Shown: in pieces, positions 1 to 64,000 of the stretch
Layout: each line of letters opens with the position of its first letter
How positions within the stretch are numbered: position 1 is the first letter of the stretch
DNA from: Galerina marginata
Lineage: Eukaryota; Basidiomycota; Agaricomycetes; Agaricales; Galerinaceae
NCBI GenBank assembly: GCA_023014335.1
Contig: JAECYW010000006.1
Location: 372,001 to 436,000 of the forward strand
Direction of reading: 5' to 3'
Length of the DNA stretch: 64,000 bases
Translations under genes and position numbers: made by a program
The notes under the pieces: generated by a model
Told to the model about the DNA's origin: nothing
Database searches by the model: none
The model's input: only the letters and a program-made list of their open reading frames with translations

Positions 1-727
1 CAAGCAGACGGCTGATCTCGGCTGGTCAATCGGAGCTTGAATAGAGTATCATACCTTCGAAAAAGGAAAATGCGGCCAGCGGCATACAATCCATCTGCCA
101 ATTCTGACGCACCCAGTGAGGCGGTGTTGGGTTAGATAAAATTACAAAACCTACCCAGCTCGATATCGGTTTTATTGACACGATTCAATTTGGGATTATA
201 GCCATGACAAGGTATATAACTCTCACTGAATTTTAATACTCAATTTAAAAGAGACCAGCGCCTATATTTAAATGTCCTTATGGACTACATGATTCCATAG
301 TTTAAAATACTTTAAATGCCTGTTTATGGAAGCAGCAAGTAGAACACTACATACGCTCAACACGTACGATGCTGGCTACTTCCGGGCCGGTCCAAGATGC
401 GCACCTTTCCTGACATTGCAGACCAGTTCACATCTTCCACCGGCCCGGAAGCCGCCGTCAAGCTTGCTGCCTTGTCTTCAACCATTTGGGCAATCCTAGA
501 CGTGCCAAACCAAGGACTCATGCAGTTAGTAGATATGTATATATGAGTGACAGTCTGTCTTCTTTTTAGTAGAAAAGGGCGATTTTTTGTATTCAATAAT
601 AACCTCCTCGAGGAACAAGGCGCTTAACTGGCGTCAATGGCTGATGCCGCATCTTACCAGGGGTCATTTCCTAAGAATGCACAACTTTCTGGCACCGATT
701 GACCAGCCGAGATCAGCCGTCCGCTTG
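1..727. repeat. Fold-back (inverted-repeat) element, cut by window start
   Basis: Bases 1-33 and 695-727 are inverted copies of each other, with 32 of 33 positions matching by eye; the core GCTGATCTCGGCTGGTCAAT is shared. Just inside the arms the similarity stops. The left arm begins at base 1, so the true element may start outside the window. The interior is AT-rich and has no convincing gene. This fits a non-autonomous terminal-inverted-repeat element, but no target duplication can be checked. Confidence 0.6.
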
Positions 728-1145
728 GCAGATAAATTGAAGTGTTTTTTTCGGGGAAAGAGACACTCGGAGGTTTGAAATTTAATTGCCAAATCATTCA
801 GGGATCACCGAAATTTATTTTGGGAACATGAAATGGTATTGGGAAAGATCAAATGAGTTTTCGGGAAAGACAAAGACCTCAGGGGAATGGCCAATAATGT
901 TCTCGGAAATGATTAGTGTTTTTGGGAACACTATTTCTATTTTTTAGGGGTCGAGATATTGTCTTGGGAAATGCATGTAATTATTTGAGCAATAACATAG
1001 GTTGTACGGATTATACATAAAGCTTCGGGAAAAATACTTCCCCACTTACCCCGCCATAGGTTATTGCCTGCCAAATTTAGTCCAAAAAGTCCAAAAAGCG
1101 AAGATATAAAACCTAATTAGAGACACAAAACCCACAACCGAAGCA
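728..1145. other. AT-rich intergenic stretch, no gene seen
   Basis: No plausible coding frame. A loose motif of the type T(C/T)GGGAAA recurs at irregular spacing between about 770 and 1030, giving a weakly repetitive texture. The last 100 bases lie downstream of the F-box-like gene. Confidence 0.5.
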
Positions 1146-2454
1146 TTAGCCCGTGGTATTGCCCCAGGGTACCCCTATCAACCATGTGTCGGCCCATGAG
1201 ATGTTGCCCGGCGTTCGATACGCGAAAGGAATTTCGAAGTCGGAAGGAAGCTGGACGGGCAAACGGAGTGGTTGTTGGATCCCGTTCGTCGCTTCGAGGC
1301 GAATTCCCGTCAAAAGGTCCGTGTACTCAATGGTTCCAATCTGCAGCACGTTCTCGGGGACGCTAAATCGGAAGCTGATGCACGTAAGACGGCAGTGGGG
1401 TATACGTTTAGCAGCGGCTAGGAGGGTGGGAGTGATCAGGTCCAAAATCAGATATGGGGTGGAATGGTTGTCGAATTCGGGCTCGAAAACGATCTCCAAA
1501 GACCTCAGGGAAAGTGCTGCTGGGAGATTTCTCTGAAAGAACCATGGAACAGCTTCAACAGCGGTGCCCGGAACGTGGAGCGTGAGATGCTGGATCGACG
1601 AGATGTTGTCGTACAGCCGTATTTCATCATCGTTTTGATGGAAAGTCACTGACAGTGACATAATGAGTCAACCCGACGAAAAAGAAAAAGATGATAATGG
1701 ACTCACAGCGTAAAATAAGAGAGGGTAACCCGCAAGTTTTCTGCAACAATCGCAACGTCTCTGAATTAATCCCACTACTGGTAACAGATTCAACTCGGCT
1801 CCAGCCCGATCCACCTTTGGTCAGAACGAGATGAGCGTCAATCATCTTCTCGCGGTCATCGACTTCTTCCCAGTCGGCATTGGGGTAGAAGATGCGACAG
1901 GAGTTAAACTCCATGATTTGAATACTCGGGACATTGAATTCAAGGACATACTGAGGGATGACAGACCCGTTAAAAGAAATCGTCGTCGGCTGGGTGAAGT
2001 CGAGGAGCGAGCTGAACCAATGGTTCAGGGGGGTAGGACATAATGATTCATATCCAAAGACATGAATGGTGTGGACTCCAGTGAGCATCCGGTGGACGAG
2101 TCGAATCAAATCCTGGAAGCTGCATCGATGCCATGTGTCCAGCACAACGGTGAGTTCCCGGACAAATTCGAAGCCCCAAGGAGGGCTGTTGTTGTGCTGA
2201 GCAGCGAACTCGAGTACGCGGCTTCTCCATATGTCGGAGTTCCCTCCCGTGATGTCTAATCGACGATACCGAACCTTATAGACTGACCGGGCAAACGCCC
2301 TGCAGGCTTGGGCCATTTCTCCGAGAGCTGCATCGCCCGATAAGTGCTGAGCAATGTCGTCGCTCAAGTCAGAGAGGACACCCCAATGGAGGACAGACGA
2401 TGAAAGAGAGGGGGCGGACGTGAACGAGGAGGAAGCAAGAGAGCGCGCGGACAT
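1146..2454 (-). CDS. F-box-like / LRR-like protein, two exons
   Basis: Two minus-strand frames join through a 58-bp intron (1649-1706; donor GTGAGT, acceptor CTGTCAG), giving 416 aa from the ATG at 2454 to the TAA at 1146. The phase is kept across the junction. The N-terminus (residues about 25-65) has a degenerate F-box: LSDLSDDIAQHLSGD, followed by the pattern of a conserved R/Y-rich helix. The rest alternates short strands and leucines like the divergent LRR region of the many basidiomycete F-box proteins. Such proteins are substrate adaptors of SCF ubiquitin ligases; that role is inferred from the family. No frameshift is seen. The function of this member is unknown. Confidence 0.7.
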
Positions 2455-2989
2455 TGTTCAACGATGTTCGGAATCAAGAGAGGCGAATAAGTTTTGCGTT
2501 GATTTTATAGCTTTTCTGCTGTCAGTTAAAGTGTTGAAATACACGTAAAGTTGACGTGTTTAAATACCGGTGCAAGATCTTATGTAACAGATCTCAATGT
2601 TCCGAGCTTAAATATTAGCACCGTCAATATCCTCGTTTTCATGACCTGTAATTGGAAGAGCGCTGTGGTACTTACCCTTCTGATTTAAATAATGAGCGGT
2701 TTCAGAGGCATTAATTGACGAAGTGGTAATTTCTTCGGTCTAAATCAAGATCAACTTTATCACCATGATGGACGTCGACCTTCTCCTAGCGCCAGTTTGA
2801 CTGCTCAATTAAATATATTCGGTAGATGAAATTTCCGACTGAACATGGAGAGAAGTCTATGAAGACTCTCACTAGAATCTCCAAGAATGACATGATTATA
2901 GTGTAGCTTGGTGGATAAATTGGTTCGGATCCGTACCTGTGGCTAAATAGGAGGCGAGCCAGAAGAAAAGTTTGGACAATCCAATATTC
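2455..2989. other. Intergenic, no gene seen
   Basis: Upstream side of the F-box-like gene. AT-rich with scattered stops in all frames. No repeat or RNA gene was recognised. Confidence 0.4.
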
Positions 2990-3813
2990 ATGGACGGAAG
3001 ACGCATAAATTCTGTATTCTTGCAATATCTAAGGATGAAGTCAAAAACTGCGGATTTACCAGATATAAAGCATATGTTGGACCCACTTCCATGAATCGAA
3101 ATTGACGGCGAGGAAGGAGTTCGAGTTTCATTTGGCTGACATCAATGACAAAGTACTCCAGTCTACACCTGAGGGCCAAAACAACAACCAGTCCGGCAAT
3201 GGCTCCTCAAAGAAGCGTAAATTCTCAGAAGACGTTGAAAAGGATAGTGAAATTGACCCAGACAACGCCGATGTTGTGATTGATGATGAACGGACATCTC
3301 GGAAAAAGGCAAAAATGAGCCAGAAGAGAAAAATTCCGAAAAAGGAACCAAAGGACGACGACGACGATATGGAACTTGACGGTGATGGCAATGACGACGC
3401 ACAATCCGGACGGATGCGACCCAAAAGAATCAAAGAACTTGCTGGAAAGGTCAAAGCTAAGGAACGAGAGTTTGCGAAGCCAAGGAAGGGTAAGAAGGAG
3501 GAGGGTTCTTCGAAGGTGGTAGAACAACATCAAGTGATCGCGACCCATGAGGAAGAGTCGTCTATCCTTGGCTTGAGTGCGAAAGAATTCGAAGAGATTA
3601 CTGGTGAGTTTTTTGGATAAATAAATGCTTTCCATTCACTCACTTTGTACTATAGAGGAGGGAAGGGCGCAGCTTACCGACTTTGTCAGGACAGGAGATC
3701 TGGACAAGCTGAACCCATCGATCCGCAGGTTGGCTAGGCGGTATCAAGGATTTCTTCCGGAGTCCAGTTTCCAAAATGAACACCTCGCTTTCTCAATGCA
3801 TTATACGGTGTAG
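2990..3813 (+). pseudogene. Charged nuclear-type protein remnant, probable frameshift near its start
   Basis: An ATG at 2990 opens 33 codons ending ...DIKHMLDPLP then stop. One base out of phase, a second frame starts at about 3065 (HESKLTARKEFEFHLADIN...) and has no ATG of its own. I read this as one gene with a single-base frameshift near 3090. It runs to a clean 52-bp intron at 3604-3655 (donor GTGAGT, acceptor CTATAG), then ends at 3813. The protein is rich in Lys, Glu and Asp with several basic clusters (SKKRKF, RKKAKM, KKEPK) and a short C-terminal conserved-looking part (LGLSAKEFEEI; DLDKLNPSIRRLARRYQG). No domain recognised. It could instead be an intact gene with an unseen 5' exon. 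Confidence 0.45.
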
Positions 3814-4423
3814 TAGTGAGCTCTGGGCCGAGCTGCCCGAGCCTCGATTAGATTAGATAGTGATCCCATCAGTAGCACAGCCTGTCTGCATGTAGACGGA
3901 TCCAAGCAATACACGAAAAATCGGTCATTTCAAGGGCTTTCGGAAGTAAATCTGTGCGTTCCTGGGCCAAAGGTTTTTCCCTCTAAATGTCGGCCAAAGT
4001 ATGATCTGTTATAGACATCCCTTGGAATGGCGAAGCTGCCGGATCAAGACCTATCAACCCATTTTCTTCAGATTTTCTCAGGCCATTCCCCGCGCATTCC
4101 GAATTAATTCACATTTGCGCAAAAATTTCGCCCAGAAAGTGATGTGATCAGCTTAAATATTGATTTTCCATAAATTTGTCCAATTATGAGGAGGGCAAAC
4201 AGAAACAAATAAGATTTGATTTGGCATTGCGCCTCCCCACCATCATCGATCAATTTTGATCAAGAGATTGTGATCTCGGTGTTGTTTCGAAAACTTTCCT
4301 TTCTTAAAGCCACTACACTCTTCTCCATTTCCTCAGATTATCTACTGGACTATTTATGAATTATATCTGTGTAAAGTTTAGTAAGTTCCACTAATTACTG
4401 CATCATAAATGCTCGAAAAAAAA
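3814..4423. other. Intergenic, no gene seen
   Basis: Lies between two convergent units. AT-rich, no open frame of note, no repeat recognised. The end of the transposable element to the right probably falls here, but I could not find its terminal inverted repeat. Confidence 0.4.
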
Positions 4424-6948
4424 TCAATCCTCCACCAACTTGGCCTCTCGAAGATCATTCATCAAAGACGCAGGCAATATACGATGACCACGGTATTTCT
4501 TGGATGCCCAGGCTGCCTGTTTTCCATTCAACTTCTTATGGTATGCATCCATAAACTTCTGCGAGCGTCGAGCATATCTAAGACACGGTTTTGTTTAGAT
4601 TCACGAACCTCGGACTCCGAGTGGGTAAATTGACACGCACCGCCGCATTGTCGCCAGTGGGACTGACTCGAGCGCAGACGAAAGGTTTTTCTCAAGGTCT
4701 TCTTCTTTCGTCGATGCCGGGTACTGACGGTACACCCTCTTAGAATGGCCCCAGCACTGCTCGATGAAATTGAGCTCGCAATGAAACTTCGGCAAGAAGA
4801 TCACCTCGAATCCTCGAGCTTTGCAGATCGTTTCCAGCCTCGATTCTTGGTTCACAAAGTCTGGTTGGTTGTACAGGACTCGCCGCTGACAGCAATCCGT
4901 GGCGTTTGGGGCGCATTGAAATTTTTCGCACTGAGCTTTCAGCTTTGCTTCCTTGGTGAGTCCGCGTTCCTGTAAAATCCGTGTCATGCCTTTCAACACA
5001 CCCTTCTCATCATAAAAGCTGTGAGGCGAGCCATCGGCAAATGTTCCGGGTCCCACCTGGATAGTGCGCTTCTGCAGTTTTCCATCTGGGTAATACTGTA
5101 TCTTTCCATCAACGACGACATTAACCTCAATACCAAACTTTTGGGATGGGTTTTTGGTCATGTTCCGTGCTGAAATCGCCGTGTCAGGTCGCTTGAGGTG
5201 AGTCGTCGCATTGTCAAAGACGAAGATAGTACTTTGTAACAATGCTTATCGCATTTTCTGTTTGTTCGATGATATTTTCATTCGTGAAATAGCCCTCTCG
5301 ATTCTTCCCAGCTTTGAAGAGAACGCGAGCCGTCTCTTTTCCGTCAGGTGAGCAAAGCCAGCCATAGTCCGCAGAAACAAAACCAGCAACCATTAATGAT
5401 GCCCCTTCTCCTTTAGCCCGAGGAACAGCCTTTTCAGAGATGTGACACCGCCGTTTCTTTCGGCGGTCGTTCGCATAAAACATGGACTCGTCGTGAAACC
5501 ATACAACAACCCTTCGAAGATGGGGGCTTGCTGGATTTGCGGAGTTGTCCTCGTTTTTGCCATTAAGTGTCCAGATCCGGAGGCGCGGTTCCATTGCCAA
5601 TTCCTTCCAACGAGGCAGGAAGACCTCTTGACGGTATTTGACAACATCTGCTCGTTCATGACCATCGACGTACTGCCCTGTCGGGGCAAGTGTCCACCGA
5701 TAGCCCAGCCTGTGCAGCCAGTTTCTTGCAGTCCGTTCAGTTATTGGCCTCTTCATTCCATAGCGTTTACGAACGTCCCGACGGGCCATGTAGCGCGAAA
5801 TATCCTGTGCACTGATGTATACCCCAATTCCTTGAAGGTGGGTGATGACCTCTTGCTTCAAATCTTCATCGTCGATACGTGATTTGTTCCAGGTACCATA
5901 GATATTGAAAGGGACATTTTTCTCCTCCTCAATAAAGGCTGCTGTCCATTCTCGAAGTCGTCGTGAATACCATGGGCCTTTTTCCAAAGCCGTCGCAGTT
6001 TCGAGGGAAGATGAAGTCCATTGGTTGTATGTTCGCGACTGTGGGTTGATATATGTCCAGAGAAATCGTTTCATATCCTCAAGCCGACCTCGAAGAAGCA
6101 AGTCAATCTTTGGGTCTTTGTATCCGGTGCCTGTGTTCCTCGGTGGCTTCAGTATTGGCTTGATTCGCTCATATGCAACCTTTGCCGCTGCGATTGTTGG
6201 AGGTCGCCATCGTGTGTTCCCATTCAAATGTTCATGTCCGTTGTGCTCGTCCTCGTTATCACTGTCTTCGTTTTCAGAGTGGTCGCCATCGAGTTCAGTA
6301 GTATTTCTAGACATTTCTTCAGCCTCCGTAATTTCGACCAGATCCGCAGACTCGGACTCGTCCTCGTCTTCTTCATCTGGAGCATCTTCAACTGTGGCTC
6401 GCAAATGCCTCTGTGATTTCTCTGTCAGGCTTGCATCAAGATCCGGGGTTTGAAGGTCTACTGCACAGGCAGTTAGGTCCGTTGTGTCTGTAACTGGCCG
6501 TGCATCCGCCCAGTTGCTGGACCCAGTATCAACAGTCGGAGCCGAAGGAGGCAGAACCTCAGTGTCCATCATAGCATCTTGGGCAGGTCTATTGACGAAG
6601 AAATTTGATGCTAATGCCCAGATTGTTCTTGGAGAACGAGCAGGAGACGGAGACATAATGACTGGCTTTTTCACCGGTGTATTTGTTCGTGATCGTCGAA
6701 AGACAGAGGTAAATGTTTCACAAAAGGATGCAGCCTTGGACCTAATGGACCTAACATCTTGAGAGTGTGATTCTATGTCCTGTAAATCTGTCGGCAATGC
6801 TTGGAGGTCCCGTTCTATTGAAGAAACGTACATTTTCCTTCTCAGATCTGTCGTCGGAAGAGTCCAAAGAGGTTTTCTTCTTCTTCTTTGTGGTCCAATT
6901 GGGCAAGTTTTGCATGTACGCCAGCTTCCTCTTCTTTGCTGGCGCCAT
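4424..6948 (-). pseudogene. Basidiomycete DDE-type transposase, broken in the catalytic core
   Basis: A minus-strand transposase of the DDE endonuclease type common in mushroom genomes. It reads from MAPAKKRKLAYMQN (ATG 6948) through an acidic linker, a helix-turn-helix-like region (ITERTARNWLHRLGYRW) and the core. The first catalytic Asp lies in VVVWFHDESMFYANDRRKKRR and the second in FVFDNATTH. The third residue of the triad, an E, lies in FHCELNFIEQCWG. Breaks: the N-terminal frame and the main frame differ by one base near 6833. Just before FVFDNATTH (about 5225) the frame shifts, with several residues missing, so the second catalytic Asp is out of frame. A normal-looking 63-bp intron (4578-4640) separates MRR from YARRSQKFMDAYHKK, and the stop is at 4424. 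It is a dead copy. Confidence 0.8.
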
Positions 6949-7440
6949 AGAGACTGTAAAAGTTTTTTTTCTTCGGAGCTTCACTATTCTCGACGCGCCC
7001 TGCAATACAGCCTCTCCTAATTACATCACGTGTGCGTAAAGTTTCTTGTCCTTGATACCACTTGTAAATCAATCAACAACTGCCACCATCTGATTTTCGA
7101 GAATATTTTCCCAACGAAAATTCCGAAATCCAGATTCAAAATTTTCGTTGGCAGCAGATTTAAAAAATGTGGCTTGGTACATTGTTAATAGATTTTCTAA
7201 GTCTTTTGTCACTCAAAATCACGCTGGGTCATGTGATACAAGATGACTATGGATTTCCTCTACCTTAAGTCCCTCCGTCTCTCCTCCCACCACTACATTT
7301 GTAGGTGCTTGACGCCTACACAGGATTACTTCAACGGACTTCCCTTCCAACGTAGGTGCCTCGCGCCTACGTTTGGACCTCACCAGTCGCCGCCTGCGCT
7401 ATCAATTCCTCCCTTCGACGCAATTTCGTACTGGGGCTCG
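6949..7440. other. Intergenic; start of hairpin-rich zone
   Basis: No gene. Contains the first two GC-rich mini-hairpins (7300-7320 and 7351-7371). The upstream part of the transposon at 4424-6948 should end here, but its terminus was not found. Confidence 0.4.
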
Positions 7441-8567
7441 TCGAACGTCACGATGGTGAGCTTTCACCCTTCGTCCATGAATTTTCACCCTTAATAATTC
7501 TAGGTTGGCCAATTAATTGCCGTGCCAGCATGTTTGGGGATCGTAGAACGACCATCTCGTAAGTATTCTCAACACTGTTCATTCTATATCTACGATCTAA
7601 ACAGTCTTGTTATCCTATTAGTATAACTACCTCGGTAATCAAAGCTATGGGCTCGAATATCGTCATCCTGGTGAGTCTTCTCTTATCCTCGAAATCTGAG
7701 AAGCTAACGCCCTTCAAGTAAAGACTCGATGCTCTGACGATCCACGATCGTCCGATTCTTGGAGTCGGCGCAGCCATCGGTGTAGTCAATACTGTTGCTT
7801 TTGGTAAGTTATTCCATTCAGTTTTCTCGATGATTTACACGTTCTGACATGTGATAAATAGGCTTTACGAATTCGGCATCCTGACGCTCGTCACTTTGTT
7901 CTGTTTTTTCTACGCTTACAAGTACTGACTCTGCGCGGTAAATAGACCCGATTTTGAGTATAAAACCCGCTAGGTCGTATTATTTACATCTTCTGGTCAA
8001 GCCACGTTTATAAACACTGTCTGATAGGCTTGATACCCCGGACGTTCCTCGTGCGACCGCTTCTGAGAAACGATTGCTCCTCCAAACGCAGAACTGGCCC
8101 TCCACGCGACGTTCGTCAGCTCCTGCTCTTTTATTCTGCGCGGCTATGCATCAAGTACGTTTATGTTGGTAAGTCGTACCATATTATTATTCTCTTGACA
8201 ACCTACTAGGACTAACGTAGCGTCTTAGATTTGATTTATGGACGCTCTTCGTGTGTCATGTCTTTTACCGACTGAACATGACACGTTCTTATCCACTTCT
8301 TTATGGAAGTAGCCGTCGTTACCCCCCTTCCTCCCGGTACATCCGTAAGTTTAAACTTGTTTCAATCTATAGAGAACGTGCTGACGTTAAACCATTAGAA
8401 AAACCTCCTCATCCCGACGTTCCAAGATCGTCAACTCCCCAACCTCTCCACTTCCCACCTGGCGGCTTCAAACCGAACGCCCGCGTAGGTGCTTGACACC
8501 GACATTGGAGCCAGAAACCTATTCGGCGATACGGCCTCTATTCGAACGTAGGTGCTTCGCGCCTACG
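7300..8567. repeat. Family of mini-palindromes with stem GTAGGTGC / GCGCCTAC
   Basis: Short hairpins with 8-9 bp stems and 3-base loops: 7300-7320, 7351-7371 and 8547-8567, plus a degenerate copy near 8485-8510. The two best copies read CGTAGGTGC, a CTC or TTC loop, then GCGCCTACG. Related but diverged forms occur near 9010 and 9460. Their recurrence in one region suggests mobile or recombination-prone mini-elements. Confidence 0.6.
7441..7990 (+). pseudogene. Decayed multi-exon membrane-protein-like gene, copy A
   Basis: Fragments of exons separated by intron-like GT..AG stretches: GSNIVIL before GTGAGT near 7673, then a hydrophobic segment HDRPILGVGAAIGVVNTVAF ending before GTAAGT at about 7804, then a segment of strong Phe/Tyr content. 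The pattern (short hydrophobic exons, the LWGSKIVIL-like motif in copy B) resembles the fungal seven-helix DUF6533-type membrane proteins; I am not sure of the family. A diverged copy lies inverted at 31320-32010. No start or complete frame remains. Confidence 0.4.
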
Positions 8568-8714
8568 TTTGAGCCATTGAAGACTCTTTCTGGGCGAGAC
8601 TGTTACCAGATCGGGCATCGCGCATTTCAAAGCGAAATACTCACATGTCTTTGTATTCTCAGAACTTATGCGGCCGCATTCGAAGCTGAGTCATTTTCTT
8701 CGCTATCTTATCGT

Positions 8715-9120
8715 TTATGACTGACCTTCGTCGAGCGTCAGGCTATTTAACGACTGACTATCGAGCTTTTAACCCCTCAACTATTCAAGTTGTTTTTTTC
8801 ATTCCCCGTCTATTATTTCGTCAGTCGAACTTTGTGTTCTTCCAAGTTAATCCCTTTGCGTTAACGCCCTGTTTTCCTTCTACCTCCTTTCCATCCAAGC
8901 TGCTCCTGGACGAATTGAGTTTCGATGTGCATTTTACCTCGGGCAGAAATGGGTCTTGTTGATCAGGATTTTCTCTCATGGTTTTGGCATTATGGTCACT
9001 CTAACGTCCAAGTAGGCGCCTGATTGACTGTTCCCAGCTCGTCCCGAACCGCCAACCATCTGGCAATTCATACCACTGTGAGGGTTCCCCTATGTCTATG
9101 CCCGAAAACCCCAATATTAC
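8715..9120 (+). repeat. Dispersed repeat, copy A (other copy at 55675)
   Basis: Begins with a palindrome (CTTCGTCGAGCGTCAGG region) followed by CCCCTCAACTATTCAA and, further on, GCTCCTGGACGAATTG. The same blocks occur in the same order and orientation at 55675-56010, with patchy similarity between them. No coding frame is shared by the two copies, so this is a non-coding or decayed repeat. Confidence 0.65.
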
Positions 9121-9580
9121 GTCCGGTATCAAACCGCATGGTTCGTAAATTCTTATTTCGCTGGAAACTCAAAACTGCACCCAACATGCAGCAGTTATAT
9201 GGGAATCATCCTAAATAGCTTGATGTAAAGTAGATGTGCAGCAATATCGTACACATCATTTGAAATAGTTTGATACCATGCAAGGGTGTGCGACAAATAT
9301 ATTTAAAAGGCTGAACTGGCGAAATATCACGCCACATTTGGACACATTTGAACATGATTACGTAAACACGAGGACAAGCTTACGCCCCGTCGCTACGCGC
9401 CGGGGTTCGCTTCGCTCACCCGGCTCTGCGCTACGGGTCTCCAGCTTGCCGGGGCTGCGCTGCTCTGTCGGCGCTTCGCGCCTCCATAGTGAATTAATTT
9501 TTTTAACACTGGAGTGATTGAGTCAGTGCTTTGCGCCTCCATAATGGATTTAAATTCTAATACGTTGAATTTGAGTAGAC
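9121..9580. other. GC-rich patch in AT-rich sequence, no gene
   Basis: Between about 9380 and 9490 the base composition jumps and many short CGCTTCGCTC-type self-complementary words occur. The flanks are AT-rich. No coding potential seen. Confidence 0.4.
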
Positions 9581-9648
9581 AAAAAAATGCAAGACAGAAG
9601 CAGGCAGTCTCGCTTCGCTCGCCTACCTGCTTCTGCCTTGCATTTTTT
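9581..9648. repeat. Perfect-type hairpin 1
   Basis: Left arm A-run, TGCAAGACAGAAGCAGG; right arm CCTGCTTCTGCCTTGC then T-run. One base is unpaired in the arm. The loop holds GTCTCGCTTCGCTCGCC. Related in sequence to hairpin 2 just downstream. Confidence 0.75.
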
Positions 9649-9695
9649 CTATTTCTTATACTTAGGTAGAAACACAGAATAAAATTTTAGTCAAC

Positions 9696-9741
9696 AAAAA
9701 AATGAGAGGCAGAAGCTACCTGCTTCTGCCTCTCATTTTTT
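9696..9741. repeat. Perfect-type hairpin 2
   Basis: The arms 9697-9715 and 9723-9741 are perfectly complementary over 19 bp (core ATGAGAGGCAGAAG), with a 7-base loop. The AGGCAGAAG core is shared with hairpin 1, so both belong to one small fold-back family. Confidence 0.8.
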
Positions 9742-9899
9742 CGTATTTATGTTCAGTTCACTAATTTAAATGTATCCATGCTTTTAATAAATGTATATCA
9801 TTCTACTTAAAAACATTAATCTAATACATTAATATATAACTAAAGTAGGATGGGTGAGCAGAGAGCAGTGGTTGTGGTTGGACAAAGCGGCAGTCCCAA

Positions 9900-10950
9900 T
9901 GCTCAGTATCATTCCCTACACTGATATGGTAGGTTCTGCACTGACGTGGTGGGGTGGTGGCCTACGCAACAGGTGCTGTGCTCGCGTTGTCGTTTGCCTC
10001 CTCGTACCCCCGACACCTGCACGGTGGGTTTCTCGCTGATGTGGGGGGTACTGGGCACAACGGCGGTCGTCGCTGACGGAGGGGGTGCGACGTGCTGTCT
10101 CCTCGTCTCCTCTTAACTACCCCACACCTTGCGGTGAGTTCCCGTTGACATGGGGGTACTGGACGCGCAACGATCATCGTCGCAAATTGTGGGTATGGTG
10201 TCGAGGCGTGGACTGGAGCTATATACCCACACCGACACGGTTGATTTCCGTGTCGATGTCGGGTGTGCGTCGTCTCGTCGCCTCCTCGTACCCCCACACC
10301 TACGTGGTCGACTCCTCGTTGATGTGGGGGTACGCAGATGGTGGGTTAGGCGCTGAACAGTGGTGGGGTGTGGGTTCGCTGTACGACAGCAGTTATTTTT
10401 ATTACTTGCCTGGTGATCGCCCTCCCCCCCTCCCGAAATCCCTCGTTGGAGGGGAGGGGCACGACGTGTCGGGCGTATTTACCCCCTCGTCGCGTGTTCT
10501 TGCTGTGAGGTGGCGGTGAATGTGGGTCCTAAGGAGCTGGCCGGCGCTGTAATAGGGACGGTAGTTAGTTGCACGGCGGGCGTCGTATTGGCAACATACC
10601 TGGGTGTAGTTGTCGTGAGCTGGAGTCAGAGCGGGGCGCGGCGGAGTGCCGAGGCGCTGGACGGTGCTGCGATGTCGGTTAGTTGCACAGTGGGGGTCGT
10701 TTTCTCGACGTACCTGGGTGTGGTTATCGTGATGTGGCTCCAGAACGGAGGTAACACGGAGTGCCGAAGCACTGATACCGTGCTGCGAGGTGGGTGGTGG
10801 CGGTCGTTTTCGTGGCTCACCTGGTTAGTGTGTGGGTTAGCTGCGCCGCGGCGGTCATTTTCGTTGCGTACCTGGTGATTTCCCCACCCGAAATCCTTCA
10901 TTTCATCTTATTTCCGGCCCACATCCTTGTTGGAGGGGAGGGGCTCTCGG
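9900..10950. repeat. Degenerate GT/GC-rich tandem repeats
   Basis: Units recur with a core of CCCC(A/G)CACCT...GTTGATGTGGGGG near 10010, 10120 and 10290. A second type (GTTAGTTGCACRGYGGG...CTGGGTGTRGTT) occurs at 10564 and 10677, about 113 bp apart. The block TTGGAGGGGAGGGGC occurs at 10446 and 10929. Long open frames here are by-products of the biased composition. No gene is supported. Confidence 0.6.
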
Positions 10951-11202
10951 AATGGTGCCGGGCTTCGTTTGGGCGATGTTGGCTAAGGGGAATGGGCGGG
11001 ACGGATGTGTGGAGAGGGTGGTGGTTGAGATGAAAGAAATTACCCGATGCGGCGTGGTTGGAGACCGTCGGATGACCGGAATTCAAAGTTACCGATATTA
11101 CCGACACTCTAAAGAGGGGAGGGTTTGCTTAGTCACTATTTGTCAGCATTAGTCATCATTGTCTCATTATATTATAGATCACAGCAAATCAATCTAAATG
11201 AC

Positions 11203-11893
11203 TAGCCTCGTGACCGGCCCATCTAAAAGAGGAAACAAGAACCCGGAGGGTTTCCTCGATAGAGGGCCTGGTGAAACTCGTCTGAAATTAGTAGGCAATC
11301 CCTTATCACTCCGGCGATCAGCCGGCATCGTTCGTCGTTTCCTAATAAAGGCAACGACATCAAAACTGATTCGTTTTGGGAATGCATCTCACAAATTCCT
11401 TTGCGCTTTACCCTCTCCCTCCATATTTCCCCACAATACATATTCTAGATACATTAGAGAGACTCTCATACAGGTAATTCTCTTAAAAAATTGAAGTTCT
11501 GGCTGAAATTTGGAAGCAAGCGGCTCTATTGCTACGAAGTGTCAGATGAGGGTTGAATGGGTCATTTCTGTCACATTTCTGTCTATTTTTCAGATGTTTA
11601 AGGCTATGATCTATCAATAAAAAGTTTTTAAAGATATCTGTGTGGTACAAGTATATTGAAGAGGACGATATTTGCACAGCGCTCTTGAGCCGATTCAAAG
11701 CGTCTTGAAATAAAAATAGAATTGATGTCGTTGCCTCTATTAGGAAACGACAGACGATGCCGGCTGATCGCCAGGCCTGATTTCGATCATAAGGGATTCA
11801 CTGCTAATTCAAACTCAGTTATGCCGGTCCCTCTATCGAGGAAACGCTTTGCGTTCTTGTTTCCTCATTGGGAAGGGACCGGTCACCGGTCTA
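11203..11893. mobile_element. MULE-like non-autonomous fold-back element with 9-bp target duplication
   Basis: A 691-bp element bounded by TAG...CTA. Long terminal inverted repeats of about 160 bp (11203-11361 and 11724-11893) match closely, sharing GAGGAAACAAGAACG/C, TTTCCTCGATAGAGGG and CGATCAGCCGGCATCG. The flanks carry the same 9 bp, CTAAATGAC, at 11194-11202 and 11894-11902, exactly 700 bp apart. Long TIRs with a 9-bp duplication are the signature of Mutator-like elements. The interior (11362-11723) has no transposase, so it would have to be mobilised in trans. Confidence 0.8.
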
Positions 11894-11940
11894 CTAAATG
11901 ACGAGCGCATCTCGAGTCCCCAATCCAATCAAATCAGGCA

Positions 11941-12363
11941 TGAAAGAGTGAATAGAAATATGAACTCAGTGTCAGTCACGGAAAGGTGAATGACGGCTAA
12001 TATATTGGACTACCTGAAAGAGTGAATAGAAATATGAACTACAGGTAGTCAGTATCAAAGTAAGTAATGTAGATATAAAGATGCTCACCTCAGTGTCAGT
12101 CACGGAAAGGTGAATGACGGCTGAGGTGGCAGAGAGAAAATGTCCGTGTATATGTGAGAAATGCGATAGGAGTGAATTGGCCTACGGCCGAAGGGGCGTA
12201 ACTAAGGTGGTCAGATGAATGAGAGGGCGTATGGTATAAAGCCGAATGGCTGTGAGGGCGTACGCTATAATAGGAAGTAAATAACAAATGCGGAAGTAGA
12301 TAAGGAGATAAAAATAGAGATACGTAGCAGCAATGAGACGAGTCCAGGAAGCCTCTCTTAACA
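11941..12363 (-). repeat. 3' LTR of the Copia element
   Basis: Ends in TG...CA on the plus strand. Two segments occur twice inside it: the 26-mer beginning TGAAAGAGTGAATAGAAATA and the block beginning CAGTGTCAGTCACGGAAAGG. The LTR therefore contains an internal partial duplication that is shared by both LTRs. Confidence 0.95.
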
Positions 12364-12374
12364 CTCCCCCAGGC
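12364..12374 (-). other. Polypurine tract
   Basis: On the element strand GCCTGGGGGAG lies immediately before the 3' LTR, as expected for the plus-strand primer. Confidence 0.7.
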
Positions 12375-12384
12375 TTCCGTAATC

Positions 12385-15300
12385 CTAGGCGTTGGAAAAA
12401 ATGCTGCGGACGATTTGTTGGTGTATAACTCGAGGAAGGGGCTTAGTGAGAATGTCGGCGAGATTTTCGGCAGATGGGATATGAACCACTTCGATATCTC
12501 CCTCGTCGACACGTTCCCGAATGTAATGGTGACGGATGTCGATGTGCTTCGCTTTTGAATGCCCTTTGTGGTTTTCTGTGAGTGCAATCGACGACGTGTT
12601 ATCACCATAGAGCTTGGCTGGGATTTCCTGGGGCAATCCAACCTCGCTCATAAAAGAAAACATCCACATCGCCTGCTGCGCGGCGCGTGCAAGTGCCATA
12701 TATTCCGCCTCCATCGTCGAAAGGGATACAGTGGGCTGGCGCTTCGAACTCCAGGATACCGCTCCCCCGGCCATATTGAAAATGTAACCAGACGTCGAGC
12801 GACGAGTATCGAGGTCGCCAGCATAATCGGCGTCAACATATCCAAATGGTTTGAGTCCTCCCTTGGATCCGCGGTGGTAGGTAATTCGGTAGTCGAGAGT
12901 ACCCTTAATGTATGCGAAAACGTGGAGCATAGCGTTCCAGTGCTCGCGTCCTGGGTTCGCCTGAAACCGTGAAAGAAGGTTGACTGCAAAAGATAGGTCA
13001 GGTCGAGTAGCTCCTTGTGCCCACATAATAGATCCCAAAGCTTCGTTGTACGGTTTGTCCTTCATGAAGATACGGTCTTCTTCGGTGCGAGGGGAATTGA
13101 GAGTGGAGAGATTTATGCCAGCTGGTAGGGGGGTAGGTTTTGGGTTGCAGTCCTGCATTCCGAAACGCTCGAGAATTTGCTCAAGGAAAGCGCGCTGCGA
13201 AATCGAAATTGCGCCTGTGGATTTGTCGCGGTCAATACCAATACCGAGAATATAAGATGGCTCCCCCAAATCCTTGATCTCGTAGCAATTCCCTAGCTCC
13301 TCCTTCGCAATTTCCCCACCCACGTGTGTCGACGAAGCACCCAGAACATCGTCCGTATGTGTTCCTGTAAGGGTGAATCCATTCTCGTCGACGCGGTGGC
13401 GAATGCATGGGTCCGCCTTTGACTCGTAGTATCCTAAACCTTTGTACGCGCGTCCAAGAATTTCCGCCCATTCGTACGCGCCGTTCATGGTGCCGTAAAT
13501 TGTCTTGAGGGTGATGTTGACGCTTCCTTCCTCCCCCTCCTTGACGAAACCTGGCGGCTGCTCCATGTAGACAAGGAACCTATTGTCAGTGTTTAGGTAT
13601 GCGGAGACATAGTCGACCTGCCAAAGGTGAAGGCCGAGTTGCGCCGCAATCGCAATGATTATACGCATAGACTCGAGACGTGGAGCGGAGGCATAAGTTT
13701 TGTCAAACTCAAGACCTGGGATCTGTGTAAACCCTTGAGCCACGAGCCGAGCCTTACGTTTCTTGATGCTCCCGTCGGCGTTGTATTTATTCGCGTAGAC
13801 CCATTTCGATCCAACAACGTGTTGATCCTTTGGACGTGGAACGAGCCTGAATACCTGCATCTTCTCCATCGTCGCCATTTCCTCCTCCATGGGTCCCCAC
13901 CAGAGATCTGGACGTTCCATAGCCTCCTTATAATTCCTAGGTATATAAGAATCTGCAGTTGTAGCCATGAAAGCAACGTATCCATCCAGTTCCGCGTTGA
14001 GTTCCTCGAAATCAGAAAACATAGCGCGCGGCCTTCGAGAATTCGTCGCCCAGTCTTCCCCTGAACCACGGGCTTGGTTCACCATCTGTTCGGAAGCACG
14101 CGAATCACGTATTGCGGACGTCGGTACGGAAACGCGTGTGGATCGTCGAATGGGTAGGGGCTGAGTTGGCATGTCTTGGTGAGGAATTACAGGTGCAGGG
14201 ACATTGTTGGCAGGAATTTCCTGAGGTATAGCGTGTGGGACGTCAGTCGCGCGGTGTCGAGGGGCAATGGGGTTGGCGTCATGTAGCAGTTGACCACCAG
14301 CGGGGAGAACGTCGAGGTCGGCGGGCAGCGCATCGGGAAAAACTTCGAAATCGTCGTTGGTTTGCACGTCGGACAAAGTCCGATGTCCGGTGCCTTCCTC
14401 GAAAATTACGTCACGACTCCGGATTACCTTTCCCGTATTCCGATCGTATAATTTGTATCCGTCCCGGCCGTAATACCCGATTAGGGCGTATTTAATTGAT
14501 GCGCGATCGAGTTTTGATGGCTCGGTTTCTCTTGGCACCTTGGCGTAGGCATCACATCCGAAAGGGCGAAGGTGCGAGACATTCTGCCTTTCCCCCGTCC
14601 ACTTCTCTGCAGGAATAACCCCAGGATGCCTCGCGGAGGGGATCAAGTTCCTCGTGTCGACTTGGTAGTGGGCGGCGTCAGCCCAAAGTGTTGGAGGTAA
14701 GTTTCCATCGGATAGTGCACACCTAACACCTTCGATTATAGTCCGATTTGAACGTTCCGCGACGCCGTTTGAGGAGTGGGCATACGGCGTAGTTGACTCG
14801 ATGACTATGCCGTGTTCTCGGCAGTAGTCCTTGATGGCTTCTGTGCAGAAAGCCTGGTCGAAACGTAAGCGCTTGAGTTTCTTCCCTGTTTGACGTTCTG
14901 ATTCAACGTGGTAGGCCTTGATTGTTTTCAGGAGGACATCGCCTGACTTTTCCGAAAGGTAATAATCCTTACGGTAGGAGCTCCCCCCATCCGTGAAAAG
15001 CATCATGTAATAGGCTCCCCCCAAGGATCGAACTCGTGCTTTCCCCCAGAGGTCAATGTGGACGCGTTTCAGCACTTCGTCCTCTGGTTCGACGTCGACG
15101 TCGTATGGGCGCGTCGTATGCTTCCCATAAATGCAGTCCTCACACAAACCTGGCAGCGGATCGCCTTTTATAACGTTAAATCCATCTACCAATCCCTTGC
15201 TGGCGAATTCGCGAAGTCCCGATATGCCTGCATGTCCAAATCGCCTATGCCATACATCAAAAGTTGTAGGTTTATCGATGGACTTTGCGACCATAGCGTT

Positions 15301-16767
15301 AGGTGTGTCGAGAACGTCGAGAACGTACATCCCCTGACTTCGCTTTCCAGTTAGGACTTCTTTACCGCTTGGGTCCAGGAATCGAACTTTCTGCTCCCCG
15401 AAAACAATTGAGAAACCCGCGTCGTCGAACCTCCCAACAGATATAAGATTGGCTGATAGGTCGGGGGTATGTAGAGCAGAGTTGAAGGTGAGTTGAGTAC
15501 GCTTCCCATTCGACTCGAAGATTTTACTGACTTCCCCTTTTCCGTCAATCTTAAAGTTCGAGCTTTGGTTAGCGCCCTTTCCTTCGAGCGGTTTAGGCAA
15601 TGAGGTGTACTGGGAGAAATCCTGCCGGTCGGTGAAACAATTGTCGCTGGCGCCAGAGTCTGCATAGGTGGGTTTCGTCTTTGGGTCAATGCCACGCGGT
15701 TGCGCTGTCAAGGCGGTTACATCGTGTTCGCTATTGCTGTCCGCGAGGTGGGCGCTTATTTCTCTGACTGTAATTATCCCCCCGTCACAGTTCAGTTCCT
15801 CGACATCCTGCGGGAGAGTGGCCATCAGTGCGTAGGCTTGATCGACTGTCGCAATGTTCGCGCTGACTGCTGCTGTGTTTGTTGAGGGCATACCAGGCGC
15901 ATTCGATGAAGACCCAGAGGCTCCACCCCTTTTTCCGAAACCTGGGGGAAACTGTCCCTCCTTTCCGCCGCCTGTCCAGTAACAATCATCAATAAGATGA
16001 CCGCGTCGCCCGCAGTTCTTGTTGACGCAAATAAGAGGGCTACGGGGTTTCTGGTTTCGGTGTGTATTGGCCTGGAGTGCTACGGTCGTAGTAGCAGGAT
16101 TTGTGACAGATCCATTTCGGGTGAGTCTGGACCAATGCATCGTAAGGCGGGTTATAATATCAGCCGAAGTTTTAGCATCATATAAGGTTACGACGGTGCT
16201 ATCCCAGGACGTTGGAAGCGATGACAGGAGGATCATGCGAAAATCAACATCCGTAATATTCGCTCCAGCTGCATTTGCTTTGGTCCACTTCGTACGGAGG
16301 TCCGAAATATGCGCATGGAGGTCTGCGCCCTCAGAAAGCATGGTCGTTCGGAGCTCACGCTGGGCATTTACAAGGGCGAGTTCGGAGGTGACGTGGTATT
16401 GGTCGGTAAGTGACTTCCAGGCTTCCGCAGCTGTTCCATCGAGCTTAATGCCCAAACCGACGGGGTTTTTAACGTTGTAGATGATCAACCCCATCGTCCA
16501 AGCATCGCGAATCTCCCATTCGTCTTCGGATGGTGTCTTAGACATCCAGGCAGTCGGTTCAGGAGGCAAGGAAATATTTGCTGCGTTGGCTGTGGGTACG
16601 GTGGGTGGTGTTGTAGGTGGTTTTGTAATTGTCCCTTCGAGGTATCCGCGAGCGCCGCGGAGACGAGCTGCGATGGTTATTGCATTATTCCATCCAAGCC
16701 AGTTCGTGCCGTCGAACTTGTTCTCGTCCGTAAAAATAGGGGGGTTGTTAGATGTAGTGCTCGCCAT
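12385..16767 (-). CDS. Copia gag-pol polyprotein, 1,460 aa, intact
   Basis: One frame from the ATG at 16767. Order of parts: gag (UBN2-like, residues about 1-230); a zinc knuckle near 246-262 with CX4CX4HX4C spacing instead of the usual CX2CX4HX4C; aspartic protease with YADSGAS near 367; HHCC pre-integrase domain; integrase core with D (HIDLWG, about 571), D (RLRFDQAFC, about 633) and E (GVAERSNRTI, about 671); reverse transcriptase with QVDYVSAYLN (about 1052) and GTHTDDVLG (about 1138); RNase H with DADYAGD (about 1315), STMEAEYMAL and the C-terminal ENLADILTKPL motif. The YVDD box of most Copia enzymes reads HTDD here; both catalytic Asp are kept. Gag and pol are in one frame without a recoding signal. 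Confidence 0.95.
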   Translation of the reverse strand: MASTTSNNPPIFTDENKFDGTNWLGWNNAITIAARLRGARGYLEGTITKPPTTPPTVPTANAANISLPPEPTAWMSKTPSEDEWEIRDAWTMGLIIYNVKNPVGLGIKLDGTAAEAWKSLTDQYHVTSELALVNAQRELRTTMLSEGADLHAHISDLRTKWTKANAAGANITDVDFRMILLSSLPTSWDSTVVTLYDAKTSADIITRLTMHWSRLTRNGSVTNPATTTVALQANTHRNQKPRSPLICVNKNCGRRGHLIDDCYWTGGGKEGQFPPGFGKRGGASGSSSNAPGMPSTNTAAVSANIATVDQAYALMATLPQDVEELNCDGGIITVREISAHLADSNSEHDVTALTAQPRGIDPKTKPTYADSGASDNCFTDRQDFSQYTSLPKPLEGKGANQSSNFKIDGKGEVSKIFESNGKRTQLTFNSALHTPDLSANLISVGRFDDAGFSIVFGEQKVRFLDPSGKEVLTGKRSQGMYVLDVLDTPNAMVAKSIDKPTTFDVWHRRFGHAGISGLREFASKGLVDGFNVIKGDPLPGLCEDCIYGKHTTRPYDVDVEPEDEVLKRVHIDLWGKARVRSLGGAYYMMLFTDGGSSYRKDYYLSEKSGDVLLKTIKAYHVESERQTGKKLKRLRFDQAFCTEAIKDYCREHGIVIESTTPYAHSSNGVAERSNRTIIEGVRCALSDGNLPPTLWADAAHYQVDTRNLIPSARHPGVIPAEKWTGERQNVSHLRPFGCDAYAKVPRETEPSKLDRASIKYALIGYYGRDGYKLYDRNTGKVIRSRDVIFEEGTGHRTLSDVQTNDDFEVFPDALPADLDVLPAGGQLLHDANPIAPRHRATDVPHAIPQEIPANNVPAPVIPHQDMPTQPLPIRRSTRVSVPTSAIRDSRASEQMVNQARGSGEDWATNSRRPRAMFSDFEELNAELDGYVAFMATTADSYIPRNYKEAMERPDLWWGPMEEEMATMEKMQVFRLVPRPKDQHVVGSKWVYANKYNADGSIKKRKARLVAQGFTQIPGLEFDKTYASAPRLESMRIIIAIAAQLGLHLWQVDYVSAYLNTDNRFLVYMEQPPGFVKEGEEGSVNITLKTIYGTMNGAYEWAEILGRAYKGLGYYESKADPCIRHRVDENGFTLTGTHTDDVLGASSTHVGGEIAKEELGNCYEIKDLGEPSYILGIGIDRDKSTGAISISQRAFLEQILERFGMQDCNPKPTPLPAGINLSTLNSPRTEEDRIFMKDKPYNEALGSIMWAQGATRPDLSFAVNLLSRFQANPGREHWNAMLHVFAYIKGTLDYRITYHRGSKGGLKPFGYVDADYAGDLDTRRSTSGYIFNMAGGAVSWSSKRQPTVSLSTMEAEYMALARAAQQAMWMFSFMSEVGLPQEIPAKLYGDNTSSIALTENHKGHSKAKHIDIRHHYIRERVDEGDIEVVHIPSAENLADILTKPLPRVIHQQIVRSIFSNA

Positions 16768-16850
16768 AGTATAGCGTGTAGTGTATGATGTGGAAAGTAT
16801 GAATGTAATGAGCCGTCGAGCTCGGTGACTTGTTCTTCCAATGAGTTACA

Positions 16851-16867
16851 GCCCGGGGCCCATAACC
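16851..16867 (-). other. Primer-binding site, half initiator-tRNA type
   Basis: Directly against the 5' LTR. On the element strand it reads GGTTATGGGCCCCGGGC. It is complementary not to a tRNA 3' end but to the anticodon stem-loop of initiator tRNA-Met (GGGCCCAUAACC type). This is the half-tRNA priming used by Drosophila copia and Ty5. Confidence 0.7.
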
Positions 16868-17290
16868 TGAAAGAGTGAATAGAAATATGAACTCAGTGTC
16901 AGTCACGGAAAGGTGAATGACGGCTAATATATTGGACTACCTGAAAGAGTGAATAGAAATATGAACTACAGGTAGTCAGTATCAAAGTAAGTAATGTAGA
17001 TATAAAGATGCTCACCTCAGTGTCAGTCACGGAAAGGTGAATGACGGCTGAGGTGGCAGAGAGAAAATGTCCGTGTATATGTGAGAAATGCGATAGGAGT
17101 GAATTGGCCTACGGCCGAAGGGGCGTAACTAAGGTGGTCAGATGAATGAGAGGGCGTATGGTATAAAGCCGAATGGCTGTGAGGGCGTACGCTATAATAG
17201 GAAGTAAATAACAAATGCGGAAGTAGATAAGGAGATAAAAATAGAGATACGTAGCAGCAATGAGACGAGTCCAGGAAGCCTCTCTTAACA
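16868..17290 (-). repeat. 5' LTR of the Copia element
   Basis: 423 bp, same sequence as the other LTR by eye. As the element reads on the minus strand, this copy should hold the active promoter. Confidence 0.95.
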
Positions 17291-17349
17291 AGGCAGGCTT
17301 CTCGCTCGAAAGGGTTGTGGAAAGGGCCTTGAAACGCTACATGAAAGCT

Positions 17350-19295
17350 TCAAGTCAGAAAAGCATAAAATTTGAGATTTTCGGAATAGCAAACCTCCAA
17401 TTCTTTATGAGGAAGTTTCGAGAAAAACGCCGCAAACTCTTCCACCGTACCATGATGCTGCTCAACCCATTCTTTGGCGCAAAGGTTCCTTGAAGAATGT
17501 CAGTACTGACATACTTGTGGTGCACAGCATGTACCTTGGGGTGATCGAGTGCTTGTTGACTCGCATCTTATTAGGTCGTCTCGAGGGTTTCTGAGTATCT
17601 TCTTGAGGTAACTCTTCAACACCTTGCAAAGAAGGCAAGCCAGAACTATGTTGGCGCAAGTTTTGAGTTGGATTTACAGCCAAGTTTGAGAAAGAGGAAG
17701 GTGGTGTCGGCGCAACAGCGAACGGTTTGTTAATCTTGATGACAAAATTCAGCAATTGAAGAGAAACAGCAAACAGCTTAAATATAACCTACCGTAAACT
17801 GATGATGGGGACGTACATCAGAGCCGGTCAAGAGGGATGGATCCACTGTAAGGAATTGGTGTCCAGCGGTGACCTCAGGCTGTCCCTTTGCGAACTTGTA
17901 GTTAGATTAAAAGAAATGCGTGCATAGTAAACTCACTATGGCCCGTTCAGACCTAGCAGGCGTATTGGGAGTAATATTGATTTGCGGGACCTTGAGCTAG
18001 CAATCAGACACGGCTTAAGAACTAAATACAGTGCTCGAAAACATACCGAATCTGGCAAGTTTACAGACAAGGCATCCACCGACGTTAGCTTACTTGTACT
18101 CGCCAAAACCCTTGTCTTCTTATGAGAGGAATCGTCCTTCGAGTCTTCGTCCAATAGCCGTTTTATTGAGGTCTTCCCTTTGGTTTTTTCCGTCCCCACT
18201 TTGTTTATCCAGTGTGTTCGCCATTGGGAGTAAATCTCACCGGCGATCTGCTCGCTTTTCCAGTCCAGATCGCACAAACCTACCTCGGGAAATCTTGCTA
18301 CCATTTGACGGTAATAATCGCTACGGCTTGCCGCATCCACTCCTTCCACCCAGCTATGGAACACTTTACCGTCCAATGCAAATCCAACAAAGACCGACCT
18401 AGCAAAGCGACGTATTTCCGTCGCTCTCCAGCCATCAATAATGTTACCGTTCTCAAGTTGGAGATAACGCATCTTGACGTTCTCGCCCTGCGAAGCCCGC
18501 CCCTTGCCTCGCTTGCCTTTAGGTACACCGCTAGACTGCTCGCGAACACCCACGCCTTCATCTCCATCATCGTCGTCATCAAATTCATCAGCACCCTGGG
18601 CCTTGACAGGGGCATCATCAATAGCGGTAATTCTTCCTTCTGCCAGAGCGGCCAAGTACTCGTAGCGAAACCAGTATGTGATCTTGGGGTAGTCTTCGCG
18701 CTTCAGGACAACATATTCGGTAAAGGAGGAAGGGACCCGTGCAACCAGGTGTTCATATGCCTCTCTAGAGTTAAGAATTAGTAAGTTAGCCAACCTTGTG
18801 ATACAGTAATGAATACATACTTTAGCGCTGAGTTTTTGGTCTCCAGTAAGTCACACTTCTTCACAAGTCTGGTATGCTCTTGATGCATCTCGTTGAATCT
18901 TGCTTGAAGCGAGCGATATTGCTCAATGGGTACAAGAGCCGGTTCAGCTTGACGATTGGACCATCCAGACTCAACAGAGGATGTTGAAGTTGATGTTGCC
19001 TTTAGGATACTTTAAAGATTGGACAGAAATAAGTGAGTTTTGAATGACATACCGTATAATTGTCAAAAGGCAAATTTCTGTGAGGGACTGAAAACTGAGA
19101 TGAACTCGACGTGCCAATGCTTTCTGATGTAGACAGCTGTGATGGTGGTCCTTGCGAATGGTCGGGGAAAAAGAGTTGGCTATTCCCAGCCCGACTTCCA
19201 AAGCCAACTAGGTGCTCCCCCATAGCAGCCATAGGCGACAAAGCAGGGTTTGCGCCTCGAAAGTTCGGTTCAAAACTGTGGCCAGAAGGGTGCAT
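17350..19295 (-). CDS. Unknown 546-aa protein, seven exons
   Basis: A hand-built model on the minus strand. Exons: 19053-19295, 18821-18999, 18047-18764, 17937-17996, 17793-17894, 17535-17734 and 17350-17488; introns are 42-58 bp with GT..AG ends; the total is 1,641 bp, in phase. The start is the ATG at 19295 (MHPSGHSFEPNF). Residues about 85-140 form a charged helix. The third exon holds the conserved-looking core (VFVGFALDGKVFHSWVEG, then LCDLDWKSEQIAGEIYSQW), preceded by an Asp-rich run. The last exon ends EEFAAFFSKLPHKELE...YAFLT. No domain that I recognise; no membrane segment or signal peptide. It seems intact. The Copia element lies 60 bp beyond its stop, so transcripts may end in or near the retroelement. 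Confidence 0.7.
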
Positions 19296-19511
19296 GAACA
19301 CAAGAAGGAAGCACGCCTTGACTCACGTTTGTTCGGAAATAAGACTGGTGACAAATTACATAATCATCGTCAATCGTACAAAGCAGCTTACAAGACAAGA
19401 GACAAGTATATGAAAGTTGAAAGTCCTTCAAAGGCGGTCGACGGGAGGCAAGACGTAAATTTACAACAATGTGAGAAGAAAATGATCAAGCAGGAACCCC
19501 TTCTCCAGATC

Positions 19512-22270
19512 CTACGCATCAACAGAGTCTGCCCACCGAGAAAGCGGCCGCACGATAGCAGGATGAGGAAGGCGCCGTTGGCTGTTCCTGACATCAACTC
19601 GAGAGATCTTGAAGGGGTATTTGCTTTCATCACCAGGAGCTCGAGAGCGAGAGCGCTTAGTAACCCGAGCATAACTGGCTGGCATTTCTTCAGGATGGTT
19701 GGTGGATAAATCGGCGAGGGCTGCTTCGAGGATCTCCCTAAATGACTTGTGGGAGGCAGAACTTGGCTGAAATTGAGACGGTCCGGGCCACGTAGCAACT
19801 ATGAGACGACGAAGGTAAGGAGAGAAGGGCTTCCAGTACTCGGGGAGGTAACTCAGAATTTCCCTGTCGAACCAAAGCAAATCTATGGCTTTATCCTTGT
19901 AAAGCTGTTCACGATCAATTTCGTTGTACCATCGTGCAAGAGGAACATGCTCTTTGGGTGCACGAGTTTGGCCACAAGGTCCTACAATGAAGGTGACAAC
20001 ACCGAGAATTGTGTAGAGAAGTGACTCGAGGTCCTCCGCTGGACCGTGGATATATTTGCCCGAGTTCGTTTTGTCTAAAGACGCAAGTGTCATGAAAGGT
20101 AAGGTTCCCTAAAACAACAAAGAAATGAGTATGAAGACAGAATAATTCAAGGAATAGAGGGGACGCACTGAAGTTTTGTCCAGGAGAGTGCCGAGTTTAC
20201 GAGCGTAGTCATAATCTATGACGACGCCGGTGACCGGAATATCTTCCGTCACCCCTTCCACTGGAGCTATGAATGGTGCTTGTGCCGTCGCCAAACTGCC
20301 CCGAGTAGATGATCCAGTCGACTCCTTGACATCCGTCGAGTCTGAGGGTGGGCGAGAGGGGGGGTTGCGATAAATCACGATGTTATTAATACTTAGATCA
20401 CCATGTACTATGTTGCATTTACTGTGGAGGTAGTCGAGCCCTGAAAAGCGGTTGAATAATTAAATAGCCTTGATGTTAAATACTAGGACTTACAGTTAAC
20501 GCAGTCCAGGATAACCTTGACGAATTCTATACGAGACCGAAAAGACGTTAAGGGATCCCCAACAGGACCAGTCACCACCCGACGGTGAACACGTTCAGAG
20601 GGTTTCGCGACCAGTTTTCCTCTTCGTGGGTTGGTCGAGTCACCCATCTCCTCTCCCACAATGAATCGCGGATGCATCGACGATAAACTTGACGAATCTT
20701 CCCTGAGAGCGTCCCTGATCAATGAGAGCGTGTTGATTTCAGAAATTCCATGCGAAGTCAGGATCCAGGCGTCCTTGAGGATGTGGAAGTTCTTGTCCTC
20801 ATCTTGCACAAGGAAGACATGGGTGCCGCGGCCGACAAGGACAAGAGAAGAGTGTATATGCTTGATGACCTTAAACTCCCGTCCTTGACACCTGATCTTG
20901 GTGACGTCACCAGAGATGGGGTCTATTGTCATCGAGGTGTCGACGCCAAGGACTTCTGGGCTGGCGTAGGAGAGTGCGAATACTATGCGAGCAAGGGAAA
21001 CACCCTCGTACCCACTAATTTTGTACCATTCAGTTAAACAGACACCAGCTCGATCAACCAACACAAAGGAAAACTCCACGTTGTTGCCAGTGCCGCGAAG
21101 GGCAAGACCAATGACAAACCGGCGGAAAGGTTGGGCCTCGAACATTAACGCCGCTTTCTCAAGAATCTGTTGTAGTATGCTGGTACGTGGGGCAGACGAC
21201 GACACTTCCACAATCGCCTCAACATGGTGCCATCGGGGCCGGAGCTGGCCATCCTTGAGAAAATGACGGGTGTTTCTATTCATTAATATGATGTCAGGCT
21301 TCCGGAGACGATACCCCCCGGTAGGTCCTTTGTTGTGTGAGACCATACTGAAGGAGCGGTCTGCTGCACCTTTGATGACGAAGCCCTTTCTCTCGGCGCC
21401 ATTGTTAACCCCGGTGTCATTGCTATCGGCCACTGGCCGCCGTTCGTCGACATCTTCAGCCGTATAGGCGCCTGCAAACTCGTTCAAGTTACGTTCCTCC
21501 GAGTCCTGCGAGTTAGACTCCTCCGAGCCCTGCGAGTCATACGCCTCCGAGTCCTGCGAGTTAGACTCCTCCGAATCCTTTGAGTTAGGCCCCTCTTGAA
21601 TCAGCCCGTGGACGAGGCCAAGGGTGTGCCGCAAGTGGTTAAGCCAGTCTTGAACTGACTGCTCCACCATATTGTTTGCCGGAAAATGCGAAAACTTCGC
21701 CTGTGCTTCATCCCAACATTCATGAAGTTGGCCGTTCGAGTATGCTTCAAGTTCGTTGAAAGGTACTGGGAGGACTTTATCGGGGAACACTGCCTTTTCG
21801 ATCCAGTCTCGATTTCCCTGGGTTGTGGGGAAGTCGGTGGCAAGGAGGGTGTTAGCGATAGTGGCGTTGACCTCCTTGTGCAGCGGCTCATGGTTTGCAG
21901 TAGTCGAGTAGTCGTCAAGTTGAGTGTTTTCAGAAGATGGAAATTCCTTTGAGATGTATAATGCAAAACGAGCTGGTTGAAAAAGAGTGGTAAGGAAAGT
22001 GGGAACTGGGAAGGTGGGATGATAGTAGCGAGCTTGTAGGTCAAGCGTACTACTAGAGAGCGCTTTTCTTCGGGAAGCCTCCGCGTAACCGGCCTCTCCA
22101 GTTATGGCCCGAGGCATGTCAGTAAGATCGCACGGCAAAGGAGAGTAGTCCTCAGATACAGGGTCGTCCAGGTAATCAAAATCAGAGGTGCTGAAGCAGG
22201 TGGTATCGAGAAGAATCTCTGCTTTTGTCAGAGGCCCACGAGTCGTGAAGAATGGCCACGGAGAGGGCAT
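19512..22270 (-). CDS. FunK1-type fungal protein kinase, 881 aa, three exons
   Basis: Exons 20494-22270, 20169-20440 and 19512-20108; introns of 53 and 60 bp; 2,646 bp in phase. The start is the ATG at 22270. The N-terminal half holds the FunK1-specific region, with a run of SNSQDSEE-type repeats near residues 225-260 and the strand-rich core (GYRLRKPDIILMNR; RPRWHHVEAIVEVSSS). The kinase C-lobe is clear: catalytic loop HGDLSINNIVI near 605-615, metal-binding IDYDYARK near 668-675 in place of DFG, then GTLPFMTLASL. About 45 residues are inserted between catalytic loop and metal site. FunK1 kinases are greatly expanded in mushrooms and have been linked to multicellular growth; substrates are unknown. 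The frame is open, so it may be active. It starts right next to the end of the Plavaka transposase on the same strand. Confidence 0.9.
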
Positions 22271-25200
22271 GAATAAGAAGAAGATAAGCTTTTATTGGGT
22301 GAATTTGTTGACACGTACAAGGTCGCAGGGAGAAAGATACAACTGTATTACGTAATAAGCCATCGATTGAGTCATCTTCTCCACCCCCTAGACGAATCAC
22401 ATCCAGTCCGGGTCTCTCCACCAGGAAATGATAGTTATCCCCAACACAATGCTTCTCCAATTTATGAGGTACCATGGCTACAACAGACTGAATGCAAGAG
22501 ACATCGATGACTTGCAGTGAGCTGTCCCCAAGATAATTGCAAGAAACCAATGTTCCGTGCAAAGCTGTCAGCAGCTCTGAATCGGGTTCGGAATAGACTG
22601 AAAGAACAGCCAGGGAAAGAACGGTATTCTGGCGCTTACAGCGAAAATAATATAAAACTTCACCGAGACAGCATCGGCTGTCTTCTGTGAAGAACTGAAA
22701 AAGAATAGTAATGTGTCAATGTCACCTAATTTTGTTATCGTTACCTCATACCTTCACATTACGAGCCGTCCTGAGCTTTCCCAAGGCTTGAGAGACTCTT
22801 TCCAGCGTGATCCAGCCACTTGACCATTTGGAAGTCGAAGGCGTGCCCATCGAGTGACTTTTGGGCACCAATCTGTTCCATCCGCAACCATGCTGCCGAG
22901 ATAACGTAACAACGCACCAGCCTCTTGGGGACGCATGAGGCGATCGTACCTGTCTTGAGCACGGAGAAGGGCATAGCCTTGTCCTAGATCAATTGCACCA
23001 CGAGGTAAATGGGGAGCGGGAGGGTCAAGGTCAGGAATCATTGCTTTTACAGCTAGGTTCATATCGATAGGCCGAACCGCTAAAATTACACACACAGCTC
23101 GCTTAGATTTCTTCCCTGAGCAGGGTCCAAAGTTGCAGTGAGCCGACATCCGGATTTTCAATTTTGATGGCCGGGCTCATCGGCTCACGTTCGAGACTGT
23201 CGGCTAGGACGGATTTAGAGTCCACCGCAAGTCCGCCTAGACGTGTAAATTTCGAGTGATGGCCTATCGATATGAACTTAGCTGTAAAGCATTAATCTGA
23301 CATCTAAGAAGCCCACGTTGTGAGAGGTTTGCGTAGGGATTTGATGGCTGTCGGATCTCTTCGCCTAGATTTCCGATGGTCCGTTCCATGGTCCATTGCG
23401 AACAACATGCCGGTGGACCAACTCTTGTGACTTCGGCAGCAAGGTGAAGTAATGCGTGTATGCTTTGCCGACAGAAGTGTAAACGATCCACTCGTCTTTG
23501 ATAATAGAAGGCTTCAAAATCTCGAACGAATGATTCGAGTAGATTGCTGGCCAGCAACAGGTCGTCGGAACGGATGTGGTGTTGTTGAATGATGCGCATT
23601 GCTTGGACAAGCTTGCAAAAATGTGAATAGAATGGCTCTGGAAGGACTCCGTAGAGGAGAGCTGGCGCTAATCCGTAAAGGTAGAGCAACCACTCCCAAG
23701 CCTTATAGCCACTATTGATTTTTTCAGCAATGTTGCGAGGAGGCCGGTCAAATGAACCAGGGAGAAACGGAGTGGCAGCGGCAACCTCTCTGCCATGAGT
23801 CTCCCAAGTTTCGCCATGGAGAACAGCCCATGGCCAGTTGGAAGGTGGATCATCCTTCTCGTGATCGAAAACACCTCGCCATAATGGGACAAGTAGTCTG
23901 AGAGGTTGAAAGTTCCCAAGTGCATAATATCAGAACCGAAGCATCCAGGAATCCCTAGAATTCTATTCGGATGCACTCCTAAAAAGACTGTCGGCTTAAC
24001 TATACCTGTTTCTAAGCGTCGTTTCTTGTACTGAGTGTCATTTGGTGATTTAAGAAGATGGTCGAGACCAGACAGATATGATTTGGACGAGGAAACCATT
24101 GAAGTGGTGTATGGCAGGTCATCGTGATCACATCCTGGCATCACGTAGTCGACAGGCTTCAAGAGGGCTGGGTAGTAGTGAGAGCCGTTGGGTTTATGTC
24201 TTCCTGGGACCGGGCAGTATAGACGGCATCCGAACTTGCCATGATGCCCTACAAGACCATCCAACAAGGCCATTGCAGGACCATCGGCAGTGTTGAGCGC
24301 AAGAAACAGTTGTGAAATAAACAATTGATTCTCGTATGCATCCCAAATAACCAGGCCTTCTTTCTGGAGTGCGCAGACGTGATGCAAACCTGGAAATAAA
24401 AATGACTCAATAACCTTTGGTTTACCAGGAATAAACCCTCCAGGAAGCACAAATTTTTTCTTGTATCGGTCGTCGGGTGAGAGGTCCATGATAACCCAAA
24501 TGTAAATCCAGCAGTCTGATGCCTTGTGTGCATAGAGTTGGGCACCGTCAATCTAGAGCATGAGGACAATGTCGTTGTCCTTAATGTTTCCACTTTGGAC
24601 ATTCTCGAGATAATCGCTACCGCAGAAGAAGTCGTCGTATGAGGAGAGATTGCCGAAATTGGCCTGAAGCTCGCGAATAAGCTGCCAGGTTTTCCATCGC
24701 CGATAACGGAACTTCTTTGAACTTGATGCATCACGCCGCAGAGCTTGCAAGATCGGACCAAGCAATATGGTATGAAACTCTTGCTGGTGCTTCTTTGTGA
24801 TCGGACAGAGTTTAGGTTCGCCGCATTTCGGGCAGCAGTCCAGGTTGGTATAGGGCCCCGTGAACGCGATACAGCTATTTTTGCACATAGGGTGAACAAC
24901 TGAGTCAACTCCAGTGATTTCACAAATGAGACGTTTCATCTGAGCGTACGAAGGGACTTCATCTTCCGGATGACGTCGCAGAATCGCGTTCCGATTGGCA
25001 TTGAATGAATCGACGGAGGAGTTCAAATTGGCAAGGAAGAGGTCAATCCCAAGCCGTAGGTCAGGAAATGGCGTGATGTCAAAAGGCGTCGTTGGCGGGT
25101 TTCTCAGCCGTTGGATAGCACTTTTCTCCATTTTACAATGGATGTCGTCAAGAGATGCAGACTGGAGTGCCCGAATAAATTCAATGGAGTTGAGCAAGTC

Positions 25201-25685
25201 TTCGAGGCGAGCGTTTTCGAAAAGAGTTTCAAGATTTGGCCACGTTGAAGAATCCTCCGGCTGAGTAGTATCTTGATCACTGGGATCTGAGTCCAGGTAA
25301 CCAGGATCAGGATCAGAGTCGGTGTTGTTTTCGGAGTCTTCCAATGCGCTATCGGAAGGGAATAGCTGGTGTTCTGCAGGTAGGTCTGAAAGGTCCGGAG
25401 CACCAAAACTGCTGGAGATAGGTGGTAAAGGACGGTTGGGTGGTTCAAGGTTGGTCTCAGGTGGCGGTGGAAGTGCGCTAGGCAAAGAACTAGATGGCTG
25501 AACGGACTATGTCTGAGCGAGCTGTTCTATTGACTAAGATTTTCAATTCGAAAACTTACCGACTCATTACGCTGCTCACTGGCACCCTGAAGAGCATCTT
25601 CTAGCTCTCTGAACTCCGCATGTTTCTTGTACAGTGCCTCGGATATCTTTCGTTTACGGCCTTTACAGCCGCAATGCAGCCGCAT
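22271..25685 (-). pseudogene. Plavaka/CACTA (Tnp2-type) transposase, decayed
   Basis: A nearly full-length transposase. First exon 25560-25685 (MRLHCGCKGRKRKISEALY, Cys motif), a 53-bp intron, then a long exon with the Zn-binding CPKCGEPKLCPITKKHQ and the Tnp2 core. At 24553-24555 an in-frame TAG falls just before IDGAQLYAHKASDCWIYIWV. Near 23905 a missing base shifts the frame before LVPLWRGVFDHEKDDPPSN. The catalytic region continues with FLPGSFDRPPRNIAEKINSG. Another frameshift lies near 22780 in the LPNGQVAGSRWKE...ARNVK part. The C-terminus (HGTLVSCNYLGDSSLQVIDV) reaches the FunK1 start codon. At least one nonsense and two frameshift lesions make it inactive. No CACTA terminus or target duplication was found, so the element limits are unknown. 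Confidence 0.85.
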
Positions 25686-26636
25686 GCAAAGGTTGGTTTT
25701 CCGTTCGCGGTCTTCCCCGTTGTTGTCTCGACATTCTTAGCTTTTCTGGCAGCCTTGGGCATGGTGAAAGGTATGTAATTGATGGTCTAGAGTAGGGACA
25801 TGTTTACTACGATGACTTACTACGCCTCAAAACATTTGTGTCGATTTAAAGCAATTAATGTGTGTTGCACACGACGTGCAACACCAGCGGATATCATGTT
25901 AAGCAGTGCTTCGTGGTCGGAACAGGTGTGCGCCATGTTTCGCAAAGCCTTTTGGGAGAGCGCCCGAAACAAGGTGTTGTTGAACGGTGGATTCAATATC
26001 AGAGGTAATCGTGTGGCAGCAAAAGCAGATTCGAACGGTTTATCACACGGTTGATATTGTAATGACGTCACACCAAACCGATATAAATAGAGTCGATTTT
26101 CACTGGGTCTGATCAATGACGTTGACCCGGGCGGACCGGCTGACAAATGTTTACGATTATTTATCTCCGCTGTTTAAAATCATCTGCGGCGTGTTTCCTC
26201 TTCTCTAATCCTCTACCCCCACCTTGCTCTCTCTCTCCTCAAGAAACCCGCCGGTAGCGCTCTGAGCTTCGCTCGCAGCGTCTACTTCCTCAAGACACGT
26301 GTATTTGCCCTCTGGACATAGGTAGCGTCGTTTGCTTCGCGAACGTCGTCTGCTCTTCCCCAGGTTCACGAAAACACCTCTGGCCGCCGTATAACAGGGC
26401 TGGTCGTGAATTCGCCGGTTTTTGGTAGGAAAATTGACCTTCTATCTATTCTTATTCTAATCTTTATCCAGAGTTTCGTGTTGCGCCGCGCCTTCCCTTC
26501 TGCATCTACTCTTCCCGTCGCTCGACGTCTCCCAAGGTCTGTGCGCCGTTTTATCGTGGTATTTTACTAGACTTACGTTCTATACAGCTGTTCTACCCTC
26601 TCTTGCCTGCACTGCACTGCACCCTTTTCCTCTTCA
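25686..26636. other. Intergenic and promoter region
   Basis: No gene. Contains a CRE plus TATA pair (26063-26090), a long pyrimidine-rich stretch (26190-26250) of the kind seen before fungal transcription starts, and GC-rich hairpins near 26255-26345 (for example around CTTCGCTCGCAG and GTTTGCTTCGCGAAC). Confidence 0.45.
26063..26090 (+). promoter_or_regulatory. CRE palindrome plus TATA box
   Basis: TGACGTCA at 26063-26070 is a perfect bZIP/CREB site, followed 12 bp later by TATAAATA. The orientation fits plus-strand transcription toward the gene at 26637, although the ATG is about 550 bp downstream. Activity is inferred from motif and spacing only. Confidence 0.4.
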
Positions 26637-29523
26637 ATGTCTCAACCGAGTAAGTTGGTTTCTCAGAACTTCCTTCCTCACTTTCTTACTAACTCTCCTG
26701 CTCTAAAGACCCGCCTGCGCCGCCGCCGTCCGATGATGTAAAGAAGGCCAGATGCCTTCCCCTGGTCAATAAGACGGCCCTCTGGTCCGATAAAGTAGGG
26801 CTCGTTACCACCCCGAATGCGACGCGTCTGCCCCCAGAGCCGCCTGAAGACCGGGATGGAATACTTGACTATACCCGTCCCCGCCTCCTGACGGACGCGA
26901 ACATTTATTGGGCGTTCTACCCACGCCTCCCCCACAATCGAGGCGAGCTCTTTGGCCGCCTCGACGTGACTGCGGAGTCGCTAGCCCCCAAAGTCGTCCG
27001 TTATTCGCCGCAGCCTGGCCGTAGTTCCGAGCTTGTATACGGCCTGGAGAAAAATTTTCAGGATAGCTGGTATCGTCTGGAGACTTCCCTTATCCAAGTC
27101 ACCATCTTTCTCTGGCGGTATCATCGCAACCGCTCGAGGTTTGCGGAAATCGATGTGCCCGCCCCCCCCGAGTCTTTCGGGTACCGTCAGTGCCACCGTA
27201 ATGCCCACACTGCTATCCGCTGCGCCCTTCGAGCTCGGGACGCGTTTACGATGTGGGGCGCACTCCTTACATTCATCTTGGTGCTGGATTTGGGGTCCTA
27301 TGAGCACGACTGTTTCGAAAGCACCTTCAAATTACTGCTGGGGCGGGAACAGAGCCTCGGCATCAATAGGACGTGGATCTCGTGGCTCCAAGAGTCTTAC
27401 GTTTGCAACTTGTCTTTTGGCATACGGGCAGGTGGCATCTTCGACGCCTACAGTTTCGGCTGGACCTTTTGCATTCCGAAGCTCACAATGGCAAGCGTCA
27501 CTCAGTGGTATCTGTGGGGTGACGACACCAAGCAGGTGCAAGTATATGGTATGTTGAATAAGAGCCTCGCCAATCACATGTACCCGCCCCTCGACACCCG
27601 AATGTTGGCGGAGGCAAATGCTCGAAAAGCGACGGGGAATTCGACCTGCCTGCGGTTGATCCATTTTACGTCAATGGCTTCCAGACCGAGGTCGACGAGA
27701 CAAACGCCCCCGCCTTGCCGGCCATTCCATATGGCACAGTCGAAAGACACTCGCTGCAGAGAACAGGAGAGGAGTATGGCGCGTTCTTCGCTCGCATAGC
27801 TGGGCTCCGAGCCCAATGCATCGCATACGAGAATTCTCGGGAGAGGAGTAGTCGAGAGGACATGGAGCGCTATGCCGCCAAGCAAATTTACTCTCCCCAC
27901 ACGACGGTCTTTCTGTGGCGAAAAGAACGGGGCTTCTGGCGTCGGGAAATGGTGAAGACAAGGGCCGAGGTCGAAATTCATTGGGATAACTTCACACCCA
28001 ACCAGCGTCGCTACCTGGGCCACCTCAAGCAGTGGGACCTTTGTCCCATGTACCCGGAATTTGAAGACGGGGCTAGACGAACCCTCCCGCGAAATCAGTT
28101 TGACTCTGAGGACGAATCTGACGGCAGCGACGACGAAGATGATGATGAGGAACCCGTCGTCGCCGAAAAGGTCACCTTTGATGACGCCAACGTCGTCGCT
28201 GAGTCTGCGAGTCGCGATGGGTATGGCGGCGTGAGGGATGTTGAGAAGGTGCGCGAAGATCGCGGTGCCCTCGCGCCACATAAAACTCGCGCCGGGGGTG
28301 ACGCCGCGATGGACGTAGATGCGGAGCTAGAAGAAGGGGAGGTCGAAGAAGAGCCGCCATGGGTTTATCCCAGCTCCTTTGACGACTTTCTTTGCTTCCT
28401 GCGTGATCGACTTGGGTACGATCCATGCCATGACATCACTCCTGAGGCTTACCCCTCCAATAAAATGAAGTTGTCGACAAAACCGGCTGATGTGCCCAAT
28501 GGATTTGGTTATAGGCGTCTGGAGATGCCTTCCCGTTACAAGGCTAGGATGCTCGACATCTATAACACTCTCGTCAACGACCGGCTAACCCTCACTCAGT
28601 TACCAAAAGCATGGGACATAAATCCCAATGTCAGAGGTAAGGTAAAGCTGGATAAGGCTAACTTTTCGCTTCATTTGCTGCAAGGCCCAGATCCACAAAC
28701 CACCCTGTACGCCATCGCCGACGACCTTCGCACCCACTGGGTAGTTGCATTGTCGGACCCGACGGTCGTTCTCCTTATATTTAGGAAGGCTTCCAGTTGG
28801 GAAAGCCTGCCTGAACTTGTCCGCTTCCTTTTGGCTGAGCGGCTGCCGTTCCAAGCGCCGGCGTGCGTACGTCCTTCGATGGTGGAGCCGCCAGTTGATC
28901 ATACTCACTCTTATGGCCTTGGGGGAAGGCCGTTCGGATGGGAGGCAAAACACGCGGACTACCGGGAGTATGAGTTGCGAAGGAGCGCGATCTTCCAAAC
29001 CCCACTAGGCAGAGCATTCCGCATTCGTGGAGGGTTAGGGGCTCGCTTAGCCGAACCTTACGTGTCCACCCAGTCAGTTCTGCAGGGACCGACATATCAT
29101 AACAAGGTTCTCGCGGAATTCGACGACGGTTATGTGCTCGTGGAAGACGACATTCCGCTGCAGGAGGCCGACATCGTTTGCGGCGCTTACTACGTCAGCC
29201 ACAACCCGGGAGGAGGCAGCGTTGGGATTTGTTCGTTCTGGCCTAGGTTGCAGAAGTGGGAGGATGGCGGCTTCCATTTCGGTCAATGGCTTCCTGACGC
29301 TGAGAAGTTCTACCTGGACTGGTTGGAAACCTTGCAGAAGAACCCTACTGTTATGAGTAGCAGTGCATGGAAGGTTAAACTTCGGGGCTACAAACCTACG
29401 ACCTACCGCATGTTGGAACCTGCACGAAAATGGGCGAAAGACTTCCTTTACGATCAGTGCAAAGAGGTCGACGACGTGGTGGATGTCCCCTCTCACAACC
29501 ACAAAAAACGTCGTCTTCACTGA
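26637..29523 (+). CDS. Unknown 920-aa basidiomycete-type protein, three exons
   Basis: A tiny first exon 26637-26649 (MSQP), a 59-bp intron, exon 26709-27548, a 65-bp intron (27549-27613, donor GTATGT), and exon 27614-29523. The total of 2,763 bp is in phase. The second junction gives VYGKCSKSDGEFDLPAVDPF. The N-terminal part has a Pro-rich leader. The middle (residues about 450-540) is an acidic linker (DSEDESDGSDDEDDDEE). Conserved-looking blocks lie on both sides (RLGYDPCHDITPEAYPSN; LGGRPFGWEAKHADYREYELR; FDDGYVLVEDDIP). It ends in a basic tail HKKRRLH that could be a nuclear signal. No known domain recognised. The frame is fully open. Codon use is GC-rich compared with the flanks. Confidence 0.7.
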
Positions 29524-31319
29524 AGGTATGTTCTCAACCAAAACCTTTTTAAGTTTGACCTCACAAGTATCAGTAGATTTCTTGTTAGTCATCCTGTGGT
29601 CCTTGCACCTCTCAGCACAACGCAGTATACACGTCGTTCGTCGCGCGTCAGGTATTTTGGGACATTTTGAATGTATATAGTCGTCATCTTCGTCTGGGGG
29701 CCGCCGCCTCGATATTTTTTGTTGCTACGTTTTGCGGCCGCCCTCTTGTATTTTTTAATATATAATGAAATATAACTCTTGACCCCCCCCCTCTTGAACC
29801 GTCGTCCACGACATGCTCTTCGCCACCAGTTGCTCATCAGCGTGGGGTATTCGCATGAGGTCGCAAGATGAAATTTGACTAGAGGTAGGTGATGAGGTGT
29901 CGTTTGGGCAGCAAGACGAAGAAATAAGATGCGGCTGCCCCAAACGACGGGTGCGATATGTTACAATGTCGAGTAGGAATTGCCGCCAAGTGAGTTCTTG
30001 GTCGATTGTAATTTGTGGCGTCGTTGGGTAACCGCCGACGTGCCAAATCCTGACGCTCGGGCATTTTACCTAACCTATACTTATGAGGTATTGTGACCTT
30101 TCTATATCGTCTCGATTTCGCCTAACCTTGAGGTTCAGCCATTTGAACTCAGGCCTGCGGTACTACACAGGAGTCGCAAGTGCTGCGACGGCTGTTGCTG
30201 GTTCCGGGGTTGTGCCGGTGCTCCTGAGCATACACCCCGCACTCTCGACCTGACCCAGCTCCATCATCCTCTTTATCTGACTTCCTCCTCGCCTCCTCCT
30301 CCTTGACATCAGAAGTCGCCAAATGGCTCTTCCCGCTCTCCAAAATCTCATCCGTCGCAGACCCCTTTCCCGCTTTCTCCCCTTCCTTCTCCTCCGCCCG
30401 GCGAGGCTGACGCCCATACCCCTTACACCGTCCCTCTCCGCCCTCCTGCTCCTCAACTTCGCACTGCTCCTCCCCCACCACGCAACAACAGCTCGCGCCC
30501 CTAATCATGAAAATCATCCCCACTTTCTCCCAAATCGGCGCTATGCGCGAACATGGGAGACGACAAGTTGAGCGACGACGAATTCGAATCGCTTTGAGGG
30601 TCGTCCTGGGTTTTAGCTATAGCTAGGCCAGGGGGCAGGGGGAGGGCCTTACGCGAACCGACGGCTGAAATGGGATCCTGTTTGTCGGCTGCTGCTGCGT
30701 CCGTTATAGGGGGCAACATCAGCTTGGGTCTTCCAATAGAAGACGGCACGATGGAGCGGTCGTCCTTAATGAGAAGGCTTTGGGAGTGCATAATGGAAGT
30801 GACGTCGTCGTCGCTGAAGGTGCTGCCCGTCTCGCCGGTCAGGATAGACGTTGACCTGAAACTCAACTCCTGGTGCTGTTGATGATGACGAGGCGACAGC
30901 TGCTGCAATGTTATCGACCCCCACGCCGCTGACACAACAGAAGAGGCCAACTGAACGTCCAACGACACCCCCTCTCCTTCTCCTTCCTCTCGCTAATATT
31001 CCTCCTCCCCAACTTCCAACTCAACCCACTGCCTATCTTAAGCGCCTTGGACTCTATCTCCCTCGTCTTCCCCTCCATCTCTTCTCTTTTCCTTTCCTCC
31101 TTAACTGCAGCTACGGGGCCCTCTATGTCGCCCCTACCGCCCCCGCCGGTGCTCTTCCCGGCGAAAAGTCTTCCGATGAACTACGGGGCTGATAATAAGA
31201 CCAATGCGCTGCTGCTCGCGGCTGCAGCAGTCGCGCACGAATGGATGGCGAAGCTCGAAATGGCAGCCGATTTCATCGACGCCGAGAGTCCAGATCCCGA
31301 TATCGAGCCTATTTGACAA
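29524..31319. other. Biased-composition region, coding status unclear
   Basis: 29524-30140: nothing supported. 30149-30968: open frames on both strands; the minus strand (30500-30968) gives a Ser/Asp-rich sequence and the neighbouring minus frame a Glu/Lys-rich one (EEKEGEKAGKG), which could be exons of one disordered protein. 30900-31318: opposite frames again; the plus strand ends ...LEMAADFIDAESPDPDIEPI, the minus strand gives a coiled-coil-like REEMEGKTREIESK. I cannot choose the strand, so no gene is called. Confidence 0.35.
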
Positions 31320-32010
31320 AAAGGGTCAGTATTTATAAACTTGGCCTAACCAGAAAATGTTAATACTACGACCTAGCGAGTTTTATAATAAAAATCACGT
31401 CTATTTAACGCGCAGAGTCAGTAACTGTAAGCGTAGAAAAAATAGAACAAAGTAGCTTACCATAAGTCGTAAAGAAAATGCTTTGATTCTATCGTCAACG
31501 CTAACGCACGACGAGCGCCCGCCATGGCGAGTTTTTAAACCGAAATCAACTCCATATGATACGAATATTAACTGATTGTCGGATTAAAGCAATGTTAAAA
31601 AGTGGCTTACCACAAGTCGTAAAGAAAACGCCTGGCATGCAGGTCAAAGACCTGACGTACGTGGCACGAGGGTCCGGCATGGCGTTTATTAAGTCTAAAT
31701 TTACCACACGAAGAAAGTATTCGTAAAAATTCAAGGACTCGTAAGAACAAACTTACGAAAGTCACAGTATTTACTGCACCGATCGCAGCACCGAATACAA
31801 GAATCGGACGATCGTGGAGCGTCAGAGGGGCGAGTCTCTATTTGGAGGAGGGTTAGCTTCTCACAAGCTTCTCAGGTTTAGAGGATAAGAGAAGACTCAC
31901 CAGGATGACAATCTTCGATCCCCATAGATTTTATTAACAAGGTAGTTCCACTAATAGGATAACCTACGAGTTTGAAGAGTTGAAATTCACGGACAAAGGG
32001 TGAAAGCTCA
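31320..32010 (-). pseudogene. Decayed membrane-protein-like gene, copy B (inverted relative to 7.4 kb)
   Basis: Minus-strand exon scraps with the same order as copy A: LWGSKIVIL before GTGAGT (about 31905), then RPILVFGAAIGAVNTVTF before GTAAGT (about 31760), and the block around CTACGCTTACAG...CTGACTCTGCGCG (31390-31435). The hydrophobic exons suggest a multi-helix membrane protein. A segment containing CTTACCA(T/C)AAGTCGTAAAG occurs twice (31458 and 31605), so this copy holds its own internal duplication of about 147 bp. Confidence 0.45.
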
Positions 32011-32041
32011 GATCTCAGCGCTCAGCGCTCACCATCGGGCC

Positions 32042-32140
32042 CGCGTGTTACCTGCGTGTTACTTGCGTGTTACTTGCGTGTTACTTGCGTGTTACCTGCG
32101 TGTTACTTACGTGTCACTCGCGTGTTACCTGCTTGTCGCA
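32042..32140 (+). repeat. 11-bp minisatellite GCGTGTTACYT, copy A
   Basis: About eight tandem units, the last ones altered to ACGTGTCACTCGC. The same array with the same variant end-unit occurs at 54693-54788. Confidence 0.85.
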
Positions 32141-32307
32141 TGTCACAAATGGTCACGTTACAACAACGTTACAAAACTTCAACCACGAATTCAACCAAAA
32201 CGAAAAAAATGACCATGTGCCCACGTATGTTTTGTTTAAAACATAATATCAAGTGTATAAAAACATATTTTGACACCCATTTAGTTTCCATTGCCGAACA
32301 GGGCCCT

Positions 32308-34259
32308 ATGCTGAATGGGAAACTAACAGGAAATTACACTGTTTTTTTCTCTCTTGAAGAGCCTCAGGACCGGAAATTCGATGCTGGAGACGTCTGGGTG
32401 AGAACCCCTACATTTACGTCTGCTTTTTCCGCAAGGAAGATCATCAATAACAAACGGAAAATGGGTTCCCATTTGAAGCAAGCCGTGGTGTCATATTCCG
32501 ATGGTCATTCGTGGAGAGAAGTAATTCCTTCTCATTTTGATACTAAAGACCCCGGAATTCACCACCCTAATCACCACGGCCTCCGCCTCGATATGGAAAT
32601 TCTTGCTTGGAGAGCAAGTAACTCATTTTCTTCCGGTTCTAAACCTAAAGAAATTTCCAGAACGGTTGAAGACACGAAATATTTGGGTATTTATTTATTC
32701 CGTATTTTTTTATCGGAGCTAAACTGTCACCGTATTCAGTTAGCACCTTTCCGACGCAAAACAATATTCTTCATCCTCAAAAAAGTACATCGTTCATTTA
32801 TTTTTAAATTTCCGCCTGCCTGATTTGTGTGCCAGTCGATTGTGGCGTTCAAACCATTGAAAACACTCCTCCGTCGGTTCCTTCGGCCGTTTATTCAGAT
32901 TTAATTGGTACAAAGTAATTCCAAACTGTGTTATGCCCAGCTGACTATTATTCAGAGGAGTTACGGCCTGCAATCCCGGAAAATGTATGGATTGTGGGCT
33001 TACTAAAGAGATGGACATCAGCTCCAAACTGTAATGTGAAGCCGACGCAAGAAGCTGGGATACTGGCGCTGAAGAGCCTGATTAAATACCCGAAGCCGCT
33101 AATTCAAACACCTTCCACGTCCAAGACAATACTTCATTACAGTCCGCTTTTATACGAGCGTAAACCAACACTAATCGATGCCCTCACCTGTCTCACCAAA
33201 ATGGAGGACTTGAAAGGTGTTGATGTGGAGACACAGAGTCAGCCGGGAACAGTAAGCTGGCTCGACGTCTTTCACTCAATTCTCGTTGCGGGAGAAGAAG
33301 ACTGGACGGATGAAGATACCCTGCTCTGCGGGTTTTCTCTCCCAGGCGATGATTTTGAGAGGTGCAAGCTCAAATACCCTGAAGATATTTCCCCCACACA
33401 CCCAAATATCCTGCACTACGCACCTGCAGGATCAGTCCTCGATACAGAGAGGGACTGTGTAATAACTCCGAGAGGAGCGATTACTCACTGCCACATCGAT
33501 GAATACCCCTTATCGATTGCGATCGAACATATTCATGGTGAGAAGCTTTGGTTTCTCTGGCCGTCTACTCCAGAAAATGTGGCCATTATTTCCAAATGCT
33601 TTTGCTCAGAAGATAGCCCGGTCTTCACTATTGAGCGGGGAATTCGCCAATTGGAAGGCTTGGAAATAATTTACCTTTCTGGAGAGCAGGTTTTTTTCTC
33701 GGTGGCGCCTGGGACAATCCATGCGGTTATGACTTTTTCCAAGGTCTCTTGCCATACAGGATTTTACTGGGTAGCAGCATACCAATTCGGAGACGTCCTT
33801 CAAGCCATCAAAACATTATTCGAAGTTATCAATAATCTGGGCCATAAGTCTACATCGCCTGGACTTACGGAGACAGACGCCTTGATGAACAGTCTTTCCA
33901 GGATTGGAATCGGGTTTACACAAACCCTCCTTTCAAAAATGAAAGGCCATCAAAATCTGTCCCAAGATATCCGCTGTACCCAAGCGCTTCTGGACTTCCT
34001 CCAGAAAAACCTCACCAATATACGCCAGCATAGAACTTGGATGAAGGAACTTGATAAACCAGAGGTTAGGACCTGCACTCCACCCACCCTTAGAAAGCGA
34101 CAGAATTCAGGCGAAGGTCGATCGGGAAGACAGAAGAAGAGAAAGGTAATTTTTTTTAAATGGCAGTTTCCAGAATGCTTGACACTAACGGACTATTTTC
34201 TAAGTAGTGAGCGAATTTGGCATCGCCCACGATACTACCTAGGTAATAATGTACCTTGA
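32308..34259 (+). CDS. JmjC-domain 2-oxoglutarate/Fe(II) dioxygenase
   Basis: The main exon 32956-34259 is open for 434 codons. It carries the JmjC core: TPRGAITHCHIDEYPLSI gives the HxD iron ligands (H-I-D), GEKLWFLWP follows, and VFFSVAPGTIHAVMTFS gives the distal His. A 48-bp intron (32908-32955, branch CTGAC) joins it to exon 32836-32907 (DCGVQTIENTPPSVP). A longer, less certain intron (32687-32835) joins that to a first exon beginning near the ATG at 32308. A cluster GRQKKRK near the end may be a nuclear signal; an alternative last intron there would end the protein at once. JmjC enzymes demethylate histone lysines or hydroxylate proteins; the substrate here is unknown. The domain has no frameshift. 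The 5' end is uncertain. Confidence 0.7.
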
Positions 34260-34670
34260 GAGAGTAAATGCCGATTGAGATTTTGAGCACTCAGCCCCGT
34301 CTTGAAGTCGCCTTGCTTTGCACATGAGATATCTGTGGACTGTTGCCTCCATCCTCCACTTTATGGACTTTTTCCAGGCCATGCTGTCGTCTCTGAGCTT
34401 ATTCCGTTCCCCCCAAACATATCCTCTTGAGCTAAAAGTTCTTCTTCGAGGTTTTTCTTACTTCCTGGCCAGTAAAATTCTAGTCCGCCTTCCCGGGGAA
34501 GCGTGAAGTTGAACTACTCCAAAAGTGGAATCTGTGTCTTTCTGGAGGTTGACGAAGTGTTTGAGGGTTGCTATCCATCGCGGACTTTCGCAATGGGCGT
34601 AATTGTACGTGCTGGCAGTGCTAAACGCTCTGAAGGAGGTAGGCTGGGCATGATGTGGGGTGGAAGGAGT
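34260..34670. other. Short gap, no gene
   Basis: Between the JmjC gene and the 3' end of the hAT remnant. No terminal repeat of the hAT element was recognised. Confidence 0.4.
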
Positions 34671-37272
34671 TCATCGTCGTCCTCTTCCTCTTGATTTGAT
34701 AATTCGGCCTGCCGAAGGAGGCCTTCCGCGTAGTGCTAAAATCGTTATTGCGCCCAGTGACATGATCGATAGCGCCAGTCGGAGTCGACGTGAGTGGTTG
34801 GTCTTCATCTCGAACATCTTCATATTTTCGTTTCTTCCGATTGCAAACAAGGCCCAGCTACCGATTTCGCGTTTGATCTGCATCCCAACCACAGCTATGT
34901 TATGAACCTTCTTTGGATCCAGCTTATTGCGACGCTTTGTATGGGTTACACCGAAGGCGCTGAAGACACGTTCGCATCCGGCGGAGTTGGCGACCACAGA
35001 GATGATATGGATAGCAAATTTGACGATTGCATTTCTTCCGTGATCAACATCCTTGTCGAGTCGAGGTCAGATCAACAGCAGATCAACTGGAGCATTTTAG
35101 ACCGTTATCAACGAATGAGGATCCCCAATCTCGAGAATAGGTGCATACCTCGGCTGCAAATTTGCTTTACATCAACTCTGGGCCCATCCTCTCGTCAGAA
35201 AACTCTGCCTGCCTCAGCCGGTAATCCTCAAAAACCACGAGAAATATAAGGTCCACCTTACGACGCATAACGCGTTCGTATACACGTTACACAATTGCAT
35301 TCAGATCAACGCCATTCAGCGATGCTTTTATTGAATAGAGCCCCAGATGAAGGGGTTAACACTGCCGCAATGAAAACATCCTGGTCGGCCTTTTTCCATC
35401 GCTTCTCGAGACTGTTGATAATCCCGAGGCGGTAATCCTTTTTGAAACTGACATTTTGAGCATATATGCGATTCAGAGCCAGGTTACCGAGCATTAATAG
35501 GACGGGGTCAAGGCGGGTGTGCGACGCTTGGGTAACGTTAGCTGCGATGGCAAGTGGTTCGAGAATTTTCTGAATTCTGATGGAAAATTAAAGCAAGAAA
35601 CACGTACTCTCCAAGTGGGTCCCAAATCCCCCTCATCCCTTACCAAGGCTTGGATGCTACGCGCTTTGTTCTGTAAGACTTACTTTGTTCACGCACAAGT
35701 AATAAGTCTTTCCATATTCCGTGCCCAGCACAACTGTAGCTTTAATTTCAAGTATCGGGTAATAGCGAGGTAGTGAGCTGTCCATCGGGTGATCGCAGGA
35801 AGTATTAAAGCCCAAAAAGATCCGTTGAAGGTAAGAGATTGTTTCGTCTGCAGGAGGGCAAGGGCTGTACTCACTACTGAGGTGGGAAACGTTTGCCGGG
35901 GGTCAAAAGGTGAGTCACGGCGCATGAATTTTGCTCAGGCATTTTGCTCTCGTAATTGAGGTGTACATGGGACGGCAAAACGAGAGAGCAAAACTCAAAC
36001 GACGTACCCAGACATTTTGACTCTCGTCAAAATAGTCCGGCCCCAGTAGTGACTGTGATTATTGAACCATTTTACAACTTCTAGTGTGTGGTTGGTATCT
36101 TCGGTAATGGTGTCTGCAAGAGCAAGGAAGTCGCCAAACAATGAGGTTGATTTGAGGCGCCCAACACAGGATGATGATAGGCCATTCAAAATAGACTTGA
36201 AGCAACCGCCGCATCTTCTTCCGGTCGGGGCCGTCGTCCGTACACCACCCAATGAGCTCAACTCCGAATTTCTCCTCCATTAACTTCTTATCTTCTAGGA
36301 CGTGCTTAAGCAACTGTGTACCGGACTTTGCTTCTTGGGTTACGTTGTATGTTTCAACAAGGTATGGCCATGTGACGGTAAGTCGACATTTTCGCAGCTA
36401 TTTAAATCAACGGACTTACTTCGTACTCAACGCTCATCATTGTTGAGAGAACGGATGATTTGGCAACGCTTTTGAAACCGTCACACTGCCAAGTTGCCTT
36501 TTTTCCGCGAGCCTTTCCGATGACTACGTCTTCAACCTTTTTCACCTCTTGATCCAGAACTTTTCCAGATAAAATGCGGCGAACTTGCACAACAACCTCC
36601 GGACCAACCCATTTATGGACAAACCGATGGAGCAAGGGGTTTTCAGCAGCAGTACAAGCCGTGATCAAGGCGGCAAAGAGCTTGCAAAGGTCAGCCGAAA
36701 ATTCATCCTGCAGCTGCGGCGGGGAGACTGGAGCGGAAAGAGGCTGTATCTCCCCCTGTGAAAGGCCTTGAAGAGACTTGAGCCTTTTGACCGGTCGGGT
36801 ACTAAGGCTTGGGTTAGTAGCAGGTGGTACTATTGTATTTGGGACGGGAAAACGATGTAAATGTAATGTCGAAGAAGAAGGAATGTTTTTGTTTTGGATC
36901 GACGCCTCTTCAGGCCGACAAGTTAAGAGACTGTGGGTGCGAACGTCGGCAGATATAAAGGTGCATTTCTTGATATGGGCAGTCATGCGCTCGGCTTTGC
37001 CACAAACTGGAAGAATCTCCTGCCATCAAGATTTCAATAAATAACAAACCGGATTTTTGTAGGTCTTCTTGAGTTCGTACGGCTGCCGAGAAATGACAGG
37101 GTCTGGCTCTTACAGCATCAGACTCTGTCAGAGCACGATTGTGTCCCTGGAGGCAGGAATTGCACCCTGCAGCTTTGTGTGTGCGATCAGTCTTATAATA
37201 TGTCTCGTTGTCGTAGAAATGTTTCCAGAGGTAAGATATAATACTCGACATACTGTGAGCAAGGCGCGTCAC
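34671..37272 (-). pseudogene. hAT-family transposase remnant
   Basis: Pieces in order on the minus strand. A BED-type zinc-finger part (LWKHFYDNETYYKTDRTH..., then after an intron-like break GKAERMTAHIKKC) lies at 36900-37272. Next is a linker and the start of the DUF659-like core (36402-36800). Then comes KLMEEKFGVELIGWCTDDGPDRKKMRR...CWAPQINLIV at 36190-36313, where an extra base throws GDFLALADTITEDTNHTLEV into another frame. A later core piece ALILPAITRWTAHYLA lies near 35800. The C-terminal hAT dimerisation block SAGCERVFSAFGVTHTKRRNKL is at 34890-34990. At least one clear frameshift and several gaps: dead. Confidence 0.8.
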
Positions 37273-37989
37273 AAGTTGGGGGATGTACGGTGTTAGAAAG
37301 GGACAAAGTGGATAAAAACTTGTTATTAAAGGTCATTTTTTACAATTCTTGGAAGTTGTGAACGACTTGGACTGTCCGCGACAGAGCATGTAGTAGGACA
37401 TAGCTTTACCCTCCGTTGACCCAGGGCCTGACCCGAGTCAAAATGACCTGACCCGAAAATGGCCTGACCTTCTTGATCGGGTCAAGGGGGTCAAGCCGCC
37501 ACTAGTTTCTGTCAATAGGGACTGCCATGGATATCCGTGGATGAAATTTGAAATTGACTTTTCACCGCGAATACAGGGCCTGGCCGCATAAAATTTGGAC
37601 AGTAGATTGAATAGACATAGTAGAATAGTATTCCAAAGTCGTAAAATAATCTGATCATCTCCTGCCTCATAAAATGAAACGGGGATATTTACCCGCGGAT
37701 ATCCATCCATATGTCATCCGTCTGCCTTTCTTCGATTTTCTGCCTCATTTCTCAATACATTGTACTCAAACTATTTTTACAGTAAAGCCTAGTATTCTAG
37801 CTACAAAACAAGCTCAAAACTAGAGCCCCATCGTTAGAATTGCCTGCACAATTGGCGTTCTCTTAAGCTGAGTCCGAAATCTATATTTATCCATGGCAGT
37901 CCTTAGAACTTTCTGAGACGCGCCTGTGCAGGTGACCGCGTTGGTCAGGTGACTGGAACTCAGATAAACAAACGTTTTTAGACCTTGAA
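37273..37989. other. Intergenic, weak repeats
   Basis: Contains a short tandem-like run of the motif CCTGACCCGA (37427-37470) and little else. No gene supported. The 5' end of the hAT element should lie here; no TIR found. Confidence 0.4.
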
Positions 37990-39519
37990 CGGGACTTGCC
38001 TTTGTTCATCACCCTCCCTTCAACCCTCAGCCATGGCGCTAGGAGCTTCGCTTCTAGCGTCACTAGCTCTAGCCCTCCTAACCTTCGACCCACTAGCGTC
38101 CAGTTGCTTCGCGACGGGCGACTACTACCTCAACCCCCGCCTCCAGAATGGCCGCGCTGCCCTCGCAAGGTGAGAGTACGACATTTTCATTACCCGTTAG
38201 TTATACGCGAGTCGGCATACTTGAGCATGGCAAGCACCTCGCAGATACCCCGCAGGGAATAGGCCTGGTGCTTCACCCATGTAGTATGTGGCATCGATCG
38301 AAGGCGGCCGGAGGCCAGGATCTAGCAGATACCCCGCAGGGAATAGGCATGATTCTGTGCGCACAGCCCGTCTATACGATTGTGCCGGACCTATTTTCTC
38401 TTCCAAGATCTCTTTACCTATCCAGCTTTCCCTACCTTCACTGATTATTTTTTTACAGACGAAATGTTGGCAGCCTTCCCTGCCAACTCCGATTTCAGCT
38501 TCGAAGATGGCGCTCTTCGAAACTGGGTTCACGACCCCAGTGACCCGCCTGACCCGCCGCTTCTGTCTTTAACCCCATCACCCGCGTCTTCGCGCTCTGG
38601 GTCGCCAACCCCATATTCTACGCAGGCCGTCGCGTCATCTCCAACCCTTGAGCCCTCCTCATTCGTGCCAGCCCTGGTGGCGGCCGCACCCATGACCAAT
38701 GCAGAGAAAAGGAAGAAGGGGAATAAGAGGCAATCAAAAGCCCAAAGGAAGAGGCGGAGGCTGGCCGCTTCTGAGCACCAGCCCCATGAGGGTTTGGCTC
38801 GAAAGTAGGCCAAAACCACGCCTCAGATCCCTGCATCGTTTGACGCTGAGGACATTTAGATGGCAACAACTGGCTGCGCTGGCAGTCGCCGGAGCGATAC
38901 CCCCAAAACTTTCACCCTAGCAGGTCTCTCTGGGCCGGAGTTAACATATGGGTTCAAGTTGCATGAATGGGACACAAAGTACGTATATAGGAGTTCTCTT
39001 TTCTAATTTCTTTTCTAATCTCTGATGGGCTCCGTTAGAAAACGCCTCCTCATCGCCGGCTTTAAGAGTCGGGTCATCGGGGTTGGAGTAGGCGCACCCC
39101 AGGGCGACCCCGCTTGGGCTGGCGTACACGCCGCATCAGCACAGGCCCTTGAGGAGGCGCGCAGCAAGCTGTGGCCCCCGCCTTTATTCCTATCAGCACG
39201 AGCAGTTGTCAAAGCTGGTCAACGAGGATGTGAGGCAACGCGCTGCCAACCCCAAAATACGCCGCCAGTACGAACCTCTGCGAAGAAACCTCCCCAACAC
39301 CCCCTGGGCGGTGACGTCATTCAACTTTTGGCCGAGGGAGGGGTGCTTCAAGCATGCCGGTTACAACAACTTAGCCTTTGGGTGGTGCTGCATCACCGCC
39401 CTTGGCCAGTTCGATCCAACGAAGGCGGCCGTTTGGTTCTTTGGGATCTCGGGGTGGTCATAGAATTCCCACCCGGCGCGCTCCTACTTAGAAAGTCGGC
39501 CCACAAGAACTCTGAATGA
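37990..39519 (+). pseudogene. DSBH dioxygenase-like protein (mushroom-expanded family), inactivated
   Basis: Exon scraps on the plus strand. A basic linker EKRKKGNKRQSKAQRKRRRL is at 38700-38765; GFKLHEWDTK is at 38950; VIGVGVGAPQGDPAWAGVHA follows near 39080. The core TSFNFWPREGCFKHAGYNNL...FGWCCITALGQFDPTK then loses one base near 39420, after which GGRLVLWDLGVVIEFPPGALLL continues in another frame. The layout (His-x-Asp, small-residue turn, GGxLVLWD, FPPG) is that of a double-stranded beta-helix 2OG/Fe(II) oxygenase, possibly related to TET/JBP enzymes. Here the expected HxD reads HAG, so an iron ligand is also lost. A 25-bp block (AGCAGATACCCCGCAGGGAA...) occurs twice, at about 38236 and 38321. 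Confidence 0.6.
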
Positions 39520-40119
39520 TAAATTCAACAAACGCTGTCGAAAATCACGAGGACGAAAAAGAAGAAAACTCGGAAAGGATCAACTTACGTGAATTGGTTG
39601 GAACCATTCTTATTCAGAAGAATCAAAGCCGCTGCAAGAGTTGCTAGTGGGCCAAACATGAGTGTACGCCATATCGTGAAGGAGCTTCATCGGCAGGGTC
39701 GCCAGACTTTCTCCCGAATTATTCCCAACACCATCAATACCATGAAGATTGAAGATATCATCAACAAAGTCCTCAAGAAGATCGATTCTGGAGAACCCGT
39801 AACCTCCATCGACAGTCGCATCAAGACTCTGTGTGATTGTACCACCCGATGGCTCTGGAATGGATATCAATCTATCAACAAACCGGAGTTGGTTCTGGAG
39901 GTTCAGTCAATGGGATAATCGACTAGTATTAGGGCAGACTGTGCCTAGATAAGATTGATAATAAACTACGGTACAGCCAGCTACGTGTAGTCTACGGTTT
40001 ATATACCCAGTTCCCGTGGAAAACATAGAGAAAGAGACGAAAGGAAAGGAATCAAAAAGAAAAGAACACGAGGCGCAGCCTCTTTATACATTCGCGGTGC
40101 ATACCTCATCTCAACATAT
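39520..40119 (+). pseudogene. Transposase N-terminal-like fragment and nearby spacer
   Basis: 39590-39918 encodes RRIKAAARVASGPNMSVRHI and IVKELHRQGRQTFSRI, which resembles the N-terminal helix-turn-helix of another basidiomycete DDE transposase group. The rest of the protein is missing. 39919-40119 is spacer without a gene. Confidence 0.4.
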
Positions 40120-40681
40120 TGACCGCTGCAATGCTTTCGGCGGTTGTGCCTCTCACTTGGATGGCTCGCTATGTCAAGAATATCCCGCGGCTACTCGTTT
40201 ACTCCGATGATGACTTTAATATCGTAAAAGCATCATCACTTGTCGAGTACAAACCTTTCAACAGATATCTATGCCTGCTGACCAAGTCGCACTCATGAAT
40301 CTTTGGACGGAACTCGGTATTCCTTTTAAAGAGAAGAAACAAATCATCTTTGGTTCTCCTCTTGTCATAATTGGGATTGAAGTAGACCCAAACGCGATGA
40401 CGTTCACCCTTCCCAAGTCGGCGTGCCTTGATATGGTTGCAGAAGTTGAACGCTTCTGTCCTATTACACAAGGCTCTCGTGGCGCAAGACATACATTGCG
40501 TGAATGGAAACAACTTTCCGGTTGGATTAATTGGGGTTTCAATGTCTTTCCGCCTCTACGTCCTTGCTTGAATAAATTCTACGCAAAGATCTCAGGCAAA
40601 GATGCTGCTAATGTGGATTGTGACCTCTCCTTTGAATATCACAAAGACAACATCCGTGGTTATTTCAAACGAATCGTTTAA
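40120..40681 (+). pseudogene. DIRS-like reverse transcriptase fragment
   Basis: One frame gives WMARYVKNIPRLLVYSDDDF; SDDD corresponds to the polymerase YxDD box. Two extra bases near 40270 shift it to MPADQVALMNLWTELGIPFKEKKQIIFG...IGIEVDPNAMTFTLP and REWKQLSGWINWGFNVFPPLRP. This combination is typical of the DIRS/Ngaro-type retroelements found in mushrooms (RT followed by the RNase H connection). No tyrosine recombinase or ends are present. Confidence 0.6.
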
Positions 40682-41315
40682 ATTTTTCTTACCTGGTCAC
40701 AAAGCAGACAAGTTCTTTGAAGGAAATGTTAGTACAGTGTTTATGAAATAAAATATTGCAAACGTGAGTATATAGGATTGATACAATATATATACAAGGA
40801 GAAATCATGCCAAAAATCAGGGTGTTTGTCATGAATGAATGACTATGATTATGTGAAATGTTTTTGTCGACAGTGATGCTGGATATCTGAACGCGGTGAT
40901 GCTATATCATCGAATGTGGTTATCGTACATCTCTGACAGCGGTGATGCTATATCTCTGACAGCGGTGATGCTACATCTCCGACAGTCGCCGACAGCGGTG
41001 TTAGCGGGAATGAAAATCGCCACTGCTCATGATCCTGTTGGATGCTTGCTTCCTGAGGACGTTGATTTTTCCGACTTGCGGTGACGATAATCGCCGCCGT
41101 CTTCGATGTCCGGGGACTCATTTCTCCGCCATGCGGGTTACTGATTTCTCCGACATGCGGGAATGCTAATTTGTCCGCCATGAGGCAATGAAAATCGTTT
41201 CAATCCGGGCATACTCATTTCTCCGACATTCGGCAATGAAAAGGGTTAGGAACTGATAGATTTGATACAATTGTTACCGTAACAAATTTTATATCCAGTG
41301 GTTCCCTGAAACCTA
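40682..41315. repeat. Left repeat cluster of the 12.7-kb unit
   Basis: 40682-40870 is plain AT-rich spacer. From about 40875 to 41235 short units recur: first (T/C)CTGACAGCGGTGATGCTA types, then TTCTCCGACATGCGG and TTTGTCCGCCATGAGG types. The shared core CCG(A/C)CA(T/G)GCGG is a near-palindrome and matches the core of the cluster at 53044-53575. Spacing varies from about 20 to 40 bp. Confidence 0.65.
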
Positions 41316-44300
41316 CTAGTTCTCTCCGTCGCCTTCTCCTTCTTCATCCTCTTCTCCTTCTTCATCCTCTTTTTCCCCTTCATCTTCTTCTCCCTCTGTT
41401 TCTTCTTCACCCTCTGATTCCTTCGTCTTCTTAACTTTAGGAGGTGCTCTCTTGTTTCTCGATGCCCCTGATTTCTTTGAATTAATCCTCTTCCTCTCCG
41501 CTCTCCACCTTTTCCGTTGAAGTTGTTCAGAGTGCTCGATCAGTCCTTTTAGCTTGAAAAGTTCAGAAAGTACTTCTTTGATCGGTCTCGTCACATGAGT
41601 TCTCTTGGGTCCAACTTTCTCCCCCGTCGCCCTCCCTATTTCACGAAACTTCATGTGCTTCACGTTTACCAGAATCGCGATTGATTCTTCTCCTGCCGCC
41701 TTGCACCATGTCGTTCCCTCCTTCCTCTCCGTAAAAATTTCAGAGTTCGGAAGACACTGAATTTCATCAAATATATCTTCCAGACTCCCCCAAATTCTCG
41801 TTTTCTCCTCTTCTCCTACATTCCTAAGCTTCTCGTGGAACCGTTTGATATATCCGACCTGTTCTGCAAAGTATGGCGCCCATTTAGATCCTCTAGGTGG
41901 TAATACCGTATCGTCTGCTGGGAAATAAATCTTGCTGCGCTCCATGAATGATTTCGCCTCTTGTTTCCCTCTCACTGCCCCCTTTATCCCACACCGGTTT
42001 ATGGAGAAAGAGACAGACTTGAGCGAATTAACCATGTTCTCTGCCGTCCAGAATTCCATCGCATTCTCCAAGGTTTGAATACCATTTACGTCTTTCTCGA
42101 TCCCTTCAGTCCAGTTGGACTTGATCGAAATCCAGAAAGACTTTGTGAAATCGACGAATATCACTCCCGAAAATATGTGTATGTTTCCAAGATAACTTGG
42201 TGTAACCCATTCCCGAATAATAGTCGGCGGCCGCTCCTTCAAATTTTCTTGAACTTTCTTCCACGTCGGCGTCGGCCCAAGCGGGTATTCCACACTTTCA
42301 CGTGGAATTTCTCCTAATCCTCGTTTCCGCCTCTTAGGTATAACCTCCAGTTCTGCTCTTATTTGCTCGTCGTCTTCTTCTACAACTCCGGGAAGAGTAA
42401 CAGATCCGTCGTTCTTAAGATTAAGCTCGTGGAGGAACATCATCCCATGTGTCGACGTTGTAACCCTTGTTGAAAGTGCCGCCAGCGAATGCTGAACGTG
42501 AGTCGGAACTTTCATCGGCGTCGACTCTATGCTACGCATGAGGTGCATCAATAACCCGCAAATTATCCCCTTGTTCTTTGGAGATTTATGGTGGACATGC
42601 GTCGTCGCAATCTCCACAGACCTGGCTCTAGCCGTCGCGAAATCGAACCATGTTTTGGTGGGTATCCAGAGGACTCCATTCGACTTCTTGAACCGTTCAA
42701 ACTTGAATATTAATAAAGTCAGCCCTCATTAAAAGACGAAAATTGTTTATTTAAAATTCCTCACCACATCCTCTGCAGATTCCAAAAGAGAAACGGCTGC
42801 CTCACCACTCACCCTAACCTCGTCCCTCACCCCATAATTTCTGGATTCACGTTCCTTGTACTGTTCGTATTTCCCCTCGCACGCTTTCAAGAATGTTTCT
42901 GTGAGATTGTAAGCATCTCCATCTCCACAAAACCAAGGGTCGTTGTCTTTTTTTCGAACCGCCTCATACACCAGGTTATAGGAAGAACGATAAAGAACAT
43001 GTGTCCTTCGCATCCGCTCCTTAGACATCTCTGCCTGTATTGCTCCATACCCCGACAGCGTGTTCAGGTGATGGGCGGTACCTGCTTTGAATCCCGCCTT
43101 TGCGAAGGACTCCTCCAAAAATTCCATCCTCCAGAGTCCTGTGACGCCTTCCCTCCGATCCGTATTATTTTCCTCTTCGTCTTGTGAGGACCTTCGCGGA
43201 TGGTAGGTGAACCCTACGTCCATGTGTATTTCTCCGTGTTTGCGATCTAGAACGTAGCCCCAGTCCATCTGAGGAGCGCTGTTTTTAAGGCAATCCATTA
43301 CATCTTTGCCATCGTCAGATATCACGTTTAATTTGGATCCTTTGCATTCAACGACGAAAAAAAAAGATTTGAACCGGTCCATTTGTCGGCTGTCTGGATG
43401 GTTTTTCATGATGTCGTGCATCTTTTCTTGAACCTTCAAAATAGTAGAAGGGTCCACTGATTTTGAAAGGCCATAGTATGGTGTTTCATCTCCAGGTGAT
43501 TTTTTCCCCGGCCTTTTTCGAAGGTTATCCGCCACAGAGAACTCGTACCATGGCTCTCTCGCTGTACCTTCTACGGCGAATCGGAGGCTGGGCAAAACCA
43601 CCATGTTCCAGAACCAAACTAAGATCTCGGAAGGTATATAGGTAACCCTTCGATGGGTGTATTCATGTCGGTGCATCATCCGAGGAAAGAATATGTGGCA
43701 GAATATTGGACTGTTCCCCTCTGTTACTTTGGCGAAGAGCGTATGTGGAATGTGAGAAAGTGGAACTCTTCGTTCAATCCAAGAATGCCTAGTCTGTTCC
43801 GCGGCCTCAATTTCTGTCGGCGGTTCCAGAATTTCCACATACACATGGTTGTGTTTTTTTATTCCAGAGTTATTTTTCAGACACGGTGTAACCATGAGTC
43901 CGACGGGGGCGGCGAAATTTACCAGGTCGGTGACCCACACAAAGCTGTCGATGTCGACAGATAGTTTCAGGTCGATTTCTTTTAAATCTATGGCGTCCCG
44001 TTCCAGGTCCACGCAAACATAATCGCCCGACATTGTCTTTCCGCGTAGGAAGTATGACACGAGCATACTGGGGTCCTGTCCTTGGTTTACCGAGGAGCAT
44101 ACACGCTCAAGCATCTCCGCTGCACCTAATAGTTCAACGTCTCCCGATGAGACCATTCGGAGCTCCGGTATTCCAGTTCTACCAATCGGTCTTGGGTCGA
44201 TGTGCATTCTTCGGAAGTGGTGAATGGAATTTTTGGGGTCGTATTCTGGGACTAGCGGCATGACATGCAAGTCCAGAAACATGGGACGGCACATGTAATA

Positions 44301-47300
44301 TGAATACGCCCATCTGACCAAAAGGCGGTATCCATAGTCGCGTAGATACGCCCAGACGCTTTTCAAATAGATGGACGAAAGAACTGGGTGATATATGGCG
44401 AATGGATGTACAGGATCTTCGAAAGCGCGAAGGTCCTCTCTAGTTGGACCACCGAAATAGTCATCATAAGCAACGTCGTGTTTTGGCCACAAAGGCCCTG
44501 GGGGTAGGGGAATATCGCAAGGTATCGCCGTTCTCTTCCTCCTTTCTATGCTCCGCTGGTCCCAATTTACCTTTGTTATGTTAAGCCTCCTTGTCCTAGA
44601 CGTGTCAACAGCCTGAGCGTCTTCCACTGGCACGGTTTCATGTTCGTTCGGTTGATCTCGGAGAAGAGGACCCAATAAGTCGATCAAAGATCCGTCGTCT
44701 CTGTCTTCTAAATGTTCTTCTTCTTCTCCGTCTAAATTTTCTTCTTTCTCTCCGTACAAGGTAGGCGCAGGCGGTGCTTTGGAAGACGGGGACGTAAACT
44801 GAGACGGTCTAGAGGATCTCATGCATCTTTTACAGCACGAAATGTGCCTATTTAATGCCTGATAAACGTCCGAGCGGTCGTTATGAAGCGCCTTGTATCT
44901 ATTCGATAGTTCAGGTTCCGAGTCGAATGGAGGGCGTTCAGTGAACCTAGGGTACGAAACGGAGAGGTTGTCCCACAATAATGGCGGATTAGACCTAAGA
45001 TAGGTGTAGTTTTCGATAGATTCTCGAATACTAGCCCTCAGAACAACGAAGATATTCATCCGCGTGATGTGGTGACAAGATTCGGCTCGAGAGATTGATT
45101 TTCGAATTTCGTGTTCTGAATAGGGTTCTGTGAGGAGAGATTGCACCGTTAGAAAGGCCACAGGTCCACAGTCCTTTCCATTCATTTTACATGGAACGGA
45201 CCGGGTAGTAACACTTTCTAAAGAGCCGACGGTCCATCCGTGCAAGTAGCATATTGCGCTGTATAATTTTGGTCCGTCCCATTCTTCCCATCTGTCTGTT
45301 CCAGAGTTGTTCGTCCTTCCAAAAACTGTGACAAATCTCCGCTCATGATCCATGTGCACGGCGAAGAAGTGGTTGTCTTTACGGACGACAAAGACCTTGG
45401 GTTTCAGTGGGCATATTCCTTCGATTGGAAGTAAAGCCCTTTCCCGGAATCGTGGAGTAGCAATTCTCCTGAGGTCCTGGTTGTCAATATTCATGACTTC
45501 GAGGCTGTAAGAATCCAAATACGTGGCGGAAACGTTGGGATAATTAGAGTAGTAAAACTTCATCAAAACGAAGTTCAATACGGAGTAATCCATCCATATA
45601 TCAGGAGCTATGGACTCATAGGACCGAAGGACAGGCTCCCAGACTTCGTACATGGACATCACTTCCGCTATCAATGTCATAAATAAGCGAATTTTGTGGA
45701 AATTTCAGCAAGGCACCCACCGTCAACCCTTTCATAGGACTCAGAATCCCCGACGCTTTGGCGTCCAGGAGAAATTGTCGCGGAAAGAGGTAAATCAGGA
45801 AGATCCATAGGGTTATTTTGATCAACTTCAGATGGCTCATAGTCCTCGTCGGACCCAGGGTCAATATCTTCTTCTCGTATGAAGTTTTCGTCACTCATTT
45901 GAATGTCTGTCGTTTTCCAGGATGTTTCAGTCGTCTAATAGAGGAGTTGTTCATTATTTCAAGTAATAAATATGAAAGTAAGGTATTCTTACCTCTTTTG
46001 AGAAATATTTACGACTCCCCTGGGTCTTAGACCATGAAATGAGGTCTATGGGAAGTAAACCGTACATAAATTCATCAAGCTAGTGCAAAGGATTGTTCAG
46101 ATTATCGCTTATAATAAATAAGAGAGCTGTACCTCTTCAGATAATGAGCGAACCCTGTCTAAGGCGGATTCTTCCTTCCATAGAGGTGGTTTCAAAGGAT
46201 GGTCTACTTCTTCTTCTGAGGAAGACAAGAACCCCTCCTCGTCTTCAGGGGAATGCAGAGAACTTCCAAAGGTGGAATTTTTCTCAAGAAGACTTATTAT
46301 TTCGTTTAACTGGTGGACTCTACATTGAGCTAATTCCAAAAACGAGAAGTTAAATAGACGTACATTATCTTCTGGTGTTGGTATGGGAGAAGATTTACCC
46401 TCCAGGGAGGTTATAAATTCGTTTTCCAGAGTTTTTCTGGGTGGGGGAGCACCGTCCAGCCAGGATAAGAATTTTTTCAACTGGGGAACTTCAAATTGAG
46501 ATTTAAAAGGTGCGAAAATCAATGAACATACACTTTCTTCCGGGGTTTCTTTGGGTGGAGGAGCGCCATCCAGGAGGTTTATTAATTCATTTAACTGGAA
46601 ATTCAACATTCATATAATGTTGAAAATTAGAAAATAAATAACCTACATCGTCTGCTGGTGTTGGTGTGACTATAGGAATATTTTCCAATGAACCTTGGCT
46701 ACTTTTTTTCTCGCCGAATGGCGGATATTTTGAGTTCGGAGATCTGGAGTTATAAATGCGGGAACGCGGAGATTGTGAGTGTGGAGAACTGGAGTTATCG
46801 ACGCGGGAATGCAGAGAATATGAGTGCGGGGATTGTGAGTGCGGAGATCTATAGTTATCAGGGCGGGAACGCGGAGTATATGAGTGCGGAGATTGTGAGT
46901 GCGGAGATCTATAGTTATCAGGGCGGGAACGCGGAGTATATGAGTGCGGAGATTGTGAGTGCGGAGATCTATAGTTATCAGGGCGGGAACGCGGAGAATA
47001 TGAGTGCGGGGATTGTGACGGCAGAGAACTATAGTTATCAGGGCGGGAACGCGGAGAATATGAGTGTGGAGATTGTGACGGCAGAGAACTAGAGTCATAA
47101 ATGCGGGAACGCGGAGAATGAGAATATGAGTGTGGTGATAAGTCTTCTGGTGCTGGTATGGCTGGAGGAATACCATCCAAGAGGGCTATTAATTCGTATA
47201 ACTGGGAAATAAACATTCATATAATGTTAAAAATTCTTTTAAAAAAAAAAAATACTTTGTCTTCTGGTGTTGGTGCGGGTGTAGGAACATTTTCCAATGA

Positions 47301-47531
47301 CCCCCAACTACTTGTATTTTCTTCGGATGGCAGATGTTTTGACAGGGAATATTTAGAGCTCGAAACGCGGGAACGCGGAGATTGGGAGAGCGGTGATATA
47401 GGGGTGGAATCCTTCGTTTTCTGCCTCTTAAATACTGACAGACCATTGTAATTCCGCCCAGGCGATGGTACACGACCGGAATCTTCCCTTTTTCGCTTTT
47501 CTCCTCGACAAGTCTTTGTGGGGGATGACAT
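41316..47531 (-). CDS. Giant 1,925-aa protein with Ulp1/C48-type protease domain, nine exons
   Basis: Exons: 47256-47531, 46647-47201, 46532-46594, 46364-46480, 46133-46309, 45993-46079, 45721-45934, 42765-45667 and 41316-42701; introns 51-63 bp, 5,778 bp in phase. Residues 1-280 are Ser/Pro-rich with SPHSYSPRSRPDNY repeats. Exons 2-5 each open with a leucine-rich motif (LYELIALLDG, LNELINLLDG, LKKFLSWLDG, LNEIISLLEK). The eighth exon opens with a C48-type cysteine protease: His in HFFAVHMDHE (near 600) and the Cys box NGKDCGPVAF (near 655), as in SUMO/ubiquitin-like proteases. It continues with a long unrecognised region (GLWRMEFLEESFAKAGFKAG; RRTHVLYRSSYNLVYEAVR). The C-terminus is basic, then Glu-rich. 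Without the last 63-bp intron the protein would stop at 42747 (1,469 aa); the spliced form is preferred because the downstream frame is open back to the acceptor and has no ATG. It could be the transposase of the unit, but no catalytic triad is assigned. Confidence 0.7.
46740..47110 (-). repeat. 60-bp coding minisatellite in the giant gene
   Basis: About five to six units of 60 bp, each coding for 20 residues of the SPHSYSPRSRPDNY type. Two adjacent units (46861-46920 and 46921-46980) are identical, so the array has expanded or been homogenised recently. Outer units are diverged. Confidence 0.9.
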
Positions 47532-47589
47532 GCATTCGAAGACATGAATTGGAAGACAGAAGGTGGTTAGAGAGCGTTATAGAAGGTGA

Positions 47590-48449
47590 TTAGAGAGCGT
47601 TATGTAAAACCGCCTGTTGTTTATTTGTTGCGGCCCCTGCATCCCCGCTGCTAAATCTTGTCGTGACCTGTCCTACCCCTTTTTTGAGAACCATATCTCC
47701 ACCCTGAAAATCGCCGACAGAAAACATCACCGCCCAAACATCCTTAGCGTCCCTTGAGTCCCTGTGCGGTCCGCTTCTTCGATTGACAATAACTCCTAAT
47801 GTCGTGTGAAGCGAAGGGTTGATCGCAAAAATTGCCTCCACGTGTGCAGAATTGGCGATCATTTTCTCCCGGAGACTCTCCATTTTAGCGTGGCAGTCAG
47901 GATGGACAGTCTTGATCAAATAGTTCATACACCGGGAAAGCGGCGATAATTTTTTTAGTAGTGCGGTCCCCTGAACGAACTTGTTACATCCGCCGACGAG
48001 GGACGATGTAGGCATTGACGTTTCCTTCTGCGTGTTTTTTTAAAGACTGTTTTCAAGGAGAGTATGAAATATAAATTTAACGTGTGATTTAACGTGTGCC
48101 CAACCTGGTGGTTTGAATGTGATAAATATACACAACTTTTGAGAGGTACCCACGCCGGATCCCAATTAGGCCATTCCGTATCGATGTACTCTCCAGCAGT
48201 GTGGTCGGCTTCAGGAGAAAGCAGGCCCTGAGACGTGTATTCAAGAACCGATGACAGGATCTGTTTCTAGGGTGATCGAATTAGTCGGATCATCGACTAA
48301 AATGGTGATCTGCTCACTTGAAGTTCGGTTGATATTATTGATCGGAATATAACAGCTTGTGTAACTCCATCTGAGTCGATAACGAAAGTATCTTCCGATC
48401 GATCAGTGAATGGCTCAGTCATGGCTGTTCGAATTATTTTCATCGGCAT
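47590..48449 (-). CDS. TET/JBP-like 2OG-Fe(II) dioxygenase, 228 aa, three exons
   Basis: Exons 48318-48449, 48150-48266 and 47590-48027; introns of 51 and 122 bp, all phase 0; start at the ATG 48449 (MPMKIIRTAMTEPF). The last exon holds LGVIVNRRSGPHRDSRDAKD, with the HxD iron ligands as H-R-D, then VWAVMFSVGDFQGGDMVLKK and a TTRFSSGD strand. That order matches the fungal TET/JBP dioxygenases, which oxidise 5-methylcytosine or thymine bases in DNA. A His in AVLHNAL stands about 51 residues after the first ligand, a fitting distance for the distal iron His. The protein ends three residues later, so the Arg that binds 2-oxoglutarate is missing, or lies in an exon I did not find. It shares the strand of the giant gene and lies 58 bp upstream of it. 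Base-oxidation activity is therefore uncertain. Confidence 0.55.
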
Positions 48450-48706
48450 GGAGCGTCTAACTAAGCCAAAAAAAATCACTTTTATAAACTTTGTTAATAT
48501 TTCTTGAAAATGGTGTCTTGAACCTCATCGTCGAATTTTCTCGACATGAGGGGCAAGGTAGAGAAACTTCACGCCGAAATATTTCATTTGAAACAACAAA
48601 TTTTAATCACGTGACTAAACGCCGTAAATTAGTAAGTTCGCTTCTCTGCAATATCGTCAACATCCTTGTTCTTGCTTCCACCCATCACCACTTGACCCTA
48701 CTAGAA
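48450..48706. promoter_or_regulatory. Divergent intergenic promoter region
   Basis: 257 bp separate the start codons of the leftward TET/JBP-like gene and the rightward 710-aa gene. It contains a perfect E-box CACGTG at 48608-48613 and a run of A opposite T-rich sequence near 48466-48480. The giant gene is probably transcribed separately from the 58-bp gap or co-transcribed. Promoter function is inferred from position. Confidence 0.5.
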
Positions 48707-51322
48707 ATGAGCGCCTCTGTTATCCCTGATTTCAAGTGGGACCTTCAACGTCCTGCGGAGGACTCTTATTCCGAGGAGTTGGAAGCTTTGGCCTCAGATC
48801 AACATCGTCTGGAGGGAGGGTTTCTCGTCCCTTTCTCTCTGGAAACCTCGAAGGACGATCCTGACGAACCCACTGTGCCAATCGGGAATATTCCTGTCAA
48901 TCACCTGAAACTTTTCCTGGCCAAAAAGACAGTCTTGGCTCTTGTTCATAAATCCCGTGTCCCTCTGGGCTTGGTTGGGGAATGTCTCGTCCGTCTGGAG
49001 GATTATCTCCTCTACTACGACTCTATCATCGAGAAGTTGATCGAGAAAGACTTCGACGTTTTGGAGAGGTGGTGGAACGTCGAATTGAACTACGAAGAAC
49101 TCCAGCATTCCCCCGGCGGCGTCATGAGGAATTCGGGACCCCTCACCGAAGCGAGCCTTCTCTTTGAATGCCGCGCCGAGTGGAATTTGCCCGACGTGTA
49201 CAAACTTCCCAATGTAGCTCTCTCGGAAGATGAGGATATCATCGCAGGCATGGTTGAAAGTACTGCGTACTGGATTGAAAGGGAGGCACTTCGCAATCCC
49301 ATCGGTGAGTCGACAATTTTGCAATTATTCGGTCATGACTTCACTTTTTATTCTTAGCCAACGAAAACGACAATGAACAAGAGGAAGGGGAAGAATTGGA
49401 GTCCCAGAAACCCGTTGACAGTGGCAAAGGGGAAATCGGAGGTTCTGTCCCCGACGGCGGCGAAATGACGTCCGGCGGTTCTGTCCCCGACGGTGGAGAA
49501 GCGACAATCGGCGGTTCTGTCCCCGACGGCGGAGAAGCGACTATCGGCAATTCTGTCCCCGCCGGCGGAGAAGAGTCAATCGGCGATTCTGTCCCCGACG
49601 ATGCAACGACGGAAGTCGTTGAAACGACAGGTAAACAGAGCTGAATTGACACCTGAAATATTCTAACTGTTACTTAAGGTCCTGCTCTAAGAAAACGGCC
49701 GACAAGAGCACTGACGCAGAAAGGACAGGAATCCCAGGTGGAGAAAAGTCAGTGCTAAATTTTAAACACATAGAGTCGTCATCTCATTTGATTCAAAGGA
49801 AAAAACAAGTCGACTAAGGCCGCGTCGAATAAAAAGACCACCGCGGAGAAGAGAGCGGAAATCAAGGACTCTAGTTCGGCGAAAAGGTCACGGACAAAAA
49901 AGAACACGGAGAATAAGAAGGGAAATAAGGATGTTAGTCGAAAGTACGGCCCCAAGAAGATCATTGAGGGAATTTTAACGAAAGGTGAAGATGAGTTTAA
50001 ACCTTCTGGATCTCACAAGGCTCTCGTCGACTTTTATCCGAGTCTTCGTGAGGTTCATGACAAGGTCTTCCGCTAAATACCGGCCTACATGTTCTCCATC
50101 TTCACTTCATTTCGTCCGTTATAAAGTAAACAAAAATCTGATCTTAGTGTGTCTATGAAATAGATATTGAACCTGCCGAACATGACAAGATACAAGGACT
50201 CGACGAAGACACAGGTTAGTAAAACGACCAATATTTTTATACACTAAAATCCAAGGTCATTCATTCTAGTCAAAATACGCTCTTTTAAAGGGAAATTTAC
50301 GTCCAGAAGCTCTGGGTATCCGAGGGTTATACAAACTACGTACAGCAAGCAGGATAGATACATACTTAACAGGCCTACGGTACGATCAAAGCACTCCCCC
50401 GAAATTATAACATCAGACGCAGAGCACGACGATGAGGACAAGGACAAGGACGACGAAGAGGACGAGGACATCAACAGTATTGATAGTTTCTTGAGAACGC
50501 TTCCCAGACTTGGTATGAAGGCTTATTCTCTCGTCTCGAAGGGTTACTGAAATATTTCTCCTCGAGAAGACCTTTCTACACCGCCTTCTAGTAAATGCGA
50601 CTCAAACGGGAATGGGGGCTACGAGAAAAAGGCGACAAATACTCAGAAAGGTGGACCTTCAGGCCTAAAAACGACCGCAGAAAGAACGACCAAGGCACCC
50701 TCGGGTTCACCAAGGGCGGAATACAAGAGAAGGAGGACCAACTCTATTGAAGACGCCTCCTCCGATGATTTTGACATAGACAAACCCATAGTCGTTCGCT
50801 TAGGCCCCTACCCAGACAAGAAAACTAAAGCTCCACCAAAAAAGAAGAAGAAAACACACAACATAGAGCAGGAAGACGGTAAAATATTAGAGAAGGGGAC
50901 TATAGATCGAAGCCGTGTCATCCTCAACAACCTCGGAGCAGACCTTCGATCTCTGCACCGCCATTTGACAGACAAGAGGAAGGTTCGTTTTCGACGGTAT
51001 ACGTTTGACGTTAAATGGTGGTTTCATACCCTTCTTTCAGACTCGAGAAAGCGAAGAACCCTTCGTACGCTGGATAGCGCAACTGAAGCTCGAAATCGAA
51101 AAACTCAGTGATTCGGAGGTATTTGATTTGATTTCAAAAAATGTAAGTTTATCTCGTCGTTTTTTTGGTAAAGAATCGTCTAAAATAGAAATCATCTAGA
51201 GAAGTCAAATCAGCTTGATTACGAAGATAATCGTTCCACGTGTAAAGGGTGCTACGAGTGATAAAGACGTAGTGGATCCCTTGGCGCATAGCTTCATGGA
51301 GTTAGTCCTACCCTTCAGGTAG
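48707..51322 (+). CDS. Unknown 710-aa charged protein with VPDGGE repeats, nine exons
   Basis: Exons: 48707-49304, 49358-49630, 49679-49747, 49799-50064, 50148-50214, 50270-50512, 50567-50982, 51041-51118 and 51200-51322; introns 48-83 bp, in phase. The start is the ATG 48707 (MSASVIPDFKWDLQRP). Residues 1-200 are folded-looking, with acidic and aromatic helices (LEDYLLYYDSIIEKLIEKDF; ECRAEWNLPDVYKLPNVAL). Residues about 225-290 hold tandem SVPDGGE(A/M)TxGG units. The rest is Lys/Glu-rich and probably disordered, with several nuclear-signal-like clusters (RKRPTR, PPKKKKKT). Near the end comes a leucine-rich helical part (RWIAQLKLEIEKLSDSE). No family recognised. It lies between the dioxygenase and the BAH-PHD gene, so a chromatin scaffold role is possible but only guessed. 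Confidence 0.6.
49430..49610 (+). repeat. Coding repeat GSVPDGGE (about 36-42 bp period)
   Basis: Five units of TCTGTCCCCGACGGCGG(C/A)GA type in a row within exon 2 of the 710-aa gene. They differ mostly at the ends of units, indicating replication slippage followed by drift. Confidence 0.85.
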
Positions 51323-51610
51323 GGCACACCCCTTTTTTCGTCAGGAAAATTCTGCTAAACATTCACCAGAAATTATTTTACTACTTCGTCCGACGCCGCC
51401 ACGTCGTCACGTTAGATCAGGACCCTTTATGTAAAATTTAATTGACGTAATTCGTTTCATGAACTTGACAATGAAACCGCCGCATATTCGAGACCCGATT
51501 TATATAAAATAGCCTCGTCCTTTTAGAAATCTAATAGTCATCCCGTCATATAAATAGCTGGGGACCTCCTTATTTTTTTATAACCAAAAACACCGCATAA
51601 TTCCCCATCA

Positions 51611-52970
51611 ATGGAGTTCAAATCGTTACTCGACTCCGATGAGTTCCAGAAGTACTTCTCAAGGTCGAGTACAATGAAAAGTGAGCCAACACCCTATCTA
51701 TAGTCCGTCTCTATGTTCACGATTTCTCAGTTTACCAAAACGACGGCGATGCCTGCCTTGAAATATCCGTCGGAGATTCGTGAGTCGAATTTATTTAAAG
51801 GAACGCATAGTTAAATAATTTCCTATCCAGCGTCTTTGTAAAGCCTTCGAAAGAGGTTTACAATAAAACAAAGCTTTGGAAGGAACGTAAAGAAATTCAA
51901 GGAAATCTGTACTGGCAGGGTGAAGTATTAAAACTGGGTCTGAAAAGGGAGTGTGAGGAAATAGATTCTGAGGATGAGGAGGGCGGTCTTAATCTTCCAG
52001 AGGTATTTTTATTGACTTCTTACGTATTTTTTTATTTATTGACAAGGCTTTCAAGGCAGTTATCATCATTCAGTGGTACTATACCTACTACGACGTCGCA
52101 GAAAGTTTCAATGAGGCTTTAAAGTTGTTGTATGTCCATTATATATATCTAATGTAGACTTTCTAATCGAATTCATTACGGCCAGGGATAAGTGGAAAGT
52201 AGGCCATTTGGAAAGGATACAGAGCAATCACCGCCAAATATTACTTCCAGATTGCATTTCCGGTAAGTTTGTTGTTTTTTTCTCTCTCTTAAATTCTGGC
52301 TTACTCTGTGAATCAATAGACATTGCGTATCCAAAGTACTTCAAGGACACCACCGTATCCATGCCCCTTATGGAAGCGGAGGACTATTTTATACGAGAAG
52401 GAAGGCTTCAATTTAAGGGCGACGAAATCTCTTTCCGCGTGAGTGGTTTTTTTCTGGGAATATATATATACAATATGATATCTAAAAACACCGGTTCAGA
52501 GAAAAGAGATATTGTGCTACGACGGCTGCCTGAAGAACGGAGTTTATGACCCCTCTGACTCTAAATGCGAGCTGAGGTGGTGTGATTCATGTAAAAGGTG
52601 GTTTCACTACTCGTGTCTCAAAACGGAAGACGCTGCTCTCTGTGTAGCGGGAAAAAATCAAGGGTACATCGTCGAGGAAGGCGATGGAATTTTTCATAGG
52701 CTCATTTCTAGTCCTGTGAGAAGGGTATCTAGGGGACATGATGCTCCTCTCAGCTTGGAATTGCTCCAGACGCATCTGATCAAGGTCTGGAATGATTCGG
52801 GGTCTGAAGACCTGGATTACGAGGTAGAAGTTCTTGATGGAATTCGAGAAAAAAATATTTTCGGTGGAGAAGTACCTGAAGATTGGGAGAATAGGTTGCA
52901 GGAAAGTCTTGATGCTATGGGGGATTCAGAGTGGGTGGAGTGCCGTGTCTGTGCATCTTTTCTGATTTAG
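51611..52970 (+). CDS. BAH-PHD chromatin-reader protein, 346 aa, seven exons
   Basis: Exons 51611-51680, 51731-51779, 51831-52002, 52047-52129, 52186-52262, 52320-52438 and 52500-52970; introns 44-61 bp; 1,041 bp in phase. Residues about 30-165 fit a bromo-adjacent-homology (BAH) domain: ISVGDSVFVKPSK, LYWQGEVLKLGLK, AVIIIQWYYTYYDVAES and SNHRQILLPDCISDI. Next comes a PHD-type zinc finger with the pattern C-x3-C, then WCDSCKRWFHYSC (C-x2-C-x4-H-x2-C). A further Cys pair, ECRVCASF, is at the very end. BAH and PHD modules bind nucleosomes and methylated histone tails, so a nuclear reader or targeting role is likely. The frame is intact. It follows the 710-aa gene on the same strand after 289 bp. 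Confidence 0.75.
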
Positions 52971-53043
52971 TTGAATTTCCTCACTTGAATTGAATGTGAA
53001 ATTGAACTATGAATATTTTTGAATGGTTATTTGTGGGTTCAGT

Positions 53044-53580
53044 CATCTAGATGTCAGTGGGATGGAGCAGTGATTTAAATTCCCGACAGGCGGTGAAATA
53101 CATCTCCGACATGCGGACATTTACATCTCCGACGGGCGGACATTTACGTCCCCGACAGGCGGTGATGTACCTTCCCGCCTGGCGGTGATATCAATCCCCG
53201 GCAGGTGGTGAAATACATCCCCGCCATGCTGTCAAATACATCCCGGCCTGGCGGTGACTTAAACCCCCGACAGGCGGTGGAAAACAACTCCGACGGGCGG
53301 ATATTTACATTCCCGACGGGCGGTGATATCAATCCCCGACAGGGGGTGAAATACATCCCCGACAGACGGACATTTACATACGGACATTTACATCCCCAAC
53401 AGACGGACATTTACATCACCGCCTGTCGGGAAATCAATCCCCGACAGGCGGTGACATTAATCCCCGACAGGCGATGACATAAATACCCGATTGACAGGTG
53501 GTGATATACGTTCCCGACAGGCGGTGATTTAAATCCCCAACAGGCGGTGATATACATCCCCGACAGGCTTCCGAACCCAT
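53044..53580. repeat. Right repeat cluster of the 12.7-kb unit
   Basis: About 20 irregular units of 22-30 bp, with core CCCCGACAGGCGGTGA and variants CTCCGACATGCGG, CCCGCCTGGCGG. The core CCGACAGGCGG is nearly its own reverse complement, and at about 53417 it is present in the opposite orientation. The A/T-rich spacers between cores (TTTACAT, ATATCAAT) vary. The cluster starts 73 bp after the BAH-PHD stop. Confidence 0.8.
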
Positions 53581-53611
53581 GGCTTCCGAACCTATTTCTT
53601 AGGTACCAACT

Positions 53612-54230
53612 TTGAACGAAAGGTTAAATGTTCTGAGAAAAGCTTCAAACACAACTATTTCTGCTCTTGTCGCCTCAATTTCCGAACTGTCAACCTGCCT
53701 ACCGCAGGATTACCTTCGAGAATCGGCAGCTCTGGACCGTGCAATATTTCTTCGAAGCTCCTTGGTGTGCTGGGCTGTCACTCAAGGAAAGATAGTACCT
53801 CGTGCAATGCAGCTCCGCTCGATTCTTGCCGACCAACGCGGCCGGGACAGTTTGATTTCCGCGGGAACTGGAAGTGGTAAAAATTTACCAAGCGCTCTCT
53901 GTACCTTGCTCGACGACCCAGCCAATAAAAAGCTTACCATCGTCAGATCTCCTCTTAAGCGACTGCAGAAAATCCAAGCGAACGAATTCTCGACACGTTT
54001 TGGACTTCGTGCCGTTGCTATCAATGAAGACACCCCTCGGGACTCCACTTGGTGGCCCGTAAGTCATCGGTTCATAAAGCTTTACGCACGCATATACCCA
54101 TATTTCGACAGGAAAACATCTTCTCCTCTAAATGCGGCGTTTAAATGCACGTACAGGTCCTCATTGTCACCGTTGAACATATTTTCCGAACACCCGAGGG
54201 ACATTTCCCTCGAATGGCCTTTTACTAGGG
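53612..54230 (+). pseudogene. RecQ-like helicase N-terminal fragment
   Basis: VPRAMQLRSILADQRGRDSL is followed by the Walker A box SAGTGSGKNLPSAL, in which the usual Thr after GSGK is Asn. Then come LTIVRSPLKRLQKIQANEF and AINEDTPRDSTWW. After a frame change LIVTVEHIFRTPEGHFPRMAF follows. These are the motifs of the RecQ/DEAD-type helicases common in mushroom repeats. The fragment stops before motif II, so it cannot be active. Confidence 0.7.
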
Positions 54231-54370
54231 ATGGGTAGGAATAGGACTAGGGAGAGGTAGGGATAAGTAGGGATTAGACTAGGAAGGGGTAGGGATAGGT
54301 AGGGATTGCTGTGGAGAGGGGTAGGTATAGGTAGGTATAGGTGTGGAGAGGGGTGGGGTTGGGTAGGGCT
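54231..54370 (+). repeat. GGTAGG-rich simple repeat
   Basis: Irregular reiteration of AGGGGTAGG/GATAGGTAGGG words. It immediately follows the helicase fragment. Confidence 0.85.
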
Positions 54371-54478
54371 GGGATGGGATGAATGATTTGGGATTGGTTA
54401 AGAACAACATCGGAGAGAAATACAGTCACTGAAATCCATGTGGTTCTAAGAGCCACGGAAATGGAGGATGCAATCCTT

Positions 54479-54690
54479 TCACGTGAGGTTCTTGGAGCCG
54501 CATGCCAATCCACTCTAACAGCCGCGCCAATATGATATTGCGGTGAGTGACTATCATATTGGCGCGGCTCTTAGAGCCTCACGTGACTATCATATTGGTG
54601 AGCCTCATGTAAAGGATTGCAGTAAGTGACTATCATATTTGCGCGCAACCCTTCATGTGAGGCTCTCACTCACCATCTGGTCTGCATGTT
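54479..54690. repeat. Palindrome with repeated ATCATATTGGCGCG units
   Basis: The arms 54521-54537 and 54552-54568 are perfectly complementary over 17 bp (GCCGCGCCAATATGATA) around a 14-base loop, with outer arms near TCACGTGAGG and CCTCACGTGA. Two further partial copies of the right arm follow, to about 54670. It looks like a small cruciform-forming element with extra partial copies. Confidence 0.75.
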
Positions 54691-54692
54691 AT

Positions 54693-54788
54693 GTACCTGT
54701 GTGTTACTGCGTGTTACCTGCGTGTTACCTGCGTGTTACCTGCGTGTTACCTGCGTGTTACCTGCGTGTTACTTCCGTGTCACTCGCA
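54693..54788 (+). repeat. 11-bp minisatellite GCGTGTTACCT, copy B
   Basis: About eight units, ending with the same variant (CGTGTCACTCGC) as the array at 32042. Confidence 0.85.
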
Positions 54789-55674
54789 GTTTTTGAGTTT
54801 TAGCCCCACGCACGTGAGGCGGAAACCGTTTATGTAACGCTCGAAATGAACATGCAAGGGAATCGGTTCGCTTCCACACTAGGCGCAAAAGCACCTTTTG
54901 AGTAGCGAAAAAAGTGTTTCTCAACCACTCGAAAATTATGACTTTGTGGGTAACCTAAAATTGTGTGGCCATCGATAACTTATGAGTTAATTTTATAATA
55001 ATTTTTACGGGTGGACTCTCCCGAAGAACCAATCGAAATACATTGACCGGTTAAATCTAGACTTATCTATCCCAGCCTGGCACTTAGTTTATGTGGACTC
55101 TTCGGGGTCCGTTAAATTTTCTGGTGTTTTTGTCTCCTCTGTTTTCGAAAAACCATTTTAAAAATTCAATTTAGGAATTTTCAATTTCCTGGGGGAAAAA
55201 CCAATCGGCAACTTTTTGTTCACTCATTGACAGCATCCCTAATTTTTCTATTCTTTCTCGGAGAAATAACAAGCACTTTCAAATTGGCCATAAATTGACA
55301 CACGCTATTTGAAATTAAGAAAGCCTTTTCCAAAAACCTAAAAGACGATGGCCAAATTCAGACATTACTGTATATTTTCGGAGGTCAGACCGGAAATACA
55401 AGAATTGACGTGTTCGGAGTCGAAGGAAGAGATAACAGATACTGCCCATGTACCCAGCGAGTACGTGTCCTTACTTGTCGTCTGCATGACCGGGCCGTGA
55501 TGATCAAGATAGGGAACACCGCTGTGCGAATGCTTTAGCGATCTCTCACCGCCCGACCGACCTTATTACGCTGCCATTTTTCTCCGATGAGACAAGAAAT
55601 TAATATATTATAGTTGGTTGAATTAAATGGGAGTGGTGCTTCGACCGCTAAGCCTTCTATCGAACAAGTATGAC
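54789..55674. other. Intergenic, no gene seen
   Basis: AT-rich with no long frame, RNA gene or repeat that I can support. Confidence 0.4.
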
Positions 55675-56010
55675 TGACGCTCGTCGTGCGTCAGGCTATA
55701 TTTAATGACTGACCATCGAGGGCTTTCGCCCCTCAACTATTCAAGGCTAATCCGCCCTCTGTCTCAACTCACTGGCTGCGTCCTGCGATCCTTTAAGTTA
55801 ATTTTTTTTAGAAAAAACATTTTCTTTCTACTCCTTGCCATTCATGGTGCTCCTGGACGAATTGGGAGCGTAGTCGCATCTCACATGGGGCGCGAGTGGG
55901 TCCATTTGACCAGAATTTTCCTCCATGTGTGTCGTGCACGAATTTGCACTTACCAACTTCCTCCTGGGCCGTTAACAATTTGGCCACCCATACCACCTCA
56001 TTTTTCCATC
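55675..56010 (+). repeat. Dispersed repeat, copy B (other copy at 8715)
   Basis: Starts with the palindrome CTGACGCTCGTCGTGCGTCAG, then shares with 8715-9120 the blocks CCCCTCAACTATTCAA, GCTCCTGGACGAATTG and CCATACCAC-like words in the same order. Confidence 0.65.
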
Positions 56011-56949
56011 CTCGCATCGGGCCTAGTGACATACACTTCGGAGCTTTCAGGCTGCCTTTTGCATCTCCAGCAAAAAATTGGCGGGAAATATTATTTCCCG
56101 GCCAAAAATGTGTGATATGCATGCCTGGGCCGATGGAAAAAATTGAGTCAAGTTTATGGAAATTGTCCCCCTTCTCCCAATTCATCACCTCCGCCATGAG
56201 GATCGATGAGCGTTGCGAACGCTCAGTGTACGTCAGCTCTTTATATAAACTATAACACGATTCATAACGTATGATTCCCCGCTCTAGGCTCGGCGCTCGG
56301 ACTCCTGGGGAAAGAAGATTGTCAGCACGGCGAGTTTCGAGTCCTTTTCAATTTTTGACCAGCTGAAATCCATCCAAATAGGCCGCCGATTATTCTTTGA
56401 CGCTCGAAGTGCGTCAGCACCTTCTAGACTCTTATATCCCGTGAATCGGCACGGCTGCCAATGCATTACATTCCGTCAATTTCGGTGAGCCAATTCTCTA
56501 CACCCAAGCTACCCCGTTAATAGACGAACGTTCCTCCTCTGACGCTCGAAGATCGTCAGCGCGTACTCTACCCTTTTTTCCGTGAATTTAGCACCCTATA
56601 ATAACATTTGAAGCCGTTAGTTTACTAGCTTTGGAGAGTTCCTTTTTTTCACGGTCTACAGGCGGGGTTCATACTAAGTTTAATATTAAATAAGCAATCG
56701 GCGTGTCCGAATTGCATAGCCACAAGCGCCAAAAGATAGGTGAAAGTAAATGAGGGAATAATGAACTTGATAATAAGTGGGAATTATCTTCTGGTTGAAA
56801 CGGCTGTTTTGAATCTGTAAAATAAATTACACTGAGATTTGGTTGGATTTGGAGGACGTACGCCGGGGAGAACAGGGATGAGAATGACGAGAAGTTGGGG
56901 CGGAAGTAAAGACCTCTTGTGAATTTGTCTGTGTTCCCAATAGCGTTTG
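56011..56949. other. No gene; two CTGACG-type palindromes
   Basis: Palindromes at about 56398-56416 and 56540-56560 belong to the hairpin family CTGACG(C/T)TCGAAG...CGTCAG. Otherwise AT-rich without coding potential. Confidence 0.5.
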
Positions 56950-57660
56950 TTCTTACACATATCTAAGACGTTCTAAGAACGTCAGGTCTTCGACTTTGTA
57001 TTTTAGCACATAAGGTAAGATGAATTCTATTACAGCGGATTGCAAATATAATGGCAGTATCGTAAAAATAGAAACATGTCTCAAATTCGTTCGACTTAGA
57101 GAAATTTGATTGATTTCTGACTTCGTCGTTTTGAGAGTTTGGCAGGCTTGCCTGATGCCCATCCCGAGGGGTCGGGATGGGTTTCTGGCTAGTGGCAGTG
57201 GCTACCTACGTCTTTATTCCTCTCATCCCTCACGTCCCCCCCTTCCCAAGGCTTATAGATTCCCGTACTCTACAGTAGGCCAACAGTAGGCTTGCCCCAA
57301 GATATTGACTGATAAGTAACAGCAAGATGATGGCCGATCTGGCAATTACTGACTGTACTCACGGTGTAAAAGGAGCAGGAGCAAACTGGTGTTGACCGGC
57401 TCAAATGTAGAAAGGCCCAAAAAGACGAAGTCAAAAATCAATTAAAATTTTCTAAGTCGAACGAATTTGAGACATGTTTCTATTTTTACGATACTGCCAT
57501 TATATTTGCAATCCGCTGTAATACACGGAGCTCTTCGTACGACAGGTCTGCGACCAGATAAATTCTATTATTAGACATCCCTATGACGTTCTTCGAACGA
57601 CAGGCTTCCTCTTTGACTTCGTATTTTAGCACATAAGTAAGATAAGATAAGATAAATTTA
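56950..57660. repeat. Fold-back element with 97-bp arms and an outer direct repeat
   Basis: 57031-57127 and 57424-57520 are inverted copies (about 93 of 97 match by eye; core AATGGCAGTATCGTAAAAAT). In addition GTATTTTAGCACATAAG with preceding TTCTxxGAACG hairpins occurs directly repeated near 56967-57015 and 57587-57640. The 296-bp interior has no gene. Confidence 0.75.
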
Positions 57661-58557
57661 TTTAATCAACGTGAGGATATCTTAGCAACGTTGATTCTGA
57701 GCTATTCTTGGGGATGTTCAACGCCCATTCGGAAATCGTGATGTTTGGTCATGTTTATCCCCTGATCAAACGTGAATCTCGTCGCTTCCTGCTTCAGCTT
57801 CTCGAATTTGGGCACACAACTTCGATATTTCGTCCTGTAAAATTGTAGACATTTTTATGTAGCACTAAAGCATCTACAGGTAGAATTTCAGCCAGAAATA
57901 TTAATGTCATTGATGACAATTCCGCTGTTCAAATTTTACCTCAAAAGCATGCAAATGGTCAACTATTCCGCCTTGATAGAAATTCCCCATAACTTCTAAA
58001 AATCATGAAACTCAACAGAATAGATCTTTCGCATATTTTAAGTAGATTAGCCTTCTCATTTTATCATAGCATTCCAAAATTTGAGCAAACGAGCTCATCA
58101 ATGATGCGCATGATGACAGGCCTACCAAAATGTTATCACGATTTTAAAACTTCAGACGTCAGATTTTTCCAAATATAAATGCATTTACATATCGAGGTAG
58201 GTAGTTTCTTCATGCATGCCAAATTTCGTAGCTGTAGGAGGAGAGGAAGTAGTAGATCGGAAACGGTGCAGTCGTGGCTGGTGTGAAAAGCCTCATTTCA
58301 CAGCCATCACAGGCTCGAGGCGCCGTCTGACAGCACCGGACAGGTGCTGACGCCTTTGGATTCAACGTCCTCCCTCGTCCATTCCCTCCACTAAGACGTT
58401 AGCAGAGTTCTAGAAAAAATGCTTTCAAGCAACTCTATGAGCCCGTTTCACATTTCCGCTTGATATTGAATGAGGAAAACCGTGTTTTCTCCGAGAAATT
58501 TATGCTACAGAGCTAATTCATAAATTTTCACAGAAATCGCTTCATAAAACTATTTCT
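57661..58557. other. Intergenic, no gene seen
   Basis: AT-rich. Some GATAAGATAAGATAAAT slippage at its left edge. No feature supported. Confidence 0.4.
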
Positions 58558-58828
58558 TGACATACTGTCCGATTTCATTCAGTTCGTACAAGGGGTGGAC
58601 GTGTGACCCGACTGTCCGAAATTTTGGTTTCGTACACCTTCTAAATTAAGCAGGACCCTGGAGTTTTGGCGCTCATTTTGGACCCTATATTCCCTTATTT
58701 GGGCCCATTTTTGGCCCAGGGTTTGGAACAAAAGCTTTGGGACATGGGACAGGTGTGACATTTAGGACAAATCTGAGGTACCTGTGACGCGGGACGTCCG
58801 AATTGAAGGAAATCGGACAGTATATGGA
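58558..58828. repeat. Fold-back repeat with about 26-bp arms
   Basis: 58561-58586 (CATACTGTCCGATTTCATTC...) and 58799-58826 are inverted copies with a two-base length difference. The 212-bp interior is non-coding. Possibly a small MITE. Confidence 0.6.
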
Positions 58829-59209
58829 ACATATAATGGGTCATAAATCAACCATGGAAGTGCAAGAAAAATGAGCAATTTTTGAGGGTGTGATTTGAGA
58901 TTACGAGTTTTTTACTTTGTAAAAGTGAGTTCTTTTAATCTCGATGGAGGCCAGGAATTTTGAAACCATGTAGATCCTGTTGAACCCCTGGGAAAATTAT
59001 CGTGATGCCATCAGGCCGGGTAACTGGGCCCGTTTGCCGACCTCTTCGGCGGCATCAACATTCCTTCGTCCTTTCTTCCGCCTTTCGTCCTCTGTGCATA
59101 TGGATATGACCTACCCTCTGCAACCAATCCTACCCGGGTGTTGGCTGCCCTTACAATTCAATTTGTCCCTCTCCATCACCTTTCCCTCATGCTGCTAGCT
59201 CATCCTGCG

Positions 59210-60300
59210 GCGTCGAACGTTCACGATTGCTGAACAACGACCTCGACTATTTACAATCAAGGTAAGCAAGCTATCTCACTTCAATATAAAGTAGGACACT
59301 TACTCAATACCCCAGCTCGCAGCCTTCAATCAAGTAACAAGGAAATCGTGCCCCGGCCTTGGCTGGATCATGTCGCAGAGGACGACGGTGTCGGGGACAA
59401 GAAGATTGTGTGCAAAGCTGCTACCTAATCGTGCCGTGCCGAACGATCAGCGATCTTGACTATTTCCAGTCTCTGTAAGCAAGATATCTTACATTAACAT
59501 GAAGTAGGACTCTTACTCACTTGATACTCTTGCAGCCCGGCCTTGTAAACTGTACCCCTAGTCTCTTCAACTTGCACCCGTCGTGTCGCAGAGAAGAACG
59601 ATGTCAGATGGCTTCGTAGACTATTGGACAAGCCGCTACCCGCGGCGCCGAACGATTCAAGACGTTAATAATCGCTGAACGGCAATCTCGACTATTTCCA
59701 AGGTATGCAAGCAATCTCCCATCAACATGAAATATAGCACTCACACAATGCCAATGCAGCCGCAAAAAAATCGTGGCCACGCCATTTACCCTGTCCAACT
59801 CGCGTAAATTGTCGCCCCGTCATTGTCGTCGCATCAAAAACGGAGTCCGGAGTGTTGGCTTCGAATGTTCGCGAAGTTATTGGGCAAAGGTGAGTATACA
59901 TATTCTCGCGTTGTAGGCATGTACTTACAATGCAACTTCTTCTTCCCTCTCCACTACCCTCTCTGCCGTACGTCGTACAAGCCCTCAGCAAATCCTGCGC
60001 CGTCCAAAGTTCACGATCGCTGAACAGCGGTCTCGACTATTTCCAATCAAGGTAAGCAGCTATCTAACGAAAATCGGACACTTACTTTTGCAGCCCTGCT
60101 CGTAGCTTCAAAAACTGACGAATCGTGGCCCGGGCCTCTTCAACTCGCACCGGTCCTGGCTGGGTCATCGTCATCAGGCCAGCACATCGTCCTAGCGGAT
60201 GAAGATGTAAGATATCCTGTGCACATCGAGAAGTAAGCCCGCATTCCAAGCAACGCAATCGAACAAGAAACTTACTCAAACTCATCCGCAGCAGCTGCTA
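59210..60300. repeat. Degenerate tandem array with intron-like cores
   Basis: Units start with TCACGATYGCTGAACARCGR and CTCGACTATTTCCAA-type words and contain GTAAGCAAG...CACTTACTCA...GCAG near 59262, 59475, 59703 and 60052. Spacings are 213, 228 and 349 bp. Each unit therefore carries an intron-like GT..AG segment. No unit-long open frame is preserved. Confidence 0.6.
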
Positions 60301-62020
60301 TGCTTACCCTGTAGCCACGCCGACCGTCAACCTGCCCTCGAATTCGCCAAAGTCGGCCGCATCACTGACTCGTGCTACCCCGCTTTACCTATCAGAAAGG
60401 CCGCAGAGCAAAAAGGACGTCTAAACCTCACCAGATATAACGGCGTCTTCTGCGTGTCCTACAAGGGCATACACTGTGGAAAGCAAACTATTCACATCAA
60501 CATGAATTGTGCACCTACCCACTTGATATCCAAGCAGCCCCAGTCTTTCATCCCCTTAATGTGTTCCAAAACGAAATCGTGGCGCCCTTTGTCGTACGGT
60601 CTTGATGCCCCATTCATTCCCGTTCAACCAACCACCCTCCTTCGCCTATCATCACCTTCTTTGACTTCCATTCAGACCATTCCCAATGAGCAACAGTTCG
60701 TGTCTACACTGACTCAAACCATGTTCGGTCATTGTCTGGTCTCACATTCCTGAAAGGGTGCCTTTGGACGGCAGGAAACGTTATTCCTTTGTGTTTGCTG
60801 CCTGGATAACGATGTGAAGGGTGTACAAGGTTTGCAAGAGGCATTTTAGGAGATGGTGATACCCATGCATCTGTTTGGTGCAGCTCTGAGGTGGGTCCCC
60901 GATCTGTTTTTTATTGAACGCCTGCTTACTTTGTTTCTAACACCCCAGCGAACTCTCGTTACCAGCTCATTACCCAATGTTCAGCCCATACGACCATCGG
61001 GGAAGCTCTGAGGCCGCCGCCGTCATCATTGACGTCTCGCTCCTCTGCGCCGCCTTTGATAACAATGATAAGGGAGCGAACAGTTGCGCGAAGCCCTGAT
61101 CGAGTCGCCTTGACTGCTTTGCATCCGGCCTGCCGAACTCACGCTGCGGGCAGTAGATGACATTGGCATTCATTTGATTAGGAAATGAGCAATGTGCGAT
61201 TCAAGCGTCGAGCGTTTTTCGTACAACCACTTGGCAAGGCTGTGAAGCTTCCGACAGCCTACAAGTCTCAAAAATTGCAGTGTGACTTCTTTATCGTGCT
61301 TTTTCTGGAATTTGGACTTCAGGTTGTATTACCATGTTCAAAAACAAGTATTATTGTACTAAAAATGGCCTTGTATCTGCCATACACATGCAATATGGCC
61401 TCAAGCAAAGTAAAAGACGAGTACTGCCACGCGTAGCGGTGGCCCACAAAACAAGTACTACTTTTAGGACGCGATGACTACATTTTATTGTCGGCAAGAT
61501 TCAGTAGGGATATACCACATGTCTCAGCATATTAAAAGTAGTTGCTGAGCACCATATTTCTTACGCCCGAAGGTAGGCTTGTTTTGGGAAAAGGATGAGG
61601 TGGATGGTTGGGACTTAACCCGCCCTGGAGCAGAGGAAGTTCCGGCATGGGTTAGCGCTGCAGATGACGTTTGATAGGCCATTCGATACTCGCCATGTAA
61701 CAATATTATTTTTCTATCACTATGCGTTTCATTGGGAGATTGAGTCACGTTGACTGAAGTTACCTCGGGGAAACTGAGCAACGTTCCCGGACCTTCTTTG
61801 ACATATGACTCCGAGATTTACCCAAAGGCACTCTGACAAGTGTTTAATCTAAACGAAAAATCTCCACTGTTTTTCCGACGTTTTTGAGCGATAGACTGGG
61901 TATGGACTTGATGTCCAGATGAGCCTTTATAAAGGCAAATGAAAATGGAAGCCCGCATCCTTACCCCCCGGCTGAGCCCTCTATTCTGCAATCCTCGCTT
62001 TAATTCTGCTCTGATTCTCG
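60301..62020. other. No supported gene; one short internal duplication
   Basis: 60790-60850 and 61027-61100 share a diverged block (GCTGCCTGGATAACGATGTGAAGGG versus the CTTTGATAACAATGATAAGGG form), a likely old direct duplication. Open frames are short and unlike known proteins. Confidence 0.4.
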
Positions 62021-62333
62021 CTTCTCTTGGATTGCTTCTCCCCCCTGTCACAGCTCATCTGATATACTCCATGCAAAATATCAGGAAAATGGGAATGGGA
62101 TCAGTCAGGATCTATCTCGCCACAATGTCCAGAGGTTAATATTTCAGCCTGTGGCATTGTGACGTAATATTTTCCCAGAGACCACTTTTCTGATTTTTCT
62201 GCGTGGACCAAACGATGATGTGCAACGTACCTCTCACTTCGCTTGGATTGCTCTTCCCCCCATCACAGCTCATCTCCATGCAAAATATCAGGAAAGCCGG
62301 ATCAGTCAGGATCTATCTCGCCACAATGTCCAG
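62021..62333 (+). repeat. Direct repeat pair of about 100 bp
   Basis: 62021-62132 and 62237-62333 share ATCTATCTCGCCACAATGTC and CCATGCAAAATATCAGGAAA with a small deletion in the second copy. The spacer is about 100 bp. Confidence 0.8.
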
Positions 62334-63880
62334 TGATTCACCATTTTTCCGACATACATAAGTATCATTTAATTGACCTATAAGTCATCTATACTGAGTT
62401 TTATATAATAGTGGTCTCTGTGCATTCAAACACGGATTGTGCCGACTGCACGCATTAAGCGCCCGTACCGCATTAAGCGCGTTCCGTGCCGGATAAAGCC
62501 GATTGCGTGCTACTGTGGCAGTCCTTTTCAAAAAAGACACTGCCAAGCCAACGACCCATTAGTCCATTCCCCCATCTGCCGTGCACCATTGTTCATGTGG
62601 CTATTGCACTGTTCACCCCTTCCGACGATTACTTCCGCCCAGACTTCTCGTTAATTGCATCGCGCGTCGCCTCGACAATCCTCCTCAAAATCCCACTGTA
62701 GTTTTTTTCCTGTCTCAATACGACCGTCTCGTCTTCATGAACCCTTTTTCCTGTCGTTATGCTCATCATTGCTCGCTCCCTTTCACTCCTCCCTATTTCT
62801 CTGACTCATTCTCTTGTATTTTGATTGCCTTATTTGATGTTTATTTTCTACAAGTTACTCCTCCTCCTCCCCCTCGTCCTTTCGTATTTTTACCTCTAAT
62901 TCCAACGCATTTTAGACTATTTAAACACTCCTGTATTATAGTCTATCTACCGTCAATAGTACTCCCGTTTTTCCCTCCAAAAACCGTCCGATTAGCTGGA
63001 TACTTCACTCTCGTTTGCCCTTGTCATCTGCGCCACCCGCCTTTGCTCTCGAACTTCGTCTTCAGCTGTATTCGTCGTTTACGGCTTCGCTAACGCTCCC
63101 AACATTGCTTTGTACTCGAGTACATCGTTAGTATTTTGTTGGTCCTGAGGAACCTCGATTTGCGCCTCAGAACCACTCATTGCGGTTGCGTGTTTTGCGT
63201 TTGGTGCATGACACTAGCGACTTGTAGGTACTTATATCAGTGCCTTACGTGGTTAGACAGTCCAACCGCGATCAGAAAGTCGCATCCTCTGGGAAAGCAG
63301 TTCGCCAAACCGAGAACGCGAACCTTAAACCTCGAACCACGAACCCTCGTCAGATGGCAAATCTCACGGCCAACCCAAGGGCGGACCCGTCATTGATGTC
63401 CGTGTAAGCTACACAGTGTACAACATCGGGCATCTAGCGCTTTCCTTCCTCGTCACTTTTATTTCTGATGCCATGTTGTATCTACCCCGATTGTACCCCG
63501 ATGTTTTAAATATATTGTTTTATTCTCATTTTATTGTGGAAAATGCGCAAGGCACTCGCCCGTTAAAGTTCTGCGATGGGGACAAGGTGGGGACACCCTT
63601 GCCCAGTGGTGCATGGCCTATTGTCCGGGAGGACTTGTGCATCAGAAATGTAAGTATTTCCTATTATTGAAAGCAACTGGAGGCCAGAAAATTACTAGCA
63701 ATGCATTGGTAATTATGAAGAGCCTGGAAGGACGAGGAGCACCGAGTCAATGTGCCTGCGTGCGGCGCAGACAATAAGGGGCGCGTCGGGAAGACGCATT
63801 ATTTATTTATTACATGAAAGGAACTGCATTGCCGTGATGAAGCGCCTTGGTAAACAAGTTCGGGGTACGAGGTACGAGGT
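62334..63880. other. No supported gene; pyrimidine-rich
   Basis: 62560-63120 is C/T-rich with open plus-strand frames of low complexity. Near 63288-63360 an Arg/Glu-type word set (CGAACC repeats) recalls the palindrome at 63881. No domain or RNA gene recognised. Confidence 0.35.
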
Positions 63881-63900
63881 TCGCCGAACCGGTTCGGCGA
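63881..63900. repeat. Perfect 20-bp palindrome
   Basis: TCGCCGAACCGGTTCGGCGA equals its own reverse complement. Preceded by a GGTACGAGGTACGAGGTTCG slippage run. Confidence 0.9.
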
Positions 63901-64000
63901 GCTTTGACCCCAGTGGGCGAGATGTCCTCACCGCGATAGACTGTCTGTGAGGAATCTAATCTAATCTCGTATCGGGCAGTCCGCCCTGGGTCCCATTCTG

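Follow-up and report, generated by a model that had tools for sequence, protein, structure and literature searches.

A scattered Agaricomycete family of giant proteins with a predicted Ulp1-like domain and a possible nickase core, at a repeat-flanked locus of Galerina marginata

We found that a 1,960-amino-acid protein encoded in Galerina marginata belongs to a real family scattered among Agaricomycetes, and that part of it is firmly predicted to adopt a Ulp1-type fold. Its conserved core is plausibly, and in our assessment likely, a tyrosine-dependent Rep_trans-like DNA nickase. We tentatively propose that this giant gene, joining a Ulp1-like protease domain to such a core, provides a so far undescribed mobile element with its DNA-processing protein; we regard this reading as possible and short of probable. 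The window analysed is a stretch of 64,000 nucleotides (C40:372001-436000) from a 69.3-Mb assembly in 43 contigs; positions given without a contig refer to it.

The giant gene and its family

The giant gene (47531-41316, minus strand) has seven exons (47531-47256, 47201-46647, 46594-46133, 46079-45993, 45934-45721, 45667-42765 and 42701-41316) and, when spliced by hand at GT-AG introns, contains no internal stop. Exon 2 includes 60-bp coding repeats (5.9 copies, 46766-47119), which are fewer in a partial copy at C40:499 kb. A truncated TET/JBP gene lies on the same strand at about 48449-47590 (start and introns placed by eye), its stop 58 bp upstream of the giant ATG. On the plus strand are a charged protein (about 48707-51322), read from open frames only, and a BAH-PHD gene (51611-52970; gene model with 7 exons, 346 amino acids), so that the charged-protein reading and the TET frame sit between the giant and BAH-PHD genes. 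The first-pass annotation had described four intact-looking genes here; the giant and BAH-PHD genes do read through, whereas the charged protein consists of frames and the TET gene is truncated.

The charged protein contains 36-bp repeats, with a tandem stretch at 49434-49600, and by our own reading its end appears coiled-coil-like. The PHD of the BAH-PHD protein scored 17.8 bits, under the cut-off of 24, and a BAH domain is suggested by eye and by the UniRef name ("BAH domain-containing") of its relative P0044, at 42% identity. A search with the BAH-PHD protein returned one relative, on a 5.3-kb contig.

Searching with giant residues 560-1780 returned 2 proteins, and a four-sequence profile returned 43 when scoring was limited to the 7,998 candidates with the most words in common. 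An organism is named in 16 of these 43 rows, the other 27 being without a name, and the named rows represent 13 species: Hydnomerulius pinastri, Pholiota conissans, P. molesta, Melanogaster broomeanus, Suillus subaureus, Phlegmacium glaucopus, two Tulasnella, Gymnopilus dilepis, Boletus reticuloceps, Gyrodon lividus, Cristinia sonorae and Rickenella mellea. We take all 13 to be Agaricomycetes. The spread is patchy, some species have partial second copies, and Pholiota is the nearest named relative of the window protein among the profile matches. The suggestion that the giant protein is unlike known families held: no catalogue family was matched in the libraries searched, each family listed from Pfam, PHROGs and NCBIfam matching one of 45 family members only, with a best E of 0.014. 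A scan of P0001 against viral contigs gave no match.

A second giant gene lies on contig C13, on the minus strand, with a divergent PHD-bearing gene on the plus strand. Its protein matches the window protein at 30%; for the PHD part, identity is 28.9% across 83 amino acids (E 7e-5 in a 3-kb target), although this part is absent from the matches listed genome-wide. Genome searches revealed no TET match and no array at this locus. It exists in two copies about 94 kb apart (C13:1172780 and C13:1266706 onward), with 99.9% identity across at least 28 kb. As a recurrent unit, the proposed four-gene order thus found no second instance, the C13 locus having only the giant gene and the divergent PHD-bearing gene. 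In a core tree of 39 of the 45 rows (6 with fewer than 350 core columns were left out), the window protein falls near rows from Pholiota and from metagenomes, and the C13 protein groups with Phlegmacium (support 1.000), giving two deeply split giant lineages within one genome.

A protease-like domain and a candidate nickase core

The predicted Ulp1/SENP-like domain occupies residues 1-222 of exon 6 (45000-45665, minus strand). The Ulp1 domain proposed at first pass was borne out by the structure model, which contains a Ulp1-type fold. Like Ulp1/SENP (C48) proteases, the family keeps a Cys in an N-G-x-D-C-G motif, plus a His; these candidate catalytic residues are retained in 22 of 24 (Cys) and 18 of 22 (His) rows with a letter. 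Unlike them, the domain shares only about 10% identity in structural alignments and is fused to a large core, and the Pfam C48 profile matched neither the giant protein nor any of 45 family members.

The conserved core spans exon-6 residues about 540-962 (42780-44048, minus strand), with a candidate tyrosine, Y896, at 42978-42980 on the same strand; conserved acidic residues of the core are D573, D816 and E949 (exon-6 numbering). As in Rep_trans (PF02486: RepDE and RepSTK1; MOBT relaxases) and archaeal Rep-Arvir, it has three acidic residues, a tyrosine, a later glutamate and R-x-E. The acidic residues, tyrosine and R-x-E occur in Rep_trans order on matching strands, judged by sequence order and secondary structure only. 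Among the folds listed for it, the core model gave a weak match to Rep_trans, whose own fold is crescent-shaped and TBP-like, and the window also shares with Rep_trans systems a hairpin next to near-palindromes. By contrast, long insertions, the Ulp1-like fusion and the fungal host differ from Rep_trans, and PF02486 matched 0 of 45 family members at E up to 10. Motif III (R-x-Y-x-K) is absent from the core, where R stands at -3 rather than -2, L at +2, and there is no lysine.

A 2026 report (PMC13107129) describes Rep_trans from bacteria and a related family from archaea. A viral-protein fold search gave no match at E 0.001, proteins of the phages Pf1, B5 and SMA9 gave no PF02486 match, and a search of plasmids with the SMA9 protein was empty. 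At the level of titles and abstract beginnings, in mostly non-subscription literature, we found neither a Ulp1-plus-nickase giant gene nor a eukaryotic Rep_trans.

Repeat arrays, partial copies and flanks

The genes lie between a left repeat cluster (40873-41240) and a right 23-bp array with CCG-N5-CGG cores (53070-53568), both located by motif and repeat matches. The motif CCGACAGGCGG, at up to 2 mismatches, has 41 matches in the window against 12.6 expected, and 0 of 100 shuffles reached 41. Its densest cluster is the right array, with a period of 23; the left cluster is weaker. The first-pass view that both clusters are one near-palindrome was right as to enrichment, but they are not one repeat: the right array has CCG-N5-CGG 12 times, the left cluster has 4 N5 and 1 N4 spacings, and the left-type array of the partial copy at C40:499-502 kb has CCG-N4-CGG 28 times. 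Everted CGG triplets are typical of Zn2Cys6 regulators.

Within the right array, folding predicted a hairpin (53416-53454; perfect 15-bp stem, 9-nt loop), a predicted origin. One inverted array unit forms it, and the C40:499 kb copy has exactly the same hairpin. Among seven 150-nt stretches, the one with the hairpin had a z of -4.58, with 0 of 200 shuffles as stable; the other six ranged from -2.46 to 0.30.

Across the genome, the array unit at up to 2 mismatches has 13 matches; these are confined to C40, where they occupy four places, and the reversed control has 0. Two of these places lie in two copies of another repeat family (C40:170717-177823, L021; C40:489675-496370, L024 and L025). Copies of that family are about 6.7-7.1 kb long and 94-98% identical, with a CCG-N5-CGG array by one gene's end; we read in them two genes, with C-x2-C-x6/7-C frames and coiled coils, and the family may encode an array binder. 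Because the array also occurs inside these two copies, the earlier concern that the clusters are a satellite unrelated to the genes applies in part.

The edge stretches 40601-40900 and 53541-53660 share no direct word longer than 8 bp and no inverted one of 9 bp or more, and at the cluster edges, taken as candidate ends, nothing convincing resembles a KDZ-type 7- or 8-bp target duplication. The idea that the clusters delimit an independent mobile unit was not supported, given these missing edge repeats, the array in the other family and a duplicated flank. A proven transposon ending at the clusters was likewise rejected, given no end repeats and a partial copy that shares the flank.

That copy, at C40:149.6-165.3 kb, repeats 31916-52470 in inverted orientation, without 38473-47237 and with insertions. 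The outer left flank of the window accounts for 6.5 kb of it, which is segmental duplication. About 2.2 kb of extra sequence (C40:153962-156128) lies in it at the position of 48578-48591. The other partial copy, C40:499.4-501.9 kb, holds pieces of 46.7-47.8, 50.6-51.2 and 52.8-53.6 kb that are 92-99% identical to the window. They are flanked by a left-type array and, on the opposite side, by the right array, and the window order is kept. Local duplication accounts for one copy at least, and is at present the only known way in which the locus spreads.

Alternatively, the giant Ulp1-domain protein and the BAH-PHD reader could be encoded by an immobile pair of chromatin genes, a fungal nuclear module that sits at a repeat-rich site and multiplies by local duplication only, the core having some other function. 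All partial copies are on C40, one with outer flank, no terminal inverted repeats or target duplications were found at the cluster edges, and the C13 pair, without array or TET, lies by our own reading between host-gene-like frames. Against this stand the patchy spread of the family, including partial second copies in certain species, the two deeply split lineages in one genome and the invariant Rep_trans-like residue order of the core, and we consider an immobile pair somewhat unlikely.

Of the dead debris described outside the clusters, two stretches were analysed: on the right, a helicase-gene fragment (53577-54218; weak DEAD match of 25.2 bits, cut-off 26) that begins at its own ATG directly past the array, and on the left, a frame (40223-40681) without a Pfam match. 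Copies of the fragment are found on C23, C7, C9, C43 and C40, four besides the one at C40:499 kb. Since other copies are preceded by different upstream sequence, the helicase was ruled out as part of the unit. Directly past it lies a degenerate TAGGG-rich minisatellite (54224-54368), which we take to resemble decayed telomeric repeat.

The locus might instead be a patchwork assembled by rearrangement from the giant and BAH-PHD genes, a TET fragment, a minisatellite and the helicase fragment, with arrays unrelated to the genes. The truncated TET, the array within another repeat family, its abutment on a helicase fragment whose other copies differ upstream and the extent of duplication on C40 would fit such an origin. 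We nevertheless judge it improbable, as the C40:499-502 kb copy retains the order of left-type array, gene pieces and right array.

The TET fragment, known carriers and a possible mechanism

The TET frame matches Pfam Tet_JBP at E 5.7e-7 and 29.3 bits, under the 34.9 cut-off, over profile positions 31-121 of 164 (ending at 119 in a second search). Its H-x-D iron motif is present, HRD aligning with four other TET frames of the genome, but the last strand and the GKRAS/GDRAC arginine stretch of those four are missing. The incomplete catalytic domain rules out an intact TET gene. The exon matched no PDB sequence.

The reported absence of a KDZ transposase was confirmed, with at least 135 KDZ matches in the genome and 0 in the window, and the suggested Plavaka comparison gave 124 and 0; on these searches, a KDZ or Plavaka transposase within the window was rejected. 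The genome has 18 TET matches: a KDZ match is found within 5 kb of 3 of them and a Plavaka match within 23 kb of another 11, while 4 are near neither (the window, C29, C1 and C3:636536); the giant gene adjoins TET only in the window (1 of 18). The KDZ-TET pairs about 4 kb apart (C3:1336006-1340571, C10:915502-920041 and C39:263804-269172) fit TET-bearing Kyakuja elements, as expected. At C23:2780865-2870203, five TET matches about 19.46 kb apart, each about 10 kb from a Plavaka match, represent either a tandem array of Plavaka-TET units or an assembly effect. KDZ matches at C40:2749519-2832370 recur at steps of about 20.2 kb, one step being 21.9 kb.

Could the genes have been carried by one of the known TET carriers (KDZ, Plavaka or other) whose transposase was lost from the window copy? 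The frequent proximity of TET to KDZ and Plavaka elsewhere in the genome favours this, but with no match in the window to either of the two searched and no target duplication found, we think it very unlikely. As in the fungal TET-bearing DNA transposons covered by the accessible text of Kojima 2025 (PMC12730594), the window TET/JBP gene adjoins a candidate DNA-processing protein; unlike in them, it is truncated, and none of the 11 carrier lineages given in that text was recognised in the window (models searched: KDZ and Plavaka). The same accessible text is without the terms Ulp1, protease, SUMO, PHD, BAH and peptidase.

Under the preferred reading of a mobile-element protein, rolling-circle copying would begin with the core nicking one strand at a hairpin of the 23-bp array; no terminal inverted repeats and no target duplications would then be left behind. 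The protease may remove SUMO-like modifications from proteins of silencing or repair, the BAH-PHD protein may recognise histone marks and recruit the complex to chromatin, and the TET gene, truncated here, would once have removed DNA methylation. A parallel in idea is offered by the Arabidopsis VANDAL/VANC elements, whose proteins are described as countering silencing through short repeats, although the proteins are unrelated and any action on repeats here would be by analogy. The broader proposal, a new eukaryotic class of mobile rolling-circle elements with a Rep_trans-type nickase fused to a SUMO-type protease, everted-CGG arrays with a hairpin as origin and an anti-silencing kit of chromatin reader and demethylase, is in our view unlikely.

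If true, Rep_trans-like initiators would for the first time extend beyond bacteria and archaea, with a third Rep_trans branch and a new route of DNA movement in fungi. Should the nickase reading fail, an uncatalogued, conserved family of giant Agaricomycete proteins, encoded beside a chromatin-reader gene at two loci, would still be a clear target for study.
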